From positions 1 through 39,256 of the forward strand of contig CAMBIK010000008.1 of NCBI GenBank assembly GCA_945867435.1: a DNA stretch of 39,256 nucleotides. The letters are read 5' to 3'. Position 1 is the stretch's first letter. Each line of letters opens with the position of its first letter. Shown one piece after another: positions 1 through 39,256 of this stretch. Made by a program: the position numbers and the translations under genes. This DNA comes from Klebsiella pneumoniae. Lineage in GTDB: Bacteria; Myxococcota_A; UBA796; SXON01. A model generated the notes under the pieces. That model searched no databases. It was not told the origin of the DNA and saw only the letters and a program-made list of their open reading frames with translations.

Positions 1-429
1 GGCGACACGCTCGCGGACTGCGATGAGCCTGAAGGCTACATTGCTGACCCGGGCGATTGCAACGATGGCGACCCGGCTATCCACCCCGGTGCCGACGAGA
101 ACTGCGCCACCGATGTGGATGCCGATTGCGATGGGGTGCCGATGAACGACCCTGTCGATGCCGTCGTGGGCTGGCTTGATGCCGATGGCGACGGTTTCGG
201 TGCGGGCTCTCCGCTCTCCGCCTGCGATCTTGCCGCCGAGCACCTGGTGGACAACGACGACGACTGCAACGACGGCGACCCCGACATTTACCCGAACGCA
301 CCTGGCTTCGACGCCGCATGCAAACCTATCGTCGAGGAACCGGAAGGCTGTGGGTGCTCCTCCGGCGCGCCCCCGGCAGGCCTCGCCTTGGCCCTCGCGG
401 TCGCGCTGCTCGCGCAGAGGCGAAGGTAG
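1..429 (+). CDS. Surface protein with metal-binding-type repeats and MYXO-CTERM tag (C-terminal part)
   Basis: The frame is open from the first base, so only the last 142 residues are present. It contains repeats of the 'putative metal-binding motif' type: DCNDGDPAIHPGADENC early, DADGDGFG in the middle and DDDCNDGDPDIYPNAP later, rich in Asp and paired Cys. Such repeats (MopE-like family) are thought to bind divalent metal, probably calcium. The end is Gly-Cys-Gly-Cys, a short Ser/Gly/Pro linker, a hydrophobic Ala/Leu helix and Arg-Arg-Arg, the three-part MYXO-CTERM sorting signal known from Myxococcota. The protein is therefore probably exported and anchored or processed at the cell surface. 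The N-terminal function is outside the window and cannot be judged. Confidence 0.85.
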   Translation, partial: GDTLADCDEPEGYIADPGDCNDGDPAIHPGADENCATDVDADCDGVPMNDPVDAVVGWLDADGDGFGAGSPLSACDLAAEHLVDNDDDCNDGDPDIYPNAPGFDAACKPIVEEPEGCGCSSGAPPAGLALALAVALLAQRRR

Positions 430-432
430 TCC
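427..432 (+). promoter_or_regulatory. -10-like hexamer TAGTCC, leaderless-type
   Basis: TAGTCC lies 5 bases before the ATG at 438. Its TAG doubles as the stop codon of the upstream gene, so this example is weaker than most others in the window. Confidence 0.35.
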
Positions 433-437
433 GGGCT

Positions 438-1151
438 ATGCTTCCCAGCGTGTCGCGTCCCCTTCTCCATGTCGGTGCTGCCATGACCCTGCTCGTCCTT
501 GTGGGCCTCGCTTTTGCCGTCAATCCCCCTGCGGTGGTGGATGCCGTTGAGGCCAAGCCCAACTTCATCGACGAGGAAGGGTTTGAGCACCTGCCGGCCC
601 CGATCTGGAAGGTCGAGCGCATCCGGTGGTGCGGTCTGATCGAGACGGCCATCCACCCCGAACGCGTCGGCACGACGGTGGCCACTGCGCTCGAAGTCGG
701 TCGGAAGGAAGGGGCCAGCTTCCTCATCTGGCACTTCTACGACCAGGCCGGCAAGCTCACGCTCAGCCAGGACGCAAGCCAGTGCCTCTCCCAGGTCCAT
801 GTGGTCCTGGGAACGGGCAACTATCGCTTCTCCTTCGCGCTCCCAACCGATGCCGCCAGCCACGACGCCGCAGTCGATGCCGCATCCGTCGCCGCGCCCG
901 CCTTCGCCCAATGCGAAGTCGATCATCCCAAGGAGAGGAAGGGCGACGTTGTCGTGGCCACGGTGGTTGACATCGATGGCACCGTGTGGACCTCCGATGG
1001 CACGCGGGAATCCGGGAACCTTCGGAGCTGTCTTGCCCAGGCGCAGACCGCCTGGGTCAAGGAGCAGATCGCTGCGGACACCTTCGCGCTCGCCTCACCC
1101 GCCGTGGTTTTGGGCGAGGTGAAGCGGACACTCGTGGCGCCGCAAGAGTAG
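438..1151 (+). CDS. Secreted protein of unknown function
   Basis: The frame encodes 237 residues beginning MLPSVSRPLLHVG, followed by a hydrophobic stretch (about residues 15-28) that reads as a signal peptide ending near AFA. A second in-frame ATG at 483 would leave only the hydrophobic part. The ATG at 438 is preferred because it keeps a basic residue before the core and follows a TANNNN hexamer. The mature part has four scattered Cys and an Ala/Asp-rich linker around residues 140-155. No family was recognised. It follows the MYXO-CTERM protein by 8 bases, so the two may be co-transcribed, and it ends 8 bases before the convergent helicase gene. Confidence 0.7.
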   Translation: MLPSVSRPLLHVGAAMTLLVLVGLAFAVNPPAVVDAVEAKPNFIDEEGFEHLPAPIWKVERIRWCGLIETAIHPERVGTTVATALEVGRKEGASFLIWHFYDQAGKLTLSQDASQCLSQVHVVLGTGNYRFSFALPTDAASHDAAVDAASVAAPAFAQCEVDHPKERKGDVVVATVVDIDGTVWTSDGTRESGNLRSCLAQAQTAWVKEQIAADTFALASPAVVLGEVKRTLVAPQE

Positions 1152-1159
1152 GGCTTCCC

Positions 1160-2677
1160 CTACTTCTTACGCCAGATCCCCGGTTGCACTTCTTCGGCGT
1201 TGGGGTCGCGCGGGCGAGCGAAGCCTTCCGCGAGGGCCGAAGGGCGACGCCACGATGGCAGGGGCTCGGCGAATGCCGCAGGCCGGTCACTCGGTCCAGA
1301 ACTGGCGACGAGGCGGTCGGGACCGCGCCCACCGCGGGAGTCGCGGCTGAACCGGTCGTCCCGACTGAAGCGGTCGTCCCGGCGTGGGCCATTGTCTTGG
1401 CGCGGACCATTGTCCTGGGGCCGCGGTGGCGCACTGGGGCGTCCCTGAGCGCGCGATTGCTTCTCATGGGCCCGACTGCGATCATCCGCCTTGCGAGCGC
1501 GGATCTCGGCGATGCGTTGCCCGAGGGGGATCTCGAGGGGTTCGGCCGACTTCTGCTGGTTGTCGAAGTCCGGGAGCGCGCGCCGCTCGACCTTCGCGCC
1601 GATCGCCTTCTCGATGGCGCGCATGTCCATCTCTTCCTCAGGGCAGACGAACGTAAACGCTTCCCCGATCGCATCGGCGCGAGCGGTGCGACCGACGCGG
1701 TGGATGTAGTCGGCGGGCACATGAGGAACGTCGAAGTTCACGACGTGTTCCAGCGCTTCTACGTCGATGCCGCGGGCAACGATGTCGGTGGCACAGAGCA
1801 CGCGAATGCGGCCCGACTTGAAGTCGGCGAGGGCGGCGGTGCGCTGCCCCTGGCTGCGGTTTCCGTGCATCCGTGCGTTGGGCACGCCGTGCTTCTCCAG
1901 GTACTCGGAGAGGCGGTTGGTGCGGTGCTTGGTGCGGGTGAACACAATCACGCTGCCGATCTCGTTTCGCTTGAGGAGCTCCACGAGAAGGGCGCTCTTG
2001 GCCGAGGCCGCGACCGCGAATACGGCCTGGGTGATGCCTTTGGCGGGGGCCGCCTGGCGTTCCACGTTGATGGCCGCCGCGTTCTTGAGCATGTCCCGCG
2101 AGAGATTCCGCACTTCCGGAGGGAGCGTGGCGGAGAAGAACATCGTTTGGCGATCGGCGGGGAGGCGGGCCAGCACGCGGCGAACATCGGGCAGAAAGCC
2201 CATGTCAAGCATGCGGTCGGCTTCGTCAAGCACGAGGTAGTCGATGCGGTCGAGCTTCGCGTAGGGGCGCGAGAGGTGGTCGAGCAAGCGGCCCGGCGTG
2301 GCGATCAGCACGGAGACCCCGCGGCGGAACGCATCTTCCTGCGGGCCCATGCCCACGCCGCCGAAGATCGCAGCGGCCGAGATGCCGGCATGCTTGCCGA
2401 AGTCGCGGCAGGCTTCGAGGATCTGCGCGGCAAGCTCCCGGGTGGGGGTGAGCACGAGCACGCGCGTGCCCGGCTTGGGGTCCTGGAGCAGGCGATGGAG
2501 GATGGGGAGAAGGAAGGCGGCGGTCTTGCCGCTGCCGGTCATTGCGGCGGCGAGCACGTCGCGGCCGGCCATCGCGGGCGGGATCGCCTCGGCCTGGATG
2601 GGGGTGGGGGTGGCATAGCCAAGGTCTTCGATCGCACGCACAAGGCGAGCGTCTAGACCGAATTCGGTAAACTGCAC
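1160..2677 (-). CDS. rhlE: DEAD-box ATP-dependent RNA helicase, RhlE-like
   Basis: This 505-residue protein carries the DEAD-box helicase motifs in order: Q motif (YATPTPIQ, 21-28), motif I MTGSGKT (46-52), PTRELA (78-83), TPGR (127-130), DEAD (151-154), SAT (182-184), ARGIDV (301-306) and HRVGRTAR (326-333). After the two RecA-like lobes comes a basic, Arg/Asp/Gly-rich tail with repeated QDNGPR and DDRFSR units, probably disordered and RNA-binding. Such enzymes unwind short RNA duplexes in ribosome assembly, RNA decay or cold adaptation. The start is a GTG with an AGGA seven bases upstream. An unusually good sigma-70-like promoter lies about 100 bases upstream, giving a long leader. The exact subfamily is inferred from length and tail. 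Confidence 0.93.
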   Translation of the reverse strand: MQFTEFGLDARLVRAIEDLGYATPTPIQAEAIPPAMAGRDVLAAAMTGSGKTAAFLLPILHRLLQDPKPGTRVLVLTPTRELAAQILEACRDFGKHAGISAAAIFGGVGMGPQEDAFRRGVSVLIATPGRLLDHLSRPYAKLDRIDYLVLDEADRMLDMGFLPDVRRVLARLPADRQTMFFSATLPPEVRNLSRDMLKNAAAINVERQAAPAKGITQAVFAVAASAKSALLVELLKRNEIGSVIVFTRTKHRTNRLSEYLEKHGVPNARMHGNRSQGQRTAALADFKSGRIRVLCATDIVARGIDVEALEHVVNFDVPHVPADYIHRVGRTARADAIGEAFTFVCPEEEMDMRAIEKAIGAKVERRALPDFDNQQKSAEPLEIPLGQRIAEIRARKADDRSRAHEKQSRAQGRPSAPPRPQDNGPRQDNGPRRDDRFSRDDRFSRDSRGGRGPDRLVASSGPSDRPAAFAEPLPSWRRPSALAEGFARPRDPNAEEVQPGIWRKK

Positions 2678-2778
2678 AGTAATTTCCTGGTTTGAAGCGC
2701 AGCGCGTAAGGATACGAAGTCGTCGGCCACTACACGCTGGGTGGCCGTAGAACGCGAAGCGCCCACTCGTCGGGGCGA

Positions 2779-2807
2779 GAGATACACGCCATTGCTTGCA
2801 GTGTCAA
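2779..2807 (-). promoter_or_regulatory. Sigma-70-like promoter of the DEAD-box helicase gene
   Basis: Reading the minus strand, TTGACA (2807-2802) is followed after exactly 17 bases by TATCTC (2784-2779). Transcription would start near 2770, leaving a leader of roughly 95 bases before the GTG at 2677. Long leaders are typical of cold-induced helicase genes, but no specific structure was identified here. The rest of 2678-2945 shows no gene. Confidence 0.6.
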
Positions 2808-2945
2808 GGGCGGTGGCTTTTCGCGGACACGCAGCATGAACGGCTCGTCGGGAGGCCCACGTTGGCCCCGTACCGCTCCGCGACCGTTCGGAGCGCGAAC
2901 GACGCGGGCGGCTGACTGCACCGTTCGGCCCAACCGGCTCGCCTC

Positions 2946-4298
2946 CTACCAGTACCCGCCCTGCTGGATCTGTTTGCGCAGCTCGTTGGACACCTGGGCT
3001 GGAGCGTCTGTCGGCTCCCAAGTGTCGTCGCCAAGCTCTTGAAGTTGCGCGTGAAGCGCTTCGGCTGCGGGGGTGACCACGTTGGCCCTGGCGACCACGC
3101 CGTCCTTCTCCAGCTCGATGTCCCAGTGGGTGTCGTCGAACTGGACGAGCCGCAGCCCGCCAGACACAATCGCCTCCCGACGCACTACCGCCCCGTCGGG
3201 TGAGCGGCTAATCGACTGACTGAACGCCGGCCTCGCCGCCATCGCCTCGCCGTTGAGCAGGGGGACGAGGCTCTGACCGTCGAACGACGTACGCGAGCTG
3301 ACGTTGGCAAGCTCCAGAAGCGTCGGGACGATGTCGACTTGGGACACGTCGTCTCCCACGACGCGCCCCATGCCGCCTGGCACACCAATGATTAGGGGAA
3401 TGTGCAAAACACGGCGCTCCATGCGGTCCTTGTGGCCGGGAAGTGACTCGCCGTGGTCCGCCACCACCACGACCACGGTGTTGGCGAGGCGACCGACCGC
3501 CGCGAGCGCGTCCAGCACTTGCCCGAAGTGCGCGTCCGCTGCGTGGACGGCCGAATCATAGGCAAGCGAGAGCTGCTCGGCGACGAGCGGATCTTGCCTC
3601 ATGCGCTCCATCAACCACCGGTTTGGATCGGTCGTCTCCGACCAGATCGGCGCGATATCGCTGCCCATGCGGGGTAGCCCGGCCTGCCACTTCACGATGT
3701 CGGGGTGGAGGCTCCCAACGGGCACGAACGGCGCGCCTGCCCCGAAGGGAGAATGCGCCGCGCGAAGATGAACAAATCCGAAAAATGGCGTCGGTTCGGC
3801 GGCGGCCCACGCCGCGAACGGCTCCGGGGCCTACTGGCTCATCAGCTTCGGTCGGCTGACCTCGGAGAAGTCCCTCGTGATCCCCGACGCATCCGGAAGC
3901 GACATCTGCGTCGACTCTTGGAGCGTAGCGGCCGCTCGCCAGCCCGCGTCGCGCAACAAACCGGAGAGGGTTGGCGCGCCAAGCACGAGCGTGTCCAGAT
4001 CGTCTGCCACGCGATGATGCCCGAGGAAAAGCCCAGTGAGAATGCTGGCGTGCGTGGGGTTCGTCCAAGTGGCGTTCGCCCACGCGCGGGTGAACCTTGT
4101 GGCGCCGGAGGCGAACGCGTCGAGGCGTGGGGTTGTCGCCCGCGCCGTGTACCCGAGCGCGCCGACGCGATCGGCCCGCAGCGAGCAGAAGGTGACCAGG
4201 AGGATGTCGGGCCGTGGCCCTGTGGGCCGGCGGCTTGCGCATGCGAGGAGCGGCACCACGGCGGCGAGTAGTTCGCGGCGGGACAGAGCCGGGTTCAT
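2946..4298 (-). pseudogene. Sulfatase/alkaline-phosphatase-superfamily lipoprotein, interrupted by an in-frame TAG
   Basis: Both halves lie in the same reading frame and together would give about 450 residues, a normal sulfatase length. The N-terminal half has a lipoprotein-type signal (SRRELLAAVVPLLAC), an LRADRVGALGY block, and WTNPTHASILTG at the nucleophile site, with Thr79 where Cys or Ser is usual. A TAG at 3833-3831 (codon 156) follows LMSQ. Beyond it, family sequence continues: FFGFVHLRAAHSPFG, then VVVADHGESLPGHKDR with metal-binding Asp-His. The usual metal-ligand Asp before LRAD is Cys38. The ATG at 4298 is chosen for its GGAGG six bases upstream. A CAG-to-TAG change or a sequencing error is the simplest reading. 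TAG is a common normal stop in this window, so recoding is unlikely. Confidence 0.75.
3831..3833 (-). other. In-frame TAG splitting the sulfatase-family gene
   Basis: The codons around it read Met-Ser-Gln-TAG-Ala-Pro-Glu-Pro-Phe. Without it, 35 further codons lead in frame to the GTG at 3725 and on into the conserved C-terminal half. A single base change from CAG or TGG would create it. Confidence 0.8.
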
Positions 4299-4314
4299 GC
4301 GTCCTCCCGCGTTA

Positions 4315-4320
4315 AACATA
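4315..4320 (-). promoter_or_regulatory. -10-like TATGTT upstream of the sulfatase-family gene
   Basis: TATGTT lies 16 bases before the ATG at 4298, and GGAGG sits between them. This is a conventional leadered arrangement, unlike the leaderless-type starts elsewhere. A 10-base palindrome, TACCGCGGTA, lies just upstream at 4325-4334. Confidence 0.4.
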
Positions 4321-4450
4321 GCCTTACCGCGGTAGCGTGGCGACGCGAACCAGCCGGGGACGTTTACTCGCCGCGGTCCTCACCGATGTCGGCGATTGGA
4401 CGCCCCACCGGTGGACCGGCGTGAAGCGGAAGCTTGGAGGTGTTGCTTGA

Positions 4451-5767
<1,317 letters not shown>

Positions 5768-5778
5768 GCGCGCCGGGG

Positions 5779-5784
5779 TAGCCT
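5779..5784 (+). promoter_or_regulatory. -10-like hexamer TAGCCT before the glycosyltransferase gene
   Basis: TAGCCT is separated from the GTG at 5791 by 6 bases. It is distinct from the purA stop codon, which lies 11 bases earlier. Confidence 0.45.
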
Positions 5785-5790
5785 TCGTGG

Positions 5791-6693
5791 GTGTACCTCG
5801 ACCGACTCGATGGCGTGGGGCTGCGGCGCCTCGAAGCGGCGTTGCACGCTGGGGACCCCGTGCAGCTCGTGGGGCGCCCGCCGAGCCGGGTGCCGATGGA
5901 TGAGATCCTGCCGCTGTGCCACGGCGCAGACGACATCTCGTTGTCGGCGCTGTTGCCACCTGCCGGCCGCGGGGGGACCGACATCGCGGTGACCGCCGTG
6001 ATTCCCACCCACCGGCACCGCCCGATCGGGATCGATGCCCTTTCCGCGCAGGATGTGGAAGTGGAGGTGATCGTGCTCGCGAATGGCACCTTCGAAGGCG
6101 GGGTTCGGGTGGCCTGGGAGGGGCATGGCCGCACGCGGCAGCGGGGGGTGGAGCTGGCACGGCACCCCTATGTGCTGTTCACGGTCGATGACGCGAGGGT
6201 GCTGGGGGCGGGCATGGTTCGCACGATGGTGGAGGCGCTGGAGGGGGGGGGCTACGACGCCGTGGTGGCCCGCCAGATCCCGTGGCCGACGGCCGACGCT
6301 GTGACTCGCACGCGCCTCCGGGGATGGACGCCACCCGGAACGGGGCATCGGGGGACCGACGTTCTCGACAACGTGTGCTCGCTGTACCGTCGCGCCGCTC
6401 TGCTATCCGACCCGTTCGACGACGTGGCCATCGCCGAGGATTGGCACTGGGGCCGGCGCCACCGCATTGGGTATGTGCCCGCCGCCCCGGTGCTCCACAG
6501 TCACCCTCGCCGCCTCGGTCCTCTATTTTCGCGTACTCGCGCCATCCACCGCGAGCGCATCCGCGCGGGCCTCCCGCCGAGCGTCCCTGACCTTCCCAGC
6601 CTCCTCCGGGCCCTGCCCTCGACCTTGGGCCCCGACCTGCGCGGCGCCCTCGGCGAGCTTTTTGGTCAGTACGCCGCCACGCGAACAGGCTAG
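5791..6693 (+). CDS. Glycosyltransferase family 2-like protein
   Basis: The 300 residues have an N-terminal extension of about 65 residues followed by a GT-A-type core. ITAVIPTH-like sequence (VTAVIPTHRHRP) opens the nucleotide-binding fold, VEVIVLANG forms the next strand, and GRTRQRGVELARHPYVLF leads to TVDDARVLG, where the paired Asp are the likely metal/sugar-nucleotide site. AEDWHWGRR and a late HSHPRR resemble rhamnosyltransferase-like members. It probably transfers a sugar from a nucleotide donor to a polysaccharide or glycolipid, but donor and acceptor are unknown. Translation starts at GTG 5791. It ends 8 bases before the following lipoprotein ATG. Confidence 0.8.
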   Translation: MYLDRLDGVGLRRLEAALHAGDPVQLVGRPPSRVPMDEILPLCHGADDISLSALLPPAGRGGTDIAVTAVIPTHRHRPIGIDALSAQDVEVEVIVLANGTFEGGVRVAWEGHGRTRQRGVELARHPYVLFTVDDARVLGAGMVRTMVEALEGGGYDAVVARQIPWPTADAVTRTRLRGWTPPGTGHRGTDVLDNVCSLYRRAALLSDPFDDVAIAEDWHWGRRHRIGYVPAAPVLHSHPRRLGPLFSRTRAIHRERIRAGLPPSVPDLPSLLRALPSTLGPDLRGALGELFGQYAATRTG

Positions 6694-6696
6694 TGT
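6691..6696 (+). promoter_or_regulatory. -10-like TAGTGT before the hydrolase-like lipoprotein gene
   Basis: TAGTGT lies 5 bases before the ATG at 6702, but its TAG is also the stop codon of the glycosyltransferase, so the match may be incidental. Confidence 0.3.
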
Positions 6697-6701
6697 GGTT
6701 C

Positions 6702-7511
6702 ATGCTCTTGCTTGTCGTGCTCGGTTGCTCCTCGCCCGTTGAGTCCGACCCGCTGGGCTACGACGCCGGCCGGTCGGGTCTCGAAGGCGCCGATGGCCCC
6801 TGGGGCGTACACCTGACAGTGACTGCAGATGCCGATCCGCCCCACGACCTTTTCGCCCCTACCGACGCCGAGGGTGCCCCTGCCGAGGTTGGCTTCGCTG
6901 CGGCCACGCTGGTGATCCTGCAAGGCGAAGGCGAGCTCCCCGAAGGCTACCATTGGCTGGCTCAGCACCTGGCGTCCAGAGGCGCCACGGTGATCGTGCC
7001 TCATCACGGGCTCGAATCCGCATGGGTGGACCCAAGGGCCGGGCAGCGGGCACTCGCGGCAGCTTTGACTGCAGGTCAGGTGACCGAAGACGCCCCGGTG
7101 GGCTTCCTCGGCCACGGGCTTGGCGGGGCGGCGGCGGCGGCCCTGTGGGCGGGGGAAGAGTCCATCGAAGGTCTCGCTCTGCTGTCTGCCTCCGCTGGCG
7201 CCGACACGGATGTCGAGTCGCGGGAGTCCGGGTCGGTGCTCATCATGGTCGGTGGGGAGGAAGATAAAGACACCGTGAGCGCCGTGAAGGCGGGCGGCGA
7301 CCGCTTCAATGTGACCCACGCCGTGGTCGTCGTGCCGGACATGCTGTCGGCCGACTGGAGTGCCGAGGGCGCGGACCATGCCAAGTGGGGAATCGACGGA
7401 TGGGTGGACAGCTGCGTGACCTCTTCGGTCGGCACCTGGCCGTTCTACGCTGCGGCTCACCCGGAGGATGTGGTCGGGAGCCCGTGCGAGTTGATGGTGA
7501 TGGGCGGGTGA
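6702..7511 (+). CDS. Alpha/beta-hydrolase-like lipoprotein lacking the nucleophile serine
   Basis: The 269 residues start MLLLVVLGCSS, a short lipoprotein signal with acylated Cys9. The body resembles chlorophyllase/dienelactone-type alpha/beta hydrolases: a strand LVILQGEGELP, a segment WLAQHLASRGATVIVPHH and then the elbow region VGFLGHGLGGAAAAAL. In active members the elbow is Gly-His-Ser-x-Gly-Gly. Here residue 139 is Gly (codon GGG), so no serine nucleophile is present. A later strand SVLIMVGGEED is where an acid residue would be expected. It may be a non-catalytic binding protein. ATG 6702 is preferred over GTG 6693, which overlaps the previous stop codon and only adds MWF. Its end overlaps the next gene by GTGA. 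Confidence 0.65.
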   Translation: MLLLVVLGCSSPVESDPLGYDAGRSGLEGADGPWGVHLTVTADADPPHDLFAPTDAEGAPAEVGFAAATLVILQGEGELPEGYHWLAQHLASRGATVIVPHHGLESAWVDPRAGQRALAAALTAGQVTEDAPVGFLGHGLGGAAAAALWAGEESIEGLALLSASAGADTDVESRESGSVLIMVGGEEDKDTVSAVKAGGDRFNVTHAVVVVPDMLSADWSAEGADHAKWGIDGWVDSCVTSSVGTWPFYAAAHPEDVVGSPCELMVMGG

Positions 7512-8752
7512 CAACCGGTCAACGACAGATCCTGTTCCTTCCCTTTTTGGCAGGTTGTGAGCCGGTCGTTCCCCCCGCTCTCGAGATCGGGGCCGAGGAT
7601 CCGGTCTGGGATCCGGCGTCGCTGCCGATTTTTAGACTGACCTTGCCGGCCGACTGGGAAGCTCAGCTCACCGCGATCATTCCCACGGACAGCTGCGCCG
7701 AACGGGGCACGATCCTCGGTTCTCTCGACTACGAGAACCCGCAGTCGGGCGAAACGGAAGCCTACAGCGACGTCGCCTTCAGGTACCGCGGCCACACGGC
7801 TCTGGACGATCCTGAGAAGCGATTCGGGTTGAAGCTGCTCTTCGACACCGTGGACCCCGACCAGCGCTTCCACGAGATGCAGAACGTGAACTTGCTGGGT
7901 TCGGAAGGGGATGATTCCCTGCTGCGGGAACGCACCGCCCAGCTCTTGATGGACCGTCTCGGCGTGCCGGCGCCGCGCCTCAACCACGGCCGGGTCTATG
8001 TCAACGATGCCTTCCAAGGCCTGTTCCCCATCGCCGAGGAACCCGACGACCAGGCCTTTCTCGACGCCCATTTCGACGACCCGAGCGGCCACTTGTACAA
8101 GGTGGAAGGCTACTGTGGGGGTCAGGCCGACTTCCTCTACGAAAGCGAGGATACTGGCGACTACGATACGATGTACGAGGCGAAAGCCGGAACCTTGCCT
8201 GAGGATGTCCTCGCTGACCTGCTCCCGATGATCCGCTGCGCCAGTGGCTTGTCGGGAGATCTCGCGACGTGCCTCCCCGATTCGGTCGATGTGGATGCGT
8301 GGCTCGCGGAGATGGCGGTGGATGCGGCCATGCCGGATGTGGACGGGCTCGCCGGTGCCGGTCAGAACTTCATGATCTACGCCGATCCCGCATCCCTGCG
8401 CTTGGTGGTGTACCCCTGGGACAAGGACCAGGCTTTCCGCACCACGGACCTGGCATCCAGCTCCATATTTGACTTCCATCCTCCCTGGGCCACCCCGCCC
8501 CCGGTCACCCTGTCGATGCGTCAACTCTGGAGTGCCGAGTACTGCGACCTCGTGGATCGCGCGGCCGACGAGGCGCTGGACCTCGATGAAACCGTGGGCG
8601 CTCTCGCCGCGTTTTTGGAGCCGTATGCGGCAGAGGATGCCTACCTGATCGAGCATGACTGGGCCGCCCAAGTGGCCGATCTGCGGGCCACCCTGGCCGA
8701 CCGAGCGGCGGAAGCGAAGGCAGAAGCCGACGTTTGCAACGCTTCTGGCTGA
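7508..8752 (+). CDS. CotH-like protein, lipoprotein
   Basis: The start is the GTG in a GTGA overlap with the preceding stop codon, giving translational coupling. It places a lipoprotein signal, QILFLPFLAGC, right at the N terminus (414 residues). CotH-family features follow: RYRGHTALDDPEKRFGLKL, NVNLLGSEGDDSLLRERTA, the central AYVNDA-like RVYVNDAFQGLFPIAEEPDD, and VVYPWDKDQAFR with the WDxD-type metal site. CotH proteins include atypical protein kinases of spore coats, and the family is widespread as secreted proteins in Myxococcota. The substrate here could be an exported partner, and the coupled hydrolase-like lipoprotein is a candidate. Kinase activity is inferred from family only. Confidence 0.8.
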   Translation: MTTGQRQILFLPFLAGCEPVVPPALEIGAEDPVWDPASLPIFRLTLPADWEAQLTAIIPTDSCAERGTILGSLDYENPQSGETEAYSDVAFRYRGHTALDDPEKRFGLKLLFDTVDPDQRFHEMQNVNLLGSEGDDSLLRERTAQLLMDRLGVPAPRLNHGRVYVNDAFQGLFPIAEEPDDQAFLDAHFDDPSGHLYKVEGYCGGQADFLYESEDTGDYDTMYEAKAGTLPEDVLADLLPMIRCASGLSGDLATCLPDSVDVDAWLAEMAVDAAMPDVDGLAGAGQNFMIYADPASLRLVVYPWDKDQAFRTTDLASSSIFDFHPPWATPPPVTLSMRQLWSAEYCDLVDRAADEALDLDETVGALAAFLEPYAAEDAYLIEHDWAAQVADLRATLADRAAEAKAEADVCNASG

Positions 8753-8827
8753 CGACTGTACTCGGCCGCAGCGCGACCCAGCTTACCAGCATCCGGGTGA
8801 GCGGTGGCGGGGTCCCCACGCAACGCG

Positions 8828-8833
8828 TAGGGG
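8828..8833 (+). promoter_or_regulatory. -10-like TAGGGG before the ATP-grasp gene
   Basis: TAGGGG ends 6 bases before the ATG at 8840, within the 87-base gap after the CotH-like gene. No Shine-Dalgarno sequence fits better. Confidence 0.4.
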
Positions 8834-8839
8834 GCCGCG

Positions 8840-9775
8840 ATGGTCCATATCCTCTACGAAAACCCCGCCTGGTTGCCCCCCCTGCTCGCCGCGCTCGACG
8901 CACAGGGATTGTCCTGGCAAGCAAGAGATGCGAGCAAAGGCGAGTTTCACGTCGAGGGTGAAATCCCCCCCGGCGTGTGGCTCAACCGGATGAGCCCTTC
9001 CGCCCACACCCGCGGCCACGCCGGGGGCATCCACTTTGTGCGCGAGTGGCTAGGCGTGCTGGAAGAGCGGGGGGCGCCCGTGGTGAACGGCAGCAGGTCG
9101 TTCGCTCTCGAAGTCAGCAAGGTCCGTCAGCATGCGGCCCTGCATGCGATGGGGATCCTCACCCCGCGGACGATTGCGGTGGTCGGCCGCGACGGACTGC
9201 GTGCTGCGGCCCGGCAGATGGGCGCGCCGTTCATCACCAAGCACAACCAGGGTGGCAAGGGGCTTGGGGTCCAGTTGTTCCGGGACCACGCCGCGTTCGA
9301 CACCTTCGTGGCGGGCGATTCGTGGGAAGAACCGATGGACGGCGTGATGCTGCTCCAGGAATACATCGAACCGCCCTCCGGAAGCATCACGCGCGTGGAG
9401 ATCGCGGGGGGGCGCTTCCTGTTCGCGATGCGGTCGGCCACCACCGGGGGATTTGAGCTTTGTCCCTCGGATGCTTGCCAGGTCGGCGATGCCTTCTGCC
9501 CCGTGGGCGAATCGCCTTCAGCGAAGTTCGCGGTCGATCCGATGACCGCCGACGATCCCACCGTGCGCGCCTACATCGCTTTCTGCGAAAAGCACGAGAT
9601 CGACGTGGCAGGCATCGAGTTCGTGACCGGAGCGGACGGCCGCCGCTACACGTACGACATCAACATGAACACCAACTACAACAGCGCGGTCGAGCGGTCC
9701 GCGGGTGTGGATGGGATGCAGGCTATCGCGGAGCTTTGCGGTCGCAAACTTGGTGCGGCGAGGGCGGCGGCGTAG
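8840..9775 (+). CDS. RimK-like ATP-grasp ligase
   Basis: The 311 residues follow the RimK/ATP-grasp plan. The pre-ATP-grasp part contains WLNRMSPSAHTRGH and VNGSRSFALEVSKVRQHAAL. The ATP-binding part has PFITKHNQGGKGLGVQLF (phosphate loop) and MLLQEYIEPPSGSITRVEI. The metal-binding end is GIEFVTGADGRRYTYDINMN with TNYNS. Enzymes of this group form a peptide or amide bond between a carboxylate and an amine with ATP, as in adding glutamate to proteins or small molecules. The substrate is not evident from the neighbours. It ends 5 bases before the convergent radical SAM gene. Confidence 0.85.
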   Translation: MVHILYENPAWLPPLLAALDAQGLSWQARDASKGEFHVEGEIPPGVWLNRMSPSAHTRGHAGGIHFVREWLGVLEERGAPVVNGSRSFALEVSKVRQHAALHAMGILTPRTIAVVGRDGLRAAARQMGAPFITKHNQGGKGLGVQLFRDHAAFDTFVAGDSWEEPMDGVMLLQEYIEPPSGSITRVEIAGGRFLFAMRSATTGGFELCPSDACQVGDAFCPVGESPSAKFAVDPMTADDPTVRAYIAFCEKHEIDVAGIEFVTGADGRRYTYDINMNTNYNSAVERSAGVDGMQAIAELCGRKLGAARAAA

Positions 9776-9780
9776 GGCCC

Positions 9781-10617
9781 CTAAACCACCTTCACCGAAA
9801 GCCCGACCGCTGCCGCATGCGCCCCAATCCAGGCGAGCCGGTCAGGGGGGAGGGCGCCGACCTGTGACGACGCCGGCGGCCGGGCCACGGTGTATACCTG
9901 CACCTCGGCCACGGTGCCCGATTGAGCGACTTCGCGAAGTCGTTCCACCCAGGCCGCGATCTCGGCATCCGCCGGGCCTTCTCCGTCCATGGTGAGGAAC
10001 ATGGACTGGATCACGATCGGACGCAACGCCGCCAGCTCGCGCAGGTTGCGCAGGACCCGGGCAAACGGGAACTTCGTGCCATCGACGAGCTGAAAGTACG
10101 GCTCCGTGCCTGCGTCCAGCTTGCACCAGATCTCGTCGATGTGGGGGAGGCCTGCTCGCACAGATGCGCGATGGAGCAGGGTGGAGTTGGTGAGCAGCCT
10201 CACCGGCACGCCGGGCGCCAGTCGATCGCGAAGCGAGGCAACCAGGGCGGCTGAACCCGGGAATTCGGGTGGGGTGGTGGGTTCCCCATCGCCGGCGAAG
10301 GCGATGTCGACGACGTGGCGATGCTCGGCTGCGGTGGTGTCGAAGGGGGAGTCGGCCCAGAGATCGCCGCTGCGCACCCGGAGGAGAAGCTGTTCCAGCT
10401 CCTCGTGGAGTCGGTTTTGGTCGATGCGCGCCGACCCTCCCGGCACGCGCCGGTCCACCTGGCAATAGGGGCAGTCGAAGTTGCACACCTTGTCGGGGTT
10501 CAAGTTCACGCCGATGCTCAGGCCGCCGGCTCGCCGCGAAACGACGGCGTAGACGTAGCGGTTTTCCCCGAGATCGCGTCGGTGATCGGTGAAGTCGAGG
10601 CGGCGGGGCGAAGGCAC
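9781..10617 (-). CDS. Radical SAM protein
   Basis: The 278 residues contain the cluster motif CNFDCPYC (Cys45, Cys49, Cys52) that binds the 4Fe-4S cluster used to cleave S-adenosylmethionine. FAGDGEPTTPPEFP matches the glycine-rich/GEPT SAM-binding motif, and VRLLTNSTLLHR and IWCKLDAGTEPYF continue the partial TIM barrel. A C-terminal auxiliary cluster is not obvious, as no further Cys cluster follows. The protein resembles the broad COG0731 Fe-S oxidoreductase group, whose reactions are varied, so no reaction is assigned. The start is GTG 10617, 38 bases from the divergent GMC operon. Confidence 0.85.
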   Translation of the reverse strand: MPSPRRLDFTDHRRDLGENRYVYAVVSRRAGGLSIGVNLNPDKVCNFDCPYCQVDRRVPGGSARIDQNRLHEELEQLLLRVRSGDLWADSPFDTTAAEHRHVVDIAFAGDGEPTTPPEFPGSAALVASLRDRLAPGVPVRLLTNSTLLHRASVRAGLPHIDEIWCKLDAGTEPYFQLVDGTKFPFARVLRNLRELAALRPIVIQSMFLTMDGEGPADAEIAAWVERLREVAQSGTVAEVQVYTVARPPASSQVGALPPDRLAWIGAHAAAVGLSVKVV

Positions 10618-10623
10618 GGGCTC

Positions 10624-10629
10624 GTTCTA
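10624..10629 (-). promoter_or_regulatory. -10-like TAGAAC before the radical SAM gene
   Basis: On the minus strand TAGAAC is followed by 6 bases (GAGCCC) and the GTG start. The divergent intergenic gap is only 38 bases, leaving no room for a long leader. Confidence 0.5.
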
Positions 10630-10655
10630 TCGCTCCGCGGGATACCCGGTCGGTC

Positions 10656-11174
10656 GTGAGCCTCACGCGCCGCCGCCTACTGATCGCCGCTGGCGCCGTT
10701 TCCGTCGCTGCTGTCGCGGTAGCGGGGGGGGGCGCCGTCGTGGCCAATGAGTGGTGGGATCAGCCGGCCGAGGCGCCCCTGGCCCACCTCAGCGCGGGCG
10801 AAATCGCCTTCCTGAACGCGCTGGCCGACTCCATCTTCCCGCCTTCCCCTGCCTTTCCGGTTCGGGGGCGCGATGCATCGGTCGGCGTGCATGTGGATGA
10901 GGTACTCACCGGCATGGAGCCCTTCCAACGCAAGCTTGTTCGCTTCTCGTTCCACCTGCTTGATCAATGGCCTCGCATGTCCCTCAATGCCCCCTTTCGT
11001 GATCTGGGACCGGAGGAAGGCGGCGTCGTGCTCCTGGAATGGCTGAACCACGAGCGGGCCGAAATCCGGGGCCTCATCGCGAGCGTCTATATCTTCGTAG
11101 CGATGAGCTACTCCATGCACCCTGAGGTCTCTCCGATCTTCGGGGCTCAGTTCCGCTGTGGATATGGCGCGTAG
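10656..11174 (+). CDS. Gluconate 2-dehydrogenase subunit 3-like protein (small subunit of GMC oxidoreductase)
   Basis: The 172 residues begin SLTRRRLLIAAGAVSVAAVA, a twin-arginine-type signal with Arg-Arg-Arg and a hydrophobic stretch. The mature part has LSAGEIAFLNALADSIFPPS, the hallmark block of the gluconate 2-dehydrogenase subunit 3 family. That family partners a flavin GMC oxidoreductase and helps carry it across the membrane. The next gene starts on the base after this stop codon and is such a GMC enzyme, which strongly supports a complex. A weak -10-like TACCCG lies 7 bases before the GTG. Confidence 0.85.
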   Translation: MSLTRRRLLIAAGAVSVAAVAVAGGGAVVANEWWDQPAEAPLAHLSAGEIAFLNALADSIFPPSPAFPVRGRDASVGVHVDEVLTGMEPFQRKLVRFSFHLLDQWPRMSLNAPFRDLGPEEGGVVLLEWLNHERAEIRGLIASVYIFVAMSYSMHPEVSPIFGAQFRCGYGA

Positions 11175-12707
11175 ATGAAGTGGATGCCCGGACAAGGCTA
11201 CCTGTGGGCTGCCGCCCCGCAAGCGGAGGGATGGTCGGCCGCCGACAAAGACCTCACCGCCGACGTGGTGATCATCGGGACCGGTCCCGGGGGGGCCGCC
11301 GCGGCTCGAACATTGGCCGGCCAGGGGGCCTCGGTCCTGCTGCTCGAAGAAGGCCCGCCGCAAGAACGTTTCCGTCACAGCCAGGCCGCGGTGATGCGCC
11401 ACCACATGCAGGAGGGCGGCGCCATGGTGGCGACCGGCTCTACCTTCATGCCGATCGCCGCGGGTCGGGGGGTGGGCGGGGGCACGCTCATCAACAGCGC
11501 CATCGCGTGGCGCTGTCCAGACGCGATCCTCGACTCGTGGACCGACCTGTTGGGTGATCGTAGGTACGCCGCCGACAACATGCGCCCGGTGTACGACGAG
11601 CTGTGGGAGTACCTCGGCATCTGGGACACCCTGCCGGAAGTCGCCGGGGAAAACAGCGACATGCTGGTGCGTGGGGCGAAGGCGCTCGGCCTGCATGGCG
11701 GGTACCTCGCCAGGTACACCCCCCGCTGTGTCGGGTGCGGAACCTGCTTCTACGGGTGTCCTACTGGCGGCAAGGCCAGTACAAATCATAACTTTCTTGT
11801 TGAGGCGGCCAGCAACGGGGCCCGCATTCAGGCCGACACCAGGGTGCGGGACTTCCTTGTGAGCGGCGACCGCGTCGTCGGCGTGGTCGGGCAGAGCTTC
11901 GACCCCGACACTCGGGCTCCCGGGGGCCGGGTCACCGTTCGAGCCGACAAGGTGATCATCGCCTGCGGGGGCGTGGGCACCCCGCGTCTTTTGGCCTCGT
12001 CCGCCCTCGATCTCGGGCCTGCCGTCGGTCAGGGCCTGCACGTGCATCCGGGGAACGCGGTGTTCGGCGTGTGCAAGCAGGCGGTGAACTGGTGGCAGGG
12101 AGCCACGCAGGGGGCGTACTTCCATCAGCCTGGCCTTCCGGGCGTGCTGCCACATACCAGTTCGCTGCCTCCGGAAGTGGCGCTTTTGTCGTTGGCACCC
12201 CTCGGCATCGGCGCGGCGGAAGCGCTTTCGATGATCCCCCATCTCGCCGGTTGCCTGGTGATGATCTCCGACCATTCCACGGGCACGGTGGGGGCTTGGC
12301 CCGATGGCAGGGCCAACCTTGGCTACACGTTCTTGCCGACCGATGTCGATCGGATCAAGGCGGGCATGGTGGCCACGGCTCGCGTGCTTCTCGCGGGTGG
12401 GGCCGAATGGATGTTCTGCGCGGTGGCGGGGGTGGGCCGCTTCTCGACTGCGGAAGAGCTTGAAGCCCGGCTGTCTACGCGCACGATCCAGGACTTCACG
12501 TTGTACGCCAGTCACCCGATGTCGTCGTGCCGCATGGGGTCGGACCCGGCGACCAGCGTGATCGGTCCCGACGGGAGGGCCCATGGTTTTGAGGGTCTCT
12601 ACATCGCCGACTCCAGCATCTTTCCAACCTCGCTCGGGGTGAATCCAAGCCTGACGACGATGGCGATGGCCACCTTGATGGCCCGCGGAATTGCGAGAAC
12701 GGGGTAG
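11175..12707 (+). CDS. GMC-family FAD-dependent oxidoreductase
   Basis: The 510 residues start with the FAD-binding fold, VVIIGTGPGGAAAARTL (Gly35-Gly40) and LLLEEG. AAGRGVGGGTLINSAIAWR is the GMC signature region. A Cys cluster, CVGCGTCFYGC (Cys185, 188, 191, 195), is typical of the membrane dehydrogenase/long-chain alcohol branch. The catalytic pair is HPMSSCRMG (His447) and SLGVNPS (Asn490), with FAD-contacting GLYIADSSIFP between. It probably oxidises an alcohol or sugar and passes electrons to the respiratory chain. It has no signal of its own; the Tat-type signal is on the preceding small subunit, so co-export is likely. ATG abuts the previous stop codon. The substrate is unknown. Confidence 0.9.
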   Translation: MKWMPGQGYLWAAAPQAEGWSAADKDLTADVVIIGTGPGGAAAARTLAGQGASVLLLEEGPPQERFRHSQAAVMRHHMQEGGAMVATGSTFMPIAAGRGVGGGTLINSAIAWRCPDAILDSWTDLLGDRRYAADNMRPVYDELWEYLGIWDTLPEVAGENSDMLVRGAKALGLHGGYLARYTPRCVGCGTCFYGCPTGGKASTNHNFLVEAASNGARIQADTRVRDFLVSGDRVVGVVGQSFDPDTRAPGGRVTVRADKVIIACGGVGTPRLLASSALDLGPAVGQGLHVHPGNAVFGVCKQAVNWWQGATQGAYFHQPGLPGVLPHTSSLPPEVALLSLAPLGIGAAEALSMIPHLAGCLVMISDHSTGTVGAWPDGRANLGYTFLPTDVDRIKAGMVATARVLLAGGAEWMFCAVAGVGRFSTAEELEARLSTRTIQDFTLYASHPMSSCRMGSDPATSVIGPDGRAHGFEGLYIADSSIFPTSLGVNPSLTTMAMATLMARGIARTG

Positions 12708-12734
12708 GAGGAGTCGCGACAACCGCCGGAGCCC

Positions 12735-15413
12735 GTGGTGAACGATGAACAAGCGGGGCTGAACCGGGGGGGCGACCTTGCAGGCGCACCGACGGTTTTG
12801 GGTGGCCGGTGGACTCCGATTCAGTTCGTGGCGGCGGTGGGTCTGGTTTTTCTGTTCGCGTTCACGCTCATCCTCTCCTTGGCGCCCGTGGCCGGTGGAG
12901 AGAGGGTGGTTGGGCTGGACGGTCCTTGGCAGTTGGTGGAGGTCGATGGCGCCCCCACCACCGGGATCTTCACCCTGCCCGGGCTGTTGGCCGACCAGGG
13001 AATGTCCCCCTCGGCCCGGGTCAGCCTACGCAGGGTCATCGAGATCCCCGCGGCCCGCGGGTGGAGCGCGGTGTGGGTCGAAAGCCCTCTTTACGCCACG
13101 CGACTCTCCCTCGATGGGGAGGAGATCGGGGCATCCGGCGACCCCGATGGGGTGGGCGCCGCCTCGCGCAGCGAGACGGGAGTGCTGGCGCGCCTGCCGC
13201 ACAGCCCCGGCCCGCACACCCTGCAGTTGGACTTGAAGGGAGGCTACGGCAAGGGCGGCATGACCGGGCGCATCCTCATGGGGCCGGAAGAGACGTTGAG
13301 AGGGGTGGCCAAGGAGCACAACTCGGCGCCGCTTGGTCTTTCGGTGATTGTGGCATTGCTCGGTATCTTGTGGTTCCGGGTCGCATTGGGGTCCCCCGCC
13401 CGCCTGGCGTGTTTCTGGTTCGGGTGTTTCGCCTGCGTGCTCTCGGCCTGGAGCTTCCTGCAGACCGAAAGCGCCAACGAATTGCTGCCTTCAGTGTCCA
13501 TGGCGATCCGGCTGCGTCGGCTGCTCAACCCCTTCCTGGGGCCGCTCGGCATCACCATGTTCTCCAGCCTGGTCTACGGTGCGCCGCCTCGCTGGACCCG
13601 CGCCTACATCGGCCTTGGCGTTTGCCTCGCGGTCCCCGCCTTGTTCGTCCCTGACGACTCGCTCTTCCTTCTCGAACGGGTGCAGGATGGCTCCCTCGTT
13701 TTGTTGGTCGTCGCCGCTTTCTGGATCATGGGCGATGGCATCCGCAAGCAGATTCCGGGGGTGCTGGCGTTTGCTCTGGTCACTTTCCCGCCGCTGCTCG
13801 TCGGGGCCTCCGTTCATGTGGCCATGACCCACGGAACGCACGGCGGGAACTCGTTCATGTACACGGCGTTGACCCTGTTCATCGTGGCGGTTTCGGCCTT
13901 CATGGGTCGGCGCTTCATCGTCGAGGCGGATTGGCATGCGCGATTGCTCGCGCTCAGCAGCGATGCGATCGTGTACGTCGAGCAGGGCGGGCGGGTGTTT
14001 GGCATGAACCCGGCGGCCCACACCATCCTCGGGGAAATCCCCGAGCAGTCGATGTTTGTATGGGCGGATCGATGCCGGGTCCCCCTGATGCACGCGCACA
14101 TCGAGCGCGGCGCGGCCGCGGTCGACCGCGCTGAGTTCTGCTTGGGAACGGGCCAGGAGCAGCGTTTTGTCGAGTCCGTCGCCACGCCGCTGGGCACCGG
14201 CTCAGCGCTGCTGGTCCTGCGCGATGTGACCCGACGCCGCCAACTCGACGAAGGCATGCAGCACGCTTCGAAGATGGAGACCATCGGCCGACTGGTGGGC
14301 GGGCTCGCTCACGACTTCAACAACATGCTCAGCGTGCTCCTGGCTCATGTGTCGTTGCTGCAGCTCCGCTTGACGGACGCGCCGGAAGCCGACCGCCTCA
14401 TCCGGATGGAGGCGGCCATCGTGAGGGCCAGCCAGCTCTCCCGCCGCCTCCTCACGGTGGCTGGAAAGGTGAGCCTCACCCTCGAGCCTGTGCAACTCGA
14501 AAAGATCAGCCGTTCCGCCTGCGAACTGGTCGAACCGACGCTTCGGAAGACGGTGACGCTTCACCGCGACGGGCCTGAAACGCTCCCCCCGATTCTCGGC
14601 TCCGAAGCCGACTTGGAACAGGTGCTCGTGAACCTGCTGGTGAACGCCCACGATGCCGTGGGGCCGAGCGGCCAAATCTGGGTGCGGACGCGTTCCTACG
14701 CGTTGCCCAACGGCGCTACGGGCGCGATGGTCATCGTGGAGGACGACGGTCCTGGGGTGCCCCTCGCGCAACGTGAGTCGATCTTCGAACCTTTCGTGAC
14801 GACCAAAGGGGCGAACAAGGGTACGGGTCTCGGCCTGGCCATGGCCGCGAAAGTCCTGCGCGACCACAATGGTCGTCTCTGGTTCGAAGAACGTCCGGGC
14901 GGCGGGGCCCGCTTCTGCGTGGCCCTTCGGTCCGCGCCGCGCCACCTGGCGGGTGAGCCCGCTCTCCCGGTGTGTCGGGATGTGCTTCTCGTGGAAGACG
15001 AGGAAGCTACCCGGGAGGCCTGCGCTGCAGAGCTGATCGCCAGCGGTTTTGTGGTCACCGCGGTTTCCACGGCGGAGGCGGCGCTGGAGGTCCTCGCGAC
15101 CGCGTGTCCGGCGGTGCTCGTGACCGACGTGGTGATGCCGGGCATGTCCGGGATCGACCTCGCGGTGTTGGCGACCGTTAAGTACCCTTCGCTCGCCGTT
15201 CTTTTGGTGAGCGGGTTCATTCCCGAGCGCTTGGTTCCCCAACTTGAGCGCGGGTCGTGGTGGCGCCTCGACAAGCCGGTTCGTCCGGAACGCATCGTCG
15301 CCACGGTCAGGGCGATCTGTCTTCGCCAGGAGTCCGCCAGCGACGCCTCCGCCTCGGAAAGCCCCTTGCTCGCGCCGCTGAACGCGCTCCGCGCCGAGTA
15401 TGTCCTGGGTTAG
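12735..15413 (+). CDS. Membrane hybrid histidine kinase with receiver domain
   Basis: The 892 residues run in this order: a membrane helix (about 31-50), an outer beta-rich domain (60-195) that starts like sugar-binding/GH2-type sandwiches, about seven membrane helices (200-392), a PAS-like domain (403-498), the phosphoacceptor helix GGLAHDFNNML (His526), an HATPase with VNLLVNAHDA (N box, Asn637), VEDDGPGVP and GTGLGLAMA, and a receiver (748-865) with acidic VEDEE, phosphoacceptor Asp798 in LVTDVVMPGMSG and Lys847. The layout recalls 7TMR-DISM sensors. It lies 27 bases after the GMC gene, so it may be co-transcribed. GTG 12738 is an alternative start with GGAG closer to the usual distance. 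The output partner is not in the window. Confidence 0.92.
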   Translation: MVNDEQAGLNRGGDLAGAPTVLGGRWTPIQFVAAVGLVFLFAFTLILSLAPVAGGERVVGLDGPWQLVEVDGAPTTGIFTLPGLLADQGMSPSARVSLRRVIEIPAARGWSAVWVESPLYATRLSLDGEEIGASGDPDGVGAASRSETGVLARLPHSPGPHTLQLDLKGGYGKGGMTGRILMGPEETLRGVAKEHNSAPLGLSVIVALLGILWFRVALGSPARLACFWFGCFACVLSAWSFLQTESANELLPSVSMAIRLRRLLNPFLGPLGITMFSSLVYGAPPRWTRAYIGLGVCLAVPALFVPDDSLFLLERVQDGSLVLLVVAAFWIMGDGIRKQIPGVLAFALVTFPPLLVGASVHVAMTHGTHGGNSFMYTALTLFIVAVSAFMGRRFIVEADWHARLLALSSDAIVYVEQGGRVFGMNPAAHTILGEIPEQSMFVWADRCRVPLMHAHIERGAAAVDRAEFCLGTGQEQRFVESVATPLGTGSALLVLRDVTRRRQLDEGMQHASKMETIGRLVGGLAHDFNNMLSVLLAHVSLLQLRLTDAPEADRLIRMEAAIVRASQLSRRLLTVAGKVSLTLEPVQLEKISRSACELVEPTLRKTVTLHRDGPETLPPILGSEADLEQVLVNLLVNAHDAVGPSGQIWVRTRSYALPNGATGAMVIVEDDGPGVPLAQRESIFEPFVTTKGANKGTGLGLAMAAKVLRDHNGRLWFEERPGGGARFCVALRSAPRHLAGEPALPVCRDVLLVEDEEATREACAAELIASGFVVTAVSTAEAALEVLATACPAVLVTDVVMPGMSGIDLAVLATVKYPSLAVLLVSGFIPERLVPQLERGSWWRLDKPVRPERIVATVRAICLRQESASDASASESPLLAPLNALRAEYVLG

Positions 15414-17047
15414 CGCGAGTGGACCAACCAGACGTTCGCCACGATGCCGGCGCCGAACCCGCTCCCTGAGTCGTAGGCCTCGGGCACATAGGTGTCTCCC
15501 TCGTAGAGTCCTCGGTAGGCCAGGGTGTTCTCGGCGCCGGCTGCCACCGCGGCCGTGATGTCGGCACTCCACGGGTCCACCTGCTTGCCCGGACACCAGC
15601 CTCCCCGCCCGAGGACCCAGGTGCCGTACTGGTTCGGTACGGTGCCCACGTTGACCTGGTCGCCGCACCCGTAGTTGCTGCCCGCCATCGCGAAGTCGTG
15701 GACCCAGGTCTCGGTACCGTTCACGGTGAATTCGTGTTCGTGGTTGCAAAACTCGGCGCAGTTCGCGCGGTCTTTTCCGTATCCGTGGCCGGTCACCAGT
15801 GCCCAGACTTCGGTCCGCACTGTGCCTTCCGGCGGCGTGAACGTGATCGGCTCGCGCCCGGTGTTGTAGTCGGAGTTGAACGAGCCTCCGGCCCAGAGGT
15901 AGTCGATCTGTACGGGGCGAAACCCCTTTCCCTGGTTGGAGAGCCGCAAATCCAGGGTGATCAGCGGAGCGTTTGCGCTGTCCACGCGAAGGGTGCGCGG
16001 GCCGCCGTCTTGCAACATCGCGAGGAACGGGGTGACATCCACCACCCAGCGGCCGGGCCGGGCGTAGGCGGTGATGAAGCGGCCGATCTCGGTGCAGATT
16101 CCCGATTCGTCCACGTCGGTGGTCGAGGCGTCGTCGGCATCGCAGAGGTACACGTAGGCGAGGTAGTCCCATTCGCCGCAGCCGACGCTGTCGGGGTGGC
16201 CGTTGCAGATAAAGGTCAGGTCCAACTCCATCGTGTCGTAGGTCGCCATCGTTTCCGCCGCGCCGAAGTCCACGCTTACGGCCCGTTCGCCCGTGTTCAC
16301 GAACGGGTGGAGAACGTCGGCGCCATCGACATCCAGCCGGTCCTGCATGGCGGCTTGCCCGTTGAAATAGAGAGCCTCGTAGTTCAGGAAGGCAGGGGGC
16401 GAGGTGTTCCAGCCGGTGACCGGGTCGGCGAGGTAGCCGAGCTCGCGGATGCGCTGAAAGCGGTCGACGGCGAAGTTCAGCGGGAGGTCGCCGCTGCCAT
16501 AGGTTTCCACGAGCGTGTCAATCCAGGTGCCGGTCTGGTCCCAATCCGTGGCCACATAGTGGGCGTGGGCCTTCCACATCGCGAGCGTTGCCTCGTCGGC
16601 ATCGGCGATGTTCTCGATGTCCTCCTGCAGCGCGGCCAGCGCGTCGGTTCGCTTCGACTCGGTGCGTTCGTCGGAGAAGAACACCCAGTGGGTGTTCGCG
16701 GGTGCCCCTTCCATCCATTCGCGGACCAGGATCTTGGAATCGAAGTCGGGGTAGGCATTGCCCGGGCGCAGGCGCACGAAGATCACGCTTTCGCAGCCGG
16801 TCCATGCTTCGGAGAGTGTCCAGGCGGAGCCATCCGTCTGGGTAAGGGTGGCGTCGGGGGCCACCAGGTCGAAGTCCACGTCGACACCGGAACCATCCCA
16901 GGTGCGGACGGGGAGCGCGAGCTGGTCGCAGATCGTGGGGGGGGCCTCGATCACGGCGGTGTCGGCCGTGTCTGTGGCGGAGTCGACCGCGGTGTCGTTG
17001 GCTTCGGGGGTGGATTCCGGGCAGGCGAGCAGCAGCAAGGTGAGCAT
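15410..17047 (-). CDS. PNGase F-like lipoprotein with an extra N-terminal domain
   Basis: The 545 residues start MLTLLLLACPES (lipidated Cys9), then an Asp/Thr/Ala-rich linker to residue 33. Residues 50-200 have DGSAWTLSEAWTGCESVIFV, possibly redoxin-like (inference). From about 245 onward the protein matches peptide-N-glycosidase F: VGCGEWDYLAYVYLC (Asp294, equivalent to catalytic Asp60), EIGRFITAYARPGRW, GHGYGKDRANCAEFC (Glu432, equivalent to Glu206) and GTWVLGRGGWCPG. The region equivalent to Glu118 reads LRVDSANAP, with Ala358 at that position. The family removes N-glycans from asparagine. Start 17047 is chosen because it gives the lipoprotein signal and follows TACTCT by 6 bases. The stop interlocks with that of the kinase. 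Confidence 0.85.
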   Translation of the reverse strand: MLTLLLLACPESTPEANDTAVDSATDTADTAVIEAPPTICDQLALPVRTWDGSGVDVDFDLVAPDATLTQTDGSAWTLSEAWTGCESVIFVRLRPGNAYPDFDSKILVREWMEGAPANTHWVFFSDERTESKRTDALAALQEDIENIADADEATLAMWKAHAHYVATDWDQTGTWIDTLVETYGSGDLPLNFAVDRFQRIRELGYLADPVTGWNTSPPAFLNYEALYFNGQAAMQDRLDVDGADVLHPFVNTGERAVSVDFGAAETMATYDTMELDLTFICNGHPDSVGCGEWDYLAYVYLCDADDASTTDVDESGICTEIGRFITAYARPGRWVVDVTPFLAMLQDGGPRTLRVDSANAPLITLDLRLSNQGKGFRPVQIDYLWAGGSFNSDYNTGREPITFTPPEGTVRTEVWALVTGHGYGKDRANCAEFCNHEHEFTVNGTETWVHDFAMAGSNYGCGDQVNVGTVPNQYGTWVLGRGGWCPGKQVDPWSADITAAVAAGAENTLAYRGLYEGDTYVPEAYDSGSGFGAGIVANVWLVHSR

Positions 17048-17053
17048 CCGGCC

Positions 17054-17059
17054 AGAGTA
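17054..17059 (-). promoter_or_regulatory. -10-like TACTCT before the PNGase F-like gene
   Basis: TACTCT is followed by 6 bases (GGCCGG) and the ATG at 17047. It shares a 30-base divergent gap with the ArsC/Spx-like gene's own TAGGAG at 17066-17071. Confidence 0.5.
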
Positions 17060-17065
17060 GCCCGT

Positions 17066-17071
17066 TAGGAG
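17066..17071 (+). promoter_or_regulatory. -10-like TAGGAG before the ArsC/Spx-like gene
   Basis: TAGGAG is 6 bases before the ATG at 17078. The AGGAG within it also reads as a Shine-Dalgarno sequence, so the site is ambiguous. Confidence 0.35.
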
Positions 17072-17077
17072 TACCGG

Positions 17078-17434
17078 ATGACCCTTACCGTCTATGGCAT
17101 CCCTTCGTGCGGCACCGTGAAGAAGGCGCGGGCCTGGCTCACGGGGGCGCGCCGCCCCCACACCTTCGTCGACCTGCGCGACACGCCGCCGTCTGCGGCG
17201 CAGATCGCCGCTTGGGTGGCCCGGTTCGGCTCGAAGGCGATGCGGAACACGTCGGGCGGAAGCTACCGGGCCCTGGGCGAAGCCAAGGACCGCTGGACAG
17301 ACGCCGAGTGGATCGCCGCCTTCACCCAGGATCCCATGCTGCTGAAGCGACCGATCGTGGAGCGGGATGGCCAGCCCGTGATCGTGGGTTGGGCGCTGGA
17401 CGATGCCGAGATCGCCATTCGGCTGGGGGGATGA
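17078..17434 (+). CDS. ArsC/Spx-family protein (YffB/MgsR-like)
   Basis: The 118 residues have the ArsC-family fold signature: a first strand TLTVYGIPSCGTVKKARAWL with Cys11 and the Cys-x5-Lys-type spacing, then HTFVDLRDTPP, and LLKRPIVERDGQPVIVGW near the end. Members reduce arsenate with glutathione or glutaredoxin, or act as Spx-type redox regulators. Only one Cys is present, which fits the YffB subgroup of unknown reaction. No arsenic-resistance genes are adjacent, so arsenate reduction is not claimed. It ends 4 bases before the convergent cytochrome gene. Confidence 0.85.
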   Translation: MTLTVYGIPSCGTVKKARAWLTGARRPHTFVDLRDTPPSAAQIAAWVARFGSKAMRNTSGGSYRALGEAKDRWTDAEWIAAFTQDPMLLKRPIVERDGQPVIVGWALDDAEIAIRLGG

Positions 17435-17438
17435 CCGC

Positions 17439-17753
17439 TCAGCGCAGATAGGCCGCCAAGGCGTCGATGTCGCCCGCCAGCTGCGGCATGGGCTGCATCA
17501 CCTTGGAGGGGCGCTTCGGGGTGTAGCCGGCGGGGTAGGTGGCCGTTAGCACCCGCGCTTCTAGCAGCTCGCGAGAGGCACCCTTCACCTCGGGGCCGAG
17601 GCTGCCGGCTTTCGCCGGGTCGGCGTTGTGACATGCGATACAGTTGGAAAGGTACACCGAGCGGCCCCGTTTGGCCTCCGCGGACAGCGCGGGGGCGTCA
17701 GAAGGCCCGGTGGAGCAGGCGAAGTACGCGGTGACCAAGGCGAGGCTCAGCAT
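17439..17753 (-). CDS. Small cytochrome c, lipoprotein
   Basis: The 104 residues begin MLSLALVTAYFAC, a lipoprotein-type signal (Cys13). The haem c attachment motif CIACH sits in RGRSVYLSNCIACHNADP, and MQPMPQL near the C terminus provides the likely axial Met. The size and the ending DIDALAAYL fit class I cytochromes c. It is probably anchored to a membrane facing the periplasm and shuttles electrons. Its divergent neighbour is a PuuD-like membrane protein, whose relatives often carry a fused cytochrome c domain. TAGTCC lies 6 bases before the ATG. Confidence 0.88.
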   Translation of the reverse strand: MLSLALVTAYFACSTGPSDAPALSAEAKRGRSVYLSNCIACHNADPAKAGSLGPEVKGASRELLEARVLTATYPAGYTPKRPSKVMQPMPQLAGDIDALAAYLR

Positions 17754-17759
17754 GTAGAG

Positions 17760-17765
17760 GGACTA
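17760..17765 (-). promoter_or_regulatory. -10-like TAGTCC before the cytochrome c gene
   Basis: TAGTCC is followed by 6 bases (CTCTAC) and the ATG at 17753. No gene ends here, so the TAG is not a stop codon. Confidence 0.5.
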
Positions 17766-17851
17766 TCAAGAAACGGGGGAAAGGGCGCGCCGCCCTCTCC
17801 CCCTACCGCACCATTCCCTCCGGCCTCCAAGCTTCGCTTTCCGGCCTGCGG

Positions 17852-17880
17852 CGTTCGGCGCGTGAGTAACGCGCCGAACG
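17852..17880. promoter_or_regulatory. Perfect 12-bp inverted repeat with a 5-base loop
   Basis: The arm CGTTCGGCGCGT (17852-17863), loop GAGTA and arm ACGCGCCGAACG (17869-17880) pair perfectly, and 17851/17881 could add a G-U pair. There is no T-run, so it is not a typical intrinsic terminator. It lies in the 263-base divergent gap (17754-18016) between the cytochrome c and PuuD-like genes. It may be an operator for a dimeric regulator or an RNA hairpin. Apart from this and the TAGTCC, the gap holds nothing recognised. Confidence 0.6.
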
Positions 17881-18016
17881 TGGTGCTCTCCCCCACACCG
17901 CAGTCACCCATGGCGCGTGGGCGTTTCATGGCTCGTGGAGCCGACCCGCGGGCGGCATGGGAAACTAACCGGGAGGGGCGTCGGCGGGATAGCCGGTTTC
18001 ATCACCTTAGGGTCCC

Positions 18017-18712
18017 ATGTCCATCTTTACGAACGACGGCGCGCTCTTCCTCCTGCGGCTCACCCACCTGTTGGCCGGCGTCACCTGGGTCGGCCTGCTT
18101 TACTACTTCAACTTCGTGCAAGTTCCCTATTTCGGAGAGACCAAGACGGGCCTTGGAACCGGGGAGTTCCGCAAGCTCGTGGTCCGGGCGCTGTGGTGGT
18201 TCCGCTGGGCGGCCATGTTCACGTTCCTCTCGGGGCTCGCCATCTACATGATGAACCTGCACACGGGCATGGATGCGATGGGCACCTGGGGCGTGAAGAT
18301 CAGCGTCGGCATGACCTTCGGCATCCTGATGTTCCTGAACGTGTGGCTGGTCATCTGGCCCAACCAGAAGGTCGTCATCGCCAGCGCCGACTCGGTCGCT
18401 GCGGGCGGCCCGGCCGATCCCAACGCCGCCGCCGCAGGGGCCCGCGCCTTCCTGGCTTCTCGCACCAACACGCTCTTCTCCATCCCGATGCTCTTCTTCA
18501 TGGCCGCGGCGCGTCACTTTGACGCGATGGATGCGGATCACGCCATGAAGGGACTCGGTATCGTCACCGTGCTGGCTCTCGCGCTGGAAGCCAACGCGCT
18601 GTTCGGGAAGAAGGCTGTCGGGCCGTCGAAGATGCTGGAAACCGTGCCGGGCGTGATTCACTCCGGGCTCGTGCTCGCGGTGCTTAGCTATCTGGCGATT
18701 GAACTGACTTAG
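18017..18712 (+). CDS. PuuD-like (urate-hydroxylase N-terminal family) membrane protein
   Basis: The 231 residues match the membrane part of PuuD-type proteins: LRLTHLLAGVTWVGLLYYFNFVQVP at the start, then ALWWFRWAAMFTFLSGLAIY and LMFLNVWLVIWPNQKVV, with a late GVIHSGLVLAVLSYL. About six or seven helices are visible. His17 and His near the C terminus could bind haem. PuuD couples urate oxidation to a fused cytochrome c, but here no CxxCH is present, so urate hydroxylation is not assured. Many short relatives in proteobacteria have no known role. TAGGGT lies only 3 bases before the ATG. Its stop codon interlocks with that of the hydrolase gene. Confidence 0.75.
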   Translation: MSIFTNDGALFLLRLTHLLAGVTWVGLLYYFNFVQVPYFGETKTGLGTGEFRKLVVRALWWFRWAAMFTFLSGLAIYMMNLHTGMDAMGTWGVKISVGMTFGILMFLNVWLVIWPNQKVVIASADSVAAGGPADPNAAAAGARAFLASRTNTLFSIPMLFFMAAARHFDAMDADHAMKGLGIVTVLALALEANALFGKKAVGPSKMLETVPGVIHSGLVLAVLSYLAIELT

Positions 18713-19530
18713 GCGCGGTCGGTAAGCGTCGCGGCCAGCAGCCGATGCAGCCCGTCAGGGTCGTCGACGTGAACCCAGTGCCCGACGTTCGGCAGCTCGT
18801 GAAGCGTCAGGTTCGGAATGGCGAAGCGTTCGAGGTTGGGCCAGGCTGGGGTTTGGCCGGCTCGGAGCAGGTCTACCCTGGCCCGCCGTGTCGCCGATTC
18901 TAACCACGGCCAGGTATCGACCGTTAGATAATCAAGGAGCATCGCCTCGATCCCGTCGAGGTTGAAGCGCCACACGAAGCCAAGGTCGGTGCGGCGCAGG
19001 TTGGTGGTCATCCAACGGGCGAGCGGCGACGCAAAGCCGAGCGCCGTCAGGGCCTCCACCACGCCTTCCCGGCGTGCGAAGGGGACTGGCAGGCCACGGA
19101 GCGCGCGGGTCAACCGCACGACCTCGGAATGGAGCGCGGGCGCGGCCTCGGGTCGTCCGGGCGGCACGTCGAGCGCCCAGATCTGGTCCACGCGTTCCCC
19201 TCGGGCCTCGGTGGCCGCGCCCCACACCAGCGCCAGCTTCCCGCCGAAGGAATGCCCGATGGCGCTGGCCGGGCGAATGCCGACTGTCGTAGCGAGGGCG
19301 TCGAGGTCGGCCGCGCAGCCAGCGAGCGTGTCCGGTCCAGGCACCCCGTGGCTATCCCCATGGTTGCGGATATCAGGCAGGATAAAGCCGATATCGGTGA
19401 ACTCGTCCGCGAGCCGCTTCGCGACGGCCCGCAGGTTCTGCCCGTTGCCGAGGATGCCGTGAAGCATCCACGACCAGCGCGTGGGGGTCGCCCCCGCCGC
19501 GGTCAGGAGCCGGTGATGGAGGATGGGCAC
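18709..19530 (-). CDS. Alpha/beta-fold hydrolase
   Basis: The 273 residues form a standard alpha/beta hydrolase. WMLHGILGNGQNLR holds the oxyanion-hole His-Gly (24-25). PDIRNHGDSHG is the following strand-turn, IGHSFGGKLALVWG gives the nucleophile Ser94, and LPNVGHWVHVDDPDG near the end gives the catalytic His. The acid residue is likely in the segment just before. It resembles YbfF/acetyl-esterase-type enzymes. The natural substrate cannot be read from the sequence. The start is GTG 19530, preceded by TAGCGA at 6 bases. Confidence 0.88.
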   Translation of the reverse strand: MPILHHRLLTAAGATPTRWSWMLHGILGNGQNLRAVAKRLADEFTDIGFILPDIRNHGDSHGVPGPDTLAGCAADLDALATTVGIRPASAIGHSFGGKLALVWGAATEARGERVDQIWALDVPPGRPEAAPALHSEVVRLTRALRGLPVPFARREGVVEALTALGFASPLARWMTTNLRRTDLGFVWRFNLDGIEAMLLDYLTVDTWPWLESATRRARVDLLRAGQTPAWPNLERFAIPNLTLHELPNVGHWVHVDDPDGLHRLLAATLTDRA

Positions 19531-19536
19531 GCCGCC

Positions 19537-19542
19537 TCGCTA
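19537..19542 (-). promoter_or_regulatory. -10-like TAGCGA before the alpha/beta hydrolase gene
   Basis: TAGCGA is followed by 6 bases (GGCGGC) and the GTG start. The divergent gap to the next gene is 54 bases. Confidence 0.45.
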
Positions 19543-19570
19543 CCCCGCCCGCGCCGCGGTGCCCATGGGA

Positions 19571-19576
19571 TAGGCT
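19571..19576 (+). promoter_or_regulatory. -10-like TAGGCT before the polytopic membrane protein gene
   Basis: TAGGCT ends 8 bases before the GTG at 19585. No Shine-Dalgarno sequence is visible. Confidence 0.45.
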
Positions 19577-19584
19577 GTTGGCCC

Positions 19585-21255
19585 GTGAGCCCCCGCCTCT
19601 ACCTCTTCGTGCAGTCGCTGGCCCTCGCAGTGCTCGCGACATGGCCCCTCCTCGCGCATCCCGGCACGGCCGCCATTGGCAGCCCTGAAAGCGACACCAT
19701 CAAGCACCTTTGGACGCTGTGGTGGATGAAGGCTCAAGTGCTCTCTGGCGGTGGGCTGCACACGACGCTGGTCAACGTTCCTGAAGGGATGAGACTTTTT
19801 CCGATCGAGCCCCTGAACGGGCTTCTGTCGCTGCTGTTGCCGTTTGGCGCGGTGGCTACCAGCAACATCCTGGCGGTGACCCACCTCGTGCTCACCGGGC
19901 TGTGCGGGGGGTGGCTGGGGAAGTTGGTCACGGGCAGTGACCGGGGGGCCCGCGTGGCGGCGGCCCTCCTGCAGGGCAGCGCGTTCGTGGCGTTCACGCT
20001 GCATGTGGGCGTGGGGGAGCTGCGGCAGGTGTGGTGGTTGCCGCTGGGGCTGGGGTGCCTCCTTCGCGCCCACGAAACGCTGCGCTGGCGCTGGTTTTTG
20101 GCGCTGGCCGGCGTGCTAGCCGGGAGTGTCATCAGCTGTTTCTACCACGGACTTTTCCTGGCGATCGCGGTGTCGGTGGTCGCGCTGCTCACGTTGCGGC
20201 TGCGCTGGCGCCTCTGGGTCGGCTACGCGCTGGCGGCGGGGTTGGCCCTCGCGGTGGTCCTCCCGGTCGTCCATGCGTTCTCCGCCTCGTTCGGTCAGGG
20301 GCGGCCGCAGGAGGTGTTCGGCTCGCGGGGGGATGTGCGCCTCGACTACCGGCTTGAAGCGGCCCACCTTGACGATCTGGTGCGCTGGCAAACTCCTTCC
20401 GCAGAGCCGGAGGCCCGTCAGGAACGGGCGTATTCGGGGGGCCGCTACCTTGGGATATTGGCCTGTATCCTGGCGCTGATGGGTGTCGTTGCGGCCCCTC
20501 GCAAGTCCTTGCCGTGGGTAGCGGTGGGCGTTTCCGGTGCGCTTCTGGCGTTCGGCAGCGTGCTGTGGCTTGGGGAAGAGACCGTGAAGGTCGGCGGGCA
20601 CGCCTTGCGCTTGCCCTTCGCGTGGCTGAACCAGGCGCTCGCCCAGTACGCGGAACCCCTTCACTTCCCGGCGCGCTTCCTGGTGCTCTCTAGCGTGGCC
20701 GTGTCGGTTTTGGGGGCGCTGGCTTCGCGCTGGCGCTGGGCGATTTGGGTGGTCCCGCTGGCGCTGGCGGACATCGCGGTGCACGACCTTGCCGTTTGGC
20801 CTCGCCGCACCGTGACCCTCCCCGACATGCGGGGGATCGACGATGTGGCCTTACGAGCTGCGGGCATCGAAGGTGCGCTGGCGGACTTGAGCCTCGCCGC
20901 CGAGTCGAACGAGGAGACTCGCACGCTCGCGGTCGCAGCGCAGTTGACGACCGGGCGCGCCACGCAAGCGGTGCCCATCGAGCGGCTCGATGCCTGGGCC
21001 CCTCAGGGCAACGACTGGCTGCGGGTGAGGCCCATCGCGCGGCTCGGCAACCTCGCCCGGCCCGGCGTCGTGTTGCCGGGGGCCGACGAGGTGTCCCTCG
21101 ATCTATCGGCGCTCGCGGAACGAGGTTTTGGAGGCATCCTCCTCACGCATCGCGATTCGACCCCCGATTCGCGTGCGGACCGCTTGCTCACCAGTTTCTG
21201 CGGTAGCCCCCTTCGCGCTGCCCACGCCACCGTCTGGAAGCTGCCCGGTCGGTAG
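19585..21255 (+). CDS. Polytopic membrane protein, GT-C-like
   Basis: The 556 residues begin SPRLYLFVQSLALAVLATWPLL. After that membrane segment comes SDTIKHLWTLWWMKAQVLSG, and then LVNVPEGMRLFPIEPLNGLL, a pattern of Asp, WWxK and Pro-x-Gly common in GT-C-like bacterial membrane glycosyltransferase relatives. About ten or eleven helices run to residue 400, and a soluble, probably periplasmic, C-terminal domain of about 150 residues follows. A longer upstream frame exists, but GTG 19585 is chosen because the preceding residues are charged and overlap the divergent hydrolase. Function is inferred from layout only; no catalytic residue is certain. Confidence 0.65.
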   Translation: MSPRLYLFVQSLALAVLATWPLLAHPGTAAIGSPESDTIKHLWTLWWMKAQVLSGGGLHTTLVNVPEGMRLFPIEPLNGLLSLLLPFGAVATSNILAVTHLVLTGLCGGWLGKLVTGSDRGARVAAALLQGSAFVAFTLHVGVGELRQVWWLPLGLGCLLRAHETLRWRWFLALAGVLAGSVISCFYHGLFLAIAVSVVALLTLRLRWRLWVGYALAAGLALAVVLPVVHAFSASFGQGRPQEVFGSRGDVRLDYRLEAAHLDDLVRWQTPSAEPEARQERAYSGGRYLGILACILALMGVVAAPRKSLPWVAVGVSGALLAFGSVLWLGEETVKVGGHALRLPFAWLNQALAQYAEPLHFPARFLVLSSVAVSVLGALASRWRWAIWVVPLALADIAVHDLAVWPRRTVTLPDMRGIDDVALRAAGIEGALADLSLAAESNEETRTLAVAAQLTTGRATQAVPIERLDAWAPQGNDWLRVRPIARLGNLARPGVVLPGADEVSLDLSALAERGFGGILLTHRDSTPDSRADRLLTSFCGSPLRAAHATVWKLPGR

Positions 21256-21275
21256 CCAGACTGGGCTGAAGCCGG

Positions 21276-21281
21276 TATCCT
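21276..21281 (+). promoter_or_regulatory. -10-like TATCCT before the MYXO-CTERM protein gene
   Basis: TATCCT ends 8 bases before the ATG at 21290. It is independent of the previous stop codon (21253-21255). Confidence 0.45.
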
Positions 21282-21289
21282 TGCAGGTC

Positions 21290-22534
21290 ATGATGATCGC
21301 CCTCGCCGCTGCCGCGTTTGCCTACGACTCCGAGTCTCAACCCGTTCTGCTGGTGGATGAGGCGCCCGTCTTCGACAGCGTCAGCTTCACCACGGGAGTG
21401 ATCCCCAGCGGGAGCCCCGTGGGCGTGGAGTTTTCGATCGGCTCCAGGGGCGGCACCACGGTTCGCATGGAAGGCGATGCCTTCCTGAGCTGGCCCGAGG
21501 ATGTGACCTTTTCGACGGAAGGCGAGGAAGGCAAAGGCTACTTTGAGCTCGATGCTTCCTTGGATGCGATCACGACCATCGTCGTAGATCTCTCCAGCTA
21601 CGGTGGGCCTTCCGGCTCCTTTGAGATCGATCACCGGTCGCTTTTGATGGATGGGCGGGCGCTGTTCAATCCCTTCGCCCTTGAGGGATCCTCCAATCCG
21701 CGGGTGGAGATCGAAGACACCACCGACTCTCTCCAGCTCATCAGCTACAGCTACGAGATTTTCGCAGGCGTCAGCCTGGACTTCTACGCCGACATGACGC
21801 CGACGATCACCGTGGGCTTCGAAGGCGTGCAATGGTTGGCGAACGAGGGCGTGATCACCCAGGAAAATACTCCGGTCACCATTACGCCGGCACAAGGCGC
21901 CGACTTTATCGTCGACTCCGTGTTTCGCGGTGCGTACGATGGCACCATCGCCCTGGTTTTCGCCCCTCAGATCTCCGTCAGCGCGCCCTTTTTGGGCACG
22001 ATTCCGCTGGTGAGCTTCGAATATCCGCTGGAGCTGATCACGGATGCCTTTGAGCAGGACTTCCGGCCAACCTCCTACACCTTTCCGATGCCCGAGCTGG
22101 ACCCCGGCTCTGATTCCGAGGATTTCGGCGAGGTCGAAGTCAGCCTGATCCGGACCGTCAACCTGCCAATCAAGAGCATCGGCAACCTTGCCCTGACCGG
22201 GTCGGCCGCCATCGAGGGGGATGGCGCATTTACGGTCTTCCCCAAGCAGTTCAACGCGAATCCGGGCACCGAGGATGGGCTGGTGGTCACGTTCGCGCCT
22301 TCCGCGGTCGGAGCGGTGGCGGCCGAGCTGGTCTTGACAAGCAACGACCCTGGTTATCCGGACATCCGTGTTGCCCTCACCGGCGAAGGCATTCAGTCCG
22401 ACGTGGGGCAGGACGTGGGCGAGGACATCGTTGCGTCTACTTCCGGCTGTGGCTGTGATGCTGGAAGCGCACCCTGGCCGGCGCTGGCGCTTTCCCTGGG
22501 CGCTCTCGCGGCCGTGGGGCGCCGCAGGCTGTGA
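21290..22534 (+). CDS. Exported MYXO-CTERM protein with a C-terminal Ig-like domain
   Basis: The 414 residues begin MMIALAAAAFAYDSES, a short signal peptide. The body is rich in beta-type sequence. Around residues 300-390, NLALTGSAAIEGDGAFTVFP and VVTFAPSAVGAVAAELVL, then SNDPGYPDIRVALTGEG, match the ASH/'choice-of-anchor' type Ig-like repeat. The end is Gly-Cys-Gly-Cys-Asp, a hydrophobic helix (WPALALSLGALAAVG) and RRRL, a MYXO-CTERM sorting tag. It is therefore a cell-surface protein of unknown role. Either of two adjacent ATGs could start. The stop codon overlaps the GTG of the phosphatase gene. Confidence 0.85.
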   Translation: MMIALAAAAFAYDSESQPVLLVDEAPVFDSVSFTTGVIPSGSPVGVEFSIGSRGGTTVRMEGDAFLSWPEDVTFSTEGEEGKGYFELDASLDAITTIVVDLSSYGGPSGSFEIDHRSLLMDGRALFNPFALEGSSNPRVEIEDTTDSLQLISYSYEIFAGVSLDFYADMTPTITVGFEGVQWLANEGVITQENTPVTITPAQGADFIVDSVFRGAYDGTIALVFAPQISVSAPFLGTIPLVSFEYPLELITDAFEQDFRPTSYTFPMPELDPGSDSEDFGEVEVSLIRTVNLPIKSIGNLALTGSAAIEGDGAFTVFPKQFNANPGTEDGLVVTFAPSAVGAVAAELVLTSNDPGYPDIRVALTGEGIQSDVGQDVGEDIVASTSGCGCDAGSAPWPALALSLGALAAVGRRRL

Positions 22535-23298
22535 AGCACACGCCCACCCTCCCTTACGCCACGGGATCCGCCGCTTCGCGAACCGGCCCCCGCCACACCT
22601 CAAACGAGGATCAGTACCGTATTTTGGATGTCAACCACCTTGCGGTGGCCTCCTTCCGGAAGGGCACGCTCTTCGCCGTTGCGGATGGGGTAAGCACCAG
22701 CAAGCGCGGAAAATACGCCGCAGAGCTGATGTGTTCGCGGATTGACACCTTCTTCGACCGGTTCCAGGCGCCCCGCGTGGAATCCCTGATGCATGTCGTG
22801 ACCGAGGTGGATTGGGAGCTGCGCGGCTTGGGCCACGGGCAGGCGGCGTGTACCGTCTCGCTGCTTTGGCTTGCCTACGGCATGGCGAACGTGGTCCACG
22901 TCGGCGATTCGCAGCTGTACCGCGTGCGTCATGGCGAATGCACCCGCATCACCCAGAACCACCGGGGCGGGCGCAGCTTGGGGGCGTACGTCGGGATGGG
23001 CCCGGAGATCGGCGACGTGATGCAGGTGTGGCAGGAACCGTTGTTTGTCGGCGACCTCTTTCTCATCGTGACCGATGGAGTGACCGAGGTGATCTCCCCG
23101 GATGAGCTGATCGAGGAATGGTGGACCGGGGGGGGATCCACGCAGCGGGCCGCCACCTCGATCATCAATGAAGTGAACCGCCGCGGCGGCCAGGACGATG
23201 CGACGGCCGTGGTGGTCGATGTGCTAGCGGTGGAGGCCGATTCGGCAGAGGAGACCACCTTCTCCGGCCGCACCGACTTCGTACGTCAGCCCACCTGA
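22531..23298 (+). CDS. PP2C-family serine/threonine phosphatase
   Basis: The 255 residues carry PPM/PP2C motifs: SRTGPRHTSNEDQY (Asp27), FAVADGVSTSKRG (Asp52, Gly53), VVHVGDSQLYR, LIVTDGVTEVI (Asp182) and GGQDDATAVVV (Asp222). These Asp residues hold the two catalytic metal ions. The enzyme removes phosphate from Ser/Thr of proteins in the cytoplasm, usually opposing a Hanks-type kinase, though none is in this window. The start GTG forms a GTGA overlap with the MYXO-CTERM gene, so the two are translationally coupled. Confidence 0.92.
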   Translation: MKHTPTLPYATGSAASRTGPRHTSNEDQYRILDVNHLAVASFRKGTLFAVADGVSTSKRGKYAAELMCSRIDTFFDRFQAPRVESLMHVVTEVDWELRGLGHGQAACTVSLLWLAYGMANVVHVGDSQLYRVRHGECTRITQNHRGGRSLGAYVGMGPEIGDVMQVWQEPLFVGDLFLIVTDGVTEVISPDELIEEWWTGGGSTQRAATSIINEVNRRGGQDDATAVVVDVLAVEADSAEETTFSGRTDFVRQPT

Positions 23299-23331
23299 AC
23301 GGGGAAGGTGGCCGAAACGGGGGGAACGTTG

Positions 23332-23337
23332 TAATCC
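23332..23337 (+). promoter_or_regulatory. -10-like TAATCC before the PEGA protein gene
   Basis: TAATCC ends 9 bases before the ATG at 23347, in a 48-base gap after the phosphatase gene. The spacing is at the long end of the pattern. Confidence 0.35.
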
Positions 23338-23346
23338 CGGGCGCTG

Positions 23347-24678
23347 ATGCTCTTCGCACTCGCCTTCGTCACCCTGGCTCCTGCCGCCGATCTGGCTGTG
23401 TCCTCGAACGTCCGGGGGCTCAGCATCGTCGTGAACGGAGTGGATACCGGCCAACGTACACCTGCGACGGTCTCCGGCCTGCGGGCGGGCACTGCAACGG
23501 TCTTGGTGGGCGATGCGTGCCGGGCGGGTCACGCTGAGGTGAGGGTGGAGGAAGGTCGCACCGTCTCCGTGAACGTGCGGGCCGAGGAACAGCTCGCCAC
23601 GCTCACGGTGGCCGTTCGCCCCTCGCAAGCGGTCGTGGAGGTGAACGACGGTCAGGTGCGGCTCAGCCCCAATGTTCCCGTCGGCCTGCCTTGCGGCACA
23701 TACGAGATCACCGCTTCGCTCAAGGGCTACGCGCCGTTGTCCACTACGCTGGAGCTGATCGGCGGCCAGGATCTGGAGCTGCCGATTCAGCTCGAACGCC
23801 TCGGGATGAGCTCCCTGGAGATCTCGGTGGAGCCGCGGTCCGCCGCGATCCTGTTCGACGGGCGGGATGTCGGCCGGGACGCCGCTTCGCTTCCCAGCGT
23901 GCTTGAGGGGCCCCATCGGCTCGGCGCGGAACTGAATGGGTATCAGGCGGCAGAGGCGGCGATCGAGGTGATGGGGGGCGAAAACCTTGTGTTCACCATC
24001 GTGTTGGTGCGGCGCGGAGATGGCACCAGCGCGGTCCGCGCCGTGGGGCGTGCGGCCACGGCCGCGCTCGAGGAAGGGGGGGCCGCCGCCGAGGAGCCCG
24101 AGATCGAACTCGATCCTGAGCTCGATCCTGAGCTCGTTCCTGACCCCGTTCCTGAGCCCGTGATTGAGCTCGTTCCTGAGCCCGTGATTGAGCTCGTTCC
24201 TGAGCCCGAGCGCGTCGAGAACGACGACACCCTCGAGCCGGACTCCGAACTGGCCCCGGTGCAAAGCTGGTCTGAGCGGCACGCGGCCGCCAAGGCCCAG
24301 GCCAAGCCCGCCCGCGTGTCCAAGTCTTCCAAGGGTGGTCGGAAGGCTGCGGGCGGCGTTCTGATTGGCCTTGGCGCGCTCGTGGGGGGGGCCGGCGGCT
24401 ACTACACCTACTCCGAGGCAGAGGCTGCCTACAACATCTGGTCCGGCAAGCAAGACGCTGCGGATGCCGCCGGCTCGGCCCAGCGGCAGCTCCGGCAGTC
24501 GCAGGCCGATGCTTACTGGACCGACGAGTTTGCACCGAAAGGAAACCTCATGTACGGCACCTTTGCCGCTGGGGGCCTCCTTGCCGCGACCGGGGTGCTG
24601 CTGTTCGTGATCGACGCTGGCCCGTTCGTGGCCCCATCGCCCGGCGGCGGGGTGGTGGGATGGTCCGGCTCCTTTTAG
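23347..24678 (+). CDS. PEGA-domain repeat protein with a Pro/Glu repeat and C-terminal membrane helices
   Basis: The 443 residues start with a signal peptide (MLFALAFVTLAPAA). About three PEGA-type units follow (roughly 15-80, 85-150, 155-220), each a short beta domain such as GLSIVVNGVDTGQRTPATV, ending in LPIQLERLG-like strands. A linker of alternating acidic and Pro residues (residues about 255-290) contains repeats of VPEPVIEL. After a basic stretch there are two hydrophobic segments, AAGGVLIGLGALVGGAGGYY and YGTFAAGGLLAATGVLLFVI, divided by a helical Ala/Gln segment. PEGA domains are surface-related and often occur near Ser/Thr signalling in Myxococcota. Function is unknown. Confidence 0.82.
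   Translation: MLFALAFVTLAPAADLAVSSNVRGLSIVVNGVDTGQRTPATVSGLRAGTATVLVGDACRAGHAEVRVEEGRTVSVNVRAEEQLATLTVAVRPSQAVVEVNDGQVRLSPNVPVGLPCGTYEITASLKGYAPLSTTLELIGGQDLELPIQLERLGMSSLEISVEPRSAAILFDGRDVGRDAASLPSVLEGPHRLGAELNGYQAAEAAIEVMGGENLVFTIVLVRRGDGTSAVRAVGRAATAALEEGGAAAEEPEIELDPELDPELVPDPVPEPVIELVPEPVIELVPEPERVENDDTLEPDSELAPVQSWSERHAAAKAQAKPARVSKSSKGGRKAAGGVLIGLGALVGGAGGYYTYSEAEAAYNIWSGKQDAADAAGSAQRQLRQSQADAYWTDEFAPKGNLMYGTFAAGGLLAATGVLLFVIDAGPFVAPSPGGGVVGWSGSF
24147..24208 (+). repeat. 24-base tandem repeat coding VPEPVIEL
   Basis: Two full copies (24147-24170, 24171-24194) and a partial third (to 24208) encode Val-Pro-Glu-Pro-Val-Ile-Glu-Leu. Related Asp-Pro-Glu-Leu units extend upstream to about 24109. 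The copies are nearly identical in DNA, which suggests recent slippage. Confidence 0.85.
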
Positions 24679-25484
24679 CGCTGACGGCGTGCAGTCACGG
24701 GGTGTCGGCGCCCGCGTCTTCGGCGTTCGTCGATTCGTGTGAGCCGTCCGCGCTCGTTCGCCTTGGAGATCAATGGCTTGTGGGGGACAACGAGGTGGAA
24801 GACCGCTTGTTCGTCTACGCCGCCGACATGCGACCCGTGCCTTTCCGTGCCCTTCCCGAACGCGTAGAGGACATCGAGGCCCTCGTCGTTTCGGGCGCAG
24901 AGGTACTCGTCATCGGCAGCCACAGCCGCAGCAAGTCGGGAAAGGCTCGGCCCGACCGTCGCCGGGTTGTGCGCACGACCGGGCCCTCGTTCAGCTTGGA
25001 CCTGGCGGCCTGCCCGGCCTGCGTCGCTGCCGAGCCGCTGGCCCCCGACGCCGGCGGGTTCAACATCGAGGGTGCCGCGCTCGCCGGTCCGGATCTCCTG
25101 CTCGGGCTGCGCTCTCCCCTGGCCGCCGGCCGCGCCCAGATCCTCGTGGTCTCCCTCGGTGCCGACGCAGGCCACATTCAACGCGTGCTCTCCCTGGATC
25201 TCGGTGGGGCGGGCGTGCGGGACCTGGTGCCCTTCCGCGGCGGGTTCCTGCTCCTCGCCGGCCCCCCGGCGGATGGCAACCAGCCCCACACCCTCTGGTT
25301 CCTGTCAGGGCTCGACGCCGTGCCCGAGCGCTTACCCGTTTCGCTACCGCCCTCGACCGAAGGGGTGTGGGCCCTCGACGATCGGCACCTCCGCTACGTC
25401 ATCGACGGCTCGGGGGAATCCGCGCCCTGCCCCACCCCCGGCCGCTGGGCCGATGTAGAGATTCCGGCCGGTCCTACTCACTAA
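24660..25484 (+). CDS. DUF3616-like lipoprotein
   Basis: The 274 residues start MVRLLLALTACSHG, a lipoprotein signal (Cys11). The body resembles the DUF3616 beta-propeller family: EDIEALVVSGAEVLVIGSHSRS with later arginine-rich RPDRRRVVR, then FNIEGAALAGPDLLLGLRSPL and a blade repeat VRDLVPFRGGFLLLAGPP. No enzymatic role is known for the family. Its start overlaps the last 19 bases of the PEGA gene, so it is co-translated or co-transcribed with it and probably shares its context. Confidence 0.8.
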   Translation: MVRLLLALTACSHGVSAPASSAFVDSCEPSALVRLGDQWLVGDNEVEDRLFVYAADMRPVPFRALPERVEDIEALVVSGAEVLVIGSHSRSKSGKARPDRRRVVRTTGPSFSLDLAACPACVAAEPLAPDAGGFNIEGAALAGPDLLLGLRSPLAAGRAQILVVSLGADAGHIQRVLSLDLGGAGVRDLVPFRGGFLLLAGPPADGNQPHTLWFLSGLDAVPERLPVSLPPSTEGVWALDDRHLRYVIDGSGESAPCPTPGRWADVEIPAGPTH

Positions 25485-25503
25485 CGCTGATTGGTCTGCG
25501 CCT

Positions 25504-25953
25504 TCAGCCAAGCCGGAAGTAGCGCTCCACTGATGCGTCAGGGTCGGCCAGGATCCTCACGGGACCAGGCACGAAGCCCACGCTGCGGTACAGGCTGTGA
25601 GCGCTTCGGAACCGCACATCGCTCCACAGTTCCGTCCACGCGAAGTCGCCCCAGCCGAGCAATAGGCCCAGGATGTGGCGGGCGAGCCCTCGGCCGCGCC
25701 CGCGGGGTGCCACATACATGCGCTTCACCACGCGCGCCGCCCCGTTCGGCATCACCGCCCCGGTTGCGACGATTCCACGGTCGTCGAGGATCACCCAGAA
25801 GGCACCCGTGGCGTAGCTGCTGGACACATCCACCAGGTCGTCTTCAAAGTCCAGGTCAAATTCGAGGCCGAATTCCTTGTAGATCGACTGGATGTGCTCG
25901 GCGATGGGGTCGCCGTCGCGCGCCGCGCGAAGGGTGAGGCCTGGTGGAAGCAT
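25504..25953 (-). CDS. GNAT-family N-acetyltransferase
   Basis: The 149 residues fit a GNAT acyltransferase: an N-terminal RAARDGDPIAEHIQSIYKEFG, a central strand GAFWVILDDRGIVATGAV, motif A AARVVKRMYVAPRGRGRGLARHIL (the RGRGLA acetyl-CoA loop) and a C-terminal HSLYRSVGFVPG. The enzyme transfers an acyl group from CoA to an amine; the acceptor is unknown. TAGTCC lies 5 bases before the ATG, 32 bases from the divergent next gene. Confidence 0.9.
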   Translation of the reverse strand: MLPPGLTLRAARDGDPIAEHIQSIYKEFGLEFDLDFEDDLVDVSSSYATGAFWVILDDRGIVATGAVMPNGAARVVKRMYVAPRGRGRGLARHILGLLLGWGDFAWTELWSDVRFRSAHSLYRSVGFVPGPVRILADPDASVERYFRLG

Positions 25954-25958
25954 CGGCC

Positions 25959-25964
25959 GGACTA
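25959..25964 (-). promoter_or_regulatory. -10-like TAGTCC before the GNAT gene
   Basis: TAGTCC is followed by 5 bases (GGCCG) and the ATG at 25953. It and the opposite TACGGC at 25974-25979 share a 32-base gap. Confidence 0.5.
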
Positions 25965-25973
25965 ACTCCGCGT

Positions 25974-25979
25974 TACGGC
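25974..25979 (+). promoter_or_regulatory. -10-like TACGGC before the small secreted protein gene
   Basis: TACGGC ends 6 bases before GTG 25986. This favours 25986 over the GTG at 25943-25944, which would overlap the divergent GNAT start. Confidence 0.4.
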
Positions 25980-25985
25980 CTCCGC

Positions 25986-26228
25986 GTGCTGTTGCTCTGG
26001 CTCACGGTTTCCCCCGCAGAGGCACCCACGTTCGATGCGTGGGTGGCACGCGGGGATACGGCCGCCGCCAACCTTGCGATCGCCTCGCTTCGGTTGGCGA
26101 ACGTTGCCGCTGCCGTGGGCGAGGGTGGTCGGGCCGCGCGCTTCGCAGAGCTTCACAGCCGGGCAGAAGAAGTCGTGCGACGGGCGGCACTGTTTCAGGC
26201 GGCGGTCGACTCCCAGCCGGCCCCCTGA
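25986..26228 (+). CDS. Small secreted protein of unknown function
   Basis: From GTG 25986 the frame gives 80 residues: a short hydrophobic N terminus (LLLWLTVSPAEA) that reads as a signal peptide, then an Ala/Arg-rich, probably all-helical part with no Cys. The upstream start would add 14 residues that overlap the GNAT gene. No family was recognised. It ends 12 bases before the convergent coiled-coil gene. Confidence 0.5.
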   Translation: MLLLWLTVSPAEAPTFDAWVARGDTAAANLAIASLRLANVAAAVGEGGRAARFAELHSRAEEVVRRAALFQAAVDSQPAP

Positions 26229-26240
26229 AGCCACGGCGGT

Positions 26241-27119
26241 CTACAGGTCTTCCTCGTCCTCGAGGTCCTGCATGCGGGACTCCGGAAGGGTGGGGTCGCA
26301 GAACACAACGTACCACCTATCCTTTGTGAATTTGGATTCGGCGTTGAGCCATTCCGACCAGCGGGGGAGCTCGGGATCCTTTTCCTTGTCATCGACCCGC
26401 ACCAGGCGAGGCTGCGCCTGCCGGCTGCCGACGCACTGCTTGAAGCGGGCGGCCCGTGTGCTGCCCAGAGAGCCGCGCACTTCCTCGCGGCAGGTTTCCA
26501 TGCGCTTCCGGTTACCTTTTTCGCACACCGACAGGACCACTTCGCCCTTGAAGGCTTCCCACTGGGCATCGACCGTTTCGCCTTTGGAAAGGCGGGTCTC
26601 TTCCCGCGCCGAGCGGGTCTCTTCCTTGCTGACCGTGAGATCTTCCCGGAGCCGCTGCTGTTCTTCCTGGGCCTCGGTGAGCTGGACCTGAAGCTCGGTG
26701 AGCTCGGCCTGCTTGGCCTCCAATTCCTTCTTGAGCGCGGCGGATTGCCCCTTGGCCTTCTTCACCTTGAGCTCCAAGACCTTCACTTCGTCGACCTTGC
26801 TGCCCACCTGGCCTTCAAGGTCGGCGACCTTCGCGGCGGCAGTTTCCAGCTCGCCGCGCTGCGCCTCGTCTTGCTTGGCGTTTTCTGCGAGCAGGGAGGA
26901 GTACTTGGCCTCGGCATCGTCGAGCTTCCGGATGAGCTCTGCACGCGACAAGTTGCCTTCGGGGCGGGCCAATTCTTCCGGATTTTTCAAGTACTCGATG
27001 GCTTGCCAGCCCAGGACGCCGATCAGCGAGCCGAGCACAAGCGCAACGCCGTGCGTGACGATTTGCATGAGGCAGCCGCCCGTGCGGCTCTGGCCCTCTT
27101 CGATCTCTTCTTCCGACAT
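26241..27119 (-). CDS. Membrane-anchored coiled-coil protein
   Basis: The 292 residues start MSEEEIEEGQSRTGGCLMQ. A membrane segment follows (about 21-43, VTHGVALVLGSLIGVLGWQA). From about 55 to 185 the sequence is a long heptad-like coiled coil rich in Glu, Lys, Leu and Ala, and after it comes a small domain (190-292) with Cys residues (CEKGNRKRMETC, QCVGSRQAQ, VVFCDPTLPE). The long ORF continues upstream, but ATG 27119 is where the family-like sequence starts. It may be a structural or trafficking protein; nothing specific is recognised. A TAGCAA lies 20 bases upstream. Confidence 0.75.
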   Translation of the reverse strand: MSEEEIEEGQSRTGGCLMQIVTHGVALVLGSLIGVLGWQAIEYLKNPEELARPEGNLSRAELIRKLDDAEAKYSSLLAENAKQDEAQRGELETAAAKVADLEGQVGSKVDEVKVLELKVKKAKGQSAALKKELEAKQAELTELQVQLTEAQEEQQRLREDLTVSKEETRSAREETRLSKGETVDAQWEAFKGEVVLSVCEKGNRKRMETCREEVRGSLGSTRAARFKQCVGSRQAQPRLVRVDDKEKDPELPRWSEWLNAESKFTKDRWYVVFCDPTLPESRMQDLEDEEDL

Positions 27120-27323
27120 CCGAGTCCCCAGGGTGCCGCTTGCTAACCCTGAATCGCGGGTTTGGGTACTTCCGATGTCGTGGTTCGGCTCGTCGCGGCC
27201 AGGATTGCGGCTTCTGCGTCGTGCTCGACGGTTGGGTGGGGGCACCAAGTCGTAGCAATTTCGGGGTGTTGGGGCACTTGGCACGCTGTTTGCTTTCTGG
27301 TTCGGCACCACTCGGAGTTCTCC

Positions 27324-27950
27324 ATGCGTCTCTCTCTTCTCCTCCTCGCCCCTCTGGTTTTCCTGGCCGGCTGCCCCGACGAGGCCATCACACCTCTGGC
27401 CCCCCCGCCGCCCGCCAAGCCGGTGAAGCTCCAGTCGGGCGATTACGCGGTTTTGGTGACCGGTGTGAGCCTCCTGGATTGCAAGGGTGCTCGCGAATCG
27501 GATGTCTGGGGGATGAAGATCCCGATGTCCCTGCGGGTTTCGGGCCCGGAGAACGTGGCAGACTTCGCCGGGATGCAGCTTTCGGGGGAGTTCTCTCGGG
27601 GCCAACTCTTCCTTGAGTCGCTCGCCGCGTTGGGGGAGGAAACGGTGGACGACGAGGACGAGGGGGAGGATGCGGCCGCCAGCTCCTCCGGATCCTCCGG
27701 TTCCTCCGGTTCCTCCGGATCCTCCGGCGGGGCGCCCGTGGAATCCAGGGAGGTCTACACCTCCCTCGACCTGAACGTGACCAGCACCAGCGACGCTGCG
27801 GGCGTGTGGTTCTTCGACGGTCGCGGCTGCCAGATCGAGGCCCAGGTCGTGGTTCGCGGCTTTGGCGATGGGGGCGAGGAGCTCCGCCCGATGCCCGCCG
27901 AGACCGAAGACGAGCCGGAGTGCGATGGGGACGAGGTCGACTGCGGGTGA
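27324..27950 (+). CDS. Lipoprotein with a Ser/Gly repeat, unknown function
   Basis: From ATG 27324 the frame gives 208 residues: MRLSLLLLAPLVFLAGC is a clear lipoprotein signal (Cys17), with GGAG six bases before the start. A beta-type domain comes next (SGDYAVLVTGVSLLDCKG with LSGEFSRG), then an acidic stretch DDEDEGED and a Ser-Ser-Gly repeat (about 121-135), then a second beta-type part (YTSLDLNVTSTSDAAGVWFF). The end is acidic with two Cys. The Ser/Gly stretch is probably a flexible linker. No family was recognised. Confidence 0.8.
   Translation: MRLSLLLLAPLVFLAGCPDEAITPLAPPPPAKPVKLQSGDYAVLVTGVSLLDCKGARESDVWGMKIPMSLRVSGPENVADFAGMQLSGEFSRGQLFLESLAALGEETVDDEDEGEDAAASSSGSSGSSGSSGSSGGAPVESREVYTSLDLNVTSTSDAAGVWFFDGRGCQIEAQVVVRGFGDGGEELRPMPAETEDEPECDGDEVDCG
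27684..27728 (+). repeat. Five 9-base repeats coding Ser-Ser-Gly
   Basis: TCCTCCGGA/T/C occurs five times in tandem within the lipoprotein gene, giving a Ser-Ser-Gly linker. The length is a multiple of 3, so copy changes would not break the frame. Confidence 0.9.
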
Positions 27951-28108
27951 GTCTCTGGGTGGGCGCAGAATGCGGTAGTGTGGGGCGATGTCCTCGGTAC
28001 CGATGCCGGCAGGGACCACGCCCGGTCATCGCCACCGCGGCCATGTCGACGACGATCTCCTGGGACCGCGGGCCCTGAGTTCCCCCCCGGAATCTCCCCC
28101 CGCCGCGC

Positions 28109-28114
28109 TAAACC
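28109..28114 (+). promoter_or_regulatory. -10-like TAAACC before the DUF606 gene
   Basis: TAAACC is followed by six C and the ATG at 28121. No purine-rich Shine-Dalgarno sequence is possible in the C-run. The rest of 27951-28108 shows nothing recognised. Confidence 0.45.
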
Positions 28115-28120
28115 CCCCCC

Positions 28121-28543
28121 ATGCTTTACGCCCTCGTGTTCGGTCTCTGCCTCCCCTTCGTCGTCCGCATGAACGAGTCCCTCTCCCGCGTCATCGGCTA
28201 CCTGCCAGGGGCTTGGGCGGTACACGCCGTCGGGGCGGTTTTCGGGGCGGCGCTCCTGCTTCCTTTCTCGGGCACGGCGTGGCCTCGGGCGGTGCCCACG
28301 GTGTCGTGGTGGGCGTGGATGGGGGGGGTCGTCGGCTGCGGGATGGTGGTGCTGGCCACGCGTGCGGTGTCCGCGATGGGCATCGCCTCGTTCACGGCGG
28401 TCACGGTGGCTATCCAACTCGTGGTGAGCGCGGCGATCGACCAGTACGGTTGGGTGGGGGCCGACGTTCATCCGCTCACGGTCACGCGGGCGTTCGGCAT
28501 CGGGCTCCTGGGGGTGGGGGCTACGCTCGTGGTGCGCGGGTGA
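28121..28543 (+). CDS. DUF606/YdcZ-like small membrane protein (DMT superfamily)
   Basis: The 140 residues contain about five hydrophobic helices. The N-terminal FVVRMNESLSRVIG, AWAVHAVGAVFGAALLLPF and later FTAVTVAIQLVVSAAIDQYGW resemble DUF606 half-transporters of the drug/metabolite transporter superfamily, which are about this length and dimerise. The substrate is unknown. Its stop overlaps the ATG of the next gene (TGATG), so the two are coupled. Confidence 0.72.
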   Translation: MLYALVFGLCLPFVVRMNESLSRVIGYLPGAWAVHAVGAVFGAALLLPFSGTAWPRAVPTVSWWAWMGGVVGCGMVVLATRAVSAMGIASFTAVTVAIQLVVSAAIDQYGWVGADVHPLTVTRAFGIGLLGVGATLVVRG

Positions 28544-29616
28544 TGCTCGCCATCGTCATCGCCGCGGCCTGCGGGGCTGGGGCCGAGGAATCGATTTCCT
28601 TGCCCGGAGTAAGCTTTATTGCGGTGGGCCGGGCGGAACAGCCGACCGCGATGGCGTCCACGCCTGCGGGCCCCGAGGGACTCTGGGTGGCGGAACAGGC
28701 GGGTCGGGTGGTCACCCTGACCGGGGCGGTGGTGCTGGACATTCGGGACCGGGTGTCCTCTGGCGGAGAAACCGGACTTTTGGGCCTTGCGTTCGCTCCG
28801 GGCTGGCCAAGCGATCCGCGCGTCGTGCTCAACTACACCGCGAAGTCCGGCGGGAAGCTTCGCACGCGCATCGCCAGCTTCCGGTCCGTTGACGGGGGTA
28901 AAACACTCGATGCGACCACAGAAGGGATCCTCCTCCAGTTCGAACAGCCGTACAGCAACCACAACGGCGGCCCGGTGCAGTTCGGACCGGATGGCTTCCT
29001 CTACGTCGGTGTGGGCGATGGTGGCAGCGGCGGCGACCCCCACGGCACGGGCCAGGACCGCTCCGATCTGCTCGGCAGCATCTTGCGAATCGACGTGTCC
29101 ACCACCCCCTACCGCGTGCCTCCCGACAATCCCTTCGTGAACGCTCCGGCGGCCTGCCCCGAGGTCTGGGCGTACGGACTGCGGAACCCCTGGGGCATGC
29201 ACTTTGATGGTGCCACGCTCTGGTGGGCCGACGTGGGTCAGCACGCCTGGGAGGAGGTGGATCGCGGCGTTGTGGGCGGGAACTATGGGTGGAACCGGAT
29301 GGAGGGCACCCATTGTTTTGGCAAGGCCCCTTGCGCCGGCGCATTCCAAGCTCCCGTGGCGGAGTACGGGCACGACGAGGGGCAGTCCGTCACCGGCGGC
29401 TTCGTGTACCGCGGGCCGAGTATCCCCGCGATTGACGCCCACTATGTCTTTGCTGATTTCGCGAGCGGCCTCTTCTTCGCTGTCCCCGCGGCCGGGGGCG
29501 CGCTGAGCCGGCTCGGGTCCGTTGACCTGCACCCGAGCACCTTCGGGCGGGGTCGGGATGGGTCCATGTACGTCGCCGATTACGGGGGTGCGGTCTACCG
29601 ACTTGTCGCCCGATGA
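28543..29616 (+). CDS. PQQ-type sugar dehydrogenase (glucose/sorbosone dehydrogenase family), lipoprotein
   Basis: The 357 residues start MLAIVIAAACGAGAEE, a lipoprotein signal (Cys10). The six-bladed propeller family is recognised from ETGLLGLAFAPGW, NHNGGPVQFGPDGFLYVGVG with DGG calcium-site residues, GSILRIDV, YGLRNPWGMHFD, GGNYGWNRMEG and TGGFVYRGPSIP with HYVFADFASG near the end. Such enzymes oxidise sugars in the periplasm using PQQ and pass electrons on; no PQQ synthesis genes are in the window, and the family also includes members of uncertain activity. The start overlaps the DUF606 stop. Confidence 0.9.
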   Translation: MLAIVIAAACGAGAEESISLPGVSFIAVGRAEQPTAMASTPAGPEGLWVAEQAGRVVTLTGAVVLDIRDRVSSGGETGLLGLAFAPGWPSDPRVVLNYTAKSGGKLRTRIASFRSVDGGKTLDATTEGILLQFEQPYSNHNGGPVQFGPDGFLYVGVGDGGSGGDPHGTGQDRSDLLGSILRIDVSTTPYRVPPDNPFVNAPAACPEVWAYGLRNPWGMHFDGATLWWADVGQHAWEEVDRGVVGGNYGWNRMEGTHCFGKAPCAGAFQAPVAEYGHDEGQSVTGGFVYRGPSIPAIDAHYVFADFASGLFFAVPAAGGALSRLGSVDLHPSTFGRGRDGSMYVADYGGAVYRLVAR

Positions 29617-29901
29617 GCGGGCCACGCCGCGTGCCGCCAGGGCTTCGGGAGGGCCCACCAGGTCCAGCGCGGCGCAGGCCTCCGCGGCCGAGCCCTCCGC
29701 GATTCTAAAGGGGTTGCGCCCAGCATCTCCACCGCGCGACCGCCCCTCGGCGATGTTGAGCACGACCGAATCGGCAGCGCGTTGAAGTTGATCGCGGAGC
29801 GGTGACCGCCCGGGGGCGATCTTCAGCGCGGGACATCCGCGAGCGACATCCAGTGCGAGGCGGTAAACATCGAGATTCTCATGAACGAAGGTGTAGGGCA
29901 T
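29602..29901 (-). pseudogene. Truncated four-helix-bundle (S23/IVP family) protein
   Basis: From ATG 29901 the frame reads MPYTFVHENLDVYRLALDVA, then LRDQLQRAADSVVLNIAEGRSRGG and FRIAEGSAAEACAALDLVG, matching the four-helix-bundle family first known from 23S rRNA intervening sequences. The expected last helix is missing: after residue 90 the sequence becomes unrelated, the frame stays open antisense to the sugar dehydrogenase gene, and no stop codon occurs for more than 300 codons. A frameshift to a nearby TAG is possible. It is probably a remnant, and it lacks a TANNNN motif before its start. The end given here is approximate. Apart from it, 29617-30078 holds only the -10-like site at 30067. 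Confidence 0.6.
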
Positions 29902-30066
29902 ATTGGCTCCGGCGGGCCAGGAGCATTCGTCGATCGAACCTCGATCATCGACTGGACGAGATTCGGGCCTCGCGCGTCGATCCCCGGTAGTCGGTCATCG
30001 AAAATGCGTCCCGCAGACTGTGCGCTCGCCCGGCTCGCTCTGCGCCCGTTCCGCCCCCTTTCATGA

Positions 30067-30072
30067 TAGCGC
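30067..30072 (+). promoter_or_regulatory. -10-like TAGCGC before the aminotransferase gene
   Basis: TAGCGC is followed by 6 bases (GCCGCC) and the GTG at 30079. No gene ends here. Confidence 0.5.
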
Positions 30073-30078
30073 GCCGCC

Positions 30079-31371
30079 GTGCCCAAGCTCGACGCCTACC
30101 TGCCCTCCGACCCCCGCGCCTTCGCGGCGCGCGCCCTCACGAAGAACGCCCGTGAGATGCAGGGTTCGCTGATCCTTGGGATCGCTGCCCAGGTGCGTGC
30201 GCTTGCGGCCTCGGGTCGCCCCCTGTGCAACCTGACCGTCGGGGATTTCGATCCCAAGCAGTTCCCGGTGCCGGCCTCGCTCGCCGCCGGCGTTTCGCGT
30301 GCTCTGGAGGCCGGGCACACCAACTACCCGCCGGCCGAAGGGATTGCGGAGCTGCGGACTGCCGTGGCCGGCTGGTATTCCCGGTCGCTTGGCATCGAGG
30401 TTTCGCCCGACTGGGTCGTGGTCGCGAGCGGCGCCCGCCCGGTCATGTACAGCACCTACCGCCTGTTCTTGGAGAAGGGCGAAACGCTGGTCTACTGCGT
30501 GCCAAGCTGGAACAACGGTTATTACGGTCAGCTCACCGATGCTGTGCAGGTAACGGTTGCGACCAAGGCTGAGAACGACTTCATGCCCACGGCGGCCGAG
30601 CTGGCCGAACCTTTGCGCGGGGCGCGCCTCTTCACCCTGAACTCGCCGCAGAACCCGACCGGCACCGTGATTCGGCCGGAGCGGCTCGCTGACATCGCCC
30701 GCCTCGTCGTCGCCGAGAACGAGCGTCGCAATCTCACCGGGGAACGCCCCCTTCTGTGGATGTGGGATCAGGTGTACTGGACACTGACTTTTGGGCCTGC
30801 AGCCCATGTGCATCCGTGCGCGCTCGTGCCGGAATGTGCGCCCTACGTCATCACCGTGGATGCGATCAGCAAGTCGTTCGCCGCTACGGGACTTCGCGTG
30901 GGATGGGCCGTGCTTCCTCCCGTTCTGGCCGAACGGATGAAGGCGCTCATCGGCCACATCGGCGCGTGGGCACCCAAGGCAGAGCAGTTCGCCACCGCCG
31001 AACTTCTCGCCGACGATGTGGCGATGGCCACCTTCGGCACCCGCTTCCGCGCTGCCCTGCATGAACGGCTCGCCGTGCTCGACCAGGGGCTTACCCGCCT
31101 GGGCGTACATCACCTCGTGCCCCAGGGCGCGATGTACCTCTCCGTGCGCTTCGACCTGTTCGGCCGCCCCGGGGTGGATGGCCAGACGATGCGCACCAAC
31201 GAGGCGGTGCGCCTGTGGCTGCTGGAACGGGCAGGCGTGGCCGTTGTGCCTTTCCAGGCCTTTGACCTGCCTGAAGAGACCGGCTGGTTCCGCATGTCGG
31301 TCGGCGCGGTCAGCGTGGATGCGCTCCGGGCGGCGCTGGACCGGCTCGGCGCGGCCCTCGCCGCTACCTAA
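30079..31371 (+). CDS. PLP-dependent aminotransferase, class I/II
   Basis: The 430 residues show fold-type I aminotransferase features: LTVGDFDP near the N terminus, TNYPPAEGIAELRTAVA, VVVASGARPVMYSTYRLF (phosphate-loop region), TLNSPQNPTGTV (188-197), MWDQVYW with Asp230, and ITVDAISKSFAATGLRVGW with PLP-binding Lys265. The end holds an arginine-bearing FRMSVGAVS. It resembles the aspartate aminotransferase branch, but the amino acid it uses cannot be stated. The start is GTG. Its 3' end overlaps the convergent methyltransferase by 8 bases. Confidence 0.92.
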   Translation: MPKLDAYLPSDPRAFAARALTKNAREMQGSLILGIAAQVRALAASGRPLCNLTVGDFDPKQFPVPASLAAGVSRALEAGHTNYPPAEGIAELRTAVAGWYSRSLGIEVSPDWVVVASGARPVMYSTYRLFLEKGETLVYCVPSWNNGYYGQLTDAVQVTVATKAENDFMPTAAELAEPLRGARLFTLNSPQNPTGTVIRPERLADIARLVVAENERRNLTGERPLLWMWDQVYWTLTFGPAAHVHPCALVPECAPYVITVDAISKSFAATGLRVGWAVLPPVLAERMKALIGHIGAWAPKAEQFATAELLADDVAMATFGTRFRAALHERLAVLDQGLTRLGVHHLVPQGAMYLSVRFDLFGRPGVDGQTMRTNEAVRLWLLERAGVAVVPFQAFDLPEETGWFRMSVGAVSVDALRAALDRLGAALAAT

Positions 31372-32101
31372 CCCCGAGCGCCACGCCGAACAACATGTGG
31401 TCCACGATGCGGTCCCCGACGGAGACTGCGTGCAACCTTGCGAAGTCTCGGGATGCGTTGCGGTAGACTCGGCGGATTCCCTCGCGGGCGGCCTCCGTGA
31501 TCGCGCCCGTGTCCGACCAGACATCCACATCTTCCACGCTCACCCAGTCGTGTACGGCCACGGTCGTGGAGCCGGCCTGGGTGAGCAGTCGTGCGAGGTC
31601 TTCGCGCACATAGAAGTTTCGGCGCGCTTCGTTCCGCAGTCGCAGGATCTCGAAATACTCGGCTCGGTCGGATTCGCCGTACGCGCAGAGGTGCACGAGG
31701 CACACGCGCCCTCCGGGGCGGAGCACGCGGAGCATCTCGCGGACCGCCGCGTCGTCTTGCATGAACTGGGTGCCCTGCCGGCACACCACAAGGTCGAAGC
31801 TGGCGTCGGGGAAGGGGAGGGTTTCGGCTGGGCTCTCCACGAACTCATCGATCCAGGGACGGGCCTGGTCGGCCATGGCGGTCGTGATGTCGACCCCGAC
31901 GACGCGGGCCACACGCCCCTTGAAGTGCTTGGCTACAAGGCCGGTGCCGCAGGCGATGTCGAGCAGCGTGTCGCCCGGGCGCGGTGCGAGAGTATCTACG
32001 ATGAACGCGCCGAGCTTCGGGTCGTCGACCCAGTGGCTGGAGCGGTTGTACTTGGCCGCTCGTGCGGTGAAGTGCGAATGAACGAGCGGATCGATGGGCA
32101 A
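31364..32101 (-). CDS. SAM-dependent methyltransferase
   Basis: From TTG 32101 the product is 245 residues. VHSHFTARAAKYNRSSHWV leads to the SAM-binding LLDIACGTGLVAKHFKG (motif I), VVGVDITTAMADQARP (acidic residue binding ribose), ETLPFPDASFDLVVCRQGTQF (motif for the adenine) and MLRVLRPGGRVCLV. This is a UbiE/COQ5-like class I methyltransferase. The substrate is unknown. TTG 32101 is preferred because a GGAGGA lies just upstream; TTG 32137 is also in frame. A -10-like TAACCG lies near 32141-32146 on the minus strand. Confidence 0.85.
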   Translation of the reverse strand: MPIDPLVHSHFTARAAKYNRSSHWVDDPKLGAFIVDTLAPRPGDTLLDIACGTGLVAKHFKGRVARVVGVDITTAMADQARPWIDEFVESPAETLPFPDASFDLVVCRQGTQFMQDDAAVREMLRVLRPGGRVCLVHLCAYGESDRAEYFEILRLRNEARRNFYVREDLARLLTQAGSTTVAVHDWVSVEDVDVWSDTGAITEAAREGIRRVYRNASRDFARLHAVSVGDRIVDHMLFGVALGVR

Positions 32102-32144
32102 CGCTCCTCCGGGGGCATGCGGGCGTATCCCGGTCAAGGCCGGT

Positions 32145-32150
32145 TACGGT
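32145..32150 (+). promoter_or_regulatory. -10-like TACGGT before the RluA-like gene
   Basis: TACGGT ends 5 bases before GTG 32156 and supports that start over the ATG at 32117. Confidence 0.4.
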
Positions 32151-32155
32151 GCGCT

Positions 32156-32785
32156 GTGCTGCTCGGTGAGACCTCCGACCTTCGCTTCGTGGCCAAGCCG
32201 GCGGGAATCCCGTGTTTCCCCCCCCATGGTGACCCAAGCGGCGACTGTGTCCTTCGGCGGCTCCTTCAGTCGTTTCCGGAGCAGGATCAGATCTTCCCCC
32301 TTGGCTTTGCCGGGGGGATTGCGCATCGCCTCGACACGCTGACATCGGGCTTTGTGGTGGTCGCCCGCAGCCCGGATGCGCTGGACCGTGTGAGGGCTGA
32401 ATGGCCATCGCTGCGAAAGCTGTACCGCTTCAGAAGCGAGGCGGCGCCTGCGTTTGAGGAGCGGGTGCTGACAGAGCCGATCGCGAATCACGCACGTCGC
32501 AGCGACCGGGTCGTGGTCCAACGGTGGGCACGCGAGCGTCACCGGGGGCCGTGGCTACCGGCCTGGACCCGCATCAAGACTCTGGGCGAAGGGTGGTGGG
32601 AGGCCGAGATTCGCACGGGCGTCCGCCATCAGATCCGGGCGCACGCCGCGTTCGCCGGTCTGCCGTTGGATGGCGACCCCATCTACGGAGGCTGCGTCGG
32701 AACCCCGTGCCTGGTCCACGTTGCGATTTCCGGCAAGGATTGGGGCTTCGCGCTACAGGGGCCCATGCTCCTGGGCCCTGCATGA
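32156..32785 (+). CDS. RluA-like pseudouridine synthase
   Basis: From GTG 32156 the product is 209 residues. VAKPAGIPCFPPHGD opens the family, GIAHRLDTLTSGFVVVARS contains the catalytic Asp in HRLDxxTSG, and GVRHQIRAHAAFAGLPLDGDPIYGG is the RluA C-terminal signature. Such enzymes turn uridine into pseudouridine in rRNA or tRNA. There is no S4 domain. ATG 32117 would add MRAYPGQGRLRCA, but GTG 32156 follows TACGGT and leaves more room for the divergent methyltransferase. The target site is unknown. Confidence 0.85.
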   Translation: MLLGETSDLRFVAKPAGIPCFPPHGDPSGDCVLRRLLQSFPEQDQIFPLGFAGGIAHRLDTLTSGFVVVARSPDALDRVRAEWPSLRKLYRFRSEAAPAFEERVLTEPIANHARRSDRVVVQRWARERHRGPWLPAWTRIKTLGEGWWEAEIRTGVRHQIRAHAAFAGLPLDGDPIYGGCVGTPCLVHVAISGKDWGFALQGPMLLGPA

Positions 32786-33573
32786 GCTGGTTTGATCGGC
32801 ACGTCGGGGACGACCCGGAAGCCTTTGTCGAGCGGCTCAACGCGGTCGCTGAAGCCGCCGGGGTGGAGGCGGCTTTTGTGGCTGCGGCGGGTCCGATTGG
32901 CCTGCGTCGCTTCGTCGTTCGGGGCGAAGTGCGGGAAGGGCGAGTGAGAGTGGTCGGCGTGGAGGGTCCGCATCTTCCCAAAGGCGGGGGTCCGCCCAAC
33001 CCATCGGCCTGGGCGGCCGGCGTCGGCGTGGTGGAGTCTGCGCTGACCCGCTTTCGGCGCGGCCTGCCCCCCGGGGCGGCGTTTTCGCAGGTTGCAGTCG
33101 GCTTCCTCCGTCACGCAGACGACCGCGTGACCGTAGGCTTCCGCTTCGACGACGAGGCCCCCGAGCTGCGCGCGTCGGACATCCATGTCCCCGAGGGCGA
33201 CTCTTCGCCATCGGAAGATCCGACCTACCTTCGGGCGCTTGGCGCGTGGTCCGTTCGTGTGGACGAGGTGCGCGGCAGGTACGGCGTGGCACGCGGCGAT
33301 TGGACTCTCTCGGCGGGTATCCTCGATGACGGTACGCGCCGCACGGCGGCCACCGCCCTCGCCACGTGGCACGCCGGGCAGCGCCGCTTCAGTTGGAGCC
33401 TGGAGGATCCTGTGGGCGAGGAAGCCCCCTTCGTCGAACCCGAGTTTGTAGTGGATTTGGCGGGTGCGGTCGAGATCGTGTGCTTCGCGACGGCGCGCAT
33501 CGGTGGCGTCGGCGTTTTCCAGGGCACGCTCCCGACCGGGGTCACGGTATTTGTGGCGCTGCGGAACGGGTAG
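32782..33573 (+). CDS. Conserved-looking protein of unknown function
   Basis: The 263 residues begin MSWFDRHVGDDPEAFVERL at an ATG that overlaps the RluA-like stop (ATGA), so the two are translationally coupled. It has no signal peptide, no membrane helix and only one Cys. The sequence is rich in Val, Gly and Arg with beta-type stretches, as in VRVVGVEGPHLPKGGGPPN. No family was recognised. Coupling to a pseudouridine synthase hints at an RNA-related role, but this is weak. Confidence 0.7.
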   Translation: MSWFDRHVGDDPEAFVERLNAVAEAAGVEAAFVAAAGPIGLRRFVVRGEVREGRVRVVGVEGPHLPKGGGPPNPSAWAAGVGVVESALTRFRRGLPPGAAFSQVAVGFLRHADDRVTVGFRFDDEAPELRASDIHVPEGDSSPSEDPTYLRALGAWSVRVDEVRGRYGVARGDWTLSAGILDDGTRRTAATALATWHAGQRRFSWSLEDPVGEEAPFVEPEFVVDLAGAVEIVCFATARIGGVGVFQGTLPTGVTVFVALRNG

Positions 33574-33576
33574 GCG

Positions 33577-34845
33577 TTGGGCGGGCGGTGCCAAGTTTGG
33601 AAGGTATCGCGTTACGCCGCGGCAGCGTTTTCCGCGGGTTGTGACTCGAGTCTCGACCTGCTTATCCCGGCCGAGATCGACGAGTGTTCCGAGCTTTGTG
33701 TGGGTGCCACGCTTTCGCCGGCCAGCGTGGCGGAGGTGGCCATCCTCGTCGACGGTCAAGCGTTTGGAACCCCCGTTTCCACCGATGCCGACGGGCGAGC
33801 GGAGGTGTGCGCTGGCGGCCTGACCGTGGGGTCGCATGAGGTGACCGCGACCGTCGGCACCGTCGCCGGCACGGGCAACGTCACCGTGCGCGCGTTCGGC
33901 TTCGCCGATGGCTTCCTTCGGGACGAGGCCGAGCTGACTTCGCTGCCGTGGACGCCCACTTTCAGCCGCTTCCAGGCCGGTCCGGTTTTGCTTCCGGGCG
34001 CAGCGGGCACCTGGGATTCGGTGGCCGTCGCGTTGCCCACGGTCGCGGCCACGGAGACCGGCTGGGTCATGGGGTACGCCGGGTCCGGTGGCGGGGACTA
34101 TGTGATCGGGGCGGCCACTTCCCCAGACGGACTGGCTTGGACACGCGCCCCCGACAACCCGCTGCACACCGGCAGCGGCACGGAGGGAGATTGGAAGCGC
34201 TACAGCGTGAACTCGCCGATGTTTGTTTCTACCGGCGATGAATGGGCGATGTTCTACGATGGCCGCGGGGGCGAAACGGGCAACATCAACATCGGTCTGG
34301 CCACGGGCCCCGACGCACTTCATGTCTCCGACGACAGCGGCGAGCCGGTTTTTCGGTGGACGGAGGGCGAGGAGTCCTGGGCGGGACAGGCCGTGGCCCA
34401 CCCCAGCGTGCTTCTGAACGCGGAGGGGTTCTGGGAGTTGTGGTACTCGACCGGTCTCCAGAAGCTGGGGTACGCCTACTCCACGGATGGGCGAACGTGG
34501 TCTCGCTACTGCCACAATCCGGTTTTCGTGCCGGATGCGGCCAACCCCTGGGAAAACGACACGGTCAAGGCTGCGGAGGTGATCGAGACGGCGGATGGCT
34601 ACGCCATGACCTATAGCGCCGGCGGCAAAGGCACGTTCCAGGTCGGGTGGGCGATGAGTCGCGATGGTTTGCATTGGCAGCGTGCGGCCGAGCCCGTGCT
34701 GACGCCGGGAACGGAGGCCTGGGAGGCCCGTGCGGTGCTGTCCGCGCCGCTTGCGGTGGTCGGGGATGAGCTTTGGATGTGGTACACGGGTACCGATGGA
34801 GTCGGATCGTCCATCGGACTGGCGAAGGCGGCCGGATTTCCTTGA
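33577..34845 (+). CDS. Beta-propeller lipoprotein with an Ig-like N-terminal domain
   Basis: The best start is TTG 33577, only 3 bases after the previous stop codon and in the same frame; it gives MGGRCQVWKVSRY before a weak lipoprotein signal (AAAAFSAGC). An Ig-like part (about 30-110) is followed by a five-bladed propeller of GH43/GH130 type with blade repeats: YVIGAATSPDGLAWTRAPDN, WAMFYDGRGG, GYAYSTDGRTWSRY and VGWAMSRDGLHWQRA, each with an Asp-Gly-x-x-Trp core. It may bind or cut glycans; catalytic residues could not be confirmed. The unconvincing signal leaves the N terminus uncertain. Confidence 0.72.
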   Translation: MGGRCQVWKVSRYAAAAFSAGCDSSLDLLIPAEIDECSELCVGATLSPASVAEVAILVDGQAFGTPVSTDADGRAEVCAGGLTVGSHEVTATVGTVAGTGNVTVRAFGFADGFLRDEAELTSLPWTPTFSRFQAGPVLLPGAAGTWDSVAVALPTVAATETGWVMGYAGSGGGDYVIGAATSPDGLAWTRAPDNPLHTGSGTEGDWKRYSVNSPMFVSTGDEWAMFYDGRGGETGNINIGLATGPDALHVSDDSGEPVFRWTEGEESWAGQAVAHPSVLLNAEGFWELWYSTGLQKLGYAYSTDGRTWSRYCHNPVFVPDAANPWENDTVKAAEVIETADGYAMTYSAGGKGTFQVGWAMSRDGLHWQRAAEPVLTPGTEAWEARAVLSAPLAVVGDELWMWYTGTDGVGSSIGLAKAAGFP

Positions 34846-34852
34846 TTTTCCG

Positions 34853-35794
34853 TCAGCGCCGCTGCATCCAACGCCTGATCTCGTCCGGATGGAAAAAGGC
34901 AGGGTAGAGGCCAAGCATCGCCCACGGGAAGATGCCTAGATGTAGCGTGAGGGCGATGCCGAGGTGCAGCGCCACCCCCATGGCCAGCCACCACGGCACT
35001 ACGTTCGCGCGGTTGAACTGCGCGCGCAGCCACCCAGGCCGCGTTCGGCTCGCTCGGAACCAGTACGCGAGCGGAATGAACACCGCGAGCCACTCAAACA
35101 GCATCGTCAGCGCGGTGAGCACCTGGGTGGCCGGATACAGTGAGCGAAGCCAAGCAAACGGGATGCGCGCTACCGCCATGTCCTGGAGCACGATGTAGAG
35201 CGCCGAGAAGCCCCCCCAGGGCCACCACGCCACCGCGGTCTTCTGGATGCCCGCAGTCCAGTACATCACGACCAGTTGCAGGATGAGGAGCCGGCGCGAC
35301 CACGCTGGGATGCGGCCCAGCCCGCCGAAAATTCGGGCGTCCACCCCCCAGAAGCGCCCCGCTGGAACGAACGCGAAGATGAGCAGCACGTTGCGGAGCA
35401 GCAGGTCGATCCCGCGGTCCGCCTCTGGCAGAATGCGGGCAAACTGGGCGTAGACCAGGACCGCCACCAGGGCGGCGACCTGGGTGAACAGGCCAATCCC
35501 GAAGCAAAAGACCGCAAGCACCAAGGCGCCAAAAGCGAGGCGAGGGGTGTGAACATCAGCCCTGAACCACCGATACAACTCAACCACCTCCGCCTGTCGG
35601 TCGGGCTGCCCCATGCCCCCGGCGTCGGCCGGACCCCAGAGCGGTACGATGAGGTGGAAGCGCCAGACCTGCGCCAGGTCGTAGAGCAGCACCCCGGCGA
35701 CCAGGATGCGCAGCGCGGCCATCACGCAAGGGTGTTCCTCGCCGGCCCACAGCGCTCTCCACCCCGCCCACGCCCGGCTCGGCCAACGCGTCAT
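34853..35794 (-). CDS. HTTM-domain membrane protein
   Basis: The 313 residues contain about seven or eight membrane helices in the HTTM (horizontally transferred transmembrane, vitamin K carboxylase-like) layout. AALRILVAGVLLYDLAQVWR opens it, followed by LLLRNVLLIFAFVPAGRFWGVD, LQLVVMYWTAGIQKT and a C-terminal LHLGIALTLHLGIFPWAMLGL. Distant relatives carboxylate glutamate, but most bacterial members have no known activity. Its ATG overlaps the stop codon of the preceding gene by 4 bases, making it the third gene of the greB operon. Confidence 0.85.
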   Translation of the reverse strand: MTRWPSRAWAGWRALWAGEEHPCVMAALRILVAGVLLYDLAQVWRFHLIVPLWGPADAGGMGQPDRQAEVVELYRWFRADVHTPRLAFGALVLAVFCFGIGLFTQVAALVAVLVYAQFARILPEADRGIDLLLRNVLLIFAFVPAGRFWGVDARIFGGLGRIPAWSRRLLILQLVVMYWTAGIQKTAVAWWPWGGFSALYIVLQDMAVARIPFAWLRSLYPATQVLTALTMLFEWLAVFIPLAYWFRASRTRPGWLRAQFNRANVVPWWLAMGVALHLGIALTLHLGIFPWAMLGLYPAFFHPDEIRRWMQRR

Positions 35795-36432
35795 GGCCGC
35801 CGCCGCTCGCGTGCCGAACGTTCGCCTTCTTCCCGAAGCTCAGTCGCCGCCTCGCCGGGCTCGTAGGTGCGGATGCCCTGGAACTTGACTCGTACTTCGT
35901 CGAGTTCTGCGGTTGTTCGAAAACACTCGGCCGCCACCCACGACACGAACGGGTCCCAGGTTGTGCGCGGACGCTGGCTGCTGGCGTCGTACACGCCGCG
36001 AATGCGCCGGTACACGAACTTCTCACGGGCGAACGTAGCTTCCGGATCGAGCGAGGCGTATTGGCGTGTCCATCGGCCGCCGAGGGGGCGGGCCTCCACG
36101 ACCAGTCGCGCGGGAAAACGGTCGGGGTAGGTGAATAATCCCCACGCCTGCCCGGTGCCGGTCAGGCGAAACCACGGCTGGAAGGGGGCGAGCCCGACCC
36201 GGCGAGCTTCCGCCTCGAAGTGGGCGATGGCGAAGGCGAGATCCGCGAGCTCCTCCATCTCGGGATGCCAGCCGAGGGGGGCGACCGCGGCCTGAAGGCG
36301 GGTGAACTCGTCGGTCGCCAGCGGGGTCCGCAGCGTGCTCCGGTTGGCACCGCGGGCTAGCGGGGCGGCGGCGAAGCCGTTCACGGCCACGGCGAGGAGC
36401 AAGACGGCCGCCCTGAGGTCGTCGCGGGTCAT
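35791..36432 (-). CDS. Unknown exported protein between greB and the HTTM gene
   Basis: The 213 residues begin MTRDDLRAAVLLLAVAVNGFAAAPL, probably a signal peptide or anchor. The mature part includes PWFRLTGTGQAWGLFTYPDR, then LDPEATFAREKFVYRRIRGVYD and an Arg/Glu-rich end. Proteins like this often accompany HTTM proteins in Myxococcota-type genomes, but no function is known. Both ends overlap neighbours by 4 bases, so the three genes are probably translated together. Confidence 0.75.
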   Translation of the reverse strand: MTRDDLRAAVLLLAVAVNGFAAAPLARGANRSTLRTPLATDEFTRLQAAVAPLGWHPEMEELADLAFAIAHFEAEARRVGLAPFQPWFRLTGTGQAWGLFTYPDRFPARLVVEARPLGGRWTRQYASLDPEATFAREKFVYRRIRGVYDASSQRPRTTWDPFVSWVAAECFRTTAELDEVRVKFQGIRTYEPGEAATELREEGERSARERRRP

Positions 36433-36902
36433 GCCTGAGGAAAGCTAACGCCCACAACCGTGATTTCCCGCTTTCCCTTGGGCGTCTGGAAAACGACCGA
36501 ATCTCCGGGTCGTCGCCCGAGCAAAGCGCGCCCGATCGGGGACACGCAAGACACGATCTTCTCCGCCAGATCGACCTCGTCTTCGCCGCGAACGGTCCAT
36601 GTCTGCGGGGCTCCCTCTTCGTCCTCGATGTCGACCGTCGCGCCGAACAGCACGGTCGTTCCCGTAAATCGCGTGGGATCGATCGGCTCCAGCACGTCGA
36701 GCCGCCCCTTCAGGAAGCGCAGCCGCCGGTCGATTTCGCGCAGCCGCTGTTTGCCATAGATGTACTCGCTGTTCTCGCTGCGATCCCCGAGGGATGCCGC
36801 CCACCCCACTTCGGCGGTGATCCGAGGTCGTTCCTTGTTGATCAGCCACTCGTATTCGTCCACGATTTTGCGGTAGCCGGCGGGGGTGATCGGGGAGGAC
36901 AT
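36429..36902 (-). CDS. greB: Transcription elongation factor GreB
   Basis: The 157 residues match the Gre family: an N-terminal coiled coil with SLGDRSENSEYIYGKQRLRE, whose tip carries Asp40 and Glu43, and a C-terminal FKBP-like domain (IVSCVSPIGRALLGRRPGD, FQTPKGKREITVVGVSF). The tip enters the RNA polymerase secondary channel and stimulates cleavage of backtracked RNA. GDRSEN with the REIDRRLRFL that follows is the GreB-type version. TAGATC lies 6 bases before the ATG. Confidence 0.95.
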   Translation of the reverse strand: MSSPITPAGYRKIVDEYEWLINKERPRITAEVGWAASLGDRSENSEYIYGKQRLREIDRRLRFLKGRLDVLEPIDPTRFTGTTVLFGATVDIEDEEGAPQTWTVRGEDEVDLAEKIVSCVSPIGRALLGRRPGDSVVFQTPKGKREITVVGVSFPQA

Positions 36903-36908
36903 CGCTTT

Positions 36909-36914
36909 GATCTA
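36909..36914 (-). promoter_or_regulatory. -10-like TAGATC before greB
   Basis: TAGATC is followed by 6 bases (AAAGCG) and the ATG at 36902. It is one of the clearest examples of the leaderless pattern. Confidence 0.55.
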
Positions 36915-36919
36915 TCCGG

Positions 36920-36925
36920 TAGCGC
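36920..36925 (+). promoter_or_regulatory. -10-like TAGCGC before the large lipoprotein gene
   Basis: TAGCGC lies 45 bases before TTG 36971, in a divergent gap with the greB -10-like site. The leader would carry GGAG at a normal distance from TTG. Confidence 0.35.
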
Positions 36926-36970
36926 GGCCGCCCGTGGCGTGTGAAGCGTCGCCGTTCCTCGGAGTTCGCC

Positions 36971-39256
36971 TTGAATCGCCCCCTCTTCTTGCTCGTCGGC
37001 ACGTTGCTTTCCTTGTCTTGCGGAACGCAGTCGGGCGCCCAACCTGAAGCCTCCGCCCGCTCGGCCATCATCGTACACGGCGACACCTTCGAGGCCCGTG
37101 CCCGGGCCGCTTGGGCTGTTGCGCCCTCGACTTCGCTGAGTGGCGGCGCGATCGAGCTCATCACCAAGGTGGGCTCGAAGGTCGCGGTCGATGCGCCGGG
37201 TGCCCTTTCCGGCGTGCCGGCCGCGGCGCAAACGGTGGACCTGTCGGGGGAAGCCCTCCGCGCCGCTGCGATGGGCCTCGACGAGAACGCGTTTGCGGAT
37301 GCCCTCAGGGCGGCTGGCGCGAAGGTGCTGGTGATCCACAGCGGGCTGAAGGAATCGTTCGACCGGGACTCCCATGTGCTGAGCCGCCTTTACCATCACG
37401 GGCAGCTGGAGCGATTCCAGCTCGCTCGGGTGGAGGAAGGCGCGTGGATGTACCTGATCAACGACAAGCCGCTGCGGTTTGAGCCCGCGGTGGCGGATGC
37501 AGCGGTGCGGTGGCTACGGGATCGGCTGAGCGGAAAGAACCCGCCGCCGTTCCAGCCGCTGGCTTCCGACCGGGGCAACTGGCTTCTGGTCACCTCCGTG
37601 CGTGCCCAGGGTCAGGAGCTTGCGTTCTCGCTTGCGGAAGCGCCGACGCTGGATGTGGCGCTGGTGGAAACCGCCAACGACCTGGAAGCGATGCACAGGC
37701 GTCAGCGCGAAATCCTGGGCTTTCCGCCCCTCTCCACGCATGTCAACGACCTGATTTTCGAGATCCATCGCATCAAGGAACGCGCCTTCGTCGTCCCTCG
37801 GGAAGACAAGGACCTCGCCGCCCTGTGGGAGATGGGGATCGATGGCGCCATCCTCATCGAGCGAAGCGAGACCCGCAAGCTTGCGGGAGCCTGGCCGGGT
37901 GCGGTCGCGGTCGGTCGAGGGATCACCACGCCCGATGAATTCCTCAGGGGAGTTGCTCGTGAGTTCCGATTCGACAGTCTTCGCCCCTGGCGCGATGAGT
38001 CCGTAAGCCTGGAGATCATCCGTTCGGCCGACTATCGCGAGCTGCCCGGCGCTCCCATCGTGCCCATGTATCGGGGAACTACGCAAGTTCCTGTGGAATC
38101 CGTCACGCTGGCCAGCGTCAAGGCGTCGATCATCTACGCCGGAGAATGGTGGCTTGCCAATCTGCAGCCGGACGGATCGGTCATCTACAAGTTCTGGCCG
38201 GAAGAAAACCGCTATTCCAACGAATATAATCACGTTCGTCACGAGTTGGCCACATGGAATCTGTGGCAAGCGTGGACCCTTGATCCCCGCCCCGAGTTCA
38301 TGGAAGGTGCCCTGCGCGCCCAGGCGTGGACCCTGCGATCGTTGGTGGAACGGGATGGCACAAATCTTGAGGAGTGGGAGCGAAAGCTCCTGGAAGGATC
38401 GCCTTTAAAGGCGGAGATTGAGCGGGAAGGGATGGCATATTTCACCTACGGCGACAACACCAAGCTTGGCAGCGTCGTCGTGGGGTTGTTCGGGATGATC
38501 GAAGTGGCCCGTGCCACGGGTGACCATTCCAACGATGAACTGATGCGGAAGCTGGCGCGGTATGTGCTGGCCTCCCAGCTTCCCGAGGGCAGCTTCCGCC
38601 CGTACTGGGTGCCGGCCACACACGCCTATGCCAACGAGAAGAACGACATTGTACCTGGCGAGGCGGCGCTTGCCCTCGTCTACCTGGCCGAGTATTTCAA
38701 CGACCCCAAATACCTCGATGCCCTCGAGCCGTTTTTCACCTACTACCAGCCCTGGTTCCGAACTCGAGCAGACAAAAAGGATCTGACCGCCCCCTGGCCC
38801 GCCTACACCTATGACAACCAGACCCGCCTCGACCTTGTACAGTTCGGTCCGTGGACGGTCATGGCCGCGAATGCCTACACAAGGAACCGTCCCGACCGCA
38901 AGGAGATCGCCGCCTTCGGCTTTGAGGTGGCGCGTTGGATGGTGGAATCCTACGAGTACAGCGCGAAGCGCACGCTTTTTCCCGACTATGTGGGCGGCTA
39001 CTACAAGTTTTTGGGGGAGCTGCCGGCGATGCAGGCCTTCTGCTACGGCGAAGGCACCGCCGCCGCCTACCAGATGGCACTACGGCAGGACCCTTCGCAG
39101 GCCGCCTACTTCGAGCTGGCCACCCGCGAGACCGTTCGGATCGGCATGCAGATGCAGCACGATCGGCTGGATTCCTTGTACTACGCAAGGCCGGAGCTGG
39201 TGGAAGGCGGGATCCGCTACGCGCTGAACGAGCCGAAGGTGAGGGTGGATTACACC
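36971..39256 (+). CDS. Large lipoprotein with a C-terminal alpha/alpha-toroid-like domain (partial)
   Basis: From TTG 36971 the frame is open to the window end (762 residues, no stop). It begins with a lipoprotein signal, NRPLFLLVGTLLSLSC, and GGAG lies 6 bases before the TTG; GTG 36941 would add MKRRRSSEFA but has no such site. The N-terminal half (to about 380) has no recognised family; RFDSLRPWRDESVSLEIIRS faintly recalls AMMECR1-type sequence. From about 385, WWLANLQPDGSVIYKFWPEE, YNHVRHELATWNLWQAW and later YLAEYFNDPKYLDALEPFF look like a helical toroid such as those of glycosidases or epimerases. Function is unknown. Confidence 0.75.
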   Translation, partial: MNRPLFLLVGTLLSLSCGTQSGAQPEASARSAIIVHGDTFEARARAAWAVAPSTSLSGGAIELITKVGSKVAVDAPGALSGVPAAAQTVDLSGEALRAAAMGLDENAFADALRAAGAKVLVIHSGLKESFDRDSHVLSRLYHHGQLERFQLARVEEGAWMYLINDKPLRFEPAVADAAVRWLRDRLSGKNPPPFQPLASDRGNWLLVTSVRAQGQELAFSLAEAPTLDVALVETANDLEAMHRRQREILGFPPLSTHVNDLIFEIHRIKERAFVVPREDKDLAALWEMGIDGAILIERSETRKLAGAWPGAVAVGRGITTPDEFLRGVAREFRFDSLRPWRDESVSLEIIRSADYRELPGAPIVPMYRGTTQVPVESVTLASVKASIIYAGEWWLANLQPDGSVIYKFWPEENRYSNEYNHVRHELATWNLWQAWTLDPRPEFMEGALRAQAWTLRSLVERDGTNLEEWERKLLEGSPLKAEIEREGMAYFTYGDNTKLGSVVVGLFGMIEVARATGDHSNDELMRKLARYVLASQLPEGSFRPYWVPATHAYANEKNDIVPGEAALALVYLAEYFNDPKYLDALEPFFTYYQPWFRTRADKKDLTAPWPAYTYDNQTRLDLVQFGPWTVMAANAYTRNRPDRKEIAAFGFEVARWMVESYEYSAKRTLFPDYVGGYYKFLGELPAMQAFCYGEGTAAAYQMALRQDPSQAAYFELATRETVRIGMQMQHDRLDSLYYARPELVEGGIRYALNEPKVRVDYT

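Follow-up and report, generated by a model that had tools for sequence, protein, structure and literature searches.

A probably recent inactivation of a sulfatase-family gene from a branch with cysteine at the position of a metal-binding aspartate

The window, that is, the whole stretch of 39,256 nucleotides that was analysed, is contig C8 in full; the draft MAG to which it belongs comes from an uncultured bacterium and comprises 3.79 Mb in 301 contigs (76% complete). It carries, on the minus strand (2946..4298, start ATG at 4298), a gene of the PF00884 sulfatase family broken by a single stop codon, and an alternative in-frame ATG at 4319 (minus strand) would add seven residues to its product. 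The flanking genes encode an RhlE-type helicase (2677-1160, minus strand) and PurA (4487-5767, plus strand). With the TAG read as X, the protein scored 97.5 bits against the PF00884 profile (cut-off 25), over profile positions 1-301 of 301, and its membership of PF00884 Sulfatase (alkaline phosphatase superfamily) passes the curated cut-off. The initial annotation had pointed to an in-frame TAG at codon 156, a Cys at residue 38 and a Thr at residue 79; all three were confirmed, and the gene was placed on the minus strand. Counted from the ATG at 4298, the TAG occupies 3831..3833 (minus strand). Upstream of it, Cys38 (4185..4187, minus strand) lies in the sequence VTFCSLRAD, where a metal-binding Asp normally precedes the LRAD motif; the nucleophile position is taken by Thr79 (4062..4064, minus strand), in the sequence ATWTNPTHAS. 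Downstream of it are the retained metal ligands Asp281-His282 (3453..3458, minus strand) and the conserved His289 (3432..3434, minus strand). The terminal stop is also a TAG (2946..2948, minus strand) and immediately follows the conserved GYW end.

Close to the N-terminus, the segment SRRELLAAVVPLLAC (4239..4283, minus strand) is a putative export signal, which resembles a twin-arginine signal and includes a candidate lipobox Cys. One of the relatives described below (G003) has the sequence SRRHFL, which may be compared with this segment. Elsewhere in the window, positions 6693-10617 contain genes for alpha/beta hydrolase-like (below the cut-off), CotH-kinase, RimK-like ATP-grasp and radical SAM proteins, a group that could be a peptide-modification cluster, and a 583-aa ORF (15410-17161, minus strand) carries a peptide-N-glycosidase F C-terminal domain.

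Relatives of the gene were sought in 141 related genomes, and then in 22 genomes of the family. Three close relatives were found, all in the same genus (G006, G005 and G003). The G006 copy (73% identity over codons 65-450; one MAG) has a frameshift, with one additional base between codons 64 and 65. The G005 copy (86% identity over codons 1-110; one MAG) retains codons 1-110 and 425-450 and has lost about 946 bp between them; the two remnants are in different frames, and the 8-base overlap of their matches is consistent with a deletion having occurred between short repeats. The G003 copy is intact and shows 49% identity to the window protein.

A single frame spans the TAG in the window copy, which aligned without gaps to the G006 copy over codons 65-450 at 73% identity. 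The window protein also matches 24 of the 25 columns that are invariant in 21 other Cys-type relatives, including those of Asp281, His282 and His289, all located past the TAG. As aligned, the continuity of the frame beyond the stop codon is far in excess of chance. The dN/dS ratios (NG86) between the window and G006 copies were 0.15 ahead of the TAG (codons 65-155) and 0.22 from there to the end (codons 156-450), and those between the window and G005 copies were 0.27 (codons 1-110) and 0.18 (codons 425-450). Over the 132 codons common to the window, G006 and G005 copies, the changes specific to the window comprised eight synonymous and four non-synonymous codons, and those specific to G005 seven and three, respectively. 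By these counts, the window copy has no sign of long neutral drift and, since it also retains 24 of the 25 invariant columns, the TAG appears to be recent. As the TAG precedes the Asp-His ligands, it is a disabling lesion of the kind expected of a pseudogene, and a recent knock-out is its most probable meaning. The earlier views that the TAG looks recent and that the gene is decaying are both supported: the two halves are conserved in one frame, and the two nearest relatives, G006 and G005, carry other lesions.

Of the 23 PF00884 matches listed for its genome, this gene alone contains an internal stop, and the same holds for the 107 matches (E<=1e-20) in the 22 genomes of the family, the other 106 having none. 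Separately, among the matches listed for the 141 genomes, a second sulfatase-family match with an internal TAG was observed (G122:C136:64311-65330), in a genome from another class of the phylum.

Other explanations of the TAG have to be weighed against a recent knock-out. It might have arisen as an error in sequencing or assembly, or it might come from a minority strain and have entered the MAG consensus, with most cells carrying an intact gene. We regard this as unlikely: a draft genome in 301 contigs and 76% complete leaves room for such errors, and the remainder of the gene is undamaged and constrained, but the other PF00884 matches listed for the genome (23 in all) are free of internal stops, and the two nearest relatives are also broken, by lesions of different types. 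It is very improbable that UAG is read through, by a suppressor tRNA or in a leaky context, to give a full-length enzyme. The terminal stop, where the relatives end, is itself a TAG, and the relatives carry sense codons at the site of the internal one. Furthermore, among the 38 tRNA places found with RF00005, all of which were read by ARAGORN, none has the anticodon CUA, although, with the genome 76% complete, this is not proof of absence. These observations outweigh the open and conserved frame past the TAG, which would be expected under read-through. Given the terminal TAG, the missing CUA tRNA and the lack of any other family match in the genome with an internal stop, read-through or a change in the genetic code was rejected as the main reading, and the read-through proposed in the initial annotation found no support.

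We give still less credence to a split gene, in which two separately translated polypeptides would act together. Such a split would separate Cys38 and Thr79 from Asp281, His282 and His289, the earliest ATG, GTG or TTG past the TAG is 35 codons downstream, and none of the relatives listed is divided at this place; both ORFs are nevertheless open, the first for 162 aa (ATG at 4319) and the second for 259 aa (GTG at 3725).

Each of the three nearest copies (window, G006 and G005) is broken in its own way, and this points to a gene that is dispensable in the genus, an argument made post hoc and drawn from three genomes, with one MAG each. No neighbouring genes were shared among the window, G006, G005 and G003 copies in the stretches compared. 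PurA is closer to that of the window in G003 (83% identity) than in G006 (78%), whereas the sulfatase-like gene is instead closer in G006 than in G003. These two rankings disagree, and movement or differential loss is likely. A mobile element was considered as the carrier or the breaker of the gene and was rejected, as no transposase or integrase Pfam match came from the subset of ORFs scanned, both in the window and in the surroundings of the G006, G005 and G003 copies, and as the copies have no neighbour in common.

The initial annotation also read decay, or a changed role of the protein, into Cys38 and Thr79, and the wider comparison does not support this. For this comparison, matches shorter than 250 aa, stop-containing matches and near-duplicates were excluded before counting, leaving an alignment of 73 rows. 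The Cys38 column contained 36 Cys, 32 Asp, four Glu and one gap, and position 79 was Thr in 71 rows and Ser in two. Asp281-His282 were present in all 73 rows, and the position of His289 was His in 69 of them. In a separate alignment (A1), His289 was invariant, as was Cys38 in the 22 Cys-type rows, which had been selected for Cys and are therefore uninformative on its frequency. A quick IQ-TREE tree inferred without columns 37-39 separated the 36 Cys rows and the G006 fragment from all other rows by a branch with an SH-aLRT of 96.8, and the window grouped with G006, G003 and other Cys rows even though the Cys column had been omitted. The Asp/Cys state requires a single change on this tree, in which many deeper forks are poorly supported. 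What appeared to be damage to the metal site is thus a conserved Asp-to-Cys swap. The Cys-type branch splits into clade A (14 rows, including the window) and clade B (23 rows).

A degenerate DNA pattern for the Cys motif matched 26 of the 63 genomes of the order, at 40 places, and a reversed-pattern control matched none of the 63; the pattern requires TCN for Ser and NTN at two residues, and some variants are therefore missed. In the phylum, 28 of the 377 sampled genomes were matched. The two of these from outside the order (G075 and G199) were discarded, as their matches are not in sulfatase frames, leaving the motif confirmed in none of the 314 sampled phylum genomes outside the order. We rejected Cys38 as a product of decay, since it is common to a whole branch whose members include relatives with undamaged frames. 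Thr79 is shared by most of the relatives and, judged from these alignments, both residues are ancestral and not damage. Cys38-bearing homologues in an active enzyme had been named beforehand as evidence against the reading of decay or a changed role; conserved homologues that share Cys38 were indeed found, and their activity is a prediction from sequence. Literature searches for a Cys ligand or for this family gave no description of a Cys-type branch in the titles and abstract openings of open-licence papers.

The Cys38 column aligns to the Asp of VVDQWRAD in 2vqr, a phosphonate monoester hydrolase-type protein, and Asp12, the corresponding position of phosphonate monoester hydrolase, is given as a metal ligand (PMC4014121). 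In our reading, the same column corresponds to Asp13 of AtsA and Glu255 of LtaS (PMC4973235, PMC7576196). A survey of 4058 formylglycine sulfatases reports Asp13 in 96% of the sequences, with Glu, His, Gly, Asn and Arg, and not Cys, as rare replacements (PMC5066984). The formylglycine (S1) sulfatases and phosphonate monoester hydrolases belong to the PF00884 fold family, as does the window protein, and Asp281-His282 resemble Asp324-His325 of the phosphonate hydrolase (PMC4014121). However, the Asp13/Asp12 ligand of these enzymes is a Cys in the window protein, so that the acidic ligand (Asp or Glu) of the Ca-binding 1 pattern (PMC5066984) is missing. The C/S-x-P-x-R motif is also absent, residues 79-83 being TNPTH: the window protein has no C-x-P-x-R because it has no Cys/Ser nucleophile. 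Choline-sulfatase and arylsulfatase profiles scored below their cut-offs against it.

Parallels are also provided by LtaS, EptA/MCR-1 and YejM/PbgA, which share with the window protein a Thr at the nucleophile position, Asp-His ligands and an extracytoplasmic location (PMC4973235, PMC7576196). The conserved Thr and Asp/His ligands of such proteins are all present in it (Thr79, Asp281 and His282). The acidic ligand is Glu255 in LtaS, a Glu in EptA/MCR-1 and Asp268 in YejM, in contrast to the Cys of the window protein which, as read, also differs from LtaS, EptA and YejM in having no multi-helix membrane domain. The NCBIfam profiles for YejM (33.5 bits, cut-off 825) and phosphoethanolamine transferase (19.2 bits, cut-off 500) were both far under their cut-offs against the window protein, as was the LtaS profile (33.7 bits, cut-off 970) against a second Cys-type protein from the same genome (L070). 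AlphaFold2, run on the window protein (with the TAG as a residue) and one relative, gave a mean pLDDT of 35.5 and lends the predicted metal site no structural support. In the sulfatase survey, Thr is at the nucleophile position in 30 of 59 Pfam seed sequences, and Thr-type proteins are not to be assumed to be working sulfatases without experiment (PMC5066984); YejM, with Thr302, is reported as a Mg-dependent phosphatase (PMC7576196). On the basis of the Thr-type Pfam seeds, the caution over their role as sulfatases and the ligand columns, we read the intact members as Thr-nucleophile metal enzymes, which are probably extracytoplasmic hydrolases or transferases acting on phosphate esters.

Clade B proteins, such as L070, conserve Cys38, Thr79, Asp281, His282, His289 and His182 and, unlike the window protein, have no internal stop. 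In all nine clade B rows of A1 (L038, L039, L041, L044, L061, L062, L064, L070 and L073), a CxxC was observed shortly upstream of the ligand-position Cys, together with two further Cys near the C-terminus. The CxxC just before this Cys and a downstream SGNH-like protein distinguish clade B from the window protein. At all 11 loci considered (L152-L162; e.g. L162:6502-8151, 8148-10175), the gene immediately downstream of the clade B gene shares its strand and encodes a membrane protein of about 600-700 aa, the C-terminal part of which matches GDSL/SGNH weakly (no higher than the Pfam cut-off in the four tested). Such a partner was found in none of the 12 clade A stretches examined, including the window. 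This arrangement suggests work on envelope glycan or lipid by clade B, and bears little on the window gene.

Taken together, these comparisons make it probable that the window gene is a recently inactivated member of a branch with Cys in place of a metal-binding Asp, and that it encoded a hydrolase of the alkaline phosphatase superfamily that was exported and probably anchored to lipid. The window copy would yield no enzyme, because translation stops at residue 155, ahead of the Asp-His ligands. In intact relatives, Thr79 would serve as the nucleophile, with metal bound through Cys38, Thr79, Asp281 and His282, and the enzyme would work outside the cytoplasm on a phosphate (or sulfate) ester, which it would cleave or transfer. 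The gene would be dispensable in the genus of the window, where it is apparently being lost repeatedly. More tentatively, the Cys-type branch may be an undescribed metal-site variant of the Thr-nucleophile superfamily, seen in one order so far, in which a thiolate ligand would change the metal (Zn or Fe over Mg, Mn or Ca) or confer redox sensitivity; clade B might act with the membrane SGNH-like protein on envelope glycan or lipid, and the clade A member might be undergoing repeated loss in the genus of the window through differing lesions.

The stop codon alone is ordinary gene loss, and the differing lesions in the nearest relatives caution against inferring a change in function from a single broken copy. 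Cys-type proteins would be labelled 'sulfatase' in databases, despite their missing sulfatase nucleophile. If Cys38 binds metal, the branch would be a natural test of ligand type against the choice of metal and the preference for phosphate versus sulfate.

Two further observations were made around the relatives. In G003, a 645-aa open frame (L053:4774-6711, plus strand) joins a GyrB-type ATPase and gyrase B domain to a methyltransferase domain, and is either an unusual fusion or two genes merged by assembly. Two clade A Cys-type genes have, at a distance of about 2-3 kb, a gene pair (L166:5068-7824 and L167:735-3714) encoding a protein of about 430 aa with no Pfam match and an SGNH-like protein of 485 aa; related pairs are present near some clade B loci.

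What the first reader, a model, noticed from the sequence alone, without database searches (positions are those of the whole stretch)
15410..17047. PNGase F-like lipoprotein with an added N-terminal domain and altered third active-site residue
Asp294 and Glu432 align with PNGase F Asp60 and Glu206, in contexts that match closely (GEWD, EIGRFIT, CAEFC, GWCPG). The place of Glu118 is Ala358. An extra domain of about 150 residues sits between the lipid anchor and the glycosidase-like part. A free-living bacterium with a cell-anchored deglycosidase could attack host or prey glycoproteins, or the altered site could mean another amide substrate.
Basis: partly seen in the sequence, partly recalled or inferred. 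Interest (0 to 1): 0.6.

Follow-up and report, generated by a model that had tools for sequence, protein, structure and literature searches.

The report
Bacterial lipoprotein relative of fish PNGase
This is most likely a cell-surface enzyme that cuts N-linked sugar chains off proteins; it belongs to a large, little-studied myxobacterial family whose closest characterised relative is the acid sugar-removing enzyme of fish eggs, so the gene is an ordinary member of a known enzyme superfamily and its relatives are the interesting part.

Summary
The gene is real: 545 codons, minus strand, 15410-17047. It encodes a lipobox-bearing protein with a redox-dead thioredoxin-like domain (about residues 39-205), a linker helix (219-239) and a PNGase F-type double jelly roll (244-545). 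D294 and E432 match PNGase F D60 and E206, and are invariant in 72 relatives along with W293 and H421. By sequence (E 2.5e-50) and fold (E 5.5e-40) it is zebrafish Ngly2, the acid PNGase solved in 2025; PNGase F is far behind. The 'added domain' is Ngly2's thioredoxin-like domain, without the protease-associated domain that interrupts it in fish. The 'altered third residue' is not special. The Glu118 segment is short and unconserved across this family and in active Ngly2, and active type II PNGases have Gly there. The family occurs in 159 of 379 sampled genomes of the phylum (apparently Myxococcota), often in several copies. The window's genome shows no STT3 oligosaccharyltransferase but has a GH92 mannosidase, and GH92 co-occurs with the family (74% vs 31%). 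Best reading: an envelope-anchored PNGase used to scavenge eukaryotic N-glycoproteins. Activity is untested here. It is a new member of a known kind, of modest interest.

The parts
15410..17047 (-). Coding sequence of the Tx-like/PNGase lipoprotein, 545 aa plus stop
   Evidence: translation; homology; identified as the single family copy in this genome
17021..17047 (-). Very short lipoprotein signal, residues 1-9 (MLTLLLLAC), lipobox Cys9. The true start may lie a few codons upstream, since an in-frame GTG would add a positively charged stretch
   Evidence: Cys9 aligned as Cys in 71/72 relatives; other members of the family have ordinary lipoprotein signals
16934..17020 (-). Thr/Asp-rich flexible tether, residues 10-38
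   Evidence: low pLDDT in the model; variable in the alignment
16433..16933 (-). Thioredoxin-like domain, residues 39-205, no CXXC; probable structural disulfide C40-C85
   Evidence: Profile match to the Tx-like domain of Ngly2, i-E 1.6e-4; Foldseek matches to thioredoxin domains 4grf and 4nmu; CXXC absent in 72/72; both Cys present in 66 members and neither in the other 6
16793..16795 (-). Cys85, covarying partner of Cys40 (16928-16930)
16331..16393 (-). Linker helix, residues 219-239, as between Tx-like and PNGase domains in Ngly2
   Evidence: AF2 model; PMC12753239
15413..16318 (-). PNGase F-type catalytic domain (two jelly rolls), residues 244-545
   Evidence: PF09113; Foldseek to 9lwg and 1pnf
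16163..16171 (-). W293-D294-Y295, the aromatic-Asp-aromatic/positive motif; D294 corresponds to PNGase F D60 and Ngly2 D421
   Evidence: motif described in PMC12381499
15785..15787 (-). His421, corresponds to Ngly2 His546 and PNGase F Trp191; invariant in 72/72
15752..15754 (-). Glu432, corresponds to PNGase F E206 and Ngly2 E555; invariant in 72/72
15974..15982 (-). D356-S357-A358, the segment next to where PNGase F carries Glu118; unconserved in the family

Best explanation
The gene encodes an envelope-anchored peptide:N-glycanase of the PNGase F superfamily, in the Ngly2-type branch (thioredoxin-like domain, linker helix, PNGase domain) but without the protease-associated (PA) insert of the animal enzymes. 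Shown here: the gene, the lipobox, the domain order, the predicted fold, the invariant Trp-Asp/His/Glu active-site set, the loss of redox cysteines from the thioredoxin-like domain, and the wide occurrence of the family in the phylum. Inferred: Asp294 and Glu432 hydrolyse the GlcNAc-Asn amide bond as in PNGase F and Ngly2, leaving Asp in the peptide and releasing the whole N-glycan; the thioredoxin-like domain is a structural or dimerisation module; the enzyme sits on the outer face of the cell and feeds on N-glycoproteins from eukaryotes, with a GH92 alpha-mannosidase lipoprotein trimming the released glycan. Because the PA lid is missing and the Glu118 segment is short, it should accept folded or cyclic substrates and tolerate core alpha-1,3-fucose. 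Because it has Tyr instead of Ngly2's His422, it should not be restricted to acid pH.
For: PF09113 at 1.4e-26. Sequence match to Ngly2 at E 2.5e-50 against PNGase F at about 1e-6; with a family profile, Ngly2 at 7e-93 with a separate significant match in the thioredoxin-like domain, PNGase F at 3e-19. AF2 model pLDDT 91.1, pTM 0.88; best PDB match 9lwg at E 5.5e-40, then PNGase F at E 9e-18. W293, D294, H421, E432, W477, W484 in 72/72. Ngly2 D421A and E555A lose all activity (PMC12753239). The His+Glu and aromatic-Asp-aromatic/positive features are those shared by characterised PNGases (PMC12381499). No STT3 match in own genome; GH92 lipoprotein present; family and GH92 co-occur, odds ratio 6.4, against 3.0 for a control GH16.
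Against: No activity data. No glycan-utilisation operon: neighbours are unrelated and the gene order is not conserved around family members. The co-occurrence with GH92 is not corrected for phylogeny or genome size. No GH20 or GH29 match in this genome, though it is only 76% complete. Surface rather than periplasmic location is not established.
Confidence: 0.83

Rival explanations
1. The active site is altered so that the protein hydrolyses another amide substrate (not N-glycan-Asn), or is a non-catalytic glycan-binding protein.
For: No acid is conserved at the Glu118 place; only two characterised proteins with this architecture or close to it are known to me from the papers read, Ngly2 and the oyster PNGaseCg, and PNGaseCg showed little activity on the substrates tested.
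Against: The Asp/Glu pair plus Trp and His are invariant in 72 diverged members. Ngly2 lacks the third acid as well and is fully active. Type II PNGases with Gly there are active.
Confidence: 0.1
2. It processes the bacterium's own N-glycosylated proteins.
For: Bacterial N-glycosylation exists in some lineages (general knowledge).
Against: No STT3/PglB-family match in the genome, whereas the same search found it in four archaeal controls; the genome is 76% complete, so absence is not proof. The bacterial N-glycan linkage is usually not GlcNAc-GlcNAc (general knowledge). The association with GH92 mannosidases points to eukaryotic-type mannose-bearing glycans.
Confidence: 0.05
3. The thioredoxin-like domain is enzymatically active (peroxiredoxin-like or disulfide reductase) and the protein is bifunctional.
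For: The fold matches thioredoxin-family proteins such as 4grf, 4nmu and ResA.
Against: No CXXC in any of 72 members, and its only conserved Cys in this region (C85) is gained and lost together with C40, as expected of a structural disulfide. Ngly2's domain is also redox-dead and serves dimerisation.
Confidence: 0.03

Closest known systems
Zebrafish Ngly2 acid PNGase (si:dkey-256h2.1, PDB 9lwg, PMC12753239)
   Same: Thioredoxin-like domain lacking CXXC, linker helix, PNGase domain in the same order; catalytic Asp/Glu; Trp before the Asp; His at the PNGase F Trp191 place; no acid at the Glu118 place; 35% identity over the PNGase domain
   Different: Ngly2 has a PA domain (186-318) inserted in the thioredoxin-like domain and His422 after the Asp where this protein has Tyr295; it is lysosomal and active only below about pH 6; this protein has a bacterial lipobox and no PA domain
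PNGase F, Elizabethkingia meningoseptica (1pnf)
   Same: Double jelly-roll fold, D60/E206 equivalents, GWCPG and CAE(W/F)C motifs
   Different: No thioredoxin-like domain; Trp191 and Arg61 instead of His and Tyr; Glu118 on a longer TETWLA segment; about 25% identity
Type II PNGases (PNGase F-II 4r4x; B. massiliensis 7zgn)
   Same: PNGase fold, N-terminal accessory domain joined by a helix, no Glu at the 118 place
   Different: The accessory domain is the bowl-like NBL beta domain, not thioredoxin-like; weaker fold match
Single-domain PNGases found in other genomes of the same phylum (L136-L146; possibly the type of PNGaseLl of Labilithrix luteola, PMC12381499)
   Same: PNGase domain, D/E pair, His before CAEFC
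   Different: No thioredoxin-like domain; keep Asp-Thr-Trp (FIDTW) at the Glu118 place

Membership tests
PNGase F superfamily (PF09112/PF09113) | Significant match to the N-glycanase_C profile | tested here: met
   1.4e-26, 93.4 bits over a cut-off of 25; 72/72 relatives also match
PNGase F superfamily (PF09112/PF09113) | N-glycanase_N (PF09112) match | tested here: inconclusive
   Not matched in this protein up to E 0.1; 9 of 72 relatives match it; the fold covers both halves
PNGase F superfamily (PF09112/PF09113) | Catalytic Asp60 and Glu206 equivalents | tested here: met
   D294 and E432 aligned and invariant in 72 members
PNGase F superfamily (PF09112/PF09113) | Two eight-stranded jelly rolls | tested here: met
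   AF2 model and Foldseek to 1pnf, TM-score 0.72 on the target length
PNGase F superfamily (PF09112/PF09113) | Releases N-glycans from peptide Asn | not testable with these tools
   needs an assay
Ngly2-type PNGase | Thioredoxin-like domain without CXXC, N-terminal to the PNGase domain, joined by a helix | tested here: met
Ngly2-type PNGase | PA domain inserted in the thioredoxin-like domain | tested here: not met
   No room in the 545-aa protein; no Pfam PA match in it or in 72 relatives; the domain match to Ngly2 resumes after the insert
Ngly2-type PNGase | Strictly acidic pH optimum | not testable with these tools
   One of the two candidate histidines is present (H421), the other is Tyr295
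Type II PNGase (PNGase F-II) | N-terminal bowl-like domain | tested here: not met
   N-terminal domain matches thioredoxin folds
PNGase A family | PNGase A-type domain | tested here: not met
   Only PF09113 was matched in all of Pfam-A up to E 0.1

The most novel reading that the evidence does not exclude
The myxobacterial lipoprotein family is the bacterial sister, and possibly the source by horizontal transfer, of the animal Ngly2 acid PNGases: the ancestral enzyme had the thioredoxin-like/helix/PNGase layout, and the animal line later gained the PA lid that restricts it to unfolded glycopeptides.
Probability: 0.3. Interest if true: 0.5.

Novelty: new member of a known kind. Interest (0 to 1): 0.32.

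Why it matters
It links a large and apparently uncharacterised set of myxobacterial surface proteins to an animal enzyme whose gene was identified only in 2025. The PA-less bacterial versions give a natural comparison for two open points about Ngly2: whether the PA domain is what blocks folded substrates, and which histidine makes it acid-only. The second is already narrowed here: the His at the Ngly2 His546 place is invariant in 72 bacterial relatives and is reported as the usual residue in characterised PNGases, so it is unlikely to be the acid determinant by itself. The bacterial enzymes may also be useful for releasing core-fucosylated plant or invertebrate glycans.

Tried and rejected
Searched for a PA domain in bacterial relatives, including 20 with only a C-terminal first match and open frames of 500-1030 aa: none has a recognisable PA domain between the thioredoxin-like and PNGase parts (read by eye; Pfam was run on the other 72); many have a Cys-rich insert inside the PNGase domain instead. 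Looked for a conserved operon around 80 relatives: none; only two loci (L038, L039) keep the cytochrome c and urate-oxidase-like neighbours a few kb away. Considered D356 as the Glu118 counterpart (MAFFT); rejected as uncertain because HMMER and hhalign differ and the residue is not conserved. Considered PNGase A, type II PNGase and a redox role (see membership and rivals). IQ-TREE timed out, so the tree is FastTree only: Ngly2 is sister to all 84 bacterial Tx-like/PNGase sequences, support 0.89. Searching the phylum of L073 as a new centre was not accepted. Residue-level superposition was not possible because model coordinates are not supplied.

Full report
WHAT IS THERE. The window carries an uninterrupted 545-codon gene on the minus strand at 15410-17047. 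Pfam gives one family, PF09113 N-glycanase_C, at 1.4e-26 over residues 392-533. The protein begins MLTLLLLAC, a minimal lipoprotein signal; the Cys is aligned as Cys in 71 of 72 relatives. A Thr/Asp-rich tether follows. The start codon is not certain: an upstream in-frame GTG would give a more usual signal with a positive charge.

CLOSEST RELATIVE. 9lwg is Ngly2, the fish acid PNGase whose gene and cryo-EM structure were published in November 2025 (PMC12753239). That paper already mentions orthologues in some bacteria.

FOLD. An AlphaFold2 model built from 72 family members has pLDDT 91.1 and pTM 0.88. Foldseek against the PDB ranks 9lwg first (E 5.5e-40, TM-score 0.76 on the query), then PNGase F (E about 1e-17, TM-score 0.7 on the target), other PNGases, and, for the N-terminal part, thioredoxin-family proteins. 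The layout is thioredoxin-like domain (39-205), linker helix (219-239), PNGase domain (244-545). In Ngly2 the thioredoxin-like domain is made of residues 58-185 and 319-343, with a PA domain (186-318) inserted. The bacterial protein lacks that insert, and no PA domain was found in 72 relatives.

ACTIVE SITE. W293, D294, H421, E432, W477 and W484 are identical in 72 of 72 members whose identity to this protein goes down to 32%. D294 and E432 align with D60/E206 of PNGase F and D421/E555 of Ngly2; mutation of either to Ala abolishes Ngly2 activity. W293-D294-Y295 fits the aromatic-Asp-aromatic/positive motif, and H421 plus E432 fit the His+Glu pair, that are reported as common to characterised PNGases, PNGase F being the exception with Trp for His (PMC12381499).

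THE 'ALTERED THIRD RESIDUE'. Three alignments disagree on the counterpart of Glu118: A358 by the HMMER profile, D356 by MAFFT, none by hhalign, which shows PNGase F's TETWLA as an insertion. The shared point is that this segment is short and carries no conserved acid in the family (acidic in 1/72 at 358, 25/72 at 356). Ngly2 has Ala there in pairwise alignment (TAPW against TETW) and is active. Type II PNGases have Gly there, which opens a pocket for core alpha-1,3-fucose (PMC9522356). Single-domain PNGases from other genomes of the phylum keep Asp (FIDTW). So this is a subfamily trait that probably affects which core-fucosylated glycans fit, not a sign of a different reaction.

THE N-TERMINAL DOMAIN. 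No member has CXXC in it (0/72). C40 and C85 are both present in 66 and both absent in 6, as expected of a structural disulfide. Ngly2's equivalent domain is also redox-dead and forms the dimer interface; the same role here is inference.

DISTRIBUTION. 159 of 379 sampled genomes of the phylum have a match, many with 2-5 copies. In a FastTree phylogeny of the PNGase domain, Ngly2 is sister to all 84 bacterial Tx-like/PNGase sequences (support 0.89), and this whole group is separate from PNGase F and the single-domain enzymes (support 0.81). Sampling outside the phylum is thin and only one animal sequence was available, so direction of transfer, if any, is open.

BIOLOGICAL ROLE. The gene has no conserved neighbours; flanking genes are a hybrid histidine kinase, an ArsC-family protein and a cytochrome c. 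The genome (76% complete) has no STT3 match, but has a GH92 alpha-mannosidase with a lipoprotein-like start on another contig. Across the 379 genomes GH92 is present in 74% with a strong family match and 31% without (odds ratio 6.4); for a control family, GH16, the figures are 38% and 17% (odds ratio 3.0). The excess is suggestive but not corrected for phylogeny. In Bacteroides a GH92 lies beside a PNGase in an N-glycan utilisation locus.

PREDICTIONS. Without the PA lid the enzyme should cut folded or cyclic glycopeptides, unlike Ngly2. With Tyr295 instead of His422 it should not be restricted to acid pH. The Ngly2 paper calls H422 and H546 unique to Ngly2; His at the H546 place is invariant in this family and usual in other PNGases, so H422 is the better candidate for the acid profile.

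VERDICT. The protein is a new, uncharacterised member of the PNGase F superfamily, in the Ngly2-type branch, in a form without the PA domain.

Noticed in passing
L036, L060, L074 (CALQBK020...) and L042, L057 (CAMAXZ01...): Public records titled 'Bifidobacterium breve HRS-HS13-bin-116' and 'Klebsiella pneumoniae ME-21oct19-254' carry this myxobacterial gene on contigs whose lengths match genomes G097 and G142 of the window's own family; the organism names in the titles look wrong.
   Followed up: partly
L111-L130: A subgroup of the family has a 50-250 aa, mostly Cys-rich insert between the catalytic Asp strand and the (E)xxR(W/F)IT strand of the PNGase domain; L122 has a particularly long one. 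Function unknown.
   Followed up: no
window 33577-34845 (+): Protein with a weak GH130 (beta-1,4-mannooligosaccharide phosphorylase) match, 3.7e-07; possibly another mannose-related enzyme 17 kb from the PNGase gene.
   Followed up: partly
window 17439-17753 (-) and 18017-18712 (+): Divergent pair, a small cytochrome c and a membrane protein with a urate-oxidase N-terminal-like match; kept together at over 80% identity near the PNGase gene in L038 and L039.
   Followed up: partly
window 12735-15413 (+): Hybrid sensor histidine kinase with a C-terminal receiver domain; its last codons overlap the end of the convergent PNGase gene by 4 bases.
   Followed up: no
window 28468-29901 (-): Match to the 23S rRNA-intervening-sequence (four-helix) protein family in the first 81 residues of a 477-aa frame that overlaps a convincing glucose/sorbosone dehydrogenase gene on the other strand.
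   Followed up: no
G000:C118 (L134) 8832-11072 (-): GH92 alpha-mannosidase with a lipoprotein-like start in the same genome, beside a large repeat-rich protein with a Cys-Gly-Cys sorting-like end.
   Followed up: partly
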